Positions 1 to 64,000 of a stretch of 64,000 bases of DNA are shown piece by piece. How positions within the stretch are numbered: position 1 is the stretch's first letter; the number at the start of each line of letters is the position of its first letter. The notes under the pieces are model-generated. The model was not told where the DNA came from and searched no databases. It worked only from the letters and a program-made list of their open reading frames with translations. Location of the stretch: positions 62,001-126,000 of the forward strand of contig CANGIS010000003.1 of the NCBI GenBank assembly GCA_947454055.1, written 5' to 3'. The DNA is from Hyphomicrobiales bacterium (GTDB lineage: Bacteria; Pseudomonadota; Alphaproteobacteria; Rhizobiales; Beijerinckiaceae). A program made the translations under genes and the position numbers.

Positions 1-327
1 AATGTCGAGGCGTTTGGCGTGGCGGGTATCACCAAAGTCTATCGGCGGGACGCGACCTATATGGGGCCGGTGTCACCCGCCGAACCCTTCTCGCTCGTCT
101 TTTGCGATCCGCCCTATGGCAAAGGCTTGGCCAAGCTCGCGCTCGCCTCAGCCCTTAAAGGCGGTTGGCTCACGCCTGATGCGCTCGTCATCATCGAGGA
201 GCGCGCCAATCAGATCGACATTTTGCCCGAGGGCTTTCATGTCATCGAAGAACGCGTGTACGGCTTAACCAAGCTGGTCTTTGCGGGCCTCGACCGTCCG
301 GATGGCACCACCGAAGGTCTGAATTGA
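1..327 (+). CDS. rsmD: 16S rRNA (guanine966-N2)-methyltransferase RsmD, C-terminal part
   Basis: The reading frame is open from base 1, so only the last 108 residues are present. RsmD methylates G966 of 16S rRNA during 30S assembly using S-adenosylmethionine. The visible part holds the family's catalytic loop DPPYGKGL (fragment residues 36-43), the N6/N2-methyltransferase signature that places the target guanine. After it comes a strand-helix-strand pattern (ALVIIEE, YGLTKLVFA) typical of the end of this Rossmann fold. The stop is TGA at 325-327. The missing start lies upstream of the window. Family assignment is firm; the specific target site is inferred from homology. Confidence 0.88.
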   Translation, partial: NVEAFGVAGITKVYRRDATYMGPVSPAEPFSLVFCDPPYGKGLAKLALASALKGGWLTPDALVIIEERANQIDILPEGFHVIEERVYGLTKLVFAGLDRPDGTTEGLN

Positions 328-390
328 GATAATCCTCATTGGCCCTTCCGTTACGATGCGAGCTAGCAATTCCGCGAAAGGGAGTGGGTC

Positions 391-795
391 ATGACCAGCG
401 CACATAAGCTAAGGACGGGTGGTTGTCTGTGTGGAGCCGTTAAGTTCACGGTCGACGCGCCGATGCGCGAGGTTATTGCCTGCCATTGCGGACAATGCCG
501 CAAGACTACGGGCAATTTCTTGGCCGCCTCCAATGCGCCCGTCCAGAGCGTTACCTTTGTTTCAGATAGCGGGCTGGCCTGGTTCAAATCGTCGGAAAAG
601 GCCGAGCGTGGCTTTTGTAAAACATGCGGCAGCAATCTCTTCTGGCGGGAATTCAACAGCGACACGATTTCAATCACGGCCGGATCGCTCGATGGGGCAA
701 CGGGGCTCCACATTGCCGAGCATATTTATGTCGGTGATAAGCCGGATTGGTACGAAATTACCGACGGCAAGCCGCAATTTACGGTCTGGCGCTGA
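391..795 (+). CDS. GFA-family (CENP-V/GFA domain) zinc-binding protein
   Basis: This 134-residue protein has the full GFA fold pattern: Cys12-x-Cys14, then Cys31-x-Cys33-x2-Cys36 in CHCGQC, then Cys76-x2-Cys79 in FCKTCG followed by SNLFW. These cysteines bind two zinc ions in the family. The founding member was described as a glutathione-dependent formaldehyde-activating enzyme (S-hydroxymethylglutathione synthase), but most paralogues have no proven reaction, so no substrate is assigned. A Shine-Dalgarno-like GGGAG lies about 7 bases before the ATG. The gene stands alone between rsmD and the hydantoinase-like gene, all on one strand. There is no signal peptide, so it is expected to be cytoplasmic. 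Confidence 0.82.
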   Translation: MTSAHKLRTGGCLCGAVKFTVDAPMREVIACHCGQCRKTTGNFLAASNAPVQSVTFVSDSGLAWFKSSEKAERGFCKTCGSNLFWREFNSDTISITAGSLDGATGLHIAEHIYVGDKPDWYEITDGKPQFTVWR

Positions 796-842
796 CCTTC
801 AAGCGTATGCGTAATCATTGACGGGTTTGGGTATAATTTCTG

Positions 843-2846
843 ATGGCGCTTCTTTTAGGCATTGATACCGGTGGCACCTATACGGATGCCGTGCTGTTTA
901 ACGATCAAACCGGATGGGTGGTGGCGAAAGCCAAATCGCTGACCACGCGGCATGATCTTGCCATCGGTATTTCCGGTGCTGTGGACAGCGTGATTGCACT
1001 GTCGAAAACCGAGCCATCGGCGATTGAGCTTGTCTCGCTTTCCACCACACTTGCCACCAATGCGTTGGTGGAAGGCCAGCAGCGCCGCATCGGTCTGGTG
1101 ATGATCGGCTTTGGTGAAGCGGATGTGAAGCGCGCGGGGCTTGATACAGCGCTCGGCAATGATCCGATGGCGCGCATTGGCGGTGGCCATACCGTTACCG
1201 GTGACGCGGCCATGCCGCTCGATACCGCAGCGCTTGAGCGCTGGCTTTCCGCTGAGGGCAGCACGGTGACGGGCTATGCGATTGCCGGCTATTTCTCGAC
1301 GCGCAATCCCGAGCATGAAATTGCCGCCCGCGAGTTCATTCGTGCGCGCACGCATCTACCCGTTACCTGCAGCCACGAATTGACCAGCCAGCTTGACGGT
1401 CCTCGCCGCGCGCTGACGTGCCTGCTCAACGCGCGTCTTGTGCCGCTGATTGATGGCTTGATTGCTGCAACCGGACGTTTTCTCGATGCCCGCGGTATTC
1501 AAGCGCCTGTCATGGTGGTGCGCGGCGACGGCGCGCTGATTGCCGCCGATGTGGCGCGTGAACGGCCCATCGAGACGATCCTGTCCGGCCCCGCTGCGAC
1601 TTTGGTGGGTGCTGCCTTTTTGACCGGATCGCAAGACGCGCTTGTCTCCGATATTGGCGGCACGACAACCGACATTGCGGTCATGAAAAACGGCACACCT
1701 CGGCTGGATCCGTTGGGCGCTCGCGTCGGCGGGTTCCAGACCATGGTGCAGGCGGTGGCGATGCGGACCATCGGCTTGGGTGGTGACAGCGAAGTCCGCC
1801 TTGTCGAAGAAGGGCTGAATATCGCCATGGAGCTTGGCCCGCGTCGCGCGATGCCGGTGAGCCTGTTGGCGATGGATCACCGTGCGATGGTGCATCAGGC
1901 GCTGGATCGGCAATTGCGTGCCGAAGTGGCGCGTGCAACCGACGCCCGCTTTATCGTGCCGATGCCGGTAACCGATGCCGCACGGGCGGGTTTATCCACG
2001 GCGGAAGCAGCGCTTCTTGCCAAGATCGGCGATACGCCGAAGCCGGTTGATCAAGTGGCCGAAACCCGCACCGAATTGGGTGCGCTGACCCGTCTTGTGA
2101 CGAATGGCTTGGTGATGATGTCGGCCCTGACGCCCTCGGACGCTGCCCATGTGCTCGGCATCCACGATGTATGGGATAGCGAGGCCGCCCGTCTCTCAGC
2201 CGAGCTCGCCAGCCGCCGCCGTGGCGGCAAGGGCGAAGTGTTGTTCGAGTCATCTGAGGCGGTAGCGCACGCGATTATCAAAAAACTGGTTCGCCGCTCG
2301 GCGGAAGCCCTGATCGATGTGGCACTCGATGAAGACGGCTACAAACTCGACCGGCCAAGCCTGCATCCTTTGATCATCGCGTCGCTTGATAAAAAGCGCG
2401 GAGTTTCCTCCATTCGGTTCGATTTCAACCTGCCGATTATCGGCGTGGGGGCCTCCGCCCCGACCTATTATCCGATGATTGGCGAGTTGCTGGAAAGCGC
2501 CGTCGTGATGCCCGAACATGCCGATGTCGCCAACGCTCTTGGCGCGGTGGTGGGTCATGTGAAAATCACGGGCGAAAGCGTAATTTTGTCACCGGGCTCC
2601 GGCCGCTATCGCGTACACGGCCCCGCCGCCCAGCATGATTTCCATGCGCTGGAGGCCGCAGCCGAAGCGGCTATCGCGGGCTTACGCGCCGATATTCTCC
2701 TCCGCGCCGAGGCCGCCGGTGCCGATAATGCCGAGATTGTCATCGACCGCAAAGATGTCTCCGCCTTCACCGACGGGCAGGAAATTTTTGTCGAAAGCCG
2801 GATTACAGCGGTTGCCACGGGTCGGCCACGCTTGGTGAAGGTTTAG
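843..2846 (+). CDS. Hydantoinase/oxoprolinase family protein (HyuA-like)
   Basis: A 667-residue protein of the ASKHA-fold hydantoinase A / 5-oxoprolinase family, which couples ATP use to opening or carboxylation of cyclic amides and ketones. The N-terminal phosphate loop GIDTGGTYTD (residues 6-15) and the later DIGGTTTDIAV near residue 271 are the family's nucleotide-binding motifs, with SGPAAT near 249 between them. HyuA usually works with a HyuB partner. No HyuB gene is adjacent here, so this copy may act alone or with a distant partner. It lies 83 bases upstream of mutA on the same strand. Whether it belongs to propionate metabolism is not shown. The substrate is unknown. Confidence 0.8.
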   Translation: MALLLGIDTGGTYTDAVLFNDQTGWVVAKAKSLTTRHDLAIGISGAVDSVIALSKTEPSAIELVSLSTTLATNALVEGQQRRIGLVMIGFGEADVKRAGLDTALGNDPMARIGGGHTVTGDAAMPLDTAALERWLSAEGSTVTGYAIAGYFSTRNPEHEIAAREFIRARTHLPVTCSHELTSQLDGPRRALTCLLNARLVPLIDGLIAATGRFLDARGIQAPVMVVRGDGALIAADVARERPIETILSGPAATLVGAAFLTGSQDALVSDIGGTTTDIAVMKNGTPRLDPLGARVGGFQTMVQAVAMRTIGLGGDSEVRLVEEGLNIAMELGPRRAMPVSLLAMDHRAMVHQALDRQLRAEVARATDARFIVPMPVTDAARAGLSTAEAALLAKIGDTPKPVDQVAETRTELGALTRLVTNGLVMMSALTPSDAAHVLGIHDVWDSEAARLSAELASRRRGGKGEVLFESSEAVAHAIIKKLVRRSAEALIDVALDEDGYKLDRPSLHPLIIASLDKKRGVSSIRFDFNLPIIGVGASAPTYYPMIGELLESAVVMPEHADVANALGAVVGHVKITGESVILSPGSGRYRVHGPAAQHDFHALEAAAEAAIAGLRADILLRAEAAGADNAEIVIDRKDVSAFTDGQEIFVESRITAVATGRPRLVKV

Positions 2847-2929
2847 CCTTCGCTTTCTCCATCGAAAGGCGAGGTGGCCTCGCGCCCTCCCTTTATGCCA
2901 TTGTGCCGCCCGATTAAGGGGGATAAGGC

Positions 2930-4377
2930 ATGGCGTTTGCGTTGAATGATCCAATCGTGACGGACGAAGCCCAATGGCGCAAACGCGCCGAGGCGGTGTT
3001 GAAGGGGGCGGATTTTGAAGCCCTTCTGACGTCGAAAACCGCTGACGGCATCCGCATCGCCCCGCTTTATGCCAAGGCTACGTCTCACACGCCGGTCATC
3101 GGACGCGCACCTGGGGCTGCGTGGTCGATCATCAGCCGCATTGATAATCCCGATGCGCCACAAGCCAATGCCCAAGCCTTGCAGGATTTGGAGAACGGAT
3201 CGAACGGTCTCTCTCTCGTCTTTGAAAATGCCATCGGCGCTTATGGCTTTGGTCTGCCCGCGAAAGCCGATGTTATCACGGAGGCCTTGAAGGGCATTTA
3301 TCTCGACGCCGGTATCGAGATCGCGCTGGATTGTGGCCCGCGCGGTCGCGATGCGGCCCATGCGTTTGCGGACGCCTGTCAAACGCTCGATTTTCCAGCC
3401 AATACGGTGAACATTCGCTTCGGTCTCAATCCGGTCGGACTTGGTGCGCGCGATGGTGCGTTTCCCGCCTCGGGTGAAAAAATGGCATCGAATGTTGCAG
3501 CCAGCGTCCGTGATTTAATGGCCCAAGGCTTTGCCGGTCCCTTCCTGGCTGCCGATGGGCGGGTTGTACATCAGGCCGGTGGCTCGGAAGCGCAGGAACT
3601 GGCCTTTGTGTTAGCCAACGCGATCTTCTATCTCCGCGCGCTGGAAGCATCAGGCCTCGCGCTTGAAGATGCGCGCGGCATGATCGAGTTTCGCTTGGCG
3701 TCGGATGCCGATCAATTTTTATCCATCGTCAAACATCGCGCGTTACGCAAACTCTGGGCGAGCATCGAGCAGCAATGCGGGCTGGTCCCGAAGCCGATCC
3801 TGCTGACCTCGGAAACGGCGTTTCGCATGATGAGCCGTCGCGATCCGCATGTGAATTTATTGCGGGCGGGCATGGGTTGTTTTGCGGCGGCGATTGGTGG
3901 CGCGGACGCGATCACCGTCTTACCGTTCACCAACGCGCTAGGCCTTCCCGAGCCCTTTGCCCGCAGGCTCGCCCGCAACACGCAATTGGTGTTGCTGGAG
4001 GAAGCCCATCTCGCCAGCGTCAGCGATCCCGTCGCCGGCGCGGGTGGCTATGAGACACTGACCGATGAACTTGTGTCTGAGGCGTGGAAACAGTTTCAAA
4101 CCATGGAAGAAGAGGGCGGTATTGTTGCCTCGCTGATTGCGGGTGCCTTGCAGCCGCGCATCGCGTCTGCCCGCGCGGCACGCGAGGCGGCCTTGGTCGA
4201 GAAAAAAGCAGGGATGGTGGGTGTTACCGCCTATCTCGACGCTCAGGCCAAATCGGTCGAAGTCTTGGCGCCCATGCCAGTAAAATCTGCTGGTCCAACG
4301 CCGCAGTTTCCGCCCTTGGTGCCTATCCGACTATCCGAGCCCTTTGAGGCCGAAACCCCTCATGCAGGAGCGGCCGC

Positions 4378-4381
<4 letters not shown>
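2930..4381 (+). CDS. mutA: Methylmalonyl-CoA mutase small (beta) subunit
   Basis: Encodes the non-catalytic partner (483 residues) of heterodimeric methylmalonyl-CoA mutase, which interconverts succinyl-CoA and (R)-methylmalonyl-CoA. It keeps the TIM-barrel mutase domain, including [15 protein letters not shown] and [10 protein letters not shown] near residues 343-370, matching the equivalent region in the large subunit ([22 protein letters not shown]). It ends soon after the barrel in a Pro-rich tail (residues about 440-483) and has no recognisable B12-binding domain, so it cannot hold cobalamin by itself. A strong AAGGGGGATAAGG ribosome site precedes the ATG. The stop overlaps the mutB start by four bases (ATGA), indicating coupled translation. 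Confidence 0.88.
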
Positions 4382-6531
<2,150 letters not shown>

Positions 6532-6570
6532 GGTGAACGACCCCCGATTTACCGCGGGCCGAGGGCTACG

Positions 6571-7674
6571 TCATTGGCCCTGAAACGATTGCGCCTGTCT
6601 TGCATCATCGGGTGGTGTGGCCAGCTGCGCGCCAATCGCCCGCACCGCGGCGGGAGCCTCGGCGAAGGTGCCATGACGGAAATAATCGCTCGTATCCGTG
6701 TTGCTGAGGTCATAGACGCGCACGCCCAATTTGGTGATTTCGGCGCGCTGCTCCTTATCCGACGGATCAAGCGCTCCAACCCGTTTGCGGTCGCCCGCCA
6801 GCGTACTTGAAATCGACAGGGCCTTATCGTCGGCAGCGGCAAAAATCGACACGCGGGCATAGGCGCCGACGCGGCCAAGCTGTTGTTTGAACACGTCCAG
6901 ATCGATGTCGGGGGCGGCCAACATCACTTCGCCCAGATGGCCGTAAAGATCGCCCTGTCCGGCAAGGGATGCTTCCCGAAGCGCTTCCATGGTCAGCCAG
7001 GTGCCCATAGAATGGGCGAGGACATGGATGCGGCCAATGCCGGGCAGCGTGCCAAGCTCGGCCAGCACCTGATGCAGATCATCCCGCGAAGCGGTGGCAT
7101 TGTCCTTATCGGCCCCATAGGCGAGAAATTTGTTCTGCGACGGCCAGGTGAACAGCACCGGAACGCCGGTAAAGCCCGAATCCGTCGCGATCTGCGCCAG
7201 CCGGAAGCGCGCTTCGTCATAGCCGGTGTTGAAACCGTGGACATAGACCAGCACATCGCGGCTGGCCCCGACGCGGCCAGAGAGCTGCGTGGCGATTTCA
7301 TTGCGGAAACTGTCGTGGTCCAGCACGCGTTGGCCGACAAATACGAAATGCGATTTACGGCTCTCGCTGCCCCAGCTTGGCCGTTCGATCATACCGGCTT
7401 GGTGGTCTTTCGGGATGCTGATCAAATTCATCAGATAATTTGTCGTTGGCGATAAATCAGCCGATACGCTGCCATCCGGTCCCATTTTGCGGGTCGTCGC
7501 GATAAAAATCGGCATAACATCACCCGTCGTCGGTGCCGCCGAGGCCGATGGCGACAGCCCGTTCGAAAACCGCTCGCCCGCGCTGGAGCAGGCAGCCAGT
7601 GCCAGCACGGCAAGGCCCGCCAAAACGAGATGGATGGCTCTGCCGGGGCGCAGCGAAGCGGAACGATGGAGCAT
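6571..7674 (-). CDS. Alpha/beta-hydrolase lipoprotein (DUF900 family)
   Basis: Chosen start is the ATG at 7674, which has an AAGGA ribosome site about 11 bases upstream; the frame continues to a TTG at 7713, which would give an odd 13-residue extension. From this start there are 367 residues with a lipoprotein signal: basic N-terminus, hydrophobic stretch and lipobox LAAC with Cys29. The hydrolase domain has VLVYVHGFNTGYDEARF (oxyanion strand), FTWPSQ and the nucleophile elbow AHSMG. This is the DUF900 esterase/lipase-like family and no substrate is known. It is probably anchored in the outer or inner membrane facing the periplasm. It is convergent with mutB, and nothing suggests a shared function. 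Confidence 0.82.
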   Translation of the reverse strand: MLHRSASLRPGRAIHLVLAGLAVLALAACSSAGERFSNGLSPSASAAPTTGDVMPIFIATTRKMGPDGSVSADLSPTTNYLMNLISIPKDHQAGMIERPSWGSESRKSHFVFVGQRVLDHDSFRNEIATQLSGRVGASRDVLVYVHGFNTGYDEARFRLAQIATDSGFTGVPVLFTWPSQNKFLAYGADKDNATASRDDLHQVLAELGTLPGIGRIHVLAHSMGTWLTMEALREASLAGQGDLYGHLGEVMLAAPDIDLDVFKQQLGRVGAYARVSIFAAADDKALSISSTLAGDRKRVGALDPSDKEQRAEITKLGVRVYDLSNTDTSDYFRHGTFAEAPAAVRAIGAQLATPPDDARQAQSFQGQ

Positions 7675-7762
7675 GACGGGGTGTTTCCTTGAATAAGACG
7701 CGGGTTTGGCCAAGCGTCGTCCTATCGGCCAATCGTGACCAGATTAGGACGACAGGCTAACC

Positions 7763-8773
7763 TCAGCCCTTGAGTAATGCGCCCGCCGCCCGAATGGAGC
7801 CGACCGTCATGCCATTCCAGTTCGTCAACACGGGCCAGGCCTTGGCATCAAAGCCCGCTTTGGTCGCCTCATCCATGGGCAAATAGCGATGAAGAACGCC
7901 CGCCAACATCGCCTGTGCGGCACGGCCTTCGCCGTCATCGGCCTTGAGCGCAATACCCAATCCAAGCTCAGGAATCGCGGCACAATAAACGCCTTCGGCG
8001 CCGGTTTTCATGAAAACGCGCTCGCCAAACAGTTCCATGGCGACGGTATCCAGACGACCGGTACCGGCGACCATAAACGGGTTGGCGGCAACGGCCTCGC
8101 GGATGCGCTTGACGGCTTTTGCCCGTTCCGGCTTCAACCCGATGCCGGTACCCACCCGCGCAAAGCCCAATGCGATGGCCTTCAGCGGCACAGCATAGGT
8201 CGGAATCGAGCAGCCATCGGTGCCCGTATACTCGTCAAGGAAATTGAAGCCCGTGATTTCCTCGCCGGCCGCGCGGATTTCACGCTGTACGCGGTGGTCG
8301 GGGCGAATATAGCCGGCTGGATCTTCGTCCAGTCCGCAGGACAGGCAAATAAAGCCTGAATGCTTGCCGGAGCAGTTATTGTGCAGGGCGCTGGGCTTCT
8401 TGCCCGATGCCGCCAGCGCCCGTTCGGCGTGGCCCGACACCGGCCAATGCGCGCCACATTCGAGACAGGATTCATCACGGCCCGCTTTTTTCAGCATACC
8501 GCGCGCCGTCTCGACATGCTCCGGTTCGCCCGAATGGGAGGAAACCGCCAGTGCAATTTCCTTCGGGGTTAAGCCGAAACGGTCGGCTGCACCGCTTTCG
8601 AGCAAGGGCAGCGCTTGGAACACTTTGACCGCCGAGCGCGGGAAAACGGGCGTATCAATATCGCCCAAGGATAACACGATACCGCCATCGGCATCGACGA
8701 CGGCAAGGGAACCGCGATGACGCGATTCAACCGCTTGGCCTCTGAGGACTTCAACGAGGACTGGATTATCCAT
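7763..8773 (-). CDS. L-asparaginase (Rhizobium etli type / thermolabile, L-asparaginase II family)
   Basis: A 336-residue protein of the asparaginase II family founded by the R. etli enzyme, unrelated to the E. coli AnsA/AnsB fold. Signatures are RHRGSLAVVD, FPRSAVKVFQALPLLESG, the SHSGEPEH block near residue 95, NNCSGKHSGFICL near 145 and EYTGTDGCSIPTYAVPL. It should hydrolyse asparagine to aspartate and ammonia in the cytoplasm, since no signal peptide is seen. The ATG has a good GGAGAATG ribosome site. It is divergent from ugd with 183 bases between them. Confident for the family; catalysis is inferred by homology. Confidence 0.88.
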   Translation of the reverse strand: MDNPVLVEVLRGQAVESRHRGSLAVVDADGGIVLSLGDIDTPVFPRSAVKVFQALPLLESGAADRFGLTPKEIALAVSSHSGEPEHVETARGMLKKAGRDESCLECGAHWPVSGHAERALAASGKKPSALHNNCSGKHSGFICLSCGLDEDPAGYIRPDHRVQREIRAAGEEITGFNFLDEYTGTDGCSIPTYAVPLKAIALGFARVGTGIGLKPERAKAVKRIREAVAANPFMVAGTGRLDTVAMELFGERVFMKTGAEGVYCAAIPELGLGIALKADDGEGRAAQAMLAGVLHRYLPMDEATKAGFDAKAWPVLTNWNGMTVGSIRAAGALLKG

Positions 8774-8956
8774 GGTATCATTCTCCGTGTTCGGGGGACG
8801 CCTGACGGGGAACCCGCTAAAAAGCGCCCCGACCTTTTATATCCTTGCGTGTAAGCGAAGATGCGTGTGAAGGAAAGCTGTCACATTTGACGTTCATGAA
8901 GGGGTTGGGCCGTTCAGTTACGGCTTTGAGGCGCGGATTCGTCGGGAGTATTTCGG

Positions 8957-10261
8957 ATGCGGATTACAATGATAGGGGCAGGCTATGTCGGCTTGGTATC
9001 TGGAGCCTGTTTTGCCGATTTCGGCCATTTCGTCACCTGCATGGATTCGAATCCGGACAAAATAGCAGCCTTAAATCTTGGCCAAATGCCCATTTTCGAG
9101 CCAGGCCTCGCGGAACTTGTCGCCAAAAATGTGCGGGATGGCCGGCTGGTTTTTTCCGCCGATCTCGACACGGCGATAGCCGGAGCGGATGCCATTTTCA
9201 TTGCCGTGGGCACTCCTTCCCGGCGGGGCGATGGCCATGCTGATCTGTCCTATGTCTATGCAGCCGCCCGCGACATTGCGGAACGAACCGATGGCAAGGC
9301 GATCATTGTTACGAAATCGACCGTTCCCGTCGGTACCGGCGACGAGGTCGAACGCATCATGCGTGAAATTCGTCCCGAGCTTGAAATTGCGGTGGTCTCC
9401 AACCCCGAATTTTTACGCGAAGGGGCCGCCATCGGTGACTTCAAACGACCGGACCGCATCGTCATCGGCACCCATGATGAACATGCCCGCCGTGTGATGA
9501 CCGAAATCTATCGGCCGCTCTATCTTAACGAGCCGCCTTTGCTGTTTACCGACCGGCGGACCTCCGAATTGATCAAATATGCCGCCAACGCGTTTTTGGC
9601 GGTAAAAATTACCTTCATCAACGAGATTGCCGATTTGTGCGAGCAGGTCGGGGCCAATGTGCAGGAAGTTGCGCGGGGCATCGGGCTTGATAATCGGATC
9701 GGGGCCAAATTTCTGCATCCCGGCCCCGGCTATGGCGGCTCCTGCTTTCCCAAAGATACGCAGGCGCTCGTCAAAACCGCACAGGATTCGGGCGTGCCGT
9801 TGCGCATCGTCGAAACTGTCGTTTCCGTCAACGACCAGCGCAAGCGGGGTATGGCGCGGCGCATCCTGAAGGCTTCCGGCGGTGACGTGCGCGGTAAAAC
9901 CATCGCCATTTTGGGCCTTACCTTCAAGCCGAACACCGATGATATGCGGGACGCCCCCTCGATCGCCCTGATAACCGCGCTTCAGGACATGGGCGCCAAT
10001 ATCAGGGCCTATGATCCGGTAGGTATCGAGCAGGCATCGCATTATTTGACCAAGGTCGACTTTGCCACAGACGCCTATTCCTGCGCCGACGGTGCCGATG
10101 CGCTGGTGATTGTTACCGAATGGGACGCTTTCCGCGCCTTGGATCTGGACCGGATCAAAGCACTCCTCAAAGAGCCGTTGATCGTCGACCTTCGCAACAT
10201 TTATCGCCCTGCCGATATTCGCGCCAAGGGCTTTCGCTATGTCAGCGTCGGGCGGCCGTGA
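8957..10261 (+). CDS. ugd: UDP-glucose 6-dehydrogenase
   Basis: A 434-residue NAD-dependent dehydrogenase that makes UDP-glucuronate, a precursor of exopolysaccharide and surface glycans. The N-terminal Rossmann motif is IGAGYVGLVSG (residues 6-16). The active-site block GPGYGGSCFPKD contains the catalytic Cys at residue 263, and the C-terminal UDP-binding domain has LGLTFKPNTDDMRDAPS. A GGGAG ribosome site precedes the ATG. No polysaccharide gene cluster follows; the next gene is a small Lrp-type domain. The length matches bacterial Ugd/RkpK. UDP-mannose-type relatives cannot be excluded by sequence alone, but the motifs favour UDP-glucose. Confidence 0.93.
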   Translation: MRITMIGAGYVGLVSGACFADFGHFVTCMDSNPDKIAALNLGQMPIFEPGLAELVAKNVRDGRLVFSADLDTAIAGADAIFIAVGTPSRRGDGHADLSYVYAAARDIAERTDGKAIIVTKSTVPVGTGDEVERIMREIRPELEIAVVSNPEFLREGAAIGDFKRPDRIVIGTHDEHARRVMTEIYRPLYLNEPPLLFTDRRTSELIKYAANAFLAVKITFINEIADLCEQVGANVQEVARGIGLDNRIGAKFLHPGPGYGGSCFPKDTQALVKTAQDSGVPLRIVETVVSVNDQRKRGMARRILKASGGDVRGKTIAILGLTFKPNTDDMRDAPSIALITALQDMGANIRAYDPVGIEQASHYLTKVDFATDAYSCADGADALVIVTEWDAFRALDLDRIKALLKEPLIVDLRNIYRPADIRAKGFRYVSVGRP

Positions 10262-10308
10262 TAGGATGAACCGGAAACGCCGGCTTCGATGGATAAAGGA
10301 TAAGAGCG

Positions 10309-10545
10309 ATGCAAACCTTCTTCGTTGAAATCAAATGCCAGCTTGGCAAAACCTATGATGTGGCAAGCCGGCTGGCGGATTCCGAAATTGCGTCGGAGAT
10401 CCATTCGGTGGCGGGCGCGTTTGATATTCTGGCCAAGTTTCACGTCGATGATGGCGTCGATATCGGCCATTTCGTGGGCGAAAAGGTGCAGGTCATTCCG
10501 GGCATTATGGACACCCGAACGCTGATTGCCTTCAAAGCGTTCTGA
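10309..10545 (+). CDS. Stand-alone Lrp/AsnC ligand-binding (RAM) domain protein
   Basis: A small 78-residue protein equal to the C-terminal RAM domain of Lrp/AsnC regulators without the helix-turn-helix. It begins with the beta strand TFFVEIKCQLG, has the central segment EIHSVAGAFDILAKFHVDD and ends in IPGIMDTRTLIAFKAF, the common closing pattern of the family. Stand-alone RAM proteins form ring oligomers and may bind amino acids, but they do not bind DNA by themselves. An AAGAGCG ribosome site is present. It is 47 bases after ugd and converges with the mogA-like gene, separated by five bases. Its role is unknown. Confidence 0.8.
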   Translation: MQTFFVEIKCQLGKTYDVASRLADSEIASEIHSVAGAFDILAKFHVDDGVDIGHFVGEKVQVIPGIMDTRTLIAFKAF

Positions 10546-10550
10546 CCCCG

Positions 10551-11099
10551 TTACGCTTTGGGCCGGAAAGCGATGCAGAAATCCGGATTGGTTTCGAGCC
10601 GGTCGCCGCCGATCAAATCGATGCAATAGGGGACGGCGGCAAACACGGCATCCAGGCAGGTCCGGATGGCGGAGGGCTTGCCCGGCAAATTGATGATCAG
10701 GCTTTGGCCGCGTATTCCGGCGCTCTGGCGGGACAAAATCGCGGTCGGCACTTCCCTGAGGCTGGCCGTCCGCATCAGTTCACCAAATCCGGGCATCATT
10801 TTTTGGCAAACGGCCTCGGTCGCCTCCGGTGTCACGTCGCGTAACGCCGGGCCCGTTCCCCCTGTGGTGAGGATGAGCGAACAGGCTTGCTGATCGGCCA
10901 GATCGACCAGGGCCTTCTCGATCAGGGCCTGTTCATCGGGGATGGTCACCGAAACCGCGCGCCACGGCGTGGCTAACAGGTCATTCAAGGCGGCGATAAT
11001 GCCGGGCCCGCCTTTATCCTCATATTCGCCCCGATAGGCACGATCGGATATGGTCAGAATGCCTATGCGCACGGGCAATTTGTCTTGGGCAGTTGTCAT
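10551..11099 (-). CDS. mog: Molybdopterin adenylyltransferase, MogA-like
   Basis: The frame runs open far upstream, but the domain starts at the ATG at 11099, giving 182 residues and leaving cysQ's promoter side free. The protein adenylylates molybdopterin before molybdate insertion. Family signatures are IGILTISDRAYRGEYEDKGGP near the N-terminus, LILTTGGTGPALRDVTPEAT in the middle (GGTG substrate loop) and GFGELMR, ILSRQSAGIRGQSLIINLPGKP near the C-terminus. It is divergent from cysQ. The long upstream extension of the frame overlaps cysQ antisense and is not real coding. Confidence 0.88.
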   Translation of the reverse strand: MTTAQDKLPVRIGILTISDRAYRGEYEDKGGPGIIAALNDLLATPWRAVSVTIPDEQALIEKALVDLADQQACSLILTTGGTGPALRDVTPEATEAVCQKMMPGFGELMRTASLREVPTAILSRQSAGIRGQSLIINLPGKPSAIRTCLDAVFAAVPYCIDLIGGDRLETNPDFCIAFRPKA

Positions 11100-11177
11100 A
11101 GAGTGTGGCCTTGCATTATCGAGGTCGTTATGGCGTAGCGCGAACCGTGCCGGTCGAGCAACCAAAGGATCGAGGGT

Positions 11178-11999
11178 ATGGTAACGGATCGCGATGAAAT
11201 CGCACGAATGTTTGGCCAAATCGCTGTCAATGCGGCGGTTCCGATCATGGGGTTTTTCAATTCCGCAGGGTCGGCGCGTCATAAATCGGATGGCAGTCCG
11301 GTGACGGACGCCGATCTGGCGTCGGAAAAGGTCATTCTGGCGGCTCTGGCGGCCGAGCTTCCGCACATTCCTGTCGTGTCCGAGGAAGAGGCTTCCGAAG
11401 GCATTGTCCGCGACGTCGGCAACCGCTTCATTCTGGTTGATCCTCTCGACGGAACGCGTGAATTTGTTCATCGCCGTAACGAATTTGCCGTCAATATTGG
11501 CCTGATCGACAATGGGGTCGCCGTCGCGGGGGCCATTTATGCCCCTGCCCTTGGCCAACTCTGGATCGGGGGAACGCGGGCCTATTCGCTCAGCCTGATG
11601 CCCGGTGAAAAGCTCGGTGATGCCCGCGACAGCCGCCGCATTGCAACGCGCACCCCGCCGCAAGGCGGATTACACGTCGTGGCCAGCCGTTCCCATCCGG
11701 ATCGCCAGACGGGTGAATTTATTGATCGGCTTGAGGTCGAGGACCGGATTTCCGCCGGATCATCGCTGAAATTTTGCCTCGTGGCCGAGGGGCGGGCGGA
11801 TGTCTATCCCCGCTTCGGGCCGACTATGGAATGGGATGTTGCCGCGGGCGACGCGATTTTGCGGGCAGCCGGCGGCGTGATGGTCGCAGGCGGTGGCGAG
11901 CCGTTTCAATATGCCAAAGCGGGTTTCAAGACCGGCCCGTTTGTGGCCCTCGGTGATCCGAGCCTGCACGGGCGCGTTTTCGGTGCAAATCCGGCTTAA
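11178..11999 (+). CDS. cysQ: 3'(2'),5'-bisphosphate nucleotidase CysQ
   Basis: A 273-residue member of the inositol-monophosphatase superfamily. It removes the 3'-phosphate from PAP/PAPS, protecting sulfate assimilation and recycling. The metal-binding motifs are all present: VVSEEEAS (Glu pair), DPLDGTREF (DPxDGT) and WDVAAGDAIL near the C-terminus (WD-x3-GD). The stop overlaps the convergent sciP stop in a shared TTAA. No sulfate genes are adjacent. Family members can also act on inositol phosphate or fructose-1,6-bisphosphate, but the FVHRRNEFAVNIGLI segment favours CysQ. Confidence 0.9.
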   Translation: MVTDRDEIARMFGQIAVNAAVPIMGFFNSAGSARHKSDGSPVTDADLASEKVILAALAAELPHIPVVSEEEASEGIVRDVGNRFILVDPLDGTREFVHRRNEFAVNIGLIDNGVAVAGAIYAPALGQLWIGGTRAYSLSLMPGEKLGDARDSRRIATRTPPQGGLHVVASRSHPDRQTGEFIDRLEVEDRISAGSSLKFCLVAEGRADVYPRFGPTMEWDVAAGDAILRAAGGVMVAGGGEPFQYAKAGFKTGPFVALGDPSLHGRVFGANPA

Positions 12000-12283
12000 G
12001 AGCCGCGCATATGCCGGTATTGCTGCACGAAAGTGGCTCTTAATCCGCGCGAACCGTGGCGCTCGAGCGAGGCCTGCCATTCGGCCAGCTCGTCGAGGGT
12101 GAGCCGATAACGGGTCGATGCTTCTTCCAGCGTGAGAAGTCCGCCACGAATGGCAGCCACCACTTTCGCTTTGCGACTGGTGACCCAACGCGTTGTGTTC
12201 GAGTCCGGCAGGCTTGAAAGCGTGACAGATTCGCCATCAGGGCCAATGACGCTTGGCGCGTCGGCATAAGCAATCTCAGACAT
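11996..12283 (-). CDS. sciP: SciP-type CtrA inhibitor (DUF1153)
   Basis: A 95-residue DNA-binding protein matching DUF1153. SciP in Caulobacter is a small helix-turn-helix protein that binds CtrA and represses CtrA-activated genes in the cell cycle. The conserved core is RWVTSRKAKVVAAIRGGLLT then LEEASTRYRLTLDELAEWQ (helix-turn-helix) and HGSRGLRATFVQQYR at the end. The length is typical. It converges on cysQ with overlapping stops. Its own upstream region (12284-12547) is shared with the divergent permease gene and holds one GAATC (a GANTC methylation site) at 12361. Presence of SciP implies a CtrA network in this organism. Confidence 0.9.
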   Translation of the reverse strand: MSEIAYADAPSVIGPDGESVTLSSLPDSNTTRWVTSRKAKVVAAIRGGLLTLEEASTRYRLTLDELAEWQASLERHGSRGLRATFVQQYRHMRGS

Positions 12284-12476
12284 AACGCAGCACTCAACGC
12301 AACACAGAACTCACTCACCGACTTCGTCCAGCAGACCGATAAAATTCTGCTACGAAATTCGAATCACACGCAAGAATTGCATAATTTATCGATTTTCACG
12401 ATAGGCCTGCTGTTTAGCGGCCAATAGCCCCTTTGCGGTTTAAAAATTTACGATACGATGGGAACGGGACGATAGC

Positions 12477-12524
12477 TGTTCGGGGGATGCGGAACATATC
12501 GTTGGGGGCAAGGTCGATACGACC
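12477..12524. promoter_or_regulatory. Two inverted dyads before the permease gene
   Basis: In the 264-base gap between sciP and the permease lie TGTTC-N10-GAACA (12477-12496) and a perfect GGTCG-ATA-CGACC dyad (12512-12524), the latter 23 bases before the permease ATG. Either could be an operator for the permease/ligase genes. No regulator gene is adjacent, so this rests on symmetry alone. The rest of the gap shows nothing I can assign. Confidence 0.3.
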
Positions 12525-12547
12525 AAAACGCTAGGGGAATAAGGGCT

Positions 12548-14101
12548 ATGGTTGATAATCCGTATGACGACCACGCGAAAAAGGAGGACATGAATGTTCT
12601 CCATTCAATGGGCTATGCTCAGGAACTTGAGCGCAGCATGAGCGCTTTCTCGAATTTTGCGATTTCGTTTTCCATCATTTGTATTTTGTCGGGCGGCATT
12701 AATTCGCTGGCTCAGGCAACATCGGGCGCAGGCGGCGGTGCGATTGGTATTGGCTGGCTTATCGGTTGCCTCGTTTCGGGTGTCTTCGGCCTTGCAATGG
12801 CGCAAATTGGCTCGGCCTATCCAACGGCGGGCGGCCTTTATCACTGGGGCTCCATTTTGGGCAACCGCTTCACCGGCTGGTTGACCGCGTGGCTTAATCT
12901 TCTCGGTCTCGTGACCGTGCTCGGTGCGATCAATGTCGGCACCTGGTATTTCTTTGCGGGTGCGTTCGGGTTTGATTCCGCCAATTATCAGAACGAAGTG
13001 ATCTTCCTTGTCATCATCACCGGCTTGCAAGCGCTGGTGAACCATTTTGGCATCCGGCTCACGGCGAAATTGACCGATTTGTCCGGCTATCTGATTTTCG
13101 CCACCGCTTTTGCTTTGACGATTGGCTGTTTGATTGCGGCACCGCATTGGGAATTTTCACGTCTGTGGACCTTCACCAATTATTCGGGTCAACCGGCTGA
13201 TGCCTCGGTCTGGCCGCAGTCTGATTCCTTGCTTCGCGTCTTCCTGCTGGGGCTTTTGCTGCCGATCTATACGATCACCGGCTATGATGCGTCGGCCCAC
13301 ACCTCCGAGGAAACCAAACGCGCCGCGCATGCGGTACCTCGCGGGATCATGTCGTCGATCATCTGGTCATCGATTGCGGGCTGGATCATGCTGTGCTCTT
13401 TCGTGCTGGTCCTTCCAAGCATGGATGAAGCCGCGCAACAGGGCTGGAACGTCTTTTTCTGGGCGGTGAATGCCCAGATGAATCCGACCTTCGCAACCGT
13501 CATTTTCGTCGCGATCTTCCTGTCGCAATGGTTGTGCGGCCTTGCAACGGTTACCTCGGCATCCCGTATGATTTTCGCGTTTTCGCGCGATGGCGGATTG
13601 CCGGGTTCAACGGCCCTTGCGTCGGTGAGTAAAACCCATCGCACGCCGGTTGCAGCGATCTGGACCGCTTCGATTTTGTCGGTTCTGTTTGTTGCCATCA
13701 CGTCGGCTCCCGGTGTTTCGATCGGCGGGGCATCGGCCTACACGGTTGTCGTGTCGTGCACGGTGATTTTCTTGTTCCTGTCCTTCACCGTTCCGATCGC
13801 GCTGGGTCTTTTTGCGCACGGCACGTCGAAATGGAGCAAGATGGGTCCATGGGATATGGGGGCTGGCCTGTTCAAGCTGACCGCCGTTCTCTCGATCCTC
13901 GCAATGGCTTTGATCTTCTATATAGGCGTTCAGCCGCCAAACGATCTGGCGCTGAACATCACGTTGGGCTTCCTTGTTTTGACGGCGATCATCTGGTTTG
14001 TGTTTGAAAACCGTCGCTTCAAGGGTCCGCCCATCGGGGATGTGATTGCCAAACGCCAGGCCGAGATTGCGGCGGCGGAAGCGGCAGTCGGCGAGCGCTG
14101 A
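12548..14101 (+). CDS. APC-family amino acid/amine permease
   Basis: A 517-residue integral membrane protein with about 12 hydrophobic segments. The start MVDNPYDDH... is hydrophilic, followed by the APC signature FSNFAISFSIICILSGGINS and YPTAGGLYHWGSILGNRF. IYTITGYDASAHTSEETKRAA in the middle marks the GABA/amino-acid-choline subgroup. It probably imports an amino acid, polyamine or amino alcohol across the inner membrane by cation symport. It is separated from the glutamine-synthetase-like gene by a strong hairpin, so that gene may be partly independent. The neighbours suggest an amine substrate. Confidence 0.87.
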   Translation: MVDNPYDDHAKKEDMNVLHSMGYAQELERSMSAFSNFAISFSIICILSGGINSLAQATSGAGGGAIGIGWLIGCLVSGVFGLAMAQIGSAYPTAGGLYHWGSILGNRFTGWLTAWLNLLGLVTVLGAINVGTWYFFAGAFGFDSANYQNEVIFLVIITGLQALVNHFGIRLTAKLTDLSGYLIFATAFALTIGCLIAAPHWEFSRLWTFTNYSGQPADASVWPQSDSLLRVFLLGLLLPIYTITGYDASAHTSEETKRAAHAVPRGIMSSIIWSSIAGWIMLCSFVLVLPSMDEAAQQGWNVFFWAVNAQMNPTFATVIFVAIFLSQWLCGLATVTSASRMIFAFSRDGGLPGSTALASVSKTHRTPVAAIWTASILSVLFVAITSAPGVSIGGASAYTVVVSCTVIFLFLSFTVPIALGLFAHGTSKWSKMGPWDMGAGLFKLTAVLSILAMALIFYIGVQPPNDLALNITLGFLVLTAIIWFVFENRRFKGPPIGDVIAKRQAEIAAAEAAVGER

Positions 14102-14125
14102 GCCACTTCACACTTGCATGAAACC

Positions 14126-14168
14126 GTGGTCGCGGGTTTGATAGCCCGCGACCACCTCTATTTTTTGA
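14126..14168 (+). terminator. Rho-independent terminator after the permease gene
   Basis: An 11-bp perfect stem GTGGTCGCGGG / CCCGCGACCAC (14126-14136 with 14145-14155), an 8-base loop and then CTCTATTTTTT. This is a textbook intrinsic terminator, 25 bases after the permease stop and about 20 bases before the next ATG. It may end the permease message or act as an attenuator for the ligase gene downstream. Confidence 0.85.
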
Positions 14169-14186
14169 ATCGGTAAAGTAAGCATC

Positions 14187-15560
14187 ATGACCTCGACTCC
14201 CGCCAAATTCACTGCCGCTGATGCGCTCGCTTATGTGCGTAGCCGCGATCTGCCTTATGTCCGCCTCGGTGTTTTCGACATCGACGGCATTTTCCGCGGC
14301 AAATATGTCAATCGCGACAAGTTCGAAAGCTCGCTTGAAAAGGGCCTTGGCTTTTGTGACGTGGTTGTAGGCTGGGATTCAAACGATCAGCTCTATGACA
14401 ATGTGAAGGTGACGGGGTGGCACACAGGCTATCCGGACGCCGCTGTGCGCATGGTGCCCGATACGATGCGGCTGATCCCGTTCGAGGATGACCTGCCACT
14501 CTTCATCTGCGAATTTGATGGAAAATGGGAAGAGGTTTGTCCGCGCGGCACGCTGCGTCGGGTATTGAAGCGCGCCGCCGATATGGGTTTCCATGTCAGC
14601 GCGGCCGCCGAATTCGAGTTCTTCCTGTTCGAGGAAACGCCCCATTCGGTGCGCGAGAAAAACTACAAAGATCTCAAAAACATCACGCCGGGCTTTTTCG
14701 GCTATTCGATGCTGAGAAGCTCCGTGCATGCCGATTTCTACCGCGATTTGCTGGATCTTGGCCGCAAGATGAATTTCGAGATCGAGGGTCTGCATACCGA
14801 GACAGGCCCCGGCGTGTTGGAAGCAGCCATCAAGGTCGATAGCGCGCTGTCAGCCGCGGACAAGGCCGCTTTGTTTAAAACCTACACCAAAGTCTTGGCG
14901 CAAAAGCGTGGCTGGATGGCGTCCTTTATGGCAAAAAGCTCGCCGAATTGGCCGGGCCAATCAGGCCATCTCCACCTCTCCTTGCAAGACATCAAGACGG
15001 GAAAAGGCGTGTTCTACGATAAGGACAAAGCCCATTCGATGTCCGATACCATGCGCTGGTTTGTCGGCGGCCAACAGGCTTTGATGCCGGAAGTGCTGGC
15101 GATGGTGGCCTCCACCGTCAATTCCTATTCGCGTCTCATTCCGGGCTTCTGGGCGCCAACCGACTCGGCCTGGGCGGTCGATAACCGCACCACGGCATTG
15201 CGCGTCATCGAGGGATCGGAAAAATCGCAGCGCGTCGAATATCGCGTTGCTGCCGCCGATATTAACCCCTATCTCGCGCTTGCCGCCGCCATTGGTTCGG
15301 GCCTTTGGGGGATCGAAAATAAAATCGAGCCGGGCGAGCCGCAGACGGGCAATGCCTACGAGGCCAAGTTGCCGAAAAACCGTGCTTTGCCGCGCACGCT
15401 TTGGGAAGCTGCCCAAAAGCTGAAAGGCTCAAAGCCGGCGCGCTCCCTGTTTGGCGACGCCTTTGTCGACCATTTTGCGGCCAGCCGCGAATGGGAAGAA
15501 CGCGAATTCCGCCGCGCGATTACCGATTGGGAATTGCAGCGTTATTTCGAGATTATTTGA
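14187..15560 (+). CDS. Glutamine-synthetase-family gamma-glutamyl-amine ligase
   Basis: A 457-residue protein of the glutamine synthetase fold, of the type used for gamma-glutamylation of amines (PuuA/IpuC/GlnA4-like) rather than ammonia assimilation. The N-terminal beta-grasp part has VRLGVFDIDGIFRGKYVNRD. The catalytic part has AAAEFEFFLFEET (metal Glu), HTETGPGVLEAA, GQSGHLHLSL (His) and VEYRVAAADINPYL (Arg/Glu). No adenylylation-site tyrosine motif of GlnA is seen. It lies upstream of an aldehyde and an alcohol dehydrogenase, so the amine probably carries an alcohol or second amine that is oxidised after glutamylation. The exact substrate is unknown. Confidence 0.85.
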   Translation: MTSTPAKFTAADALAYVRSRDLPYVRLGVFDIDGIFRGKYVNRDKFESSLEKGLGFCDVVVGWDSNDQLYDNVKVTGWHTGYPDAAVRMVPDTMRLIPFEDDLPLFICEFDGKWEEVCPRGTLRRVLKRAADMGFHVSAAAEFEFFLFEETPHSVREKNYKDLKNITPGFFGYSMLRSSVHADFYRDLLDLGRKMNFEIEGLHTETGPGVLEAAIKVDSALSAADKAALFKTYTKVLAQKRGWMASFMAKSSPNWPGQSGHLHLSLQDIKTGKGVFYDKDKAHSMSDTMRWFVGGQQALMPEVLAMVASTVNSYSRLIPGFWAPTDSAWAVDNRTTALRVIEGSEKSQRVEYRVAAADINPYLALAAAIGSGLWGIENKIEPGEPQTGNAYEAKLPKNRALPRTLWEAAQKLKGSKPARSLFGDAFVDHFAASREWEEREFRRAITDWELQRYFEII

Positions 15561-15657
15561 GGTTAGGGGCTAGGGTGAAGGGTGTAGGGGGTAGGATTTT
15601 TTCCACCTTCGAACCCCAAAACGCCCTACGCCCTAAACCCTACACCCTATTCTTACC
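15561..15657. repeat. GTAGGG-type inverted repeat element without a gene
   Basis: Directly after the ligase stop is a G-rich arm (15561-15595) with five G-runs spaced by three to four bases. After 25 bases comes a C-rich arm (15621-15657). Bases 15571-15595 match the reverse complement of 15625-15649 at 22 of 25 positions. Both arms consist of degenerate 7-mers of the form GTAGGGY and could form G-quadruplexes on opposite strands. The same 7-mers recur around the four-helix-bundle gene at 17.06-17.55 kb. No gene lies between the arms. The aldehyde dehydrogenase ATG follows at 15671. Confidence 0.8.
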
Positions 15658-15670
15658 CGAGAACTCAACC

Positions 15671-17053
15671 ATGACCGACATCGTATGCATCTCCCCCATT
15701 GACGGCCACGAAGTAGCGCGTCGCCCATCTGCGACACCAGCCGCCATCGAGGCGACGTTGAAAGAAGCGCGTGCGGCGCAAAAAATCTGGGCGAAGGTTC
15801 CGCTTGCCGAGCGCATGGCGAAGCTGACGGCCTTTGTCGATGCCATGCTCACCATGAATCAGGAAGTGGTGCCGGAAATCGCGCAGCAAATGGGCCGGCC
15901 GGTGAAATGGGGCGGCGAGTTTCGCGGCTTCGAGGAACGCGCCCGCCACATGATCAGCATTGCGCCGGAAGCCCTGGCACCCATCGTGCCGGCCAAGAAA
16001 GCGGGCCTTACCCGCTATATCGAGAAGACGCCCTTAGGCGTGGTGCTCGTTGTGGCGCCGTGGAATTATCCTTATCTTACGGCGGTCAATTCGGTCGTGC
16101 CTGCGCTGATGGCGGGCAATGCCGTGATCTTGAAAGCGGCGGCACAGACGCTGCTTGCGGGCGAGCGTTTTGCCAAGGCGATGGAAGCAGCCCATTTACC
16201 GAAGGGGCTCTTCACCAATCTCGTCCTGACCCACGACGATACCTCGAAAATTCTGTCCTCCGGTTCCGTCGATCACTGCAATTTCACCGGCTCGGTTGCG
16301 GGCGGACGCGCCATCGAGAAGGCGGCGGCAGGAACCTTTACCACGCTGGGCTTGGAGCTTGGCGGCAAAGATCCGGCCTATGTGCGGGCCGATGCCAATC
16401 TCGACCACGCCGTTGAAAATCTGGTTGATGGTGCCTTCTTTAATTCGGGGCAGTGCTGCTGCGGCATCGAGCGCATTTATGTCCATGAGAGCCTTTATGA
16501 CCGTTTCGTCGAAGGCTTTGTGGCGCTCACCAAAACCTACACGCTTGGCAATCCGCTGGACGAGACGACCACGCTCGGGCCAATGGCCACCGCCAAGGGT
16601 GCGGAAGTTGTGCGGGCTCAGGTTCGCGAAGCTGTTGCCAAGGGCGCGAAAGCCCATATCGATGCGGCCCTTTTCCCTCTGGACAAGGGAACCGGCACCT
16701 ATCTGATGCCGCAGGTGCTCACCCATGTTGATCACTCAATGAGCCTGATGGTGGAAGAGAATTTCGGCCCCGTGGTCGGCATCATGAAGGTGAAGGATGA
16801 TGCGGAGGCTGTCCGGCTGATGAATGACAGCCCCTATGGACTGACCGCAGCCATCTGGACGCAGGATGAAGCCGCCGCAGCGTCCATCGGCCATGAGATC
16901 GAGACGGGCACCGTGTTCATGAACCGCTGCGATTATCTCGATCCGGCGCTCGCCTGGACCGGCGTGAAAGACACCGGCCGCGGCGTCAGCCTTTCCGAGA
17001 TCGGCTACGACATGTTAACGCGGGCCAAGAGCTATCATTTACGGACGATATAG
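15671..17053 (+). CDS. Aldehyde dehydrogenase family protein
   Basis: The frame is open further upstream through the repeat and into the ligase gene, but the domain begins at ATG 15671, giving 460 residues. NAD(P)-dependent oxidation of an aldehyde to an acid. Motifs: APWNYPYLTAVNSV (cofactor-binding strand), TGSVAGGRAIEK, LELGGKDPAYV (general-base Glu) and NSGQCCCGIERI with the likely nucleophile Cys263. EENFGPVVGIMKV occurs near the C-terminus. It sits between a gamma-glutamyl-amine ligase and an Fe-alcohol dehydrogenase, so the substrate is probably a gamma-glutamylated amino aldehyde. That is context, not proof. Confidence 0.9.
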   Translation: MTDIVCISPIDGHEVARRPSATPAAIEATLKEARAAQKIWAKVPLAERMAKLTAFVDAMLTMNQEVVPEIAQQMGRPVKWGGEFRGFEERARHMISIAPEALAPIVPAKKAGLTRYIEKTPLGVVLVVAPWNYPYLTAVNSVVPALMAGNAVILKAAAQTLLAGERFAKAMEAAHLPKGLFTNLVLTHDDTSKILSSGSVDHCNFTGSVAGGRAIEKAAAGTFTTLGLELGGKDPAYVRADANLDHAVENLVDGAFFNSGQCCCGIERIYVHESLYDRFVEGFVALTKTYTLGNPLDETTTLGPMATAKGAEVVRAQVREAVAKGAKAHIDAALFPLDKGTGTYLMPQVLTHVDHSMSLMVEENFGPVVGIMKVKDDAEAVRLMNDSPYGLTAAIWTQDEAAAASIGHEIETGTVFMNRCDYLDPALAWTGVKDTGRGVSLSEIGYDMLTRAKSYHLRTI

Positions 17054-17058
17054 TGGTT

Positions 17059-17095
17059 TGGGGTGTAGGGCGTAGGGCGTAGGGCGTGAGGGGTA
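17059..17095 (+). repeat. G-rich GTAGGGY repeat, left arm of the four-helix-bundle cassette
   Basis: Starting six bases after the aldehyde dehydrogenase stop, GGGG-TGTA-GGG-CGTA-GGG-CGTA-GGG-CG gives four G-runs with four-base loops, a canonical G-quadruplex pattern on the + strand. The unit is the 7-mer GTAGGGC. It is the mirror of the C-rich arm at 17520-17550 and of the same type as the pair at 15561-15657. Confidence 0.85.
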
Positions 17096-17140
17096 TGAGA
17101 GTTAGAAAAACCTTCGTTCAAATGGGAGTTCAACAATTCC

Positions 17141-17519
17141 ATGCCTGGCGCTCAATCCTATCGCGACTTAAAAGTGTGGCAAAGTTCCATGACGCTTGTG
17201 GAAGGTTGCTATCGGTTAACTCAAGGTTTTCCAAAAGAGGAGGTTTACGGCTTGTTATCGCAATTGCGCCGCGCCGCTGTTTCGATTCCGGCCAACATCG
17301 CCGAAGGATATGGTCGCGGAAGTCGTCCGACTTATTTGCATTTTTTTGAAAATTGCCCAAGGTTCTCTGAAAGAGTTAGAAACCCATCTTTTGCTAAGCC
17401 ACCGCTTAGGGTTTGTTTCAAACCTTTTATCAGACCCCTTGCTTGACCAATTCGATCAACTCGGACGAATGCTGGGAACAATGATCCGAAAATTTGATGC
17501 GGAAGCCAAAATAGGCTGA
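17141..17519 (+). pseudogene. Four-helix-bundle (23S rRNA IVS / bAvd-like) protein, frameshifted
   Basis: The N-terminal part (from ATG 17141, GGAG ribosome site) reads RDLKVWQSSMTLVEGCYRLT, FPKEEVYGLLSQLRRAAVSI, PANIAEGYGRG. This is the signature of the four-helix-bundle family found in 23S rRNA intervening sequences and in Avd accessory proteins of diversity-generating retroelements. At a run of seven T (17341-17347) the frame shifts; the next frame continues with FLKIAQGSLKELETHLLLSHR to a stop at 17517. With six T a normal protein of about 125 residues would result. The gene is visibly richer in A+T than its neighbours and is flanked by GTAGGGY repeats. No reverse transcriptase or variable repeat is nearby. 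It may be decayed, a sequencing error, or expressed by slippage. Confidence 0.85.
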
Positions 17520-17550
17520 CACCCTACACCCTACACCCTAATCCCTATTA
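17520..17550 (-). repeat. C-rich CCCTAC repeat, right arm of the four-helix-bundle cassette
   Basis: Begins at the base after the four-helix-bundle stop: CACCCTACACCCTACACCCTA followed by a degenerate copy. The reverse complement (GTAGGGT units) matches the left arm at 17059-17095 at 16 of 17 positions over its best stretch. It ends 10 bases before the alcohol dehydrogenase ATG, so it also forms part of that gene's leader. Confidence 0.85.
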
Positions 17551-17560
17551 AGAGTATCCC

Positions 17561-18724
17561 ATGACCCAATCTCCAACGGCCAACTGGAACTACCCAACCA
17601 CGATCAAATTCGGCGCAGGCCGCATCAAGGAGCTGGCGCAGATTTGCGTTGATCTCGGCTTCAAAAAGCCTTTGCTCGTTACCGATCCGTTTCTCGCCAC
17701 CCAGAAAATGACGCTCGATGCGGTCGCAGCGCTCAAAGCGGCGGGCCTTGGTGTGGCGATATTCTCCGACATCAAGCCCAATCCGGTCGACAGCAATATC
17801 GAGGCGGGCCTCAAAGTGTTGAAGGCCGGTGGCCATGACAGCGTCATCGCGTTTGGCGGCGGTTCAGGCCTAGATGCGGGCAAGGTCATCGCCTTCATGG
17901 CGGGCCAGACGCGCCCGATGTGGGATTTCGAGGACATCGGCGATTGGTGGACGCGCGCCGATCCGGCAGGCATTTTTCCGGTCATTGCGGTGCCGACAAC
18001 GGCCGGCACGGGCTCGGAAGTCGGTCGTGCGGGCGTGATTACGCAGGAATCGACGCATACGAAAAAAGTGATTTTCCATCCCTTGATGATGCCGAAGGTC
18101 ACGATCTGCGATCCCGAACTCACCGTCGGCATGCCGGCTAAAATCACGGTCGGCACGGGCATGGATGCGCTGGCCCATTGTCTGGAAGCCTATTGCTCGC
18201 CCTTCTACCACCCGATGGGGGAAGGCATTGCGGTTGAGGGTATTCGCCTCGTGAAGGAAAATCTCGTTCGTGCCTTCAAAGACGGCCACGATCTGGAAGC
18301 GCGCGCGCATATGATGTCGGCGGCCGCCATGGGGGCCACCGCGTTCCAGAAGGGGCTCGGTGCCATCCACGCGCTGTCCCATCCGGTCGGCGCTTTGCAC
18401 GATACCCATCACGGTATGACCAATGCGGTCTTTATGCCTTATGTTCTGGTGTTCAACCGCGCAGCGATTGAGGCCAAAATCCAGCGCCTTGCCGCCTTTA
18501 TCGGGTTGGAACCAAGTTTTGACGCCTTCCTTGCCTGGGTGCTCGATTTGAGAAAGCAGCTCAACGTGCCCCATACGCTGAAGGAATTCGGCGTTGAACT
18601 GACCAACCTCGATCTCATGTCGAAAATGGCGCCGGAAGATCCAACAGCGGGCGGCAATCCCGTTCCGTTGACGGAAGCCGCTGCCCGTACGCTCTTCGAA
18701 AAGGCCTATAGCGGCCAGCTTTAA
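17561..18724 (+). CDS. Iron-containing alcohol dehydrogenase
   Basis: A 387-residue group III (Fe-ADH) enzyme, reversibly oxidising an alcohol with NAD(P). The N-terminal Rossmann-like half has FGGGSGLDAGK (GGGS-x2-D cofactor motif) and VPTTAGTGSEV. Metal ligands are visible in VGTGMDALAHCLEAY (Asp, His), AIHALSHPVGA (His) and HDTHHGMTNAVFMP (His). The length is typical. It lies after the gamma-glutamyl-amine ligase and aldehyde dehydrogenase, suggesting stepwise alcohol to aldehyde to acid oxidation of a glutamylated amino alcohol. The ribosome site AAGAG lies partly in the repeat-derived leader. Confidence 0.9.
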   Translation: MTQSPTANWNYPTTIKFGAGRIKELAQICVDLGFKKPLLVTDPFLATQKMTLDAVAALKAAGLGVAIFSDIKPNPVDSNIEAGLKVLKAGGHDSVIAFGGGSGLDAGKVIAFMAGQTRPMWDFEDIGDWWTRADPAGIFPVIAVPTTAGTGSEVGRAGVITQESTHTKKVIFHPLMMPKVTICDPELTVGMPAKITVGTGMDALAHCLEAYCSPFYHPMGEGIAVEGIRLVKENLVRAFKDGHDLEARAHMMSAAAMGATAFQKGLGAIHALSHPVGALHDTHHGMTNAVFMPYVLVFNRAAIEAKIQRLAAFIGLEPSFDAFLAWVLDLRKQLNVPHTLKEFGVELTNLDLMSKMAPEDPTAGGNPVPLTEAAARTLFEKAYSGQL

Positions 18725-18727
18725 GCC

Positions 18728-20227
18728 TCAAAAAGAACAGAGACTCGGGTCCGCATGTCGATCATAGACGGCGGGCCCGATCTTCACATCGGTGAGCCGA
18801 TAAAGCACAAAGGTTTCGATGGTCGCGGCGCCATATTGACGTGCCACGGTGCCAAGGCGTTCCGCATGGCCGTAACAGCTTTTATGGTTGGCGAGAAACG
18901 CTTCGCCACGGTCTTCCCAATCGATAAACAAGGCAGGCTGGCGGATTAACGCATCCGGAGGAGCCGGCAAAAACCCGTAGCGCACGCGCTCGTTCAGTTG
19001 CACAACGTCCGTTGTATCGCGAAGCGCAAAACTCAAAGCGGCGGTGTCTTCATAAGAGGCAGTCGCTATCCAGCCCGTGCCGGTTTCGGCCTGCTTGGTG
19101 CGTAACGCATTCGCCAATTCGCTCCAGCCTTGGGTCAGCATCGCCGGATTGCGTGCGGGATCAAGAGGCAGAAACGGGTGCAAAATCTCCGCTGCGGCCA
19201 ACGCCAGAATGGCGAACCCGACCGGCGCTGCCGCCCGAACCAGCCGCGAAAGCGGCCAATGGCTGGCAGCCAGCGCACCAAGCATAGCAAGAGCGGGCAT
19301 CAAGGGCGCGGGCCAATTGCCATTCACCCGGTCATGCAGGGCATGGATCAGGAGATAGGCGAGAAACGGGAGCGAGGTGATAACCACCAAAGCCTCACCC
19401 GACGAGGTTCGGCGGCTAAGACGTGCCAAGCCTTGAACGAGGCCCACAAAAGCCAGCGCCCCGATGATGGGCGTCATCAGCAGCCATTGGACGCCGATCA
19501 GCTCCAAAAGATGATCCGGACGGAATTCGTCGCCTGCGGTTCGTCCGAGCTGTTTGGCGAAGGAAACAAAATCGTGGTGCGCGTTCCACACGATAACCGG
19601 CAGAAACAGCAGCACGGCCAGAACACCACCTGCCCATGTCTCCCAGCGCTTCAACCAATGGCGCTGCTGCGGCTCGACGACGAGCCATACCAGAATACCT
19701 GCACCCAAAAACACGCCTGAATATTTCGACAAGAGACCAAGCCCAGCCGTCAATCCGACAACGAGCCACCATCCGCCACGGCCGGAATACCAAAGCTCGG
19801 CCAGTGCCCAAAGCGTCAGGCCCCAGAAAAACACCGAAGGAATATCGGGCGTCATCACAAGGCTGCCCAAGCCGACGATGAGCATGGCGTTGAAATACAC
19901 CACGGCGCGGTCGGCGATGGGTTGATCAAACAACAGCGCTGCCGTCCGCCACAAAAACAACGATCCAATCCACGCCGATAATACCGCCAGCACCCGGACG
20001 CCTAAGGCCGTATCGCCGATAAACGAGCGACCGACCGCGATCCACCAGGCCACCATAGGCGCATGATCATAATAGCCGAACGAAGGGGCCAGCGCCCAAA
20101 GCCGATAATAGGCCTCGTCGAAAACCAAACCCGAAAGGGCGGCCACCAGAAGGCGCAGGGTGGTTAACCCCGCCAGAAGGGCGAGAAGGCGCGGTGCCGG
20201 TAAAAACGGAATCGTGGGGCGCATCAT
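18728..20227 (-). CDS. Membrane glycosyltransferase, GT39/ArnT-like (PMT_2)
   Basis: The start was placed at ATG 20227 because the first 23 residues of the longer frame (to 20296) are Cys-rich and unlike the family; no start has a clear ribosome site, so this is uncertain. From here the protein has 499 residues and about 10-12 membrane segments. It has the acidic motif FDEAYYRLWA in the first periplasmic loop and YYDHAPMVAW, which in this fold hold the lipid-phosphate sugar donor. It probably moves a sugar from a polyprenyl-phosphate carrier to lipid A or another envelope molecule. It is convergent with the alcohol dehydrogenase. Confidence 0.82.
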   Translation of the reverse strand: MMRPTIPFLPAPRLLALLAGLTTLRLLVAALSGLVFDEAYYRLWALAPSFGYYDHAPMVAWWIAVGRSFIGDTALGVRVLAVLSAWIGSLFLWRTAALLFDQPIADRAVVYFNAMLIVGLGSLVMTPDIPSVFFWGLTLWALAELWYSGRGGWWLVVGLTAGLGLLSKYSGVFLGAGILVWLVVEPQQRHWLKRWETWAGGVLAVLLFLPVIVWNAHHDFVSFAKQLGRTAGDEFRPDHLLELIGVQWLLMTPIIGALAFVGLVQGLARLSRRTSSGEALVVITSLPFLAYLLIHALHDRVNGNWPAPLMPALAMLGALAASHWPLSRLVRAAAPVGFAILALAAAEILHPFLPLDPARNPAMLTQGWSELANALRTKQAETGTGWIATASYEDTAALSFALRDTTDVVQLNERVRYGFLPAPPDALIRQPALFIDWEDRGEAFLANHKSCYGHAERLGTVARQYGAATIETFVLYRLTDVKIGPAVYDRHADPSLCSF

Positions 20228-20339
20228 AGGAAAATAGGGATCCGTGGAGGAACGAAAGCAGCATTTACCATGGCACCCGTAAGTATTCGCGTCCATGGCA
20301 GGCGTGCGGAGGTTGAAAGATTTTTACGGGTGTGCCAAC

Positions 20340-20357
20340 ATTAATATTATAGTTAAT
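20340..20357. promoter_or_regulatory. ATTAA-N8-TTAAT dyad, near CtrA-type
   Basis: In the AT-rich gap before the 20443 gene the sequence has TTAA at 20341-20344 and 20353-20356 separated by 8 bases, inside a symmetric ATTAA...TTAAT. The CtrA consensus is TTAA-N7-TTAA, so the spacing is one base off. Since a SciP gene is present in the window, a link to the CtrA network is possible but weak. Confidence 0.3.
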
Positions 20358-20442
20358 CGTGTAACCGACGGTAAAGCGCCACCGTGCATAACCGTCTTTA
20401 TGCAACGCGTCAGCAGCGCGAAAGACGAAGCGGAATCTTCTT

Positions 20443-20880
20443 ATGGCGGACGGATCTTACCGGGCGAATGTCCCAGCCGTGATTGAAGGCGGCAACCGAC
20501 CGGGTGTCCCTCATTCAGGCGACAAGCCTTATGAAGGCCGTTTCGACCGCGCCTTTGAGGGCGAGGGAAGCGATGAGTTCGTTCAGGAACCGCCGATTGA
20601 AATCGTCATCAATCCGCAAGAAATCCGCGAAAAAATTCTCCATTATCTTGGCGCCGTTCTGGCACGATGCTGGATTGACCGCGAACTTTTGAATGAAATC
20701 GAGCGCGACGCGCATCGGGCCTTGCGTCATCTTGGCATTCTCTTGCCCGATGAAATCGAGATTAAAGTGGAACGTCCGAGCAAGGACCGCCCACGCCTCG
20801 TTATTTTCGAGCATGACGAGAACCGGCGTTTCCGTCGCCGGATCTGCTATCTTCAGCTCATTATGATGGCGGGCAAGTAA
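20443..20880 (+). CDS. Conserved-type hypothetical protein with an NHLP-leader-like segment
   Basis: A 145-residue soluble protein I do not recognise by name. Residues 1-50 are polar and Gly/Pro-rich, probably disordered. Residues about 62-125 follow the pattern of nitrile-hydratase-alpha-like (NHLP) leader domains: EKILHYLGAVLARCWIDREL, an Asp-Ala spacing, ALRHLGILLPDEIEIKVER and RLVIFE. The C-terminus is basic (RRFRRRICY) and ends in MMAGK. There is no radical SAM, YcaO, LanM or peptidase-transporter gene nearby, so a peptide natural product role is not supported. It is divergent from the glycosyltransferase and upstream of a TSUP permease. Function unknown. Confidence 0.7.
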   Translation: MADGSYRANVPAVIEGGNRPGVPHSGDKPYEGRFDRAFEGEGSDEFVQEPPIEIVINPQEIREKILHYLGAVLARCWIDRELLNEIERDAHRALRHLGILLPDEIEIKVERPSKDRPRLVIFEHDENRRFRRRICYLQLIMMAGK

Positions 20881-20986
20881 ACCAAGCCATGAGCTATGGT
20901 TTGGGACGGTCTGGCCCTATCTGAAGACAGTTCATCGCTTTACTTTAGCCCGAATTCAACTGCCAGCTGATGATCGGGTAAGTAAA

Positions 20987-21742
20987 TTGCCGCAATTTTT
21001 AACGTCGCTTTCGCCCTTTGCGCTGTGTGTCATGCTGGCAGGTCTCATGCTGGCTTCGCTGGCGCGCGGCTATTCCGGCTTCGGCTTTTCAGCCGTTCTG
21101 GTTGCGAGCTGGTCTCTTGTGACCGAGCCATCCAAAGCCATCGCGATTACCGTCTTGCTCGAGATTACGGCGAGCATCATCCAGGCATTTTCGGTCTGGA
21201 AGGATATTCCCTGGAAGCGCGTCGCCTTGTTGATGGGCGGTGCGACACCGGGCATGGTGCTGGGCATCCTCGTGCTGCAATCGGTGCCTGTTGATACGCT
21301 GAAATTGGGATTGGCGGTCTTTGTCCTCGTTGCCGCGGCTCTGTTGTCCATCGGCTGGAAGCTGAAGACGCGCGCCAATAAGATGGGCACTTTGGCGGTC
21401 GGCATCACATCGGGCATCGTCAACGGAGCCATAGGCATGGGCGGATTGCCGGTTGCTCTCTTCCTGACGGCCGACGGTGACAGTCCGGCCAAAATTCGAG
21501 CCTCGGTGACGGCCTATTTTTTCCTGCTCGATCTGGTGGGGCTCGTCCTTTTTTCGCAAGCCGGCATTGTGAGCATGGACTCATTTTCAACCGCAGCCTT
21601 GGCTTTTCCGGTGCTGCTCGTCGGCATGGCGCTCGGAACGCGGCATTTTCTGGGGGCAACGCCGGAAGGGTTTCGACGGGTCACGCTTTTTATGTTGATG
21701 GGCATTGCATTGGCCGGGATCGTTCGTACTCTACTGGTCTAA
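20987..21742 (+). CDS. Sulfite exporter TauE/SafE (TSUP) family permease
   Basis: A 251-residue membrane protein with about 8 hydrophobic segments, of the TSUP family that moves sulfite, sulfoacetate or similar anions. The two repeated family motifs are visible: GYSGFGFSAVLVAS near residue 28 and GITSGIVNGAIGMGGLPVAL in the second half. The best start is TTG at 20987; no in-frame ATG lies before the first membrane segment, and the next Met (residue 16) would cut it. The ribosome site is poor. The substrate is unknown. cysQ at 11 kb is the only sulfur-related gene near and is not linked. Confidence 0.82.
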   Translation: MPQFLTSLSPFALCVMLAGLMLASLARGYSGFGFSAVLVASWSLVTEPSKAIAITVLLEITASIIQAFSVWKDIPWKRVALLMGGATPGMVLGILVLQSVPVDTLKLGLAVFVLVAAALLSIGWKLKTRANKMGTLAVGITSGIVNGAIGMGGLPVALFLTADGDSPAKIRASVTAYFFLLDLVGLVLFSQAGIVSMDSFSTAALAFPVLLVGMALGTRHFLGATPEGFRRVTLFMLMGIALAGIVRTLLV

Positions 21743-21761
21743 TCGGGTAGGGGGCAGGTGC

Positions 21762-23348
21762 ATGCGTGATCTTCATTTTCCGGGCCGCTCGGTTGCCTAT
21801 GGTGCCCATGGCGCGGTAGCAACATCGCAGCAGCTTTCCTCGAGCCTCGCCATGGAAGTGCTGCGCCATGGTGGCAATGCGATCGATGCGGCGCTCACAG
21901 CGTCGGCCGCGCAATGCGTGATCGAGCCGCACAATACCGGCATTGGTGGCGATTGTTTCGCGCTGTATTGGCGCGCCGACCAGCACAAGCTGTACGGCAT
22001 GAACGGTTCCGGCTGGGCGCCGGCTGGCTTGTCCGATCAAGGCTTGCTTGATCAGGGCATCTCGTCGATTGCGCCTGAAAGCATCCATGCGGTGACGGTG
22101 CCCGGAGCGGTCGATGCCTGGTCGAAACTTCTGGCCGATCATGGCACCCGCTCCTTTGCGGACATTCTGGCGCCCGCCATCGATTTGGCTGAACACGGCT
22201 TTCACGTTCATGAGCGGGCGGCGGCGGACTGGGAAGAGGAAGTTACCAAACTTCAGGCCGATGAAGGCGCTCGATCCCACTTATTGATCGATGGTCGGGC
22301 ACCCAAAGCGGGTGAGCGCATGCGGTTTCCCCAGTTGGCCGCAACCCTACGGCTACTGGCCGCTGAAGGCCGCGATGCGTTCTATCAAGGTGCGATTGCG
22401 GAAGATCTCGTCGGCTTTCTGAGGTCCAAGGGCGGCACGCATACACTCGCCGATTTCTCCGACTTTTCCACGCAGTATGTCGAGCCCATCAGCGCGTCTT
22501 ATCGGGGTGTCGATCTTTTCCAGATACCGCCCAGCGGGCAGGGCCTTACCGCGCTGGTACTGTTGAAAATCCTCGACGGGTTTTCGTTGAAAGGGCTTGA
22601 TCCGGTCGGCGCAGACCGCTTCCATGTACAAATCGAGGCGACGCAATTGGCCTATTCGGTGCGTGACGCGTTTGTCGCCGATCCGGCCTTCGCGCATGTG
22701 CCGGTGGACGAGCTGTTATCGGATCGTTTCATCGCGTCCCTCCGCGACAAAATCGACCTTAAAAAAGCGTCCGCCAATCTCTCGCATGGATCGACGAATT
22801 TCCAGCGCGACACCATCTATCTGACGGTTGCGGATCGGTGGGGCAATGTCTGTTCCTTCATCAACTCGCTGTATTTCTCGTTCGGCACCGGCATGGTGAG
22901 CCCGAAAACGGGCATTTCGGTACAAAACCGCGGTGCGTGTTTCCGCGTCGAGCCGGGCCACCCCAACACGGTTGCTCCCCGCAAGCGTCCGCTCCACACC
23001 ATTATTCCCGCGATGGCCATGAAGGGCGGCAAGCCTTGGCTTTCCTATGGCGTGATGGGCGGGGCCTATCAGCCGGTCGGTCAAGCGCATGTCCTGCAAA
23101 ACCTTCTCGATTTTGGGATGAACATTCAGGAGGCCTTCGACGCCCCACGCGGCTTCCGAAAACTCGATGCTTTTGAAGGCGAGCGCGGTATTCCCGAGAG
23201 CGTGATGCTGGATCTGGCGATGCGCGGTCATCCGGTTACGCGGCCGGTAATGCCGCTCGGCGGTGGACAGGGCATTCTGTTGGCGCATGATGGCGCGTAT
23301 CAGGTCGGCACCGATCCCCGCAAGGATGGCGCTGCACTCGCTTATTAA
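21762..23348 (+). CDS. Gamma-glutamyltransferase-like Ntn hydrolase
   Basis: The ATG at 21762 has a GGGGGCAGG ribosome site, so the longer frame from 21705 is not used; 528 residues. Members cleave or transfer gamma-glutamyl groups after self-cleaving into two subunits. Signatures: SLAMEVLRHGGNAIDAALTA (GGT N-terminus), PHNTGIGGDCFALY and VTVPGAVDAW. The nucleophile Thr351 lies in DTIYLTVADRWGNV, where the spacing Thr-x6-Asp matches known GGTs, and GFGTGMV-like FGTGMVSP follows. No signal peptide is seen, unlike periplasmic GGTs, so it resembles YwrD-type cytoplasmic members. It could release products of the gamma-glutamyl pathway 4 kb upstream, but this is only suggestive. Confidence 0.85.
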   Translation: MRDLHFPGRSVAYGAHGAVATSQQLSSSLAMEVLRHGGNAIDAALTASAAQCVIEPHNTGIGGDCFALYWRADQHKLYGMNGSGWAPAGLSDQGLLDQGISSIAPESIHAVTVPGAVDAWSKLLADHGTRSFADILAPAIDLAEHGFHVHERAAADWEEEVTKLQADEGARSHLLIDGRAPKAGERMRFPQLAATLRLLAAEGRDAFYQGAIAEDLVGFLRSKGGTHTLADFSDFSTQYVEPISASYRGVDLFQIPPSGQGLTALVLLKILDGFSLKGLDPVGADRFHVQIEATQLAYSVRDAFVADPAFAHVPVDELLSDRFIASLRDKIDLKKASANLSHGSTNFQRDTIYLTVADRWGNVCSFINSLYFSFGTGMVSPKTGISVQNRGACFRVEPGHPNTVAPRKRPLHTIIPAMAMKGGKPWLSYGVMGGAYQPVGQAHVLQNLLDFGMNIQEAFDAPRGFRKLDAFEGERGIPESVMLDLAMRGHPVTRPVMPLGGGQGILLAHDGAYQVGTDPRKDGAALAY

Positions 23349-23354
23349 GACGGT

Positions 23355-24107
23355 TTAGTCGCAGGTTTGCAGTTTAGCCTGCCAGCAGGCGAGAGCCAAT
23401 TTTTCCGCCTCGGCGAGATCGTCTTGCGACATCATGCGCTCGAGTTCGTCGCGCGCTTTGATGGCCGCTCGGGCGGCCTTTACACGCTCGGGGATATTGT
23501 CGGTCACGGCACTGCCGGCGAGACTGAACCACATATAGGCGTGCGGGTAGCTCTGCTCGACGCCGTAGCCATAGCGGTATAATTCACCAAGGCCTGCTTG
23601 CGCCTCAATATCGCCTTGCGCGGCTGCCAGCCGGTACCAGCGCCGTGTTTCGTCGAAATCCTGGCCCACATCGCCACCTTTGCGGTAGGTCTCGCCAAGA
23701 TAGCGTTGCGCTTCGATGACACCCTGGTTGGCGACGTCCCGCAGCAGGTTAAGGGCTGTTTTCGGATCATAGAACGCGCCTGCTTTATCCATGTACAGCC
23801 GGGCAAGGGCAACCGAGGCGCCGATATGGTGCTTTTCGATCGCCATCTGAAGCCAGCGCACCGCCATTTTTTGATCGGGCGCGACGCCGCGACCGCTGAG
23901 ATACATCAAGCCCAACCTGAACTGCGCCTCGGGATCACCCTCGGTCGCCGGCGGCGTCCATAAACGGATAGCCCCGCCATCATCGCCCTGCATCAGCGCA
24001 TTCTGGCCGTCGGACAGGGCGTCGGCAAATACGGGCGTGGCCAAAGCAAGCGTGCCGGCAAGCGCGATGGCGTGAAAAATCCGAAATCCATGACGCATGA
24101 TCATCAT
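23355..24107 (-). CDS. Secreted Sel1-like repeat protein
   Basis: The start is ATG 24107, with AGGG seven bases upstream; the longer frame to 24191 has no such site. This gives 250 residues with a signal peptide (MMIMRHGFRIFHAIALAGTL, cleavage after PVFA). Then come about four Sel1/TPR-like helical repeats of the form A-x3-L-G-x2-Y, for example AQFRLGLMYLSGRGV, AQRYLGETYRKGGDV, AQAGLGELYRYGYGV, and a charged C-terminal helix. Such repeats mediate protein contacts in the periplasm, often in envelope biogenesis or secretion. No partner is evident. It is divergent from the cytochrome cluster with a 190-base gap in which nothing certain is seen. Confidence 0.85.
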   Translation of the reverse strand: MMIMRHGFRIFHAIALAGTLALATPVFADALSDGQNALMQGDDGGAIRLWTPPATEGDPEAQFRLGLMYLSGRGVAPDQKMAVRWLQMAIEKHHIGASVALARLYMDKAGAFYDPKTALNLLRDVANQGVIEAQRYLGETYRKGGDVGQDFDETRRWYRLAAAQGDIEAQAGLGELYRYGYGVEQSYPHAYMWFSLAGSAVTDNIPERVKAARAAIKARDELERMMSQDDLAEAEKLALACWQAKLQTCD

Positions 24108-24297
24108 CCATACACCCTGAAACCCATGACAGATAAGGGTATTGACGCCCTCAAAAGGCAAGCCCTTCGGACATTCGCCCCAATGGTGCATTAAAGAAAG
24201 ACAATATTTGCATTTAGGCCACTATGTTGCCGTAGTTATAATTGTACAGTTCAATTATGTGATACGAATCAAAATCTGTTCGCTACCGAAAGCCTCC

Positions 24298-25434
24298 ATG
24301 TCGCCCATCGCGTCTTCATCTCCGCTTCCGCCCGTTCGGGTATGGGATATTGGTGTTCGCATCTTTCATTGGAGCCTGCTGGTTGCAGTGTCTGTCGCGG
24401 CGATGACGGGCTTTTTCGGTTCCCCCGATTCCGTTGCGATCCATCTGATTGCGGGCGTGGCAATCGCCTATCTCCTCGTGTTCCGCGTCATTTGGGGATT
24501 TTCTGGATCGACCTTTGCGCGTTTTCGGACGTTTATTTTTGCCCCCTCCGTGCTGATCGCGCGGGCCAAAGATATGCTCGCCGGGCGCCACACCCGCTAT
24601 CTCGGCCATAATCCGCTGGGTGGCGCGATGGTGTTGGCGCTGATGGGCGTATTGGCTCTCATCCTCATGACCGGCACCGTCGTGCTCGGCGGTATTCTCA
24701 AGCAGGGCCCGCTGGCTTTTATGACGAGCTATGCAACGGGCGGTCTGGTGAAAGAGGTTCATCAGGCCCTGGCCTTCGGCCTTGTCGGACTCGTCAGCCT
24801 GCATCTGGCTGGCGTGATCTATGAGTCGGTCGTCGGCAAGGAAAAGCTGGTCAAAGCGATGATCACGGGCAATAAACCCGCCATTTCCGATGTCGTTTTG
24901 CCAAAACCTGCTGCGGCCCGTCCCCTTGTTGCGCTGGTTCTGTTGGCACTGTTCAGTCTCTCGGGTATCGGAATTGTGGCCAGTCTGGCCGCCCGCCCCG
25001 GCCTCGGGGTGCCGGTTGCAGCGGTTGATCCGCTTTATGTCAAAGAATGCGGCTCGTGCCATTTTGCCTATCACCCCAGCATGGGCCCGGCGAAGCTCTG
25101 GGATGGCATTATCAGCCATCTCGACCAGCATTTCGGCGAGGATGCGACGTTGCCTGAAGCTACCCGTGCCGCGATTGCGAGCTATCTTGCCGCTAATTCG
25201 GCGGAGCATTTCGATACGCGTATCTCGCATGTCTTGGCGAACGCCAATCCGGATGATCCGCTCCGATTCACCGCGACGCGGTTCTGGACGCGGATGCACC
25301 GCGAAATTCCGGCAAGCGTCTTCACGTCGAAACCGGTCGGTTTCAAGGGCGCGTGCAATGCGTGCCATTCCGACGCCAAGGCCGGCCTGTTCGCGCCGCA
25401 AAACATCGATATTCCCGAAGGAGCCTTTAAATGA
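24298..25434 (+). CDS. Cytochrome b561 fused to a diheme cytochrome c (DHC) domain
   Basis: The start ATG 24298 was chosen because upstream residues have no domain character. The 378 residues split in two. Residues about 10-220 form a four-helix Ni/Fe-hydrogenase-type b561: VWDIGVRIFHWSLL with the first His, then a helix pair with VKEVHQALAFGLVGLVSLHLAG carrying two further haem-ligand histidines. After a last membrane helix, residues 245-378 are a DHC domain with CGSCH at 251-255 and CNACH at 353-357. It probably passes electrons from the quinone pool to c-type haems on the periplasmic side. It is usually encoded as separate genes; here the two are fused. Its stop overlaps the next start (ATGA). 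Confidence 0.88.
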   Translation: MSPIASSSPLPPVRVWDIGVRIFHWSLLVAVSVAAMTGFFGSPDSVAIHLIAGVAIAYLLVFRVIWGFSGSTFARFRTFIFAPSVLIARAKDMLAGRHTRYLGHNPLGGAMVLALMGVLALILMTGTVVLGGILKQGPLAFMTSYATGGLVKEVHQALAFGLVGLVSLHLAGVIYESVVGKEKLVKAMITGNKPAISDVVLPKPAAARPLVALVLLALFSLSGIGIVASLAARPGLGVPVAAVDPLYVKECGSCHFAYHPSMGPAKLWDGIISHLDQHFGEDATLPEATRAAIASYLAANSAEHFDTRISHVLANANPDDPLRFTATRFWTRMHREIPASVFTSKPVGFKGACNACHSDAKAGLFAPQNIDIPEGAFK

Positions 25435-25844
25435 ACATGCGTTTTGTGGCCGGTGTGGCCCTCGCCCTGATTATTCCCGCTCTGGCCTATGCCGGCGCGG
25501 CCCAAAAGCCGGTTCTTGATGCCTATGCCGCTCAGGCCAAATCGGAACAAGCCAGTTTTGCGGGCTTCTCCGCCGAGCGCGGCAAGGCATTTTTCTTGGC
25601 CAAGCATGATGCATCGGCGGAAACGCCGTCCTGCACCACCTGCCACACGAATGATCCGACCAAATCGGGCCAGACGCGCGCGGGCAAGGATTTGGCCCCG
25701 ATGGCCGTTTCAAAGACACCCGACCGCTTCACCGATGCCGAGAAGGTCGAAAAATGGTTCACGCGCAATTGCCAAAGCGTCGTCGGACGCCCTTGCACAG
25801 CGCAAGAAAAAGGTGATTTCATCACCTTCATGGCCAGCCTCTAA
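25431..25844 (+). CDS. shp: SHP-like monohaem cytochrome c (DUF1924)
   Basis: A 137-residue periplasmic protein with signal peptide MNMRFVAGVALALIIPALAYA. The single haem motif CTTCH is at residues 68-72, followed by a Cys pair in NCQSVVGRPC. In the Rhodobacter sphaeroides haem protein SHP an Asn serves as a labile sixth ligand that allows oxygen or nitric oxide binding; the segment WFTRNC is the likely equivalent. It is translationally coupled to the b561-DHC gene and followed by a stand-alone DHC gene, matching the known shp-dhc-b561 clusters. The terminal acceptor is not known. Confidence 0.85.
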   Translation: MNMRFVAGVALALIIPALAYAGAAQKPVLDAYAAQAKSEQASFAGFSAERGKAFFLAKHDASAETPSCTTCHTNDPTKSGQTRAGKDLAPMAVSKTPDRFTDAEKVEKWFTRNCQSVVGRPCTAQEKGDFITFMASL

Positions 25845-25867
25845 CCTAACCTTGGATCGGAAAGCCC

Positions 25868-26350
25868 ATGATGCCCAGAATTCTTGCAGCCCTTGGTATG
25901 ATCGCAACGGTCATGGGCATGGCTTTCCTCGTGATGGGCCCTGTCGCCTCCGCAACGCCCGCGCCTGATCCGACCTATGTCAAAGAATGTAGCGCTTGCC
26001 ACATTGCCTATCCGGCGCAATTTCTGCCGAAACGGTCGTGGGATCGCATTTTGGGCTCGCTCGACAAGCACTTCGGCGAAAATGCAACCCTGTCATCCAA
26101 ATCGCTGACCTCGATCAAAGCCTATCTTGAAGGCCACGCTGCCGATTCCGCTGACGCCAATCCGCGCATTTTGCGCGATGTTGCGGCCACGCAAATACCC
26201 GCCCGGATCACCGAAATGCCCTTCTGGACGCATATTCACGGCCGATTATTGGCCCGCCATGCCTTTGATGCGCCAAAGGTCAAGAGCGCGTCCAATTGCA
26301 CCGCGTGCCATCGGGGCGCAGCAAACGGACATTTTGGGGACGACGACTGA
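25868..26350 (+). CDS. dhc: Diheme cytochrome c (DHC)
   Basis: A 160-residue secreted protein with a hydrophobic signal (cleavage near VASA). Two haem motifs: CSACH at 41-45 and CTACH at 144-148, the wide spacing typical of DHC. It resembles the C-terminal half of the b561 fusion two genes upstream (YVKECSACHIAYP against YVKECGSCHFAYH, and FGENATL against FGEDATL), so it is probably a paralogue of that domain. It should exchange electrons with the SHP-like protein in the periplasm. The gap after it (26351-26460) holds a GCGGCCGC palindrome just after the stop and a small CGGCTC/GAGCCG hairpin before the next gene. Confidence 0.87.
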   Translation: MMPRILAALGMIATVMGMAFLVMGPVASATPAPDPTYVKECSACHIAYPAQFLPKRSWDRILGSLDKHFGENATLSSKSLTSIKAYLEGHAADSADANPRILRDVAATQIPARITEMPFWTHIHGRLLARHAFDAPKVKSASNCTACHRGAANGHFGDDD

Positions 26351-26460
26351 GCGGCCGCTGTAAAAAAGATACCGATTGACCATTCGTAAAAGGGAAGAGT
26401 AGCCTCTGCTTTGACGTCGGCTCCACAGAATGAGCCGGTCATACAAACGGAGGAAGTACC

Positions 26461-27489
26461 ATGAACGATATTACCAACACGAGCCGTCGTCAGCTTTTGA
26501 AGCTTGCTGCTGTCGGCGCCGCCGGAATTGCGCTTCCAATGCCTTTCATCACCCGCGCCCGCGCTGACAACAAGCGCATTGCGATGGTCGTGAAAAATCT
26601 TGGTAATTCTTATTTTGACGCCTGCGCCAACGGCGCCAAGCAAGCCGCTGCCGAAGTCGGTGGCTATGAAATCATTTATACCGCGCCAACCAAAGCCACC
26701 GCCGAAGACCAGATTGCCATCATCGACTCGCTCATCGCGCAGAAGGTGGACGGTATTATCGTGTCGGCGAACGATGCCAATGCGCTGGTCCCCGTCGGCA
26801 AGAAAGCAGCCTCCCGCGGCATCAAGGTGATTTCGTTTGACTCGGCCATCGCCAAAGACGGCCGCATCATGCATTTGAATGCCTCGTCCACGCCTCTGAT
26901 CGGTGCCAAGCAGGTGCAGATGATCGCCAAGACGCTGAAGGGCGAAGGCGAAGTCGCCATTCTCTCGGCAGCCTCCACCATGACGAACCAGAACTCCTGG
27001 ATCGCCGCGATGAAGGAAGAGTGGAAGAAGCCGGAATATGCCAAAATGCCGCTGGTCGCGACCGTTTACGGCGATGATCAGGACGACAAATCCTATCGCG
27101 AAATGCAGGCGCTGGTGAAGGCGCATCCTAATCTGAAGGGTGTCATTTCGCCAACCACCATCGGTATTCGTGCGGGTGCGAAAGCCATTATCGACGGCGG
27201 CTTGATTGGCAAGGTCTTCATCACGGGTCTCGGCCTGCCGTCTGAGATGAAGGAAGGCGTGTTGAAGGGCGCGTGCGACAGCTTCGCGATCTGGAATCCG
27301 GTTGAATATGGCTATTCCGCAACCGAGATCTTGATCAACATCCTGAACGGCGCGGATGCGTCCGCCGGCAAGACCGTGAAGATGGGCAAGAAGGGCGAAA
27401 CCACGATTGGTGCTGATGGCGAAGCCGCCATGGGCGCACCCTTCGAGTTCAACAAATCGAACGTTGAAGAATTCGCCAAAATCTTCTGA
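26461..27489 (+). CDS. Sugar ABC transporter periplasmic-binding protein, rhamnose (RhaS) type
   Basis: A 342-residue type I periplasmic-binding protein (ribose/LacI fold). The N-terminus carries a Tat-like motif SRRQLLKL followed by a hydrophobic stretch and cleavage near ARAD, so export may be folded. Domain motifs: KNLGNSYFDACANGAKQAA, VDGIIVSANDANAL, GRIMHLNAS and GVISPTTIGIRAGAKAI. It is most like RhaS of rhizobial rhamnose importers. The strong ribosome site GGAGGAAGTACC precedes the ATG. It heads a row of importer and catabolic genes to 34.7 kb. The sugar could be rhamnose, fucose or a related deoxy sugar. Confidence 0.88.
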   Translation: MNDITNTSRRQLLKLAAVGAAGIALPMPFITRARADNKRIAMVVKNLGNSYFDACANGAKQAAAEVGGYEIIYTAPTKATAEDQIAIIDSLIAQKVDGIIVSANDANALVPVGKKAASRGIKVISFDSAIAKDGRIMHLNASSTPLIGAKQVQMIAKTLKGEGEVAILSAASTMTNQNSWIAAMKEEWKKPEYAKMPLVATVYGDDQDDKSYREMQALVKAHPNLKGVISPTTIGIRAGAKAIIDGGLIGKVFITGLGLPSEMKEGVLKGACDSFAIWNPVEYGYSATEILINILNGADASAGKTVKMGKKGETTIGADGEAAMGAPFEFNKSNVEEFAKIF

Positions 27490-27509
27490 TGCTTTCGAGC
27501 GACAGATAA

Positions 27510-29099
27510 ATGGATAAAGCCATTCGGCGGGACACGTCTTCCGCCGGATGGTGCCTAACCCGATGGGCTGCCGTGACCGAAACTTCGCCTATTCTTGCGC
27601 TCGCCAATGTCTCGAAAAGCTTCCCCGGCGTTCGAGCGCTGCATGACGTCTCGTTCTCGCTCTATCCGGGCGAGGTGACGGCGCTGATCGGTGAGAATGG
27701 CGCGGGCAAATCGACCATCGTTAAAATTCTGACGGGCATCTATATCCCCGACGGGGGCGAGATACGGGTCAATGGCGAGACGCAGCATTTTTCCTCGCCG
27801 CGCGATTCATGGGGTGCTGGCATTGCCGCCATCCATCAAGAAACGGTGATGTTTGACGAGCTGAGCGTCGCCGAAAACATTTTCATGGGCCATATGCCGG
27901 GCGGGCATTTGATCGACTGGCGCGACACGAAAGCCAAAGCGCGTGCCCTGCTCGCCAGTATCGAGGCCGATTTTGATGCGGATGCGAAACTCAAAACGCT
28001 CTCGGTCGCTCAAAAGCACATGGTCGAGATCACCCGCGCCTTGAGCCACAACGCCAATGTCATCATCATGGACGAGCCGACGGCGTCGCTGTCGCGCCAT
28101 GAGATCGATGAACTATTCCGCATCGTCACGCAATTGAAGGCCGAGGGCCGCGCGATCATTTTCATCTCGCACAAGTTCGATGAAATTTTCCGCCTCTCGG
28201 ACCGCTTTGTCTGCCTGCGTGACGGCGAAAAAGTAGGCGAGGGAATGACGAGGGACGTCTCCGAGCCCGACCTTGTGCGCATGATGGTTGGCCGCCCGAT
28301 CGATCAGGTGTTTCCGAAACGCGATATTCCGCTCGGGGCTACGGTGCTTGAGATTGACGGGCTCTCGAATGCCACCGAGTTTGCCGATGTCTCGCTCAGC
28401 CTGCGCAAAGGCGAGATTTTAGGGCTTTATGGCCTTGTCGGCGCGGGCCGCTCGGAGGCGATGCAGGCCGTGTTCGGGATGAGCAAGCCGACCGCAGGCC
28501 GCGTTACAATGAACGGTCAGCAACTCGCCATTCACGAGCCGATTGATGCCATTCACGCCGGCATCTCCTATGTGCCGGAAGACCGACAGGAGCAGGGTGC
28601 CTTTTTGCCACTCGGGATCCGCGAAAACATCACCATGGCGTCGCTCGCCGGGCATGTGCGGAATTTTCTCCTCTCGCGTCCTTCCGAGCAATCAGCCGCC
28701 CGCGCGCTGGGTGGCCGACTATCGGTAAAGGCCGCGCATTGGGAACAGTCGCTTGGCGAGCTATCCGGCGGCAACCAGCAAAAAGTCGTCATCGCCAAAT
28801 GGCTGGCCACGAAACCGAAAGTCATCATTCTGGATGAGCCGACCAAGGGCATCGATGTCGGCTCCAAAGCCGCCGTGCATGATTTCATCGGCGAGCTGGC
28901 GGAAGACGGTTTGGCGGTGATTTTGATCAGCTCCGAATTGCCCGAGATTATGGGTCTGTCCGATCGTGTCATCGTCATGCATGAGGGGCGGATCGCGGCG
29001 CGTTTTGAGCGCGGCATGGGAACGGGTGCGCTCGCTTGGAGCGCGGAAGCGATTGTGGCAGCCGCCACCGGCGCTCCGGTCGAGGAGCGTGCCGCATGA
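27510..29099 (+). CDS. Sugar ABC transporter ATP-binding protein, two NBDs (RhaT/MglA type)
   Basis: A 529-residue CUT2-type ATPase with two nucleotide-binding domains. The first has Walker A GENGAGKST near residue 69, VAQKHMVEITRAL in place of a strict signature, and Walker B VIIMDEPTASL. The second has a degenerate Walker A (GLVGAGRSEAM) and a full signature LSGGNQQKVVIAKWL with VIILDEPTKGID, the usual asymmetry of this class. The first 21 residues may be extra: a GTG at 27573 is an alternative start giving the usual N-terminus. Neither has a strong ribosome site. It ends in an ATGA overlap with the permease gene. Confidence 0.9.
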   Translation: MDKAIRRDTSSAGWCLTRWAAVTETSPILALANVSKSFPGVRALHDVSFSLYPGEVTALIGENGAGKSTIVKILTGIYIPDGGEIRVNGETQHFSSPRDSWGAGIAAIHQETVMFDELSVAENIFMGHMPGGHLIDWRDTKAKARALLASIEADFDADAKLKTLSVAQKHMVEITRALSHNANVIIMDEPTASLSRHEIDELFRIVTQLKAEGRAIIFISHKFDEIFRLSDRFVCLRDGEKVGEGMTRDVSEPDLVRMMVGRPIDQVFPKRDIPLGATVLEIDGLSNATEFADVSLSLRKGEILGLYGLVGAGRSEAMQAVFGMSKPTAGRVTMNGQQLAIHEPIDAIHAGISYVPEDRQEQGAFLPLGIRENITMASLAGHVRNFLLSRPSEQSAARALGGRLSVKAAHWEQSLGELSGGNQQKVVIAKWLATKPKVIILDEPTKGIDVGSKAAVHDFIGELAEDGLAVILISSELPEIMGLSDRVIVMHEGRIAARFERGMGTGALAWSAEAIVAAATGAPVEERAA

Positions 29100-30091
29100 G
29101 CGTGTTTCTCAAATACCGCGAATGGGTATTGGCCGCGATCATCGCTCTGATGGTGACGTGCATCAGCCTTTATGCGCCCGCTTTCGGCACGCTCGATAAC
29201 GCGACGGGCGTGTTGAACGATACCGCCTTTCTTTTCATGATGGCGCTGGCGCAGATGGTGGTGATTTTGACGCGCGGCATTGATTTATCGGTCGCCGCCA
29301 ATCTGGCGCTGACCGGCATGTTGACCGGTATTTTCAACGAGATCTTTCCCGATCTTCCTGCTTTTGTCTATGTGGCCGTCGCACTCACCCTTGGCGGTGG
29401 CCTCGGCCTGATCAATGGCACGCTGATCGCCTGGTTGCGTATTCCGCCGATTGTGGTCACGCTTGGCACGCTGGCGATTTTCCGCGGCATGATTGTGGTG
29501 ATTGGCGGCGGCTCGCAGGTCAACACATCGGACATGAGCGCGAGCTTTGTAGGCTTCCCGAAGCTTGGTTTTTTAGGCCTTTCCAGCGTCTTCTGGATTG
29601 CGGCCATCGTGGCCTTGCTGGCCTGGTTTTTTCTGTCGCTCACGCGTGCGGGACGCGGGCTTTATGCGGTCGGAGGTAATCCGGTCGCCGCGCGTTATTG
29701 CGGCATCAGCCTGCCGTTCCAGCAGGTGCTGGCTTACGCCATTTCCGGCGCCGTGGCGGGCATGAGCGGCTATCTCTGGGTGGCACGCTATGGCGTCGCC
29801 TATGTCGAGATAGCCTCGGGCTATGAACTCACCGTCATTGCCGCCTGTGTCATCGGCGGCGTGTCGATTGGCGGCGGTGTTGGAACGGTCGCCGGCACCT
29901 TGCTTGGTGCGCTGTTTGTTGGGGTGATTGTAAACGCATTGCCGGTGATGCAGGTCTCGCCCTTCTGGCAGATGCTGATTTCGGGCGCCGTTATTTTGAC
30001 CGCCGTCATCATCAATGCCCGCGCCGAAGGCCGTGGCCTCAAACTCATCCTGCCAGAAGCCCGCCGTGCGGCGGCGCAGGCGAAGCGGTGA
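29096..30091 (+). CDS. Sugar ABC transporter permease (RhaP type)
   Basis: The ATG at 29096 (ribosome site GAGGAG) overlaps the ATPase stop by four bases; 331 residues. About 8-10 membrane helices of the CUT2 (BPD_transp_2) family. Signatures: VILTRGIDLSVAANLALTGM near residue 60, VVTLGTLAIFRGM and RGLYAVGGNPVAARYCGIS, the cytoplasmic coupling loop, then GVGTVAGTLLGALFVGVI. It forms a heterodimer channel with the next permease. The C-terminal end is basic (ARRAAAQAKR). Confidence 0.9.
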   Translation: MSVFLKYREWVLAAIIALMVTCISLYAPAFGTLDNATGVLNDTAFLFMMALAQMVVILTRGIDLSVAANLALTGMLTGIFNEIFPDLPAFVYVAVALTLGGGLGLINGTLIAWLRIPPIVVTLGTLAIFRGMIVVIGGGSQVNTSDMSASFVGFPKLGFLGLSSVFWIAAIVALLAWFFLSLTRAGRGLYAVGGNPVAARYCGISLPFQQVLAYAISGAVAGMSGYLWVARYGVAYVEIASGYELTVIAACVIGGVSIGGGVGTVAGTLLGALFVGVIVNALPVMQVSPFWQMLISGAVILTAVIINARAEGRGLKLILPEARRAAAQAKR

Positions 30092-30098
30092 GGGCGCG

Positions 30099-31112
30099 AT
30101 GATGCACGATACGCCATCCACCCCCTCGCGCTACACGGTAGAAGATCGCGCCCCGCGCAAACTGTCGAGCTTCCTGCTGCGCTGGGAAAGCATTCTGGTG
30201 ATGATGCTGGCGGCTGTCATTATCGGCAACACGCTGAAATCGCCCTACTTCCTCGATCCGTTCAACCTTGCGGATGCGACCTATAATTTCTCCGAGAAAG
30301 CCATCATGGCGTTGGTCATGGCGCTGTTGATTTTGGTGCGTGAAATCGATCTTTCGGTAGCCGCCATTTTGGCCGTGTCCTCGCTCGCCATCGGCTTCAT
30401 GGGCGATGCGGGTTATGGCACAATTGCCCTGGTGTTGACGGGACTTGCAGTGGGGACAGTGTGCGGTGCGTTTAACGGGTTCCTGGTCACGCGCTCGGGC
30501 GTACCATCGATTGTGATTACGATTGGCACCATGTCGCTTTACCGCGGCATCACGCAGGTGTCGCTGGGCGATCAGGCGCTCTCCACCTTTCCGCAATCCT
30601 ATCTCGATCTCGGCCAGACCTATTTTATTGATTGGCCGCCCGTGCCTTTGTCCTTCTTCATCTTCCTATTGCTCGCTTGTGTGTTCGGCGTGTTCCTGCA
30701 CAAAACGGCCATCGGACGGCAGCTCTTTGCCATCGGAGCCAATCCGGTTGCAGCGCGTTTTTCAGGTATCAGGGTGGACCGGATCCGGTTTGCGCTGTTT
30801 ACCGTTTCGGGCCTGTTGGCGGGGCTTGGCGCGGTCTTGCTGACCGCGCGTATCGGCGTGATGCGACCCAATATCGGGCTTGGCTGGGAGCTTGATATCA
30901 TCACCATGGTGATTTTGGGCGGCGTGGCGATTTCGGGCGGCGTCGGCACCATCGGCGGTGTTGTGCTGGCCGTGTTCGTGCTGGGGCTCTCGACTTTTGG
31001 TCTCGCTTTGATGAATGTGCCGGGCATCGTCATCAATGTGCTGCTCGGCCTGTTGTTGATCATCTCGATTGCGGCACCGATTGTCATCCGCATGATAACT
31101 GGAAAACGCTGA
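30099..31112 (+). CDS. Sugar ABC transporter permease (RhaQ type)
   Basis: Two adjacent ATGs (30099 and 30102) follow GAGGG; 337 residues are taken from the first. It is the second CUT2 permease, with the same motifs as its neighbour: LILVREIDLSVAAILAVSSL, TIGTMSLYRGITQVSLG, RQLFAIGANPVAARFSGIRV and GVGTIGGVVLAVFVLGLS. About 9-10 membrane helices follow a 25-residue polar N-terminus. Its TGA overlaps the mutarotase ATG (TGATG), so transport and sugar conversion are coupled. The two permeases are clearly diverged copies. Confidence 0.9.
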   Translation: MMHDTPSTPSRYTVEDRAPRKLSSFLLRWESILVMMLAAVIIGNTLKSPYFLDPFNLADATYNFSEKAIMALVMALLILVREIDLSVAAILAVSSLAIGFMGDAGYGTIALVLTGLAVGTVCGAFNGFLVTRSGVPSIVITIGTMSLYRGITQVSLGDQALSTFPQSYLDLGQTYFIDWPPVPLSFFIFLLLACVFGVFLHKTAIGRQLFAIGANPVAARFSGIRVDRIRFALFTVSGLLAGLGAVLLTARIGVMRPNIGLGWELDIITMVILGGVAISGGVGTIGGVVLAVFVLGLSTFGLALMNVPGIVINVLLGLLLIISIAAPIVIRMITGKR

Positions 31113-31426
31113 TGCAACGTCATGCCTTCAAAATGTTGCTCAATCCCGGCCAGAGGGACGAATACAAAAAACGGCACGATGCGATCTGGCCGGAGCTGTC
31201 GGCTCTGCTGCATCAAGCGGGCGTTCGCAACTATTCGATCTTTCTCGATGAGGAAACGAATGTGCTGTTCGCCTATCTGGAGCGGCCCGAAAATCACACT
31301 ATGGATAGCCTGCCCCATGACCCCGTGATGCGCCGCTGGTGGGATTATATGAAAGATCTCATGGCGACCGACGCAACGGGCGCTCCGCTGGCCAAGCCGA
31401 TCAGCGAAGTTTTTCATCTCGATTAA
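31112..31426 (+). CDS. rhaM: L-rhamnose mutarotase family protein (RhaM-like)
   Basis: A 104-residue protein, the exact usual length of RhaM. It interconverts alpha and beta anomers of L-rhamnose, or of L-fucose in some relatives. Motifs: RHAFKMLLNPGQRDEYKKRH with the active-site His, DAIWPELSALLHQAG, NYSIFLDEETNVLFAYLE and the closing MRRWWDYMKDLM, all characteristic of the dimeric alpha/beta barrel. It is coupled to the importer. The anomer preference cannot be read from sequence; the neighbouring aldo/keto reductase suggests a direct oxidation route after anomerisation. Confidence 0.92.
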   Translation: MQRHAFKMLLNPGQRDEYKKRHDAIWPELSALLHQAGVRNYSIFLDEETNVLFAYLERPENHTMDSLPHDPVMRRWWDYMKDLMATDATGAPLAKPISEVFHLD

Positions 31427-31450
31427 GCAAACGATACAGGGAGAGTAACG

Positions 31451-32488
31451 ATGGATATTCGGACCTTTACAGCGCGCAATGGAACGGTTTTGCCGTTTTC
31501 TGTCGTAGGCTTTGGCACCGCCCCGCTGGGTGATTTGTTCACCAAGCTCGACGAGCAAACCTCGATCAAGACGGTGGAGGCGGCCTATCAAGCGGGTGTC
31601 ACGGTGTTCGATACCTCGCCCCATTACGGCAATGGTCTGGCCGAGGCGCGGGTCGGCTCTGGCTTGCGTCATGCTGATCGCAGCAAGGTGATCGTGTCGA
31701 CTAAAATCGGCCGCGTGATGGACCCTTGGGCCAAGCCCGCCGCCGCGCGCGATGATGTCATCTCGCCGGGTTTTGCCGGCGGCTTCCCGCACGCCGCACG
31801 CTTTGATTATTCGCGCGATGGCACGATGCGCTCCATCGAACAGTCGCTTCTCCGCATGGGCCTCGACCATCTCGATATTGTCCTGATCCATGATTGCGAC
31901 ATTTGGACGCATGGCGAAACCGATGCGCCGATCCGCTTCAAGGAAGCGATGGACGGCGCCTATAAAGCGCTGGACGAATTGCGCAGCCAGAAGGTGATCA
32001 GCGCCATCGGCGTGGGCATCAATGAATCCTCAACCGCCACCAATTTCATCCGTGCGGGCGATTTTGACGTCACCATGCTAGCGGGCCGTTATTCGCTGCT
32101 CGTGCAAAACGCGCTCGATGAATTCCTGCCTTTGGCGCTGGAAAAGAAAATGGGCATCATGCTCGCCGGCGTCTTCAATTCCGGCATTCTCGCCACCGGC
32201 GCGATTCCGAATGCCAAATTCGATTACGGCAATGCCTCGCCCGAAATCATGGATCGGGTCCGCAAAATCGAGGCCGTGTGCCAGTCGCATGGCGTCTCGA
32301 TCCGGCAGGCGGCGTTGCGGTTCTCGATGTCGCATCCCGCTGTTGTCTCGGTCGTGCTGGGCGGCGTGAAGCCCGAGGAAGTACTTTCCAATGTCGCAGA
32401 TGCGGGTGTGAAAATTCCCGTAGGCCTCTGGTCGGACCTCAAAGCAGCGGGCTTGTTAAACCCTGCTGCACCAACCCCAACGGCGTGA
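31451..32488 (+). CDS. Aldo/keto reductase, probable sugar 1-dehydrogenase (L-fucose/D-threo-aldose type)
   Basis: A 345-residue aldo/keto reductase of the L-fucose / D-threo-aldose 1-dehydrogenase / pyridoxal dehydrogenase subgroup. The catalytic tetrad is visible: Asp54 and Tyr59 in FDTSPHYG, Lys86 in STKIGRV and His148 in LIHDCD. It should oxidise an aldose at C1 to a lactone with NAD(P). Being next to a mutarotase and an importer supports a sugar substrate, such as L-fucose, D-arabinose or L-galactose. An AGGGAGAGTAACG ribosome site precedes the ATG. No lactonase gene is adjacent. Confidence 0.85.
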   Translation: MDIRTFTARNGTVLPFSVVGFGTAPLGDLFTKLDEQTSIKTVEAAYQAGVTVFDTSPHYGNGLAEARVGSGLRHADRSKVIVSTKIGRVMDPWAKPAAARDDVISPGFAGGFPHAARFDYSRDGTMRSIEQSLLRMGLDHLDIVLIHDCDIWTHGETDAPIRFKEAMDGAYKALDELRSQKVISAIGVGINESSTATNFIRAGDFDVTMLAGRYSLLVQNALDEFLPLALEKKMGIMLAGVFNSGILATGAIPNAKFDYGNASPEIMDRVRKIEAVCQSHGVSIRQAALRFSMSHPAVVSVVLGGVKPEEVLSNVADAGVKIPVGLWSDLKAAGLLNPAAPTPTA

Positions 32489-32496
32489 CGGATCGC

Positions 32497-33276
32497 ATGG
32501 CGGGCTTTGATCCGATTGAGGCCTTTTCGCTCAAAGGTCAGGTCGCCGTTGTTACCGGCGGCGGCAAAGGCATCGGGCGCGGCGTGGCTTTAGGCCTCGC
32601 CCGCTCAGGTGCCGCCGTCCATGTGCTCGACCGCGATCTCGCTGCTGCGGAAGATGCGGTGGCGATGCTGAAGGCCGAGGGGCACCGTGCTCGAGCCCAT
32701 CACGTCGATGTCGGCGATGAGGCGTCGATTGATGCGGCGATGGCAACCATCGCGGCGGAGGGCAGTCTCGACGTGCTGGTCAACAATGCAGGGCTCGCGA
32801 TCCGCAAGCCGTCGGTCGATCTGTCGGTGGCGGATTGGGATGCGGTATTGAAGGTGAATTTAACCGGCGTGTTTTTATGCGCCCGAAGCGCCGCGCGACA
32901 CATGATCGCGAACAAACAGGGCGCGATCGTCAATCTCGCCTCGATCATGGGGCTTTCGGGGGGCGGGCTTTATCCGAATATCTCCTATCAGGCGACCAAG
33001 GGCGCGGTCGTCAACCTCACCCGCGCGCTGGCGGTGGAATGGGCACCCTCCGGCGTGCGTGTGAATGCGGTCGCGCCCACATGGGTGCGGACGGATTTCA
33101 TCAAGCCGCTGACCGATAATCCCGATCTGCTCGCCCGCATGAACGCGATGACGCCGCTTGGTCGCATCGCCGAGATTGACGAAGTCGTGGGCGGTATTGT
33201 CTATCTCGCAAGCCCTGCGGCTGCGATGGTCACGGGCCACACGCTTGCGATTGATGGCGGCTTTCTGGCGCAATAA
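32497..33276 (+). CDS. SDR-family sugar or keto-acid dehydrogenase
   Basis: ATG 32497 gives 259 residues; a GTG at 32485 that overlaps the previous stop (GTGA) is an equally possible start, adding four residues. Classical SDR: TGGGKGIG cofactor motif at 20-27, NNAG at 96-99, Ser149, Tyr164 and Lys168 as the catalytic triad with the expected spacing, and the C-terminal SPAAAMVTGHTLAIDGGF. It lies after the sugar dehydrogenase and may be an aldose dehydrogenase or a 2-keto-3-deoxy acid dehydrogenase in the same path. The substrate is not assigned. Confidence 0.88.
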   Translation: MAGFDPIEAFSLKGQVAVVTGGGKGIGRGVALGLARSGAAVHVLDRDLAAAEDAVAMLKAEGHRARAHHVDVGDEASIDAAMATIAAEGSLDVLVNNAGLAIRKPSVDLSVADWDAVLKVNLTGVFLCARSAARHMIANKQGAIVNLASIMGLSGGGLYPNISYQATKGAVVNLTRALAVEWAPSGVRVNAVAPTWVRTDFIKPLTDNPDLLARMNAMTPLGRIAEIDEVVGGIVYLASPAAAMVTGHTLAIDGGFLAQ

Positions 33277-33285
33277 GGAACAACC

Positions 33286-34665
33286 ATGTCTAAGGCCCCT
33301 TTAACGATCAGCGAATTTCAATCGGAGCTTCACGCCGGAAGGCTGACGGCGGAAGCCGCTGTTGCGTCATCGCTTGACCGGATTGAAACGCTGAACGGCA
33401 AACTCAAAGCCTTTGTCAAAGTCGATACGGATCGCGCTTTGGCCGATGCGCGCCATCTCGATCATCTGGCAAAACTGGGCATACCGAAAGGCCCGCTTTT
33501 CGGTATTCCGCTCGCGATCAAGGACATCATCGATGTCGCGGGATTGCGCACCGGCGGCGGCTCGCTTACCCGCAACAATGCGGGCCCTGCGACAGCGGAT
33601 GCGAAAGTCGTCACCCGTCTGCGCCAAGCGGGCGCGGTGGTGGTTGGTAAAGTCGCGACCGTCGAATATGCGTTTGGCGGCTGGGGCTCGAACGAGACGG
33701 TCGGCACCCCGCATAACCCGTGGGATTTGGCGAAAGCTCGCGTGCCGGGGGGGTCCTCCAGCGGGTCAGCGGTAGCGGTTGCGGCAGGCCTCGTACCCGG
33801 TGCATTGGGTTCCGATACGGGCGGCTCCATCCGCCTGCCTTCCTCCTTTTCAGGGCTGGTCGGGTTGAAAACAACCGCAGGCCTGATCCCGAAAACGGGC
33901 GTCTTGCCGCTTTCCGATATTCTCGACACCATCGGCCCGATGACACGGACGGTGGCGGATGCTGCCATCTTGTTCGAAGTCCTGCTGGGCCATGCCTCCG
34001 GCACCCATCAGCCCGGTCCGGTTGATCAAGCCGCGCCCTTCCAACACCTTCGCATCGGCGTGCCGGTTGAAACGGGCGTGATGCTTCATCCCGATACCGA
34101 GCGGGCCTACCAAGCGTTGCAGGAGCGGCTCAGTGCCGGTGGCGCGACCTTGGTGCCGGTCCGCTTCCCTATGAGCTTGGCCGATTATGCGGCTCCCTGC
34201 GGCATGTTTTTGGCGGTTGATTCCTATCGCCATTACGGCCCACTCGCCGAAGAAGAGCCTAACCGTCTGGGGGCGCCCGTCCGTGTGCGTATGTTGAGCG
34301 GCAAAGGCGTCACGGCGGTTGATTACACCAAAAATCTTGAGCGCCGAGAGCGCGAGAAAGCCGTCATCGCGAAGGTCTATGAAACGGTGGATGCCATCCT
34401 GATGCCCTCCACCGCCATGCCTGCGCCTGTGCTTGGCGAGCATCCCGAGCATGATAGCCCAGCGGTGTTCACGCGCTTTGCGAATTATTTTGATCTTGCC
34501 GCCATCTCGTTGCCCACAGCGCTGTCGGCCACCGGCCTACCCATCGCGATGCAATTTGTCGTGCCCGGTTTCCATGAGGCGCGGGCGCTTAATATCGCCC
34601 ATCGGGTGGAGATGGCCCAAGGCGGGCCTATCCTCTGCCCGCTTCTCGCCCAGGCGCATCTTTAA
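33286..34665 (+). CDS. Amidase signature family hydrolase
   Basis: A 459-residue amidase-signature enzyme. The Ser-cisSer-Lys triad is visible: Lys79 in GIPLAIKD, the cis-Ser within PGGSSSGSAVAVAAG (residues 154-168) and the nucleophile Ser181 in GSDTGGSIR. The C-terminal part ends with LPTALSATGLPIAMQFV. The substrate could be a small amide, carbamate or other acyl compound; it is not GatA, since the GatA-specific context is lacking. It follows the SDR by nine bases with an AAGGA ribosome site, so it is in the same transcript. Why an amidase ends a sugar operon is unclear. Confidence 0.88.
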   Translation: MSKAPLTISEFQSELHAGRLTAEAAVASSLDRIETLNGKLKAFVKVDTDRALADARHLDHLAKLGIPKGPLFGIPLAIKDIIDVAGLRTGGGSLTRNNAGPATADAKVVTRLRQAGAVVVGKVATVEYAFGGWGSNETVGTPHNPWDLAKARVPGGSSSGSAVAVAAGLVPGALGSDTGGSIRLPSSFSGLVGLKTTAGLIPKTGVLPLSDILDTIGPMTRTVADAAILFEVLLGHASGTHQPGPVDQAAPFQHLRIGVPVETGVMLHPDTERAYQALQERLSAGGATLVPVRFPMSLADYAAPCGMFLAVDSYRHYGPLAEEEPNRLGAPVRVRMLSGKGVTAVDYTKNLERREREKAVIAKVYETVDAILMPSTAMPAPVLGEHPEHDSPAVFTRFANYFDLAAISLPTALSATGLPIAMQFVVPGFHEARALNIAHRVEMAQGGPILCPLLAQAHL

Positions 34666-34721
34666 AGCACTCAACTGATCCGCATCAAGGCGCGTAAATT
34701 CTGCTCCGGCTAGAACCGGGC

Positions 34722-35387
34722 ATGACATTTTTGGATCGCAAAGAAGCGGGCCGCGTGCTCGCCAAGCGTTTGCAAGGGGCCCAGTCGCGGGAAGGCGCAT
34801 GGGTGCTGGCTTTGCCGCGTGGTGGTGTTCCGGTGGCCTATGAAATCGCCCAAGCGCTGCATCTGCCATTGGACGTGATGCTGGTGCGCAAGCTTGGCGT
34901 GCCGGGTCACGAAGAGCTCGCCATGGGCGCGATTGCAAGCGGCGGCGTTCGCGTCATGAACGATGACATCACTCGCTCACTCGGCATCTCACAAGCGGTG
35001 ATTGACGAGATAATCGCGCGCGAAGAGCACGAGCTTTTGCGCCGTGAAAAGCTCTATCGTGGTGATCGACCACCTTTAATGCTGCGCAATAAGCCGGTCA
35101 TTCTGGTGGATGATGGCGCAGCCACCGGTGCCAATATGTTGGCCGCCATTCGTGCCGCCCGCCGGCTTGGTGCCTCTCCCATCACAGTCGCGCTGCCGGT
35201 TGCCCCCTTTACCACCCATGAAATGCTCGCAGGGGCTGCTGACGAGATGGTGACCGCCGTAATCGGCGATCCGTTTTATGGCGTAGGCGCGTTCTACGAG
35301 GACTTTTCGCAAACCAGCGATGACGAGGTCCGCAAGCTGATGCGCGGCCCCGCTCTAGCCATTGCCGAGGGGAAACCGCAGCCATGA
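34722..35387 (+). CDS. Phosphoribosyltransferase family protein
   Basis: A 221-residue type I PRTase fold protein. The PRPP-binding motif is VILVDDGAATGANML at 126-140, preceded by LALPRGGVPVAYEIA near residue 30 and VRKLGVPGHEELAMGAIASGG. This subgroup is common in stress-related clusters and is often fused with or next to alpha/beta hydrolases and erythromycin-esterase-like proteins, as here. No base specificity can be given. Its stop overlaps the next gene's ATG by four bases. The 56-base gap before it shows no clear promoter. Confidence 0.85.
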   Translation: MTFLDRKEAGRVLAKRLQGAQSREGAWVLALPRGGVPVAYEIAQALHLPLDVMLVRKLGVPGHEELAMGAIASGGVRVMNDDITRSLGISQAVIDEIIAREEHELLRREKLYRGDRPPLMLRNKPVILVDDGAATGANMLAAIRAARRLGASPITVALPVAPFTTHEMLAGAADEMVTAVIGDPFYGVGAFYEDFSQTSDDEVRKLMRGPALAIAEGKPQP

Positions 35388-36733
35388 CCACAGCCAATCC
35401 CTTGATCGCCGAAATCCGCCAGCACGCTTTGCCGTTCTCTGATTTGCCGAAGGATTTAGCTCCGCTGATCGAGATGATTGGCGATGCCCGCTTCGTGCTG
35501 ATCGGCGAGGCCACGCATGGCACCGAGGAGTTTTACCGCATCCGCGCGGAGCTCTCGAAGGTTCTGATCCGCGATCACGGTTTTGCCGCCGTGGCCATTG
35601 AGGGCGATTGGCCCGACACGTTTCGCGCCAATGAATATGTGCGCGGAGACCGGCATATCATCGACGCCGAAAGCGCGTTGTCGGGCTTCAAGCGCTTCCC
35701 GTCTTGGATGTGGCGCAATGGCGTCACCGCCCGCTTTCTGGATTGGCTCCGCGATGAAAATGGCAAACGTCCGGCCCCGCAGCGCGCGGGGTTTTACGGG
35801 CTTGATCTTTATTCGTTGAACGCCTCGATTGAGGCGGTCATCACCTATTTGGACCGCGTCGATCCGCCAGCCGCCGATCGCGCAAGGCAGCATTATGGTT
35901 GCTTCGATCACCACAATGCCGATCATCCGCAAGATTACGGTCTGCGCGCGGTCACAGGTGCGGCGCGCTCATGCGAAGACGATGTTGTTCGCGAGTTGGC
36001 CGCGCTGCAAAAACGCGTGGCCGATTATAGCAAGCACAATTCGGGCACGAGTCCGGAAGCCTTTTTCTCGGCCGAACAGAATGCTCGTGCGGTGATCGGG
36101 GCCGAGCATTATTACCGCTCGATGTTTTCCAACCGCGCCTCGTCCTGGAATATTCGCGACCGGCACATGACCAGCACGCTGGATGCTATTGCGGGACATC
36201 TTTCCAACGCGCGCAATGAGCGGGCGAAGCTGATTGTCTGGGCGCATAATTCCCATATCGGCGATGCACGCGCGACCGAGATGGGCACCGCAGGCGAAGT
36301 CACTTTGGGCCAGCTCGTCCGTGAGCAACATGGCGAACATGACACGCGGCTGATTGGATTTTCAACGGCGCGGGGCACCGTAACGGCTGCCTCGCATTGG
36401 GATGGCGAACCGGAAACCAAGACGATTTTATCGCCCAGTCGGGAAACCTATGAAGGACTTTTCCACGCTTGCGGGCTCGATTCTTTTGCACTTTTGCTGC
36501 GCAGCAATTTTGCACTCGCACCGCATCTCAGCCTGTCGCGTTTGCAGCGTGCAATTGGCGTTTTGTACCTGCCGGAGACGGAGCGGCGCAGCCATTATTT
36601 CTTTGCCTCGCTGCCGCAGCAATTTGATGCCTTGGTTCACATCGACCGTACCTCGGCGCTCAAACCGCTCGATGAAATAATGCTGCGTAGCCCCGTTGGT
36701 GATCTGGCCGAGAGCTATCCGACCGGTCTCTGA
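35384..36733 (+). CDS. Erythromycin esterase (EreA/ChaN-like) family protein
   Basis: A 449-residue protein of the erythromycin-esterase superfamily. The conserved active-site segment is LIGEATHGTEEFYRIRAEL with Glu42 and His45; then AIEGDWPDTFRANEYVRGD, FYGLDLYSLNASIEAVI, and LIVWAHNSHIGDARATEMG with a second conserved His. Resistance members open macrolide lactones, but many chromosomal members sit with phosphoribosyltransferases and have no tested substrate. Macrolide resistance should therefore not be assumed. It is translationally coupled to the PRTase gene and followed by chaB. Confidence 0.85.
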   Translation: MTTANPLIAEIRQHALPFSDLPKDLAPLIEMIGDARFVLIGEATHGTEEFYRIRAELSKVLIRDHGFAAVAIEGDWPDTFRANEYVRGDRHIIDAESALSGFKRFPSWMWRNGVTARFLDWLRDENGKRPAPQRAGFYGLDLYSLNASIEAVITYLDRVDPPAADRARQHYGCFDHHNADHPQDYGLRAVTGAARSCEDDVVRELAALQKRVADYSKHNSGTSPEAFFSAEQNARAVIGAEHYYRSMFSNRASSWNIRDRHMTSTLDAIAGHLSNARNERAKLIVWAHNSHIGDARATEMGTAGEVTLGQLVREQHGEHDTRLIGFSTARGTVTAASHWDGEPETKTILSPSRETYEGLFHACGLDSFALLLRSNFALAPHLSLSRLQRAIGVLYLPETERRSHYFFASLPQQFDALVHIDRTSALKPLDEIMLRSPVGDLAESYPTGL

Positions 36734-36781
36734 ACCGGCGCCGAAGCAAATAAAAAGACAAACATCAAAGGAGGATAAACC

Positions 36782-37048
36782 ATGCCCTATGCGAGTAATG
36801 CCGATTTGCCGGATCGCGTCCGCAACCATCTGCCCGATCATGCGCAGAGCATTTTTCGCGAAGCCTTCAACCACGCCTATGACCGGTATGCCGATCCCGA
36901 GAAGCGTCATTTTGGCGGCACACGCGAGGCGGCGGCCAACCGCGTGGCGTGGGCGGCCGTCAAACGTGCCTATCATAAAGACGGCGACCGTTGGGTTCCG
37001 CTCAACGGCGTGGGCTCGCGGCTCTATCACCAAGGGGCTGGCCTATGA
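36782..37048 (+). CDS. ChaB family protein
   Basis: An 88-residue small protein with the ChaB domain: ASNADLPDRVRNHLPDHAQSI, FREAFNHAYDRYADP, AAANRVAWAAVKRAYHKDG. ChaB was named as a putative regulator of the cation antiporter ChaA, but its biochemical role is not settled; the family is common in stress-response loci. A near-perfect AAAGGAGGATAAACC ribosome site precedes the ATG, the strongest in this region, suggesting high expression. It overlaps the next gene by four bases (ATGA). No chaA gene is present. Confidence 0.88.
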   Translation: MPYASNADLPDRVRNHLPDHAQSIFREAFNHAYDRYADPEKRHFGGTREAAANRVAWAAVKRAYHKDGDRWVPLNGVGSRLYHQGAGL

Positions 37049-37713
37049 TCCGCGCGTTGGCCACCATTCCGGTTGATCAATTCATGCTGTCGGGGGATCT
37101 CGTTGTGCCGGATAGGTCCATCGGTATGGTCGTTTTCGCGCATGGCAGCGGCAGCAGTCGCTTTAGCCCGCGCAACCAGCAAGTGGCCGAGCGCCTGCAA
37201 GACGATGGCCTCGCAACGCTTCTGGTTGATCTCTTGACGCCCGAGGAAGAGGAGATCGACCGCGTGACGCGCCATTTGCGGTTTGATATTTCGCTTCTGG
37301 CCGGAAGGCTCGCCGAGATCGGCCTGTGGGCTTCGGCGCATGATGGGTTACCCAGCCGCAAAATCGCCTATTTCGGAGCCAGTACGGGGGCCGCAGCCGC
37401 GCTCATCGTCGCGGCCCGCCAGCCTGATCTGGTCGCAGCCGTGGTTTCACGCGGCGGGCGGCCTGATCTTGCGATGCATGATTTGCATACGGTGCGTGCA
37501 CCAACCCTGCTGATTGTCGGTTCGCACGATCAGGATGTGTTAGCGTTAAACCAACAAGCGCTTGCTGCCTTGAATGCCAAGTCCCGCCTTGTGGTGGTAC
37601 CCGGTGCGTCGCATCTGTTTGAGGAGCCGGGTGCGCTGGACGATGTCGCCCGCTTGGCCGCGGATTGGTTTGCACGATCCTTCAAGCCGGATACCCAACC
37701 AAAGACCGATTAA
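37045..37713 (+). CDS. Alpha/beta hydrolase, dienelactone-hydrolase-like
   Basis: The start is ATG 37045, overlapping chaB; 222 residues. Alpha/beta fold with FAHGSGSSRFSPRNQ (oxyanion loop), nucleophile Ser113 in YFGASTGAAAAL, LLIVGSHDQDV with an Asp and a terminal His in GASHLFEEPG. This subgroup is regularly found with PRTase and erythromycin-esterase-like genes, sometimes fused to the PRTase. The substrate is unknown. It closes the four-gene stress-type cluster begun at 34722. Confidence 0.85.
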   Translation: MIRALATIPVDQFMLSGDLVVPDRSIGMVVFAHGSGSSRFSPRNQQVAERLQDDGLATLLVDLLTPEEEEIDRVTRHLRFDISLLAGRLAEIGLWASAHDGLPSRKIAYFGASTGAAAALIVAARQPDLVAAVVSRGGRPDLAMHDLHTVRAPTLLIVGSHDQDVLALNQQALAALNAKSRLVVVPGASHLFEEPGALDDVARLAADWFARSFKPDTQPKTD

Positions 37714-37765
37714 GATATTGATTGAGATCAAGGGCGACATTCTTCAACGGGTTCAAGGATCGTTC

Positions 37766-37834
37766 AGCTGCATAATAAACATTTTTAAATGTAAATTTTA
37801 TAAAAATACATTGTAAAAAGGTTATTATGCAGCT
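37766..37834. repeat. AT-rich nested inverted repeat upstream of the NADP reductase gene
   Basis: A perfect 13-bp inverted repeat, AGCTGCATAATAA at 37766-37778 and its complement at 37822-37834, encloses 43 bases. Inside are two more dyads, ACATTT-TT-AAATGT (37779-37792) and an ATTTTAT/ATAAAAAT symmetry (37795-37807). The block is strikingly AT-rich against its surroundings. It lies between the hydrolase stop and the reductase start in a 182-base gap. It could be a multi-part operator, a cruciform, or a remnant of a small mobile element. Confidence 0.75.
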
Positions 37835-37895
37835 ATGTCTCAGCCTCACGAAATCGGCTGATAAACGGGCTTTGAGAAAAGTTGGACGGCATATC

Positions 37896-38669
37896 ATGAG
37901 CGCATTTGAAGAAGAGACGGTGACCAGCGTACATCACTGGACCGATCATCTGTTCAGTTTCACCACCACCCGCAGCCGGTCTTTCCGGTTTCGCAATGGC
38001 CAATTCTCGATGATTGGCCTGCCGGTGGATGGCAAGCCCCTGCTGCGCGCCTACTCTATTGCCAGCCCGAATTTCTCCGACGAGCTCGAATTCTTTTCGA
38101 TCAAGGTTCCCGATGGTCCGTTAACCTCGCGTCTTTTGCATATCGTGCCGGGGGATAAAATCATTGTCGGCCAGAAGGCGACGGGCACGCTGCTGATCGA
38201 CAATCTCCTGCCCGGCAAACGCCTCTATCTTTTGGGCACGGGCACGGGCTTGGCGCCCTTCCTCAGCCTGATCCGCGATCCGGAAACCTATGAGCATTAT
38301 GAGAAAGTCGTGCTGGTCCACGGCACCCGCGAAGTAGCCGAACTCGCTTATGCCGACATGATCGAGAAGGAATTGCCGGAAGACGAGTTTTTGGGCGATT
38401 ATGTGCGCGAAAAGCTCGTCTATTATCCAACCGTTACCCGCGAGCCGTTCCGCAATCGCGGGCGGATTACCGATCTGATCGAGCAAAACATGCTTACCGA
38501 TGATATCGGCCTACCCGCGCTCAACCCCGATGAAGACCGTGTAATGATCTGCGGCAATCAGGGGCTGAACTCGGATCTCGCCACGATTTTGAAGGCGCGC
38601 GGTTTTGTCGAGGGCAATAGCGGCCAGCCCGGCACCTATGTTGTCGAGCGGGCCTTTGTCGAGAAGTGA
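37896..38669 (+). CDS. fpr: Ferredoxin/flavodoxin--NADP+ reductase
   Basis: ATG 37896 gives 257 residues, the standard bacterial FPR length; upstream codons lie in the inverted repeat and are not used. It moves electrons between NADPH and ferredoxin or flavodoxin through FAD. Motifs: FRFRNGQFSMIGL, RAYSIASPNF (FAD binding), GTGTGLAPFLSLIRDP (NADP binding) and the closing YVVERAFVEK. Such enzymes often belong to oxidative-stress control. It is convergent with the kinase gene, two bases apart. Confidence 0.92.
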   Translation: MSAFEEETVTSVHHWTDHLFSFTTTRSRSFRFRNGQFSMIGLPVDGKPLLRAYSIASPNFSDELEFFSIKVPDGPLTSRLLHIVPGDKIIVGQKATGTLLIDNLLPGKRLYLLGTGTGLAPFLSLIRDPETYEHYEKVVLVHGTREVAELAYADMIEKELPEDEFLGDYVREKLVYYPTVTREPFRNRGRITDLIEQNMLTDDIGLPALNPDEDRVMICGNQGLNSDLATILKARGFVEGNSGQPGTYVVERAFVEK

Positions 38670-38671
38670 GC

Positions 38672-39589
38672 TTAACCCAAATCGGACAGTCTTGGCGGGT
38701 TAGAGCCCTTTTGCGTGCAGGTATAGGCCGAAGCCCGCACTGCGAACGCGAGCCATTGTTCGATGGACGCCGGCGTCCACGCCGTATGCCCTTCGCCCAG
38801 CGCGCCGTCACGGTCCATCGCAAACAGCAGCGATGACATCAGGCTATCGCCCGCACCCACCGTATCCTGCACTTTGATCACAGGTGCCGGTACGCTGAGA
38901 TGGCCTGTTGTCGTAAAGGCTTCCGCGCCCTTGGCACCGCGTGTGAGCACAGCCAGCTTCGGCCCGCGCTTTAACCAGGCCTTGATGGCGTCTTGCGGCG
39001 CGACATCCGGATATAGCCACTCCATATCCTCTTCGCTTGCCTTCACCAGATCAACGAGCGCCACAAGCTTTTCGACATCCGCGCGCGCTTTGGCTTTGTC
39101 GGGCGTGATCATCGGGCGGATATTGGGATCATAACTCGTGGTGCGATGCCCATTGGCGTCCAGCAAGGCGTCATACACCGCGCCTGCCATCGGAGGCACC
39201 AAGGTTGAGAATGAGCCGACATGGATATGCCGCAACTCATCGGGCCAGCTCAGCGGCAAAGCGGGCGGCACATCAAACGCCGTCCCCGCTAGCGTGAAGA
39301 CATAACGCGGCCCGCTCTCGGTCGTGCCTTCTTCCACCAAAGCCGTCGGGCTTTGCGCGTCGGAATAGGCGACATAGCTCAGATCAACGCCATCCGCCGT
39401 CAGCGCGGCCTTAAAGCGTTGCCCGTCGGCATCGGTTGAAAGCGAGCTGGCAATACCCACGCTCGCGCCCAAGCGCCCAAGCCCGATCGCCACATTATAG
39501 GGCGAGCCGCCCAACACCGCCTCGCGCCCCTTTGGTCCGGGCACGAGGTCGACGAGGGTTTCGCCCATTACAAGCAGATGCGATGACAT
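38672..39589 (-). CDS. PfkB-family carbohydrate kinase (fructokinase-like)
   Basis: A 305-residue ribokinase-fold sugar kinase. Starts MSSHLLVMGETLVDLVPGP, has GGSPYNVAIGLGRLGASVGI, SYDPNIRPMI and the catalytic anion hole DTVGAGDSLMSSLL with its Asp near residue 250. It is closest by pattern to fructokinases, but 2-keto-3-deoxy-sugar-acid kinases share these motifs. It follows the semialdehyde dehydrogenase gene by only three bases, so it is the last gene of the operon FAH-ALDH-kinase. The sugar is not assigned. Confidence 0.87.
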   Translation of the reverse strand: MSSHLLVMGETLVDLVPGPKGREAVLGGSPYNVAIGLGRLGASVGIASSLSTDADGQRFKAALTADGVDLSYVAYSDAQSPTALVEEGTTESGPRYVFTLAGTAFDVPPALPLSWPDELRHIHVGSFSTLVPPMAGAVYDALLDANGHRTTSYDPNIRPMITPDKAKARADVEKLVALVDLVKASEEDMEWLYPDVAPQDAIKAWLKRGPKLAVLTRGAKGAEAFTTTGHLSVPAPVIKVQDTVGAGDSLMSSLLFAMDRDGALGEGHTAWTPASIEQWLAFAVRASAYTCTQKGSNPPRLSDLG

Positions 39590-39592
39590 GGT

Positions 39593-41041
39593 TCAGCCCG
39601 CAAACGTATAAGCCGTTTTCACGGTGGTGAAGAATTCCTTGGCATAGGAACCCTGCTCGCGCGAGCCATAGCTGGAACCCTTACGGCCACCAAACGGCAC
39701 ATGATAATCCACACCTGCGGTGGGTAGATTGACCATCACCATGCCCGCTTCCGAATTGCGCTTGAAATGCGTGGCATATTTCAGGCTAGAGGTGCAGATG
39801 CCTGCCGACAGCCCGAATTCCGTATCGTTGGAAACCGCCAGCGCCTCGTCATACGACTTCACCTTGATGACCACGCCTACGGGGCCAAAAATCTCTTCGC
39901 GCGCAATGCGCATCGAATTTTCGACGCCGGTAAACAAAGCCGGCTGGAGATAGAAGCCGGGGGTTTCGCGGTTCAATAATTCGCCGCCCCAAGCGAGCGT
40001 CGCGCCTTCCTTCTGACCCAGCGCGATATAGGAAAGATCCTGATCAAGCTGGCTCTGGTCGACGACCGGGCCGATATGCGTGCCAGCTTTCAGCGCGTTA
40101 TCAACGGAGAGCCCCTTCAGCCGCTCGGCAAGCGCCGTCACGAACGCATCATGGATGCCTTCTTCAACAATCAGGCGCGAAGACGCGGTGCAACGTTGGC
40201 CGGTCGAGAAGAACGCGCCATTCACGGCGGCTTCAACGGCGGTTTTAAGATCGGCATCGTTGAGCACAACGAGCGGATTTTTGCCGCCCATCTCAAGCTG
40301 CATCTTTTTCATCGGCGACGACGCAATGGCTGCTTCCGCAACCTTACGGCCGGTACCAACCGAACCCGTGAAGGTGATGGCGTTGACATCCTTATGGTTG
40401 AGGATGACCTGGCCTACTTCCGAGCCGCGACCCATGACAAGGTTCAGCACGCCCTTCGGCAATCCTGCGCGGTTCAAAATATCGACAATCGCCCACGCCG
40501 AACCCGGAACGAGATCAGCAGGCTTGAACACAATCGTGTTGCCATGCGCGAGTGCGGGGGCGATTTTCCAGGCCGGAATGGCAATCGGGAAGTTCCACGG
40601 CGTGATCATACCAATCACGCCAACGGCTTCGCGCGTCATCTCGACGCCGACACCCGGACGCACGCTCGGCACCGTCTCGCCCATCAGGCGCAGCGCCTCA
40701 CCGGCGAAAAACGCAAAAATCTGACCGGCGCGGGTGGCCTCGCCAATGCCTTCCGGCAAGGTCTTGCCTTCTTCGCGGGAGAGCAATTTGCCGAGCTCGT
40801 CCTTGCGCGCCAAAATCTCGTCCGACGCCTTCTTCAAAATCTCGTAACGCTCTTGCGGCGTGGTGCGCGACCAAGCCGGAAACGCCGCTTTCGCTGCAGC
40901 AATCGCCTGTTCAGCCTGCTCCTTGGACGCACGGGCGAAATGGCCGACCACATCATTGGTGTCGGACGGGTTGATGTTGATCGAGACAGACGAGCCTTCG
41001 ACCCATTCGCCAGCGATAAGATTTTTGAACTGTTCGGTCAT
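39593..41041 (-). CDS. Aldehyde dehydrogenase, probable 2-oxoglutarate-semialdehyde dehydrogenase
   Basis: A 482-residue NAD(P)-dependent aldehyde dehydrogenase, the length of XylA/AraE-type enzymes that oxidise 2-oxoglutarate semialdehyde to 2-oxoglutarate. Motifs: MITPWNFPIAIPAWKI, TFTGSVGTGRKVAEAA, general base Glu250 in LEMGGKNPLVV and nucleophile Cys284 in STGQRCTASS; EEIFGPVGVVIKV near the C-terminus. Directly upstream in the same direction is an FAH-family gene, the partner that makes this semialdehyde in Weimberg-type routes. The general fold is certain; substrate comes from length, motif style and context. Confidence 0.87.
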   Translation of the reverse strand: MTEQFKNLIAGEWVEGSSVSININPSDTNDVVGHFARASKEQAEQAIAAAKAAFPAWSRTTPQERYEILKKASDEILARKDELGKLLSREEGKTLPEGIGEATRAGQIFAFFAGEALRLMGETVPSVRPGVGVEMTREAVGVIGMITPWNFPIAIPAWKIAPALAHGNTIVFKPADLVPGSAWAIVDILNRAGLPKGVLNLVMGRGSEVGQVILNHKDVNAITFTGSVGTGRKVAEAAIASSPMKKMQLEMGGKNPLVVLNDADLKTAVEAAVNGAFFSTGQRCTASSRLIVEEGIHDAFVTALAERLKGLSVDNALKAGTHIGPVVDQSQLDQDLSYIALGQKEGATLAWGGELLNRETPGFYLQPALFTGVENSMRIAREEIFGPVGVVIKVKSYDEALAVSNDTEFGLSAGICTSSLKYATHFKRNSEAGMVMVNLPTAGVDYHVPFGGRKGSSYGSREQGSYAKEFFTTVKTAYTFAG

Positions 41042-41112
41042 GAGTCAGGATCCTTAAAAAACACGCGAAAAAAGGCTGGGAGTTCGATAGCAGATTTTTG
41101 TCAGGTGAACAG

Positions 41113-42294
41113 CTAGATCAGGCCCCGCTTGGCCAGATTGCGTATCAATTGCGAGGTTCCAAACGTCCATGGCGGGCAATCATAGGCCGATTGCATCCGG
41201 CTCACGATGGCCCCGAGCTTCGGCGTCGAGACGGTTACAATATCGCCCATTTTATGGGTAAAGCCCTTGCCCGGCGCGTCACGGTCCTTGATCGGCGAAT
41301 ACATCGTGCCGGTGTAAAGAATAGCGCCATCGGGATATTGGTGGTGCTTGCCCAGCATCTGCGCAGAAAGATCGGCCAGATCGCGGCTGATTTTGACGAG
41401 CGAGGACGAGCCTTCGAGCGAGAAGCCATCAGGCCCCTCAACGCGCAGCGTCACAACCGCTTGGCGTAAATCGTCGAGCGTGAAATGGCCGTCGAAGAAG
41501 CGGATAAAGGGACCCGTCACCGCCGACGCATTGTTGTCTTTGGCTTTGCCGAGCAAGAGGCCAGAGCGGCCTTCGACATCGCGCAAATTGACGTCATTGC
41601 CGAGCATGCCGCCGATAATCTTGCCGGTGGAGGCCACCACAATCACCACTTCCGGTTCCGGATTGTTCCAGGTCGACATCGGGTGAAGGCCCGCATCCGC
41701 GCCTGTTCCAACCGCCGACATCGGTGGTGCCTTGGTGAAAATTTCCGCGTCAGGCCCGATGCCGACTTCAAGATATTGGCTCCACGCGCCTTGCGCGATC
41801 AGCACTTCCTTGAGCTGCATGGCTTCGGGCGAGCCGGGCTTTAGCTTGGACAGATCATCCCCGATCAGCGCCGTAATATCGGTACGAAGCTTGGCGGCAG
41901 CCTGAAAATCGCCGCGGGCTTTTTCCTCGATCACGCGTTCGAGCATCGAGACGGCAAAGGTCACGCCGGCCGCCTTGATCGCCTGCACATCGTTCGGCGC
42001 AATCAGCCATGGCTTTCTGGCGTCGCGGTTGTCGGGCGGGGTGTTGGCCAAAATCGCTTCAAGCGAGCCAAGATGCTCACCCTTAGCGGCGTGTAGGGCC
42101 GCGGCAGGATCGGTCTGTTCGCAAAGCTCGCTCATCGTCGGGAAATGGGCCGAAATGTCAAAAACGCCCTCGGCGCGGATCGCAACAACCGAAGGACCCT
42201 CCACATCGGGTCTGAAAACACGGCCGGCAAGCGCGCCAGAATAGCCGTCTTCGGGCAATGTGTTTGCAGGCGTAAGGGTTATGGCTGTCATCAT
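41113..42294 (-). CDS. FAH-family 2-keto-3-deoxy-sugar-acid dehydratase or hydrolase
   Basis: Start ATG 42294 with an AAGGA site; 393 residues. The fold is fumarylacetoacetate-hydrolase-like, with metal-binding acid residues in NNPEPEVVIVVAS and the following GGMLGNDVNLRDVEGRSGLLLGK-type segment (two parts visible), then GKHHQYPDGAILYTGTMYSP. This long form resembles XylX, the 2-keto-3-deoxy-pentonate dehydratase of Caulobacter, rather than short FAH hydrolases. With the downstream semialdehyde dehydrogenase it would produce 2-oxoglutarate. A diketo-acid hydrolase role (pyruvate plus lactate) is an alternative for a deoxy-sugar path. Confidence 0.84.
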   Translation of the reverse strand: MMTAITLTPANTLPEDGYSGALAGRVFRPDVEGPSVVAIRAEGVFDISAHFPTMSELCEQTDPAAALHAAKGEHLGSLEAILANTPPDNRDARKPWLIAPNDVQAIKAAGVTFAVSMLERVIEEKARGDFQAAAKLRTDITALIGDDLSKLKPGSPEAMQLKEVLIAQGAWSQYLEVGIGPDAEIFTKAPPMSAVGTGADAGLHPMSTWNNPEPEVVIVVASTGKIIGGMLGNDVNLRDVEGRSGLLLGKAKDNNASAVTGPFIRFFDGHFTLDDLRQAVVTLRVEGPDGFSLEGSSSLVKISRDLADLSAQMLGKHHQYPDGAILYTGTMYSPIKDRDAPGKGFTHKMGDIVTVSTPKLGAIVSRMQSAYDCPPWTFGTSQLIRNLAKRGLI

Positions 42295-42483
42295 GTGATC
42301 CTTCCCAAGCGATTCTTGATTTTCAACTTCGACAATTGCGATCTTTTCGACGCGATGCAAGGCTTTGGCAGCTATGCAGCAAATGGATGTTTGAAAACCT
42401 TGCGAAAATCGGCTGCTTCGCCCACGATAGGGATCGGCCATACAATCAAAAATCAATCGGCCTTATTTATTTCGGAGAACGCC
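42295..42483. promoter_or_regulatory. Divergent control region between the FAH operon and the UxaA/GarD gene
   Basis: A 189-base gap between two divergent sugar-acid units. It must hold both promoters. Seen by eye: the partial dyad TTGCGATC...GATGCAA (42336-42360 region) and GGCC...ATCAATCGGCC near 42437-42462. No consensus of a known regulator is clear, and no regulator gene is close by. Confidence 0.35.
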
Positions 42484-44016
42484 ATGAACGCCCCTGTTGC
42501 CAATTCGCCCCGTTTTGTCCGGTTGAATGCGGCTGATACCGTTGTCACCGCCGTCGATCCGATTGAGCCGGGAGCCATTATTCATGGCGCTACGGCCAAG
42601 GTCCGCGTTCCGCGCGGCCATAAAATGGCCATTTCGGCGATGGCAGCGGGCGAGCCGATCATCAAATTCGGCCAGATCATCGGTTTTTCATTGAATGGCA
42701 TCGAGCCGGGCGAATGGGTGCACGAGCACAATGTCGTGATGCATGATTTCGAGCGCGATTATCGCTTTGCCGAAGATGCCCGCAAAGAAGACATTTTGTC
42801 CGTCAGCCAGCAGGCGACTTTTGAAGGCTTCCGCCGCGCCAACGGTTCGGTCGGTACCCGCAATTATATCGCCATCCTCACCTCGGTGAACTGCTCGGCC
42901 TCGGTGGCGCGCTTTATTGCCGAAGAGATGAACCGTTCGGGCCTGTTAAACGATTATCCCGGCATTGATGGGATCATCCCGCTGGTGCAAGGTGGCGGTT
43001 GTGCCATTGACGTGAAGGGCGAAGGCTACGAAGTCTTGAAGCGCACCCAATGGGGTTATGCCACCAACCCGAATGTCGCGGGCGTGCTGATGGTCGGCCT
43101 CGGTTGCGAAGGCTTCCAGATCGGACGCTGGAAAGAAGCCTATAACATCGTCGAGAGCGACACGTTCCGCACCATGACCATTCAGGAAACGGGCGGTACG
43201 AAAAAGACGGTCGCTGCCGGTGTGGATGCGGTCAAAACCATGTTGCCGATTGCCAACAAAGCCAAGCGCGAAACGATCCCCGCTTCCGAATTGATGCTCG
43301 CTCTGCAATGCGGCGGGTCGGATGGCTATTCCGGCATCACCGCCAACCCGGCGCTTGGCGCAGCGGTTGATGAACTTGTCCGCCATGGCGGCACGGCTAT
43401 TCTCTCCGAGACACCGGAAATTTACGGCGCTGAGCATCTCCTCACGCGGCGTGCGGCCAGCAAAGCCATCGGCGAAAAACTCGTCGACCGTATCCATTGG
43501 TGGGAAGACTACACGCGCCGCAACAAGATGGAGATGAACAACAATCCGTCACCGGGCAACAAGCTCGGCGGGCTCACCACCATTTTGGAAAAGTCCCTCG
43601 GCGCAGCGGCCAAGGGCGGCACGACGACGATGACCGGCGTTTATGAATATGCCGAAAAGGTCGACGCCAAGGGCTTCGTGTTCATGGACACCCCCGGCTA
43701 TGATCCCGTCTCGGCAACGGGGCAGGTGGCAGGTGGCGCCAATATTCTGTGCTTCACGACAGGCCGCGGCTCGGCCTATGGCTGCAAGCCCACGCCTTCG
43801 ATCAAGCTCGCGACCAATTCCGAAGTTTACCGCAAGATGACCGACGATATGGACATCAACTGCGGGGACATTCTGGATGGCGTGTCGATTGAGGATAAGG
43901 GCAAAGAAATTTTCGCCAAAATCTTGGAGGTCGCCTCCGGCACCCGCTCGAAATCCGAAGAAATGGGCTATGGCGATGCCGAGTTCGTGCCATGGACGAT
44001 TGGGGCAACGATGTAA
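42484..44016 (+). CDS. UxaA/GarD-family sugar-acid dehydratase (altronate/galactarate dehydratase type)
   Basis: The ATG 42484 follows GGAGA; 510 residues. The N-terminal SAF domain (residues about 20-95, with ATAKVRVPRGHKMAISAMAAG and GEWVHEHNVV) is joined to the catalytic domain: GTRNYIAILTSVNCSASVA, LQCGGSDGYSGITANPALG with the metal Cys, ILSETPEIYGAEHLL, NNPSPGNKLGGLTTILEKSL and TTGRGSAYGCKPTPSIKLATN. These enzymes need Fe(II) and dehydrate aldonates or aldarates to 2-keto-3-deoxy acids. Transcribed away from the FAH operon, it would provide its substrate. The exact acid is not known. Confidence 0.88.
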   Translation: MNAPVANSPRFVRLNAADTVVTAVDPIEPGAIIHGATAKVRVPRGHKMAISAMAAGEPIIKFGQIIGFSLNGIEPGEWVHEHNVVMHDFERDYRFAEDARKEDILSVSQQATFEGFRRANGSVGTRNYIAILTSVNCSASVARFIAEEMNRSGLLNDYPGIDGIIPLVQGGGCAIDVKGEGYEVLKRTQWGYATNPNVAGVLMVGLGCEGFQIGRWKEAYNIVESDTFRTMTIQETGGTKKTVAAGVDAVKTMLPIANKAKRETIPASELMLALQCGGSDGYSGITANPALGAAVDELVRHGGTAILSETPEIYGAEHLLTRRAASKAIGEKLVDRIHWWEDYTRRNKMEMNNNPSPGNKLGGLTTILEKSLGAAAKGGTTTMTGVYEYAEKVDAKGFVFMDTPGYDPVSATGQVAGGANILCFTTGRGSAYGCKPTPSIKLATNSEVYRKMTDDMDINCGDILDGVSIEDKGKEIFAKILEVASGTRSKSEEMGYGDAEFVPWTIGATM

Positions 44017-44035
44017 GGTTGGGCTAATCCCAACC
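44017..44035 (+). terminator. Hairpin just after the UxaA/GarD gene
   Basis: A perfect 7-bp stem GGTTGGG / CCCAACC with a 5-base loop begins at the base after the stop codon. There is no T-run, so it may stabilise the 3' end or pause transcription rather than terminate by itself. Confidence 0.5.
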
Positions 44036-44066
44036 GTCATTGCGAGCGATGAGCGAAGCAACCCAG
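44035..44066 (+). repeat. REP-like extragenic element (partial)
   Basis: CGTCATTGCGAGCGATGAGC followed by GAAGCAACCCAG. This CGTCATTGCGAGC...GAAGCAA pattern resembles a dispersed extragenic palindrome I have seen in many alphaproteobacterial and other genomes. Only one copy is seen in the window. It is followed by about 110 bases (to 44179) with nothing else recognised. Confidence 0.6.
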
Positions 44067-44179
44067 CTGATGGTGCTGGGACGGGCCCCATGTGGTAGCG
44101 ATCATATTGAGACCAACTTGCTTGGTCCACTCGCTGCCATACCCGATCACAAATCCCGACGCAGTTAAGAGCACACCCC

Positions 44180-44563
44180 TCAATGCGTCGCCCTATACCC
44201 CGCTACCAGCAACTCGGCGGTTGCCGGATTGCATGCCATCGGGATGTCATACACCAAAGCCAAACGGGTCAATGCCTTCACATCCACATCATGCGGGTGG
44301 GGCGAGAGCGGGTCGACAAAAAAGACCAGCCCGTCAATTTTGCCTTCTGCAATCAGGGCACCAATTTGCTGATCGCCACCAAGCGGTCCGCTTTTCATCC
44401 GCTCGATGGTCAGCTCCGGGCAGCGCTCCAAAATGCGGGTGCCGGTGGTGCCGGTTGCCACGATGTCGCATAGCTCTAATTGGGCGCGGTGCTTTTCGGC
44501 CCACTCCACCATGCGGTTCTTCATCTGGTCATGCGCGATCAGCGCCATTTTAAAACGGGCCAT
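44180..44563 (-). CDS. mgsA: Methylglyoxal synthase
   Basis: A 127-residue hexameric lyase that turns dihydroxyacetone phosphate into methylglyoxal and phosphate, a bypass of lower glycolysis when sugar phosphates accumulate. Motifs: [13 protein letters not shown] with the phosphate-binding His/Asp/Lys, [10 protein letters not shown] (phosphate loop), [17 protein letters not shown] with the catalytic Asp and [15 protein letters not shown] with the second Asp and His. The last domain lacks the 20-residue C-terminal extension of E. coli MgsA. It is next to sugar-acid genes but on the opposite strand. Confidence 0.93.
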
Positions 44564-44691
44564 GCGACAGGTCTTTCCTTCGATTTGCAGTGGCGAAGCA
44601 TAAAGCGCTTTGGTTCAATTTGCCAATAAGGGGCGTCGCGTGAGACACTTCATCTCCTCATCCACCGCGCCGGAAAGCCAGATCGATCCTC

Positions 44692-45096
44692 ATGGATACT
44701 GCCCTTAAAGCCCTCTTTGATGCGGCCGATGCCGCCGCTCAAAACGCCTACGCACCCTATTCCCATTTTGCCGTGGGTGCTGCTATTCGCGGAGCCTCGG
44801 GGGTGGTCTTTTCCGGCTGCAATGTCGAGAACGCGGCCTATCCGGTAGGCTCTTGTGCCGAAGCTGGGGCCATTGCCATGATGGTTGCAGCTGGTGAAAC
44901 CAGAATTGCCGAGATCGCGATTGTTGGCGTCAAAAGCAACCCCTGTTATCCGTGCGGGGCCTGCCGTCAGCGGATTTTTGAATTTTCGGAAGGATCGACC
45001 CGCGTTCACCTGCGCGATAGCGTCAAGGGTAGCGTCATCACCCATTCAATGGATGAGCTTCTGCCGCACGCCTTCGGGCCCAGGAATTTAGCATGA
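44692..45096 (+). CDS. cdd: Cytidine deaminase
   Basis: A 134-residue tetrameric-type enzyme that deaminates cytidine and deoxycytidine to uridine. The zinc site is complete: Cys55-Ala-Glu57 in SCAEAGA and Cys88-x2-Cys91 in YPCGACRQ. NVENAAYPVG binds the ribose. Its stop overlaps the purine nucleoside phosphorylase start by four bases (ATGA), making a nucleoside salvage pair. No strong ribosome site is visible. Confidence 0.94.
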   Translation: MDTALKALFDAADAAAQNAYAPYSHFAVGAAIRGASGVVFSGCNVENAAYPVGSCAEAGAIAMMVAAGETRIAEIAIVGVKSNPCYPCGACRQRIFEFSEGSTRVHLRDSVKGSVITHSMDELLPHAFGPRNLA

Positions 45097-45911
45097 AGTC
45101 TCCATCTGGCATGAAATCTCCTGTCGCCGAAGCGCTTGCCAACCTTAAAAAATGGGGCGTCGATGGTCCTTTCGACTATGGCCTCGTGCTGGGGACGGGG
45201 CTTGGTCCTCTTGCCGATCTCGTCGAGCAACCGGTTATCGTTCCCTATGCGCAACTTCCCGGATTTCCCGGCGGGCAGGTTTCCGGTCATTCGGCGCAAG
45301 TCGTGGCCGGACGGATCGGTGCTGTGCGCGTGTTCGTCATGCAAGGCCGCGCGCATTATTATGAAGATGGCAACGCCGCTATCATGCGCGCGCCGATGGA
45401 AGCGATGGCAGCGCTGGGCATCCAGAAGCTCATTCTCACCAATGCCGCCGGCTCGCTGCGGGAGGATGTGCCACCCGGCTCCCTTGCTTTGATCGCAGAT
45501 CATATCAACCTGTCCGGTGTAAATCCCCTCATTGGCATGGCCGATGATCGTCGCTTTGTCCCGATGGTGGACGCCTATGACCCCGAATTGCGGGGTGCCT
45601 TGCAAGCGGCCGCCGCGCGAACCGGCATGATCCTTACCGAGGGCGTCTATCACTGGTTCCCCGGCCCAAGTTTCGAAACACCCGCCGAAATCCGTGCTTC
45701 AAAAATGCTCGGTGCCACGCTGGTCGGTATGTCTACGGTGCCCGAGGTGATCTTGGCTCGCTTGATGGGCTTGCGCGTTGCCGCTCTTTCAATGGTAACG
45801 AATTACGGCGCCGGCCTGTTTGGTGGCGCCCCCTCGCATAGCGAGACGAAAAGTGTAGCGGCCGAAGCGGGTGAGACGATGAAGGCGCTGTTGGCGGCGT
45901 TTTTTCGTTAA
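45093..45911 (+). CDS. Purine nucleoside phosphorylase
   Basis: A 272-residue trimeric-type PNP. Splits purine nucleosides with phosphate into base and ribose-1-phosphate. Motifs: LVLGTGLGPLAD (phosphate loop), PGFPGGQVSGHSAQ with the active-site His, GRAHYYEDG, LILTNAAGSLREDV with the catalytic Asn, and EGVYHWFPGPSFETPAEI, MVTNYGAG. A second Met at residue 7 is an alternative start. It is coupled to cdd. The stop overlaps the convergent gene's stop in TTAA. Confidence 0.92.
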   Translation: MKSPSGMKSPVAEALANLKKWGVDGPFDYGLVLGTGLGPLADLVEQPVIVPYAQLPGFPGGQVSGHSAQVVAGRIGAVRVFVMQGRAHYYEDGNAAIMRAPMEAMAALGIQKLILTNAAGSLREDVPPGSLALIADHINLSGVNPLIGMADDRRFVPMVDAYDPELRGALQAAAARTGMILTEGVYHWFPGPSFETPAEIRASKMLGATLVGMSTVPEVILARLMGLRVAALSMVTNYGAGLFGGAPSHSETKSVAAEAGETMKALLAAFFR

Positions 45912-46786
45912 GGGGCCAATTGGCCTTCGCCCGCCTCAACCAATGCATTCACGCCCTCCCGATAGGTCGGGAAGTGCAGCATAACCCCCAATTCGTCGCG
46001 GATCAGGCGGTTTGAAACCCTCTTATTATCGGCGTAAAAGCTCCGCGCCATCTCACTCATCACCGCCTGCTCGAAGGGCACTTCGGGCGGAGGCTCACGC
46101 CCAGTTCTTTCAGCGGCGAAGAGCAACACGTCCTGCGGCGGTGCGGGTTCATTATCGGAGACATTGTAGATGGCTCCATTCCGCGGCCGATCCATCGAGG
46201 CCAGCAGCGTTTGGGCAATATCGTCGACATGGATGCGGTTGAACACTTGGCCCTTTTTGATCACGCGTTGGGCCCGTTGGTCGAGATTGATAATCGGGTT
46301 TCGCCCCGGTCCATAAATGCCGGCCAGCCGGAAAATCTGCGTCGGCTTGCCGCTACGCGCACCAAGCGCGAGCCATGCTTTTTCCACCTCGACGCGACGC
46401 AGGGTGCGGGCATGGCTCGGGCGCGGCGGAACGCTCTCATCGACCCAGCCCCCGTCGGCATCACCATAAACGCCGATGGTGGAAAGATAGCCGATCCAAT
46501 GGATCGAAGGCGAATTTTCAATCTCGCGTGAAAACCGCCGTAATACCGGATCACCCGCCTCATCCGGCCCGGCGGAAATCAGCACCGCATCGGCCTCGTT
46601 CAGCGCCTTGGCAATTTTTGGATCGGCATGGTCGGCATTCAACACCACCACCTCGCAGCCGGGCCTTGTTTTCTGTGCTGCCTTTTCAGGAGTCCGAACC
46701 GTCGCCACAACGGATGAAAACCGCTCGCCAGCAAAGCGCAAAAAGGCTTCCGACGTAAATCCCAATCCAAAGATAACAAGTTTCAT
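45908..46786 (-). CDS. NAD(P)-binding epimerase/reductase-like protein (YeeZ type)
   Basis: A 292-residue extended-SDR-like protein. The N-terminal MKLVIFGLGFTSEAFLRFA has a degenerate GxGxxx cofactor loop; IGYLSTIGVYGDADGGWVDE (Ser/Thr-Tyr region), RVEVEKAWLAL with a Lys and FRLAGIYGPGRNPI complete the pattern. It has no canonical YxxxK, so catalysis may be altered. YeeZ relatives have no agreed reaction. The ATG overlaps the queG stop (ATGA), so it is the last gene of nth?-GST-queG-yeeZ-like chain. Function unknown. Confidence 0.8.
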   Translation of the reverse strand: MKLVIFGLGFTSEAFLRFAGERFSSVVATVRTPEKAAQKTRPGCEVVVLNADHADPKIAKALNEADAVLISAGPDEAGDPVLRRFSREIENSPSIHWIGYLSTIGVYGDADGGWVDESVPPRPSHARTLRRVEVEKAWLALGARSGKPTQIFRLAGIYGPGRNPIINLDQRAQRVIKKGQVFNRIHVDDIAQTLLASMDRPRNGAIYNVSDNEPAPPQDVLLFAAERTGREPPPEVPFEQAVMSEMARSFYADNKRVSNRLIRDELGVMLHFPTYREGVNALVEAGEGQLAP

Positions 46787-47991
46787 AGGTCTGCAACCTC
46801 AGCCTGCCATTCGGCCATCACCCCAGCATCCGCTTCCCGCATCCTATGGACATTGCGCAAGCGGGTAAATTGCCCGTCGGGCAGCAAACGCGACAGCGCC
46901 CAGACAGCGGCACCCCGCACAAGTGGAGAATCATCGTCCAGAAGGCGTTCGGCGTCATAAGCCAGCGAGGAATCCTTCGAATTGCCGATGGCGATCAGCA
47001 CATTGCGGATAAATCGATCCCGTCCCGTCCGCTTCACCGGTGTGCCGGCAAATCGGAGCCTGAAGGCGGCATCATCGAGCTGCACAAGGTCAGCCAATTT
47101 TGGCGCGGCAAATTCATCACGCGCCATCAGTTTGGCTTCTTGCGTGGCAACTGCAAATTTGTTCCATGGGCAAACGGCGAGGCAATCATCGCAGCCAAAA
47201 ATCCGGTTGCCCATCAGCGGACGAAGCGAACGGTCTATCGGCCCCTGATGTTCAATCGTCAGATAGGCGATGCATTTGCGAGAATCGAGCTGGTAGGGTG
47301 CGGGGAAGGCATTTGTCGGGCAGATCGAAAGGCAGCGCGTGCAGCTGCCGCAATGGTCTGCTTCCGGCTCGTCGGGCGGCAAGGCGATGGTCGTGAAGAT
47401 CGCTCCGAGAAACAACCAGCTGCCATGGTCGCGCGAAACCAGAACGGTGTGCTTGCCCTGCCAGCCTAGCCCGGCCGCCGCCGCCAATGGCTTTTCCATT
47501 ACCGGTGCTGTGTCGACAAACACTTTGACGGAGGGTACCATAAATGGTGAACTGGACTTATCGATTGGACCACTGGCGCTATTAAGCACAGCACTGGCGT
47601 TATTGATCTCGGCACTGGCGCTATTTAGCAAAGTTTGGGCGACATGCTTGAGTTTGCCTTTAATAACGTCATGGTAATCGCGGGATCGGGCATAGACCGA
47701 GATCGCCCCTAAATCGCCTTTTTCAAGAATATCCATAGGGTTAAAGTCGGGTGCGTAAGACATCCCAAGCATAAGGATGCTTTTTACTTCACCCCAAAGC
47801 TTTAAAGGCGATGCCCGCTCTTCGACCCTCGTCTCCATCCAATCCATCGTGCCGTGGTAGCCGGCATCAAGATAGGCCCTAAGGTGTTGAAGGGCATCAG
47901 GAATAGCGTCGGGCGTGGTGACCCTGACAGCAGAAAAACCCTCCGCTTGAGCGCGAGCGACCAGCGCCTGTTTGAGGGCTCCGGGCGTCAG
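46783..47991 (-). CDS. queG: Epoxyqueuosine reductase QueG, with a low-complexity insert
   Basis: Reduces epoxyqueuosine to queuosine in tRNA wobble position 34, using cobalamin and two 4Fe-4S clusters. An ATG exists at 47847, but homology continues upstream in frame (ALKQALVARAQAEGFSAVRV, LRAYLDAGYHGTMDWM) with no ATG or GTG; the best start is CTG at 47991, overlapping the GST stop as CTGA, giving 402 residues. Cluster motifs are CGSCTRCLSICPTNAF and CDDCLAVCPWNKF. After KLKHVAQT a stretch of NSAS-type 7-residue repeats (about 28 residues) sits where relatives go directly to the VKVFVDTAPVMEK strand. It should lie in a surface loop. Confidence 0.9.
   Translation of the reverse strand: MTPGALKQALVARAQAEGFSAVRVTTPDAIPDALQHLRAYLDAGYHGTMDWMETRVEERASPLKLWGEVKSILMLGMSYAPDFNPMDILEKGDLGAISVYARSRDYHDVIKGKLKHVAQTLLNSASAEINNASAVLNSASGPIDKSSSPFMVPSVKVFVDTAPVMEKPLAAAAGLGWQGKHTVLVSRDHGSWLFLGAIFTTIALPPDEPEADHCGSCTRCLSICPTNAFPAPYQLDSRKCIAYLTIEHQGPIDRSLRPLMGNRIFGCDDCLAVCPWNKFAVATQEAKLMARDEFAAPKLADLVQLDDAAFRLRFAGTPVKRTGRDRFIRNVLIAIGNSKDSSLAYDAERLLDDDSPLVRGAAVWALSRLLPDGQFTRLRNVHRMREADAGVMAEWQAEVADL
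47542..47625 (-). repeat. In-frame 21-base tandem repeats within queG
   Basis: On the coding strand, four units of 21 bases start AAT-AGC-GCC-AGT, AAT-AAC-GCC-AGT, AAT-AGC-GCC-AGT and GAT-AAG-TCC-AGT. They encode NSASAEI, NNASAVL, NSASGPI and DKSSSPF. Base and codon use differs from the rest of the gene, with many AAT and AGT codons. A similar motif set occurs in the alkB insert at 58200-58283. Confidence 0.85.
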
Positions 47992-48680
47992 AAATCGAGG
48001 TCCGAATAATGCGCCGAAGGATCCATTCCCGGCACCCGGTCAGCGAGCAAGGGACGGAACGATGGGCGCGATTTTATCTTTTGATACCAAGCCTTTGCAG
48101 GTTCGTTTGCGGACCACGGCACGTCGCCGAGATAGTCAGCTACCGACAATTGTGCCGCCGCTGCAAGGTCGGCATAGGTCAGTCGATTGCCGCCCAACCA
48201 ATTTTGATGGGCCATCAGATAGTCGATATAGACCAAATGGTACCGCACATTGTTGCGGGCGGCACGAATGGCCCCCATATCCGGCGCGCCGCCGCCCTGC
48301 TCGGCGCTCATAAAGCGCTTGTTGATTTTCTCGGTAACAAGGTAACCCGTTACCTCATCGAACATCTTGCCATTGAACCAATCGAGCAACCGCCGTACCT
48401 CGGCCCGTTCAAGCGGACTGTCTGGTAAAAACCGATGTTCACCCAGCGCTAAACCCCTTGTTTCATCAAGGTATTCTGCAATGACTCCGGCGCCGGGCAG
48501 GGGTCCGGTTTGTTCCTCGACAAACACCGGCGTCGTTGCCGCAGGGTTCAAAAGAAGGAATTCGCGCCGACGTTCCCAAACGCGTTCTTCGATCAGCGTA
48601 ACGGCGAAACCCAGTTCACCCAGAACCAATCGGATGAAACGGGAATGCGGACAGAAAGGAGAATGATACAGAGTGGCCAT
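47988..48680 (-). CDS. Glutathione S-transferase family protein
   Basis: ATG 48680 gives 230 residues beginning with the thioredoxin-like domain MATLYHSPFCPHSRFIRLVL (Cys-Pro-x-Ser region as in many beta/zeta-like GSTs). It has NPAATTPVFVEE with the cis-Pro that binds glutathione and GAGVIAEYLDET. The all-helical domain follows, with GNRLTYADLAAAAQLSV. The frame is open to 48776, but those codons cross a likely terminator. It conjugates glutathione or acts as a thiol-disulfide enzyme; the substrate is unknown. It overlaps queG by four bases. Confidence 0.87.
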   Translation of the reverse strand: MATLYHSPFCPHSRFIRLVLGELGFAVTLIEERVWERRREFLLLNPAATTPVFVEEQTGPLPGAGVIAEYLDETRGLALGEHRFLPDSPLERAEVRRLLDWFNGKMFDEVTGYLVTEKINKRFMSAEQGGGAPDMGAIRAARNNVRYHLVYIDYLMAHQNWLGGNRLTYADLAAAAQLSVADYLGDVPWSANEPAKAWYQKIKSRPSFRPLLADRVPGMDPSAHYSDLDF

Positions 48681-48741
48681 AAGGCACGCGGGTCCCAGAA
48701 CCAGAATTTTAAAAAAACCGCCATAATAACGGCTTACGCGG

Positions 48742-48774
48742 AAAACAAAGCGGGTGGTCGATTCGATCCCACCC
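48742..48774 (-). terminator. Probable intrinsic terminator after nth
   Basis: On the minus strand, GGGTGG-N11-CCACCC (48774 down to 48752) is followed by GCTTTGTTTT. The 6-bp GC-rich stem plus T-rich tail lies about 70 bases after the nth stop and before the GST start. The 11-base loop makes it only moderately stable. Confidence 0.5.
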
Positions 48775-48842
48775 ACGCTTGATGCTCGGTATAGAATCGG
48801 CTTGTTCCGGAAACAACCCGTATCAACAGGCTTGTTAGGGGC

Positions 48843-49550
48843 TTAACCGCCCGGCGCAGCTGTTTTAGGTTCAAATCGGCAAAGTTCTGCCACCGGACAC
48901 CGCCAGCATTCCGGCTTGCGTGCTTTGCACACGTAACGGCCATGCAGAATAAGCCAATGATGGGCATGCAGCCCAAATTCTTTGGGAATGACGGCTTCCA
49001 GCCCCTTTTCGACCGCCTCGGGCGTCTTTCCAAGCGCCAGCGGTATTCGGTTCGAAACTCGAAAAACATGGGTGTCCACTGCCATTGTGGGCCAACCAAA
49101 GGCCATATTCAGCACAACATTGGCGGTTTTTCGTCCAACTCCCGGCAACGCCTGTAAGGCTTCCCGATCCTCCGGCACTGCACTGCCATGGTGAGCAATG
49201 AGCGCCTCGGACAGCGCCATCACATTTTTGGCTTTATTGCGAAACAACCCGATGGTTTTGATGTGCTCGCGTACCTTATCCTCGCCTAAAGCCAGCATTT
49301 TTTCAGGTGTATCCGCAATTTTGAACAAAGCCCGCGTGGCCTTGTTCACGCCTGAATCGGTGGCTTGCGCGGATAAAACGACAGCAACGAGCAGGGTATA
49401 AGGGTTGACGTGTTCAAGTTCGCCCTTGGGCTCAGGGTCGATTGTGGCAAAGCGGCGGAACACTTCGGCAATATCCGCCTTCGAGAGCGGCTTAGGGGCA
49501 GCGGCTTTTCGCCTCAGGGGCTTGATGACGGGGAGCGGTTTTGTTGTCAT
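48843..49550 (-). CDS. nth: Endonuclease III
   Basis: ATG 49550 gives 235 residues. A base-excision-repair glycosylase/AP lyase that removes oxidised pyrimidines. Helix-hairpin-helix LPGVGRKTANVVLN holds the catalytic Lys141, and AVDTHVFRVSNR holds Asp159. The 4Fe-4S cluster is bound by Cys208, Cys215, Cys218 and Cys224, with the usual 6-2-5 spacing. The N-terminal 25 residues are a basic tail rich in Lys and Pro, longer than in E. coli Nth. It is divergent from the DUF2244 gene, with 60 bases between. Confidence 0.95.
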   Translation of the reverse strand: MTTKPLPVIKPLRRKAAAPKPLSKADIAEVFRRFATIDPEPKGELEHVNPYTLLVAVVLSAQATDSGVNKATRALFKIADTPEKMLALGEDKVREHIKTIGLFRNKAKNVMALSEALIAHHGSAVPEDREALQALPGVGRKTANVVLNMAFGWPTMAVDTHVFRVSNRIPLALGKTPEAVEKGLEAVIPKEFGLHAHHWLILHGRYVCKARKPECWRCPVAELCRFEPKTAAPGG

Positions 49551-49610
49551 GATGCCAAGGATATAAGGGCGTTTTATCGCAACCGGCAAGCAGCAACGGG
49601 CAACCGCAGG

Positions 49611-50099
49611 ATGGACGCGACCGATTTTCCTTTGTTCCAAACCGTACTCCGGCCTCACCGTTCGCTTAAGATCAGCGGTTTCCGGCTGGTCATGGCGCTT
49701 GTGGCGGGCGCCGGTGCGTTTGCGAGCATACCCTTTGTGATATTGGGCTTTTGGCCGGTGGCGGGCTTCTATGGGCTTGATGTGCTGCTGCTCTATTTTG
49801 CGTTTCGAGCGAATTTCCGCGCCGCCCGCGACCACGAGGAAGTGGTCATCAGCCCGTTTGAAGTGCTTCTGCGCAAAATTTCGCATGCCGGTGAAGCCCG
49901 CGAATGGCGCTTTAATCCGATTTGGACGCGGTTGGTGCTAGAAGAGCACGAAGAATTCGGCGTTACACGGTTGGCTTTGGTATCGCGAGGTCATCATGTC
50001 GCGATCGGCCATTTTCTTGGGCCCGACGATAAAGCCGAACTCGTTCGCCATCTGTCTCGCGCTTTAGGCGAAGCCAAACGCGGCCCCATTTATTCGTAA
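49611..50099 (+). CDS. DUF2244 membrane protein
   Basis: ATG 49611 (AGGATGG context) gives 162 residues. Two membrane helices near residues 28-68 (LVMALVAGAGAFASIPFVIL, VAGFYGLDVLLLYFAF) are followed by a cytoplasmic domain with HEEVVISPFEVLLRKI, EWRFNPIWTRLVLEEHEE and VAIGHFLGPDDKAELVRHL. This matches DUF2244, a family often found in alphaproteobacteria near nth and cytochrome oxidase genes. The role is unknown. It is next to the methyltransferase gene. Confidence 0.85.
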   Translation: MDATDFPLFQTVLRPHRSLKISGFRLVMALVAGAGAFASIPFVILGFWPVAGFYGLDVLLLYFAFRANFRAARDHEEVVISPFEVLLRKISHAGEAREWRFNPIWTRLVLEEHEEFGVTRLALVSRGHHVAIGHFLGPDDKAELVRHLSRALGEAKRGPIYS

Positions 50100-50182
50100 A
50101 ATCATATCCAGCATCGGTTTCGGGTGTCACAAGGCATAACTGTTCGCTAGATTTCGGACATCCTCTACCTGCAGAGCCGCCA

Positions 50183-51064
50183 ATGACCCATCCCACAGCC
50201 CCTACTTATACCCCTGAGGCCGTCGCCGATTACGACAAAGTTCGTCGAATTTTGGCCTATATCACTGAAAATTGGCGCGAACAGCCATCGATGGAAGCCA
50301 TTGCTACGCATGTTGGCTTGTCCGAGCCCCATTTGCATCATGTCTTTCGGCGTTGGGCTGGGCTTTCGCCAAAAGCCTTTTTACAGGCAATCACCCTTGA
50401 TCATGCCCGTGGCCTCTTGCGCGATTCGGCATCCATTCTCGATACGGCCTATGAAGTTGGTCTGTCGGGACCGGGTCGTTTGCATGATCTCTTTGTAACC
50501 CACGAGGCCATGTCTCCCGGGGATTGGAAGGCAGGCGGCGAAGGACTCATTTTGCGGTATGGCTACCATCCCTCGCCCTTCGGCGAAGCGCTTGCAGTTG
50601 CAACCGACCGCGGTTTGGCGGGTTTGGGTTTTGTAGACAACGGGGATTACGCCGCAGCACTTGCTGATATGGTGCGTCGTTGGCCGAAGGCCTTGTTCGT
50701 GCAGGATCAGGAAATAACAGGTCCGATGACGGCCAGAGCGTTCGATCCCGCGCTCTGGAAGCCCGAAACACCACTTCGAATCGTCTTTATCGGTACTGAC
50801 TTCGAAGTGCGTGTGTGGGAAACGTTGCTTCGTATTCCGCTCGGCAGGGCAACGACCTATTCCAGCATCGCCGAACAATTGGGCAAGCCAAACGCCGCGC
50901 GCGCTGTCGGATCTGCCGTTGGGCGCAATCCGGTGTCGTTTGTCGTTCCTTGCCACCGCGTCATCGGCAAGTCCGGTTCATTGACCGGCTATCATTGGGG
51001 TTTGACCCGAAAACAGGCTATTCTTGGCTGGGAAGCCGGACAGACGGGGAGCATTTCGGATTAA
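50183..51064 (+). CDS. AraC-type HTH fused to O6-alkylguanine-DNA alkyltransferase (Ada-like)
   Basis: A 293-residue bifunctional protein. Residues about 18-115 form an AraC HTH: ITENWREQPSMEAIATHVG, LHHVFRRWAGLSPKAFLQAI. Residues 130-285 form the alkyltransferase with VWETLLRIPLGRATTYSSIA, the DNA-recognition helix region ARAVGSAVGRNP and the acceptor Cys257 in VPCHRV. The N-terminal Ada domain that takes methyl groups from phosphotriesters (Cys-rich) is missing, so induction by methylation would need another sensor. It probably both repairs O6-methylguanine and regulates. Confidence 0.92.
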   Translation: MTHPTAPTYTPEAVADYDKVRRILAYITENWREQPSMEAIATHVGLSEPHLHHVFRRWAGLSPKAFLQAITLDHARGLLRDSASILDTAYEVGLSGPGRLHDLFVTHEAMSPGDWKAGGEGLILRYGYHPSPFGEALAVATDRGLAGLGFVDNGDYAAALADMVRRWPKALFVQDQEITGPMTARAFDPALWKPETPLRIVFIGTDFEVRVWETLLRIPLGRATTYSSIAEQLGKPNAARAVGSAVGRNPVSFVVPCHRVIGKSGSLTGYHWGLTRKQAILGWEAGQTGSISD

Positions 51065-51113
51065 TTCTACCCGGAAGAACTGTAGATTCTTGGGCTTCCT
51101 TGCTTAAACGCTT

Positions 51114-51142
51114 CTTGAAGCCCACGGGACACCCCCCTATAT
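51114..51142 (+). promoter_or_regulatory. RpoH (sigma-32) heat-shock promoter of dnaK
   Basis: CTTGAAG (51114-51120), a 13-base spacer and CCCCTATAT (51134-51142). This is very close to the sigma-32 consensus CTTGAAA and CCCCATNT with a proper spacing. It lies about 140 bases before the dnaK ATG, giving a long leader. Confidence 0.82.
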
Positions 51143-51187
51143 ACCCCTCGAAACCGGGCTCAACGGCCCGAAATCTTGGAGATCGTT

Positions 51188-51222
51188 AAAAGGCAAGAAG
51201 GTCGCGTACCTTGCTGCCTTTT
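51188..51222 (+). other. Hairpin in the dnaK leader
   Basis: AAAAGGCA-AG-AAGGT then a CGCGT loop then ACCTT-GC-TGCCTTTT. The 8-bp outer and 5-bp inner stems are separated by an AG/GC internal mismatch. It could be an attenuator, an RNA thermometer part or simply a stabilising element. A second small stem CGGGC/GCCCG lies just before, at 51154-51170. Confidence 0.65.
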
Positions 51223-51282
51223 ACCAGAGTCGGCACCGCCTTCGGGGTCCGGCGATCTCGCTATGACAGGGGAAGCAGTATT

Positions 51283-53214
51283 ATGGCAAAAGTTATTGGT
51301 ATCGATCTTGGCACCACCAATTCCTGCATCGCAGTGATGGATGGTTCGACGCCCAAGGTTATTGAAAATGCTGAAGGCGCGCGCACGACACCTTCGGTAG
51401 TGGCTTTCACGGATTCGGATGAGCGCCTCGTTGGTCAGCCTGCGAAACGTCAGGCCGTAACCAATCCTGAGGCAACATTTTTCGCCATCAAGCGTCTCGT
51501 GGGTCGCACCTATGCCGATCCGATGACGCAAAAAGATAAGGGCCTCGTGCCTTACGAAATCGTGAAGGGCGGCAGTGGCGACGCATGGGTAAAGGCGCGT
51601 GGCACGACCTATTCGCCGTCGCAGATTTCCGCTTTCATTCTTCAAAAAATGAAAGAAACCGCCGAAGCCTATCTCGGCACGGGCGTAACGCAGGCCGTTA
51701 TTACCGTTCCTGCCTATTTCAACGACGCTCAGCGTCAGGCCACTAAGGATGCCGGCAAGATTGCCGGCCTTGAAGTGCTCCGTATCATCAACGAGCCGAC
51801 CGCTGCAGCGCTCGCCTATGGCCTGGACAAGAAAAAGGCCGGCACGATCGCGGTCTATGATCTTGGTGGCGGCACCTTCGACGTTTCGATCCTCGAAATT
51901 GGCGATGGTGTTTTCGAAGTAAAATCAACCAATGGCGATACGTTCCTTGGTGGTGAAGATTTCGATATGCGTCTGGTCGAATATTTGGCGGACGAATTCA
52001 AAAAAGAGCAGGGAATTGACCTCAAAAAGGACAAGCTCGCTCTTCAGCGCCTGAAAGAAGCCGCTGAAAAGGCCAAGATTGAGCTTTCTTCGGCCGCTCA
52101 GACCGAAATCAACCTCCCCTATATCACCGCCGATGCGTCTGGTCCGAAGCATTTGACGCTGAAGCTCACCCGCTCGAAATTCGAAGCCTTGGTGGATGAT
52201 CTCGTTCAAAAGACCATCGAACCATGCAAAAAGGCGCTGAAGGATGCGGGCTTGAAGGCCGGCGATATCGACGAAGTGATTTTGGTCGGCGGAATGACGC
52301 GCATGCCAAAGGTACAGGAAGTCGTCAAAAACTTCTTTGGCAAAGAGCCTCATAAGGGCGTCAATCCTGACGAAGTCGTGGCCATCGGTGCAGCAGTACA
52401 GGCAGGTGTGCTTCAGGGCGATGTTAAGGATGTTCTCCTGCTCGACGTGACCCCGCTTTCGCTCGGCATTGAGACGCTTGGTGGCGTATTTACGCGCCTG
52501 ATTGACCGTAACACGACGATTCCAACCAAGAAGAGCCAGGTCTTCTCAACCGCTGAAGACAACCAGAACGCCGTTACCATTCGCGTCTTCCAGGGCGAGC
52601 GTGAAATGGCGGCCGATAACAAGGCGCTCGGCCAGTTCGATCTGGTTGGCCTTCCACCTGCACCGCGCGGCGTGCCGCAGGTCGAGGTGACCTTTGATAT
52701 CGACGCCAACGGCATCGTCAATGTGACGGCGAAGGACAAGGCCACCAACAAGGAACAGCAGATCCGTATTCAGGCTTCCGGCGGTTTGTCAGATGCTGAA
52801 ATCGAGAAGATGGTCAAGGACGCCGAGGCGCATGCGAGTGAGGACAAGGTTCGTCGCGAGCTCGTCGAAGCCAAAAACCAGGCGGAAAGCTTGATCCATT
52901 CGACCGAAAAATCGGTTTCCGAACATGGTGACAAGGTTTCTGATGGCGATAAGTCCGCGATCGAGAGCGCGATTGAAGCACTCCGAACCGCCCTTGCAGG
53001 GGAAGATCCCGAAACCATTAAGGCAAGGACGACGGACCTTATGCAGGCCTCTATGAAGCTTGGCGAGGCGATGTATGCCGCAGGCCAAGGCGATAGCGGA
53101 GCAGATCATGAGGATGGCCATGAAGGTCATCACGACGACTCTCATGGCAAGGATGACGTGATTGATGCTGACTTCCGTGAGGTTGGCGAAGACGACAAGA
53201 AGAAGCGGAGCTAA
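51283..53214 (+). CDS. dnaK: Chaperone DnaK (Hsp70)
   Basis: ATG 51283 has AGGGGAAG upstream; 643 residues. ATPase domain: [64 protein letters not shown], and [14 protein letters not shown]. The linker [16 protein letters not shown] precedes the substrate-binding domain. The C-terminal tail is His/Asp-rich ([17 protein letters not shown]) and ends near [18 protein letters not shown], keeping the alphaproteobacterial DVIDADF motif. Works with DnaJ (next gene) and GrpE (5.4 kb downstream, opposite strand). Driven by a sigma-32 type promoter. Confidence 0.98.
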
Positions 53215-53234
53215 ACGCGCCCCATTTTCGATAA

Positions 53235-53265
53235 GAAACCCGGCACGGTCACCGTGTCGGGTTTC
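53235..53265 (+). terminator. Strong hairpin between dnaK and dnaJ
   Basis: GAAACCCGGCACGG / CCGTGTCGGGTTTC, a 14-bp stem with one G-T pair and a 3-base loop, 20 bases after the dnaK stop. The tail GTTGTG is not a full T-run. It probably acts as a partial terminator or processing site that lowers dnaJ relative to dnaK. Confidence 0.65.
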
Positions 53266-53318
53266 GTTGTGAAAAAACGCATTCTGCGTTTGATGTGCTG
53301 GTGGATAATGGATCAAGT

Positions 53319-54449
53319 ATGAGCAAGCGCGATTACTACGAAATTCTTGGAGTCGCTCGTTCTGCGACTGAGGCAGATTTGAAGGTCGCGTTTCGCAAAC
53401 TCGCCATGCAGCATCATCCGGACAAGAATCCCGGAAATTCTGAGGCTGAAGCTAAATTCAAAGAATTAAACGAGGCTTATCAGATTTTATCGGATGGCCA
53501 GAAGCGCGCTGCTTACGACCGTTTTGGGCATAATGCATTTGAGCAGGGTGGCGGCGGCGGCGGATTCAGTGGTGATTTCGGCTCGTCGATGTCCGATATT
53601 TTTGAGGATTTGTTTGGTGGACTCGGCGGTGGCCGCGGCCAGCGGCGCTCGGATGGCCGCGAACGCGGCTCGGATTTGCGTTATAATCTCGAAATTTCGC
53701 TTGAAGATGCTTTTAACGGCAAGACCGAGACACTCACTATTCCAACGGCTGTGACGTGTGAGCCTTGCAGTGGCACCGGTGCCAAGCCGGGCACGAAAGC
53801 AAAGACGTGTTCCACCTGTGGCGGACATGGCCGTGTGCGGGCCAGCCAAGGCTTCTTCTCGATCGAACGGACCTGCCCGAAATGTCAGGGCCGCGGCGAG
53901 ATGATCGACGATCCCTGCACATCATGCCGTGGCGCGGGCCGGGTTACGACCGATCGCACCTTGTCGGTTAATATTCCGGCCGGCGTCGAAGATGGCACGC
54001 GGATCAGACTTTCCGGCGAAGGCGAAGGTGGTCTGCGCGGAGGCCCTTCTGGCGATCTTTATATCTTCCTTTCGGTGAAATCGCATCGCTATTTCCAACG
54101 CGATGGGGCCGATTTATATTGCCGCGTACCAATCTCAATGGTCACGGCGGCCCTTGGCGGCGAATTGCGTGTGCCGATGATGGATGGCGAAATGAAGGCC
54201 GTCTCGGTGCCTGAAGGCACGCAATCGGGCAAGCAGATCAAGCTGCGCGGCAAGGGCATGCCGGTTTTGCGTTCGCGGGATCATGGCGATCTATACATTC
54301 AAGTGTCGGTTGAAACGCCACAAAAACTTACACCGCGGCAAAAAGAACTGCTCAAGGAATTTGAAACGGAAAGCTCGAAAGATACCCAGCCTGAAAGCGC
54401 CGGTTTTTTCAATCGGATGAAGGAATTCTTTGCCGGTGGCGGCGAATGA
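53319..54449 (+). CDS. dnaJ: Chaperone DnaJ (type I)
   Basis: ATG 53319, 376 residues. The J domain has [19 protein letters not shown] and the catalytic HPD in [10 protein letters not shown]; then a Gly-rich linker with [14 protein letters not shown]. The four zinc-binding repeats are [24 protein letters not shown] and CTSCRGAG, then the client-binding region with [20 protein letters not shown]. Stimulates DnaK ATPase and holds unfolded clients. Its 3' end overlaps or lies close to the next gene. Confidence 0.98.
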
Positions 54450-54498
54450 CGTAATCAAGCGGATTGTCGACGATCGCTTGTTGGGCTCTGATAATCTC

Positions 54499-55086
54499 AT
54501 GGATTTCAGAGCAGAAATAGATGATGCCGCCCGCTTTTTCAGGGCTTGGATGGATCGCCCGATGGAAATTGGCGCCATTGCTCCATCGGGGGCGGCCTTG
54601 GCGGCTGCCGTTGCAAGCGAAGTGGATGAGACAGCAGATGGCCTCGTGATCGAATTGGGCCCAGGTACCGGCGCCGTAACGCATGCTCTCCTTCAGCACG
54701 GAATAGCGCCGGAGCGATTGGTTCTCATTGAATTCAATGATTATTTTTGCGATTTGTTGCGTCAGCGCTACCCCGGCGTCCAGATCGTTCAAGGGGATGC
54801 TTATCATCTCGCACGCTGTCTTGATGGGCTTGGGCTTCCATTAGCATCGGCGGTTGTTTCCGGTCTCCCGCTTTATTCGCGACCCGTTAGGGAGCGGATT
54901 AGCCTGCTTCGCGATGCGTTTGCCTATATGGAACGCGGAGCGCCCTTCATTCAATTCACCTATGCCGTTACCTCGCCTATTCCGCGAGCCACGCCGGGTG
55001 TTATTTCAAACGGCTCCGCACCTGTTTGGCTAAACTTACCGCCTGCTCGGATATGGACCTATCGCGACGCTACGCGCATTGCTTGA
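54499..55086 (+). CDS. pmtA: Phospholipid N-methyltransferase PmtA-like
   Basis: Taken from ATG 54499 (195 residues), the normal PmtA length; a TTG about 70 bases earlier, inside dnaJ, is the alternative. The SAM-binding motif is VIELGPGTGAVTHALL, preceded by FFRAWMDRPMEIGAIAPSG, typical of Rhodobacter/Rhizobium PmtA, and followed by VVSGLPLYSRP and PFIQFTYAVTSPIP. It methylates phosphatidylethanolamine stepwise to phosphatidylcholine at the inner membrane. rRNA-methyltransferase KsgA-like relatives share the fold, but the first motif block favours PmtA. The dnaJ-pmtA-pyrF order is seen in rhizobia. Confidence 0.85.
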   Translation: MDFRAEIDDAARFFRAWMDRPMEIGAIAPSGAALAAAVASEVDETADGLVIELGPGTGAVTHALLQHGIAPERLVLIEFNDYFCDLLRQRYPGVQIVQGDAYHLARCLDGLGLPLASAVVSGLPLYSRPVRERISLLRDAFAYMERGAPFIQFTYAVTSPIPRATPGVISNGSAPVWLNLPPARIWTYRDATRIA

Positions 55087-55144
55087 TTTTGCCTGCCGAA
55101 TCTGGGATCGCAGAGCGTGTTCCTAGAAAATGAAAAGGCAAGCC

Positions 55145-55849
55145 ATGTCCGTTATCGACCCGCGCGACCGGATGATCGTCGCGCTCGACCTGCCCAGCGT
55201 CCGTGAGGCCGAAGCTCTTGTCGACCAGCTCGGGGACAGCGTGAGCTTTTACAAGATCGGCATGGAATTGGTATATGCCGGTGGCCTTGATCTCGTTCGC
55301 CAGCTGTCTTCGCGTGGCAAAAAGGTGTTTTTAGACCTGAAATTGCACGATATTCCCAATACGGTTGAGAAAGCGACCGCGCGCGTGGTTGATCTGGGCG
55401 CAACTTTTTTAACGGTTCATGCCTTTCCGCAAACGATGAAAGCGGCGCTCGCTGGAAAGGCTGGAAGCCCGCTCAAAATTCTTGGCGTGACCGTAATGAC
55501 GTCTTACAACGATGACGACCTGATCGAGGCAGGCTATGCCATGGGTGTTCGTGATCTTGTTGCCCATCGGGCGGTTCAGGCCAAGCAGATTGGAATTAAC
55601 GGGTTAATCCTTTCCCCTGAAGAAGTTGGCGCTATGCGCGCTTTGCTTGGACCCGGTATGGCGCTTGTTACACCCGGTATTCGGCCTGCAGGGTCATCTA
55701 AGGGCGATCAGAAGCGGGTTATGACGCCTGGTGAGGCGATCCGTGCGGGTGCTGATCATCTTGTAATTGGGCGGCCTGTAACCGCTGCAGCGGACCCAAA
55801 ATTGGCTGCCGATGCCATTTTCGCCGAGATTCGGGCAGCGATTGGTTGA
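55145..55849 (+). CDS. pyrF: Orotidine 5'-phosphate decarboxylase
   Basis: The ATG at 55145 is preceded by AAAAGG at good distance; a Met five codons earlier (55130) is less likely. 234 residues. It converts OMP to UMP in the last step of pyrimidine synthesis. The catalytic array Asp64-x-Lys66-x2-Asp69 is in [26 protein letters not shown] and VTPGIRPAG (phosphate loop) with [12 protein letters not shown] complete the barrel. The gene stands between pmtA and dapB. Confidence 0.96.
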
Positions 55850-55918
55850 CCCGGCGGGTTTGATCGCGTTTGGTGTTGATGGAACATTGAACCTCTTTTG
55901 AGCTAAGAGACTGATACC

Positions 55919-56737
55919 ATGGCGAATAAGCGCATCATCGTTGTCGGAGCCGGTGGCCGGATGGGCCGGATGCTGATCGAGACGATCCACCAAACGGAAG
56001 GCGCGACGCTTGTGGGGGCAATCGAGCGTGAGGGCTCGCCATTGCTTGGGCAAGATTCAGGTCTACTGGCGAATACTGGCCCAAATGGCGTGAATATTAC
56101 CGATGATCCGCTGCCCCTTTTTGCGGCAGCCGACGCCGTCATCGACTTCACGACCCCCGCTTCTACGACCCATTATGCCGCTTTGGCCGCCCAAGCCCGC
56201 ATCGTGCATGTGGTGGGGACGACCGGTATGGGCTCAGACGATCTAACCAAACTGGAAGCTGCCGCCCGTCATGCGGTTATCGTTCGATCGGGTAATATGA
56301 GCCTTGGCGTCAATCTTTTAGCCGCCCTTGTGAAACGGGTTGCCAAGACGCTGGGCGAGGATTTTGACATCGAAATCCTCGAAATGCACCATAAAATGAA
56401 GGTGGATGCGCCGTCCGGCACGGCCTTATTGCTGGGTGAGGCCGCAGCAGCGGGGCGCGAGATCGTGCTGGATGATGCCCATTCGGTTCGCGTTCGGGAT
56501 GGCCATACGGGCGTTCGGGAACCGGGTACCATCGGTTTTGCGGCCCTTCGGGGGGGTACCGTTGTGGGTGACCATAGCGTGATTTTTGCCGGACCTTCGG
56601 AGCGCATTACGCTGTCGCATGTGGCGGAAAATCGGGAGATTTTCGCGCGCGGTGCCGTTCGCGCGGCGCTTTGGGGCCATGGCAAAAAGCCCGGCCTTTA
56701 CTCAATGATGGATGTGTTAAACTTGGGCGATATTTAA
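55919..56737 (+). CDS. dapB: 4-Hydroxy-tetrahydrodipicolinate reductase
   Basis: A 272-residue NAD(P)H-dependent reductase of lysine and diaminopimelate synthesis. The cofactor loop is [13 protein letters not shown] at residues 8-20; DFTTP at 76-80; the catalytic segment [19 protein letters not shown] carries His157 and Lys161. [15 protein letters not shown] lies near the end. The gene is 69 bases after pyrF and 27 bases before gpmA on the same strand. Confidence 0.96.
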
Positions 56738-56764
56738 CGCCCGCTTGCTTCGGAGATACCCTTT

Positions 56765-57385
56765 ATGGAACGCCTGCTTGTCCTCGTCCGCCATGGCCAG
56801 AGCGATTGGAACCTCAAAAACCTGTTCACCGGCTGGAAGGATCCGGACCTGACGCCGCAGGGCATTGCGGAGGCGAGCGCGGCTGGCCAACGCCTGAAGG
56901 CGATGGGCTTAAGCTTTGATGTTGCATACACTTCGGCGTTGACGCGGGCCCAGCATACCTGCCGCCTGATCCTTGGCGAATTGGGCCAGAGCGATCTGCC
57001 TACCATCCGTGAACAAGCGTTGAACGAGCGCGATTATGGCGATCTTTCAGGGCTCAACAAAGATGATGCCCGCGCGAAATGGGGTGAGGATCAGGTCCAT
57101 CTCTGGCGCCGGTCTTACGATGTGCCGCCACCCGGTGGCGAAAGCCTGAAAGACACGGTTGCGCGCGTATTGCCCTATTATTGCAAGGAAATTCTCCCCC
57201 GCGTGCTGCGCGGCGAACGGGTTATCGTGGCCGCACATGGCAATTCCTTGCGCGCTTTGGTGATGATTTTGGACCGTTTGACGCCGGAAACCATCCCCTC
57301 CATGGAGCTTGAGACGGGTATTCCGCTGGTTTATCGGCTGAAGGCGGACTCGACCGTCGACACGAAAAAGGTGCTCACCGCTTGA
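56765..57385 (+). CDS. gpmA: 2,3-Bisphosphoglycerate-dependent phosphoglycerate mutase
   Basis: A 206-residue cofactor-dependent mutase of glycolysis, the shorter alphaproteobacterial form lacking part of the C-terminal tail. Phosphohistidine motif [10 protein letters not shown] (His10), [30 protein letters not shown] with the catalytic Glu and [14 protein letters not shown] with the second His. Its TGA overlaps a TTG that starts the next gene (TTGA). Good GGAG-like site upstream. Confidence 0.93.
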
Positions 57386-57900
57386 TTGATATTCGCATTC
57401 TTGATGGCGAGGAAGCCCGCCAACGGATCCCCGAATTGGCGTTGATCCTGAAAGATTGCGTCAATAAGGGCGCGTCGGTCAGCTTTATGAATCCGTTCAG
57501 CCTTGCCGAGGCGATCGGGTTCTTCACTGATATTGCCGAGGTTGCAGCGCGCGATGAGCTCGTGCTGTTTGCGGCGATCGAGAACGGGCGGGCCGTTGGT
57601 ACCGTTCAGCTTCAGCCGGTCTGGAAGCCGAACCAGCCGCATCGGGCGGATGTGGCTAAAATGCTGGTCCATTCGGCCCATCGCCAGAAAGGCATTGGTC
57701 AAAAGCTGCTGGAAGCGGTCGATCGTGAAGCTAAACGGCGCGGTTTAACGCTACTTACCCTCGATACGGCGTCCGATAGTCCTGCGGAAAGATTATATGT
57801 TCGGGCCGGTTATCAAAAGATAGGTTTAATTCCCGATTTTGCGCTTTGGCCCGACGGCGGATTAGGCGCAGCAACGTTTTTTTATAAAACATTAGGATGA
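57382..57900 (+). CDS. GNAT-family N-acetyltransferase
   Basis: A 172-residue GNAT protein starting with TTG inside the gpmA stop (TTGA overlap); no in-frame ATG is nearer the domain start. The acetyl-CoA loop is [20 protein letters not shown] (R/Q-x2-G-x-G/A) near residue 95, preceded by [12 protein letters not shown] and followed by [21 protein letters not shown], the classic last strand-helix. The acceptor is unknown; resistance members act on aminoglycosides or streptothricin, but nothing shows that here. Overlaps alkB by ATGA. Confidence 0.87.
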
Positions 57901-58601
57901 TCGAAGAAATCATCATCCAACCGGGTGTTTATTATTACCCGGAATACTTCAGCCGGCCAGAACAAGCGGCATTGCGCGACGAAATCATGAACCATGCCAA
58001 GGTGTTAGGCTGGTTTCAGCCTGTCTTGCCGCGGTGGGGAACACCGTTCTCGGTCAAGATGCTGAACTTCGGATCTTTGGGCTGGGTATCGGATAAATCG
58101 GGCTATCGCTACCAGTCGACCCACCCTGATACAGGGGCTGTATGGCCACCCATTCCGGTAAATATGCTCAGTCTATGGCATATTATGCGCAGTCGCTTCG
58201 ATAAATCCGCCAGTAATAGGGATAAATGCCACTCAGGTAATCCCGCCAGTGGCTCAGATACACAACACCAGCGTTTCGATAATCCCGAAGCATGTTTGAT
58301 TAATTATTACGGACCCGCGGCAAAAATGGGCCTTCATCAGGATAAGGATGAACAGGATCTGGAGGCGCCGGTGGTTTCTGTATCGCTCGGCGATACGGCC
58401 ATGTTCCGGATAGGAACGACGGAGCGCAATGGCCCCGTCCAATCGCTCAAATTGCGTTCTGGCGATGTGCTCGTTTTCGGCGGTCCGGCACGGCTGGCCT
58501 TTCATGGCATCAGCCGTATCTATCCGGGGACGTCCGCATTGCTGCCTGAAGGCGGACGCCTCAACCTGACGCTCAGACGGGTAACAAAGCCGACCGTCTG
58601 A
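57897..58601 (+). CDS. alkB: Alkylated DNA repair dioxygenase AlkB, with an insert
   Basis: A 234-residue Fe(II)/2-oxoglutarate dioxygenase that removes 1-methyladenine and 3-methylcytosine lesions. Substrate part: GWVSDKSGYRYQSTHPDTG and PPIPVNMLSLWHIM. Core: ACLINYYGPAAKMGLHQDKDE with the iron ligands His and Asp, VSVSLGDTAMFRIG, FGGPARLAFHGISRIYPG with the distal His, and GRLNLTLRRV with the 2-oxoglutarate-binding Arg pair. Between the WHIM helix and the catalytic sheet is a 28-residue Asp/Ser/Asn-rich insert (D102 onward). Coupled to the GNAT gene. Confidence 0.92.
   Translation: MIEEIIIQPGVYYYPEYFSRPEQAALRDEIMNHAKVLGWFQPVLPRWGTPFSVKMLNFGSLGWVSDKSGYRYQSTHPDTGAVWPPIPVNMLSLWHIMRSRFDKSASNRDKCHSGNPASGSDTQHQRFDNPEACLINYYGPAAKMGLHQDKDEQDLEAPVVSVSLGDTAMFRIGTTERNGPVQSLKLRSGDVLVFGGPARLAFHGISRIYPGTSALLPEGGRLNLTLRRVTKPTV
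58200..58283 (+). repeat. In-frame low-complexity insert within alkB
   Basis: Encodes DKSASNRDKCHSGNPASGSD and eight further residues. DNA motifs GATAAATCC-GCCAGT, GATAAATGCCACTC and AATCCCGCCAGTGG resemble the queG repeats (GATAAGTCCAGT, AATAGCGCCAGTGG). It is bordered by imperfect direct repeats CGCTTCGATAAATCC (58194) and CGTTTCGATAATCCC (58272), 12 of 15 positions equal. Confidence 0.7.
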
Positions 58602-58611
58602 GCGGGATCGT

Positions 58612-59196
58612 TCAGGCCGTGGCGTTAACGCCGCCGGTCGTTGGGCCTTTCGGGCCACCCTTGGCCACGCCAACGAGGGCGGGCCGCAAGACGCGGTCGC
58701 CGATCACGAAGCCCGCTTGTACCACCTGGGTAACGGTGCCGGACGGAACGCTTGCATCGTCCACCTCGAACATGGCCTGATGCAGGTTGGGATCAAATTT
58801 TGCGCCGTGTGGCTCGAGCTTCTTGATGCCGTGACGTTCGAGCGTCTTGAGCAGATCGCGCTCGATCAATTCGACACCTTCCACCAAGGCCTTGAAGGGA
58901 CCGTCGGCGGTTGCAAGCGCATCTGCGGGAATGCTCTCAATGCCACGGCGGGCATTGTCGGCTACGCTCAGCATATCACGCGCAAAGGCGGTGACGGCAT
59001 AGATGCGGGCGTCGGCAACTTCCTTCTCAGTCCGGCGGCGGAGATTTTCCATATCCGCCATGGTGCGCAACGCCTTGTCCTTCAGGCTTGCATTCTCGAC
59101 ATTCAGTGCTTCGATAAGGGCAAGAATATCGGCTTCCGATTTTTCATTGGAAGCAGGGGCTGCGGATTCGGTATCGGTCGAAGGCTTGTCGGTCAT
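58612..59196 (-). CDS. grpE: Nucleotide exchange factor GrpE
   Basis: Start ATG 59196 (a TTG three codons earlier is less likely); 194 residues. Releases ADP from DnaK. A disordered Ser/Ala/Glu-rich N-terminus is followed by a long coiled-coil helix (residues about 25-80: [33 protein letters not shown]) and the beta-wing domain with [20 protein letters not shown] and [16 protein letters not shown] [17 protein letters not shown]. It is not next to hrcA or dnaKJ, but in the same 8-kb neighbourhood. Convergent with alkB. Confidence 0.95.
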
Positions 59197-59238
59197 GGCA
59201 CTCAATCGGTAAGATGCAAAAGGGCTAATTCACTGTCG

Positions 59239-59268
59239 CATATCAGGTGTCTTATGCGGAAAATCAAG
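59239..59268 (-). promoter_or_regulatory. Possible heat-shock promoter of grpE
   Basis: On the minus strand CTTG (59268-59265) is followed by 18 bases and CTGATAT (59246-59240). The CTTG box and spacing fit the alphaproteobacterial RpoH pattern, but the -10 box has one poor base compared with the dnaK promoter. It would start about 40 bases before the grpE ATG. Confidence 0.4.
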
Positions 59269-59309
59269 GTGTTGTAACGTCAATCCCACAAATAGGTCGA
59301 TTTTGCGGG

Positions 59310-62066
59310 TTAGGCGGCCTCACGTGCTCCGAAAAGATCGAGCAAGGTCCGGGTAATCGTCGCCTGCCGTGCGGTATGGCCTACTTTTCCGCCGGTCAGA
59401 TCGGTCACGTAGAACACGTCGACCGCCTTCTCGCCAAAGGTCGCAATATGCGCGGATGCGATGTTCAGGTTGAGTTTCCCCAGCATCGTGGTGAGTTCAT
59501 AGAGCAGGCCCGGCCGGTCGAGGCCCGATATTTCGATGACGGTAAATTTGTTCGACACCGCATTATCCAACACCACTTCCGGCACAACGGAAAAGGTTTT
59601 TGCCGTATGGCCGCGTTGCGGAGCGCGAGCGGCTACGGCTTCGGCGATTTTGATTTCGCCTTTCAGCGCCCGCTCGATGCCTTGGGCGACGCGGGCGGCG
59701 CGGCGTAATTCGTCCTCATCCGCATCAAAGGCGCGGGAAACGAAGATTGTATCAAGGGCAATGCCGTCATTGGTCGTGAAAATCTGGGCATCGACGATGT
59801 TGGCCCCTGCCGCCGCACAGGCGCCCGTGATGATGGCGAGTAGACGGGGATGGTCGGGGGCGGAGATGGTAAGCTCGGTTACGCCGCGGAATTTATCGGT
59901 GGCGACTTCAGTGGCGAGTGTGCGCATGTCGCGCTCGGCGGCGTATAGAAATTGGGCGTGTTTGATCCGGCGCGGCAGATCCACTTTGAGCCAATAGGCC
60001 GGATAATGACGGCCGACATAGGCATCAAGCTCCGTATCGCTCCAATTGGGCAAGGCGCGGCGCAATTCATCCTGCGACGCGCGAACGCGTTGCTCGCGGT
60101 TAATAGTGGAATGGCCGCCGGCCAGCACAATTTCGGTTTCCCAAAAGAGCGTACGGAGCAATTGTCCCTTCCAACCGTTCCAGACACCCGGGCCAACCGC
60201 GCGAATATCGCATACCGTCAGAACGAGCAGCATTCTGAGGCGCTCAAGCGTTTGCACGGTGGCGGCAAAGGCCTCGATCGTCGAGGGGTCGGATAAATCG
60301 CGGCTTTGCGCGACGGTGGACATATCGAGATGGTGCTCGATCAACCAGGCGACCGCTTCCGTTTCGGCCTCGTTCAGACCCAATCTCGGGCAGAGGCGGC
60401 GGGCCACTTTGGCCCCTGCAATGGAATGGTCCTCGGGCCGGCCTTTGGCCACATCGTGTAGGAACACGGCGACATGCAGGATCCGTCGATTGCGGATCAT
60501 CGGCATGATCTCGTGCGCTACGGGCAGCTCGGACGCATGCCGCCCCGCCTCGATTTCGGCCAGCGCGCCAAGCGAGCGCAGCAAATGCTCGTCGACCGTA
60601 TAATGATGATACATATTGAATTGCATCATCGCCACGACACGGCCAAATTCGGGCACGAATTTGCCCAAGAGGCCGGCCTCGTTCATGCGGCGGAGCGTAA
60701 TTTCGGGTGAATGATCGGAGGTCAGAAGCTCGACAAAAAGGCGGTTCGCTTCAGGGTTTGCGCGCAAGGTCGGGTCGACCAGCCGGAGCGATTGGGTGAC
60801 GAGGCGCGCGGCGTGCGGATGGATCGCCCGGTTCATGGTGTCGGCGATGTGAAAGAGCCGGATCAGATTAACGGGATCGCGCGTGAAAACCTCGTCATGG
60901 GCTACCGTGAGACGTTCATTCTCGATGATGAAGTCTTTGGAACCTGCGACTTTGGTGCTTTTGCGCTTCAAGCGATCGACAAAGCGGTTGAGACCCGACG
61001 CCGGTTTGGCTTGGCGCGCTTCAAGCGCCGCACACACAATGGCGGTGAGATCGCCGACATCTTTGGCGACCAGAAAATAGCGCTTCATGAAGCGTTCGAC
61101 GCCTGACATGCCGCCATGGCTCGCATAGCCCAAGCGCTCGGCAATCGCCCGCTGCACATCGAAGGAAAGCCGCTCTTCGGCTCTGCCTGTGACAAAATGC
61201 AACTGGCATCGCACGCGCCATAAAAACTCTTCGCAGCGCAAGAAGAGTTGGCGCTCTTCCTTGCTGAACAGGCCGACTTCGACCAGCTCGCCGACATCGC
61301 TGACGCGGTAGACATATTTGGCGATCCAGAACAGCGTGTTGAGATCGCGCAAGCCGCCTTTGCCGTCTTTGACATTGGGCTCAACAAGATAGCGCGACGA
61401 ACCCGCACGCGACACGCGGGTTTCGCGCTCGGCCAATTTGGCGGCGACGAATTCGGCCGCCGTTCCGGTCACCACTTCGCGGTCATAACGCGCTTGAAAT
61501 TCGGCAAAGAGCGCCGGGTCGCCCGCAAGCGGGCGCGCCTCCAGCAGTGCCGTGCGGATCGTCATGTCAGCCTTGGCTTCGCGGACGCATTCATCCACGG
61601 TGCGGACGGAATGACCGACCTTCAATTTCAAATCCCACAAAGCATAGAGGATGATTTCGACAATGCTTTCCGACCAAGGGGTTGCCTTATAGGGCAGCAA
61701 GATCAGCAGATCGATGTCGGAGCCGGGGGCCAGCGTGCCGCGTCCGTAACCACCAACGGCCGCCAGCGCCATTTTCTCCGACGAGGTCGGATTGGTTACG
61801 GGATAGAAAACGGTGGTCGCGACATCAAACAACGCGCGAATGATGCCATCCATGAGGGTGGAGAGGGCTGCGACACATTCAAGCCCGTTGCCGTTTTTGG
61901 CGAGCGATTGTTCGGCGTCTGCCCGACCTTTGGCCAAGACGTCCCGCAAAATGGCAACAACGGCCTGACGGCGGAGGCGGGGCTCGCCCGAACCCGATGC
62001 CGCCTCGCGCAAGGCCGAGATTGGAATTGCCAGATCAATGGGCTCTTGCGTGGAATTCGGGGCCAT
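59310..62066 (-). CDS. glnD: [Protein-PII] uridylyltransferase/uridylyl-removing enzyme
   Basis: A 918-residue nitrogen sensor that uridylylates PII when glutamine is low and removes UMP when it is high. Domain order: nucleotidyltransferase (about residues 80-240, motif GGYGRGTLAPGSDIDLLIL with the two metal Asp), a central helical part, HD domain (near 500-620, motif VAVFLHDVAKGRPEDHS with His-Asp) and two ACT domains at the end (VTELTISAPDHPRLLAIITG and FTVIEISGLDRPGLLYELTT). Full length. It is divergent from the PhnA-domain gene, with 147 bases between them. Confidence 0.97.
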   Translation of the reverse strand: MAPNSTQEPIDLAIPISALREAASGSGEPRLRRQAVVAILRDVLAKGRADAEQSLAKNGNGLECVAALSTLMDGIIRALFDVATTVFYPVTNPTSSEKMALAAVGGYGRGTLAPGSDIDLLILLPYKATPWSESIVEIILYALWDLKLKVGHSVRTVDECVREAKADMTIRTALLEARPLAGDPALFAEFQARYDREVVTGTAAEFVAAKLAERETRVSRAGSSRYLVEPNVKDGKGGLRDLNTLFWIAKYVYRVSDVGELVEVGLFSKEERQLFLRCEEFLWRVRCQLHFVTGRAEERLSFDVQRAIAERLGYASHGGMSGVERFMKRYFLVAKDVGDLTAIVCAALEARQAKPASGLNRFVDRLKRKSTKVAGSKDFIIENERLTVAHDEVFTRDPVNLIRLFHIADTMNRAIHPHAARLVTQSLRLVDPTLRANPEANRLFVELLTSDHSPEITLRRMNEAGLLGKFVPEFGRVVAMMQFNMYHHYTVDEHLLRSLGALAEIEAGRHASELPVAHEIMPMIRNRRILHVAVFLHDVAKGRPEDHSIAGAKVARRLCPRLGLNEAETEAVAWLIEHHLDMSTVAQSRDLSDPSTIEAFAATVQTLERLRMLLVLTVCDIRAVGPGVWNGWKGQLLRTLFWETEIVLAGGHSTINREQRVRASQDELRRALPNWSDTELDAYVGRHYPAYWLKVDLPRRIKHAQFLYAAERDMRTLATEVATDKFRGVTELTISAPDHPRLLAIITGACAAAGANIVDAQIFTTNDGIALDTIFVSRAFDADEDELRRAARVAQGIERALKGEIKIAEAVAARAPQRGHTAKTFSVVPEVVLDNAVSNKFTVIEISGLDRPGLLYELTTMLGKLNLNIASAHIATFGEKAVDVFYVTDLTGGKVGHTARQATITRTLLDLFGAREAA

Positions 62067-62213
62067 GTTCGCCAGTTCTCAAACGCGTTGCGACAAGGAT
62101 CAAGTGCCCGCTTCACCCCGCCGCGTCAACCATCGCGGATGGCGGAGATTTGGAGATTTCGCGTCCGGACGTTAAAGACCTCGTCCGATCATATCGAGAA
62201 CAGGAGACAGAAA

Positions 62214-62447
62214 ATGGCCGACGAAGACGAGATCATTGTTAAGGATTGCAACGGAACGCAGCTCAATGAGGGCGATACCGTTCATGTGATCAAGGATTTG
62301 AAGGTCAAGGGTACGTCTTCGGTCATCAAGCAGGGTACCAAGATCAAGGGTATTCGGCTTACCGATGTAGCGGACGAGATCGAATGCCGCGTGGAGGGCA
62401 TCAAGGGCCTGGTGCTCAAGACGCAGTTTTTAAAGCGCGTGAACTGA
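62214..62447 (+). CDS. PhnA (YjdM) C-terminal domain protein
   Basis: ATG 62214 after AGGAGACAG; 77 residues. It corresponds to the C-terminal PhnA domain: VKDCNGTQLNEGDTVHVIKDL, KVKGTSSVIKQGTKIKGIRL, then VEGIKGLVLKTQFLKRV. The N-terminal zinc ribbon of E. coli YjdM is absent. Despite the old name, YjdM is not phosphonoacetate hydrolase and its function is unknown. The open frame upstream of this ATG is antisense to glnD and not coding. Convergent with gshB, adjacent stops. Confidence 0.87.
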   Translation: MADEDEIIVKDCNGTQLNEGDTVHVIKDLKVKGTSSVIKQGTKIKGIRLTDVADEIECRVEGIKGLVLKTQFLKRVN

Positions 62448-63389
62448 TCAGCGCTTCGATTCAATCGCATCCCAAAGGGCGGCCGCGAGATCGGGGCCGC
62501 CGAGCCGCTTGATGGCGCGAAGTCCCGTTGGCGAGGTGACATTGATTTCGGTCAGATGGCCGTCAATCACATCGATGCCGACGAAAATCAGGCCCTGCTG
62601 GCGCAAGGTCGGACCGATGCGCTCGCAAATTTCGCGTTCGCGCGGGGAGAGTTCGGTGGTTTCCGCTGCGCCGCCCCGCACCATGTTGGAGCGGATATCA
62701 TCCCCGCTCGGCACGCGGTTGACCGCGCCCAAGGCCACGCCATCGACCAGAATGATGCGCTTGTCGCCATCCACCACCTTCGGCAAAAAGCGCTGGATGA
62801 CCCATGGCTCGCGGAAGGTGACGGAAAACAGGTCATAGAGCGAGCCAAAATTCGGGTCTTTAGCCGATACTTTGAAAACCGCAGCGCCGCCATTGCCATA
62901 AAGCGGCTTCATCACAACATCGCCATGCTCGCGGCGGAAGGCCTCGATTTCCGCTTTATCGCGGGTGATCAGGGTGGCCGGCATCAAATCGGGGAATTCA
63001 GTGACGAGAATTTTTTCGGGCGCGTTGCGCACCGAGGCCGGATCGTTGACGACGAGCGTTTTCGGATGGATGCGCTCTAAAAGATGCGTCGTGGTGATAT
63101 AGGCCATGTCGAAGGGTGGATCCTGGCGAAGCAGGACGACATCCATGGTCCCCAGATCGGTGCGTTCAGCGGGTTGAAGGGTGGCGTGGTCGCCTTTGAC
63201 GTCGCGCACAACGACGGACGAGACCATCGCGCTGACCTTGCCGTCCCGCATCGCCATGGTGTCGGGCGTGTAATAGAAGAGAGCATGACCGCGCGCTTGC
63301 GCTTCCAGCATCATGGCGAAGCTCGAATCGCCGGCAATGTTGATTTTCTCGATCGGGTCCATCTGGACCGCTACCTTTAGCTTCGCCAC
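62448..63389 (-). CDS. gshB: Glutathione synthetase
   Basis: The GTG at 63389 is chosen because AAGGAG lies 9 bases before it; an ATG seven codons earlier (63410) lies upstream of this ribosome site. 313 residues starting [16 protein letters not shown], as in other GshB. It joins gamma-glutamylcysteine and glycine using ATP. ATP-grasp elements: [37 protein letters not shown], and the metal/acid segment [19 protein letters not shown]-like [18 protein letters not shown]. In the order rsmI-yraN-gshB. Confidence 0.95.
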
Positions 63390-63422
63390 GCTCGTTCTCT
63401 CCTTGGTCATTCCGCCCTCATT

Positions 63423-63800
63423 CTACGCCATGGGCAGTTCAAATGCATCCTCGATGTGAAACGGTAGGCGATAGGGCACGATGATCACGGCATCGCAGCG
63501 CAGCGTATAGGCAGCAGCCCAGCCATTCCGCATCAGCCAACCGTCGACGGCGCGCGCGAAACGATAGATTTTGGTGGCTGAAATGGCGTCAAGTCCGGTG
63601 GCCTGATCCGATCGCGCTTTAACCTCGACAAAGGCAACCACCTTGCCGCGAAGCGCAATCACGTCGATCTCGCCGCCATTGGCGATATAGCGCCGCGCCA
63701 GAATGCGGTAGCCTTTGAGCGTGAGGTAAAGAATGACGATCCACTCGGCGATATGCCCCAAACGCAGCGCCTTGCGGCGGCTATCGGGCGTGCGGACCAT
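63423..63800 (-). CDS. yraN: YraN family (UPF0102) nuclease-fold protein
   Basis: A 125-residue endonuclease-like protein. The restriction-enzyme fold motif is GGEIDVIALRG followed by VVAFVEVKARS (Glu-Val-Lys), after the N-terminal helix LGHIAEWIVILYLTLKGYRIL and before LRCDAVIIVP. Its cellular role is not established. The ATG overlaps the rsmI stop (TAATG on the minus strand), so the three genes rsmI, yraN, gshB form one unit. Confidence 0.93.
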   Translation of the reverse strand: MVRTPDSRRKALRLGHIAEWIVILYLTLKGYRILARRYIANGGEIDVIALRGKVVAFVEVKARSDQATGLDAISATKIYRFARAVDGWLMRNGWAAAYTLRCDAVIIVPYRLPFHIEDAFELPMA

Positions 63801-64000
63801 TAATCGTCGCCACGCGCTAGGGCTACCGCGCGGGCATAGATCTGGCGGCGCGGTAGGCCGGTTTCTTCAACCGTTACAACGGTGGCATCCTTCACCGACA
63901 TCCGCGATAGATGGCGTTTGATGCGTTCATCGAGATCGGCGTCATCGTGGACGATCTCGGTTTCAGCGGAGGGCGGACCAATCAGCACCACGATTTCACC
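63800..64000 (-). CDS. rsmI: 16S rRNA (cytidine1402-2'-O)-methyltransferase RsmI, C-terminal part
   Basis: The open frame runs to the window edge; only the last 66 residues are visible. Segments GEIVVLIGPPSAET, DLDERIKRHLSRMSVKDATV and TGLPRRQIYARAVALARG match the C-terminal end of RsmI, where the last helix is basic. The catalytic SAM-binding part lies beyond base 64000. RsmI methylates C1402 of 16S rRNA. Assignment rests partly on the conserved rsmI-yraN-gshB order. Confidence 0.85.
   Translation of the reverse strand, partial: GEIVVLIGPPSAETEIVHDDADLDERIKRHLSRMSVKDATVVTVEETGLPRRQIYARAVALARGDD

Follow-up and report, generated by a model that had tools for sequence, protein, structure and literature searches.

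Two pairs of inverted heptamer arrays lie close together in the 64-kb stretch of DNA analysed here (the window, G000:C3:62001-126000, from a 2.67-Mb genome, G000, in 64 contigs), one of them enclosing a gene, and the locus raises the question of whether arms and gene form one element and, if so, of what kind. A scan of the 64-kb window revealed only three spots with lag-7 self-identity ≥16/21 (15561-15652, 17051-17097 and 17513-17551), and lags 5, 6, 8 and 9 gave zero stretches at that threshold; near-matches to (GTAGGGY)2 numbered 7 relative to 0.02 expected in shuffles. The gene-less pair comprises a G-rich left arm on the + strand (15561-15597), starting directly 3' of the glutamine synthetase stop codon (15558-15560), a loop without a gene (15598-15621) and a C-rich right arm on the − strand (15622-15655; placed by sequence and the lag-7 scan). 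The second pair has its left arm (17054-17097, + strand) directly 3' of the aldehyde dehydrogenase stop codon (17053) and its right arm (17520-17550, − strand) touching the stop codon of the enclosed gene, the whole sitting between aldehyde dehydrogenase and alcohol dehydrogenase genes, outside 23S rRNA. An earlier account drawn from the letters alone (the sequence-only reading) had placed the repeats at these positions, with both pairs convergent, the G-rich arm first and the first pair empty, as is the case. Predicted RNA folds exceeded shuffles for the gene-less pair (15556-15662; z −4.0) and for the cassette (17051-17560; z −3.2), in which the arms pair; judged from sequence and predicted folds, both elements have complementary ends capable of a long stem.

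The enclosed gene (17141-17519, + strand) is a four-helix-bundle IVP gene (PF05635, TIGR02436; 23S_rRNA_IVP) that matches PF05635 with E values of 1e-23 in its first part and 5e-8 in its second, and its stop codon (17517-17519) abuts the right arm. The sequence-only reading had correctly described a bracketed four-helix-bundle gene with its stop against the right arm; it overlooked a +1 frameshift at a 7-T run (17341-17347, + strand), where one extra T makes the gene read in two frames. Since the intact ortholog (L048 in G156) has an uninterrupted frame at that position, and the window segment before the lesion differs from the G156 copy by dN 0.02 and dS 0.28, the lesion is either recent or a sequencing/homopolymer error. 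Selection on IVP genes is purifying (dN/dS 0.03-0.20; 14 pairs). Both G000 and G156 have two IVP genes, one broken in each, and these are different copies: the window copy in G000 and the copy between nuoC and nuoD in G156 (TGA; L065, G156:C94).

To place the cassette in a wider frame, IVP loci were gathered by profile (family, class and phylum) and by peptide pattern (named genomes), giving 139 loci. Inverted flanks (upstream versus the reverse complement of downstream, score ≥14) were present at 113 of the 139, relative to 44/417 mismatched-locus pairs and 15/139 same-locus direct comparisons. Strong period-7 arms occurred at 100/139 loci versus 0.14% in shuffles; lag 7 was the best lag in 118/139 upstream and 108/139 downstream flanks (shuffles 24/278), and at ≥17/21 a total of 60 and 67 flanks passed with lag 7 versus at most 4 with any other lag. 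Furthermore, the 16/21 period-7 test was passed by 52-54% of IVP flanks versus 2.1% of distant blocks from the same loci. Named loci with inverted flanks span 16 phyla; one of the contigs counted carries the label Methanophagales archaeon and may be mis-binned. The proposal of a repeat-bounded cassette, which was to fail if such pairs never enclosed four-helix-bundle genes elsewhere, is supported, arms and IVP gene recurring together in most of the 139 loci. In a few cassettes (L229, L232, L235) the arms have a period of 8 (for example GTAGGGGA).

The rules followed by the arms were scored on the 76 loci at which an array could be read in both flanks. A consensus heptamer was common to both arms (6-7/7 positions) in 69/76 loci, and 46 different heptamers, or dialects, were found among the 76. 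Left arms contained AG in 68/76 loci and CT in 7, which makes a convergent arrangement led by the purine-rich strand nearly universal. With counting limited to codirectional upstream genes, for which strand calls are crude in GC-rich DNA, the left arm begins at the upstream stop codon (median distance 1 base; 37/49 within −30 to +15). No arm sequence is shared beyond AG; what is conserved is period and polarity. The order of variant units was mostly unmatched between arms (p values near uniform, 6/67 under 0.05), and the stems therefore carry mismatches; the idea that one arm was copied from its partner by fold-back was rejected on the same observation. In two Nostoc plasmids, otherwise nearly identical cassettes are exactly one heptamer apart in one arm.

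Four G-runs are present in the GTAGGGY arms of the window, and the sequence-only reading had noted that every arm can form a G-quadruplex (G4) and called the repeats telomere-like. The latter description fits the window dialect, which is only one among many, and G4 formation is not supported as the defining feature: the other IVP gene of G000, which is intact and sits in the nuoC-nuoD interval of contig C62, has GCGAATA arms that lack four G-runs, and many dialects in relatives, such as GCGAATA, GCAGTCG and GTGAGTA, are without G-runs. G4 formation was accordingly rejected as a common property, and G4s in the arms are incidental.

Dialect and protein were then compared across loci. IVP and heptamer identity were correlated over 2,470 pairs of loci occupying different sites (rho 0.26; maximum of 1,000 permutations 0.19; p=0.001), and near-identical heptamers climbed from 2% to 61% of different-site pairs with rising protein identity. 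In 199 family genomes, dispersed GCGARTR arrays tended to accompany an IVP, a link that held inside genera as well (Mantel-Haenszel p 3e-7); GCGARTR is less specific, since it also turns up in genomes with an IVP of a different dialect and in genus g42, where IVP was not detected. GCAGTMG arrays were found in 8/8 genomes with GCAGT- or GCAAT-type IVP arms versus 1/13 other IVP genomes, counts that take in the cassettes' own arms, which may explain the weakest two cases (G059 and G027). TAGGG arrays were strong in three genus members with an IVP of TAGGG dialect (23, 18 and 17 hits) and absent from both IVP-bearing genus members of other dialects; a few also occurred in some members without a known IVP, most of these being less complete genomes. 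Gene-less pairs are scattered through IVP-bearing genomes, often in the dialect of the resident IVP. We show that the arms and the IVP gene form one recurrent unit in which the dialect follows the protein.

These data bear on the idea that such simple-sequence repeats belong to the host and serve regulation or termination, for instance as G-quadruplexes near gene ends, and that the IVP gene lies between two of them by chance or convenience. In its favour, gene-less pairs outnumber IVP cassettes in G000, and the GGGAATC heptamers of Xanthomonas form G4s in vitro and lie near gene ends, with 70 inverted pairs in Xcc (Rehm et al. 2015, PMC4692102). Such a role nevertheless leaves aside the matched arms at most IVP loci in many phyla, arms that follow the protein between different sites and the many dialects without G-runs, and we regard it as improbable. 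The Xanthomonas and Nostoc repeats of Rehm et al. resemble the present arms in being tandem heptamers in convergent inverted pairs, intergenic and close 3' of stop codons; they differ in that the class is defined by G4, and the paper makes no mention of an enclosed gene, of IVP or of other dialects or phyla (PMC4692102). In two GGGAATC-rich genomes, accB- and accC-like genes flank an IVP cassette whose arms are of GGGATTC or GGGAATC. Separately, one genome with an IVP cassette of a related heptamer also contains a lone GGGAATC array that is very long and one-sided (L254, G695:C1:326876 onward).

Pattern searches, on which the genome-wide array counts rest, found more TAGGGNN array loci in G000; those read out were intergenic, gene-less and nearly all convergent pairs. 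GCGARTR pairs were likewise dispersed, and among the pairs read in G000 a gene was enclosed only in the two IVP cassettes. The junction between aldehyde dehydrogenase and alcohol dehydrogenase was readable in ten genomes/species of the genus: the cassette is present in 2/10 (G000 and G156), and a short spacer alone in G068, G120, G029, G182, G199, G169, G140 and G097. At the junction of glutamine synthetase and aldehyde dehydrogenase, the pair is of GTAGGGY type in G000 and of GCGAATA type in G156 and G068, and no pair is present in G120, G029 or G182; as the right flanks of G000 and G156 differ, their sequences could reflect one insertion that switched dialect or independent insertions. The cassette site is thus empty in eight congeners, which, like the dispersed gene-less pairs, supports the sequence-only reading of a repeat-bounded cassette with empty relatives.

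How such units come to occupy their sites was approached from recurrent junctions. The nuoC-nuoD junction accounted for 38 IVP loci, and in a tree of the 36 usable ones, built on few columns and with many open forks, these were clustered (3 changes versus 32 in shuffles), with at least 6 dialect changes among them. Other sites used repeatedly resemble accB-accC and cysD-cysN (gene names read from encoded start peptides), and the recurring junctions suggest preferred or old sites besides nuoC-nuoD. Operon junctions reused across genomes include L239, L241 and L245 (cysD-cysN-like) and L250 and L251 (accB-accC-like), as well as L102, L104, L108, L114 and L230. In the multi-copy genomes read, IVP copies within one genome are old paralogs with no fresh duplicates; together with nuoC-nuoD copies that look largely vertical, this indicates infrequent movement and largely vertical descent. 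Recent within-genome transposition of IVP was not seen in these genomes, the relatives compared at the window site stand too far from G000 for a target-site duplication to be read at the junctions, and a search for carriage by phages gave zero matches in 50,697 phage records.

The short palindromes beside stop codons are REP-like and the gene-less copies MITE-like, which is what one would expect of REP/RAYT-like or MITE elements that depend on a Y1 transposase or IS acting in trans; REP/BIME elements with RAYT share with the gene-less pairs the form of short intergenic palindromes near gene ends. However, Y1_Tnp (PF01797) is absent from G000 and from the other IVP-bearing members of the genus, and the arms keep period and polarity only, not sequence: with 46 dialects they have no conserved terminal sequence and lack the conserved REP sequence with a GTAG/GTGG-type foot. 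Mobilisation by RAYT is largely refuted for G000, and this class of explanation appears very unlikely.

An alternative element, based on reverse transcription, would have the IVP act like Avd with a reverse transcriptase, as in diversity-generating retroelements (DGRs). The two proteins are remotely related in sequence, their homology being stated in PMC10053308, and IVP matches the Avd model weakly (E 3e-4), far below its cut-off (21 bits versus 80). RVT_1 (PF00078), however, is absent from 12/12 genus members; mobilisation by reverse transcriptase was rejected for this reason, and an Avd-like role is very unlikely here. No mobilising enzyme was found that could account for movement of the unit, RVT_1 being absent from the genus and Y1_Tnp from G000. 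Two loci match PF05635 weakly, L067 (G027:C59) and L064 (G154:C507); the neighbour sequence of L067 resembles a reverse transcriptase, and L067 may be a DGR Avd gene.

The closest known counterpart lies within ribosomal RNA. ORF-bearing 23S rRNA IVSs with an S23/IVP ORF have been described in Leptospira and Coxiella burnetii (PMC4990558; Ralph and McClelland 1993, as cited). The Coxiella IVS is 428-nt long with a 28-bp stem and an S23p ORF, is excised by RNase III in vitro and contains GACAGAT heptamers whose number varies between strains (PMC4990558). It shares with the window cassette an IVP ORF between complementary ends, a total length of ~430-500 nt and a long stem, and the Coxiella heptamers adjoin the ORF. 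In contrast, the window cassette lies between protein genes, its heptamer arrays stand on both sides and its gene-less relatives are dispersed; moreover, the Coxiella ORF is decaying whereas IVPs elsewhere are under purifying selection, though the window copy is broken. Three lineages (L063, L093, L226) show the same architecture in the ribosomal setting, a heptamer-armed IVP gene placed within LSU rRNA. The sequence-only reading knew no named element of this form; the anatomy does match that of the ORF-bearing 23S rRNA IVS, and it is the intergenic form that is apparently undescribed. Literature joining IVP/S23 with heptamers was confined to the Coxiella and Xanthomonas papers in a search that had bioRxiv and most subscription papers outside its range.

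Taken together, the window feature is probably an IVS-type, heptamer-armed IVP cassette between protein genes, with gene-less derivatives and with arms that form a processable stem. Such a cassette, with convergent arms of tandem AG-containing heptamers around an IVP/S23 gene and apparently inserted directly 3' of the stop codon of an operon gene, would be transcribed together with its host operon; base pairing of its arms would give a double-stranded RNA stem open to cleavage by RNase III, sparing the host message, by analogy with the Coxiella 23S IVS in vitro (PMC4990558). The IVP, a pentamer in the homolog of solved structure (2gsc; PMC4990558), may recognise its own arms and may assist host machinery in spreading them, with gene-less pairs moved along in trans, and heptamer number would shift by slippage.

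Slippage also underlies a reading that needs no element at all, in which it makes the arrays and the resemblance between the two sides is maintained by quasi-palindrome correction at replication. Copy changes of one unit occur here and likewise in Coxiella strains (PMC4990558), and the nuoC-nuoD copies look largely vertical, as such a passive origin would have it; it leaves unexplained the near-fixed period of 7, the AG-first polarity (68/76) and the dispersed gene-less pairs of matching dialect, and the register match expected from correction is missing, and we regard a passive origin as improbable. At the opposite extreme, the arms might be actively written, an IVP-dependent process extending both 3' ends of a break with an AG-containing heptamer specific to the genome, a process akin to telomere addition that would operate without a recognisable reverse transcriptase. 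Active writing would yield convergent arms, one dialect, differing unit order and gene-less pairs; we consider it, all parts together, unlikely, and if true it would represent a novel means of extending DNA ends and of spreading elements.

The cassette kind favoured here, IVS-type and heptamer-armed, is small, widespread in bacteria and apparently undescribed, having been known before only as separate pieces. It links apparently separate things, namely orphan IVP/S23 proteins, ORF-bearing 23S rRNA insertions and the G-rich heptamer repeats of Xanthomonas and cyanobacteria, in one widespread class that tolerates life inside operons. The coupling between protein and arms leads to a concrete hypothesis for the IVP substrate, a heptamer-repeat stem or array, and IVP genes reported inside cas operons (PMC3936711) may be insertions.

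Other repeats accompany some of the arrays. A second palindrome (GGACCGCG...GAGCCGGAGGCTCGCGGTCC) lies in the loops of several gene-less pairs and is common to different sites and species (L209 2026-2263 in G000:C13, L222, L224 and L221). A REP-like sequence (CACTGCGAGCGAGAGCGAAGCGG) is adjoined or enclosed by heptamer arrays at L034 (G000:C10:12234-12443) and L040 (G000:C9:33179), and at L040 the GTAGGG array turns into CACTAGG units.
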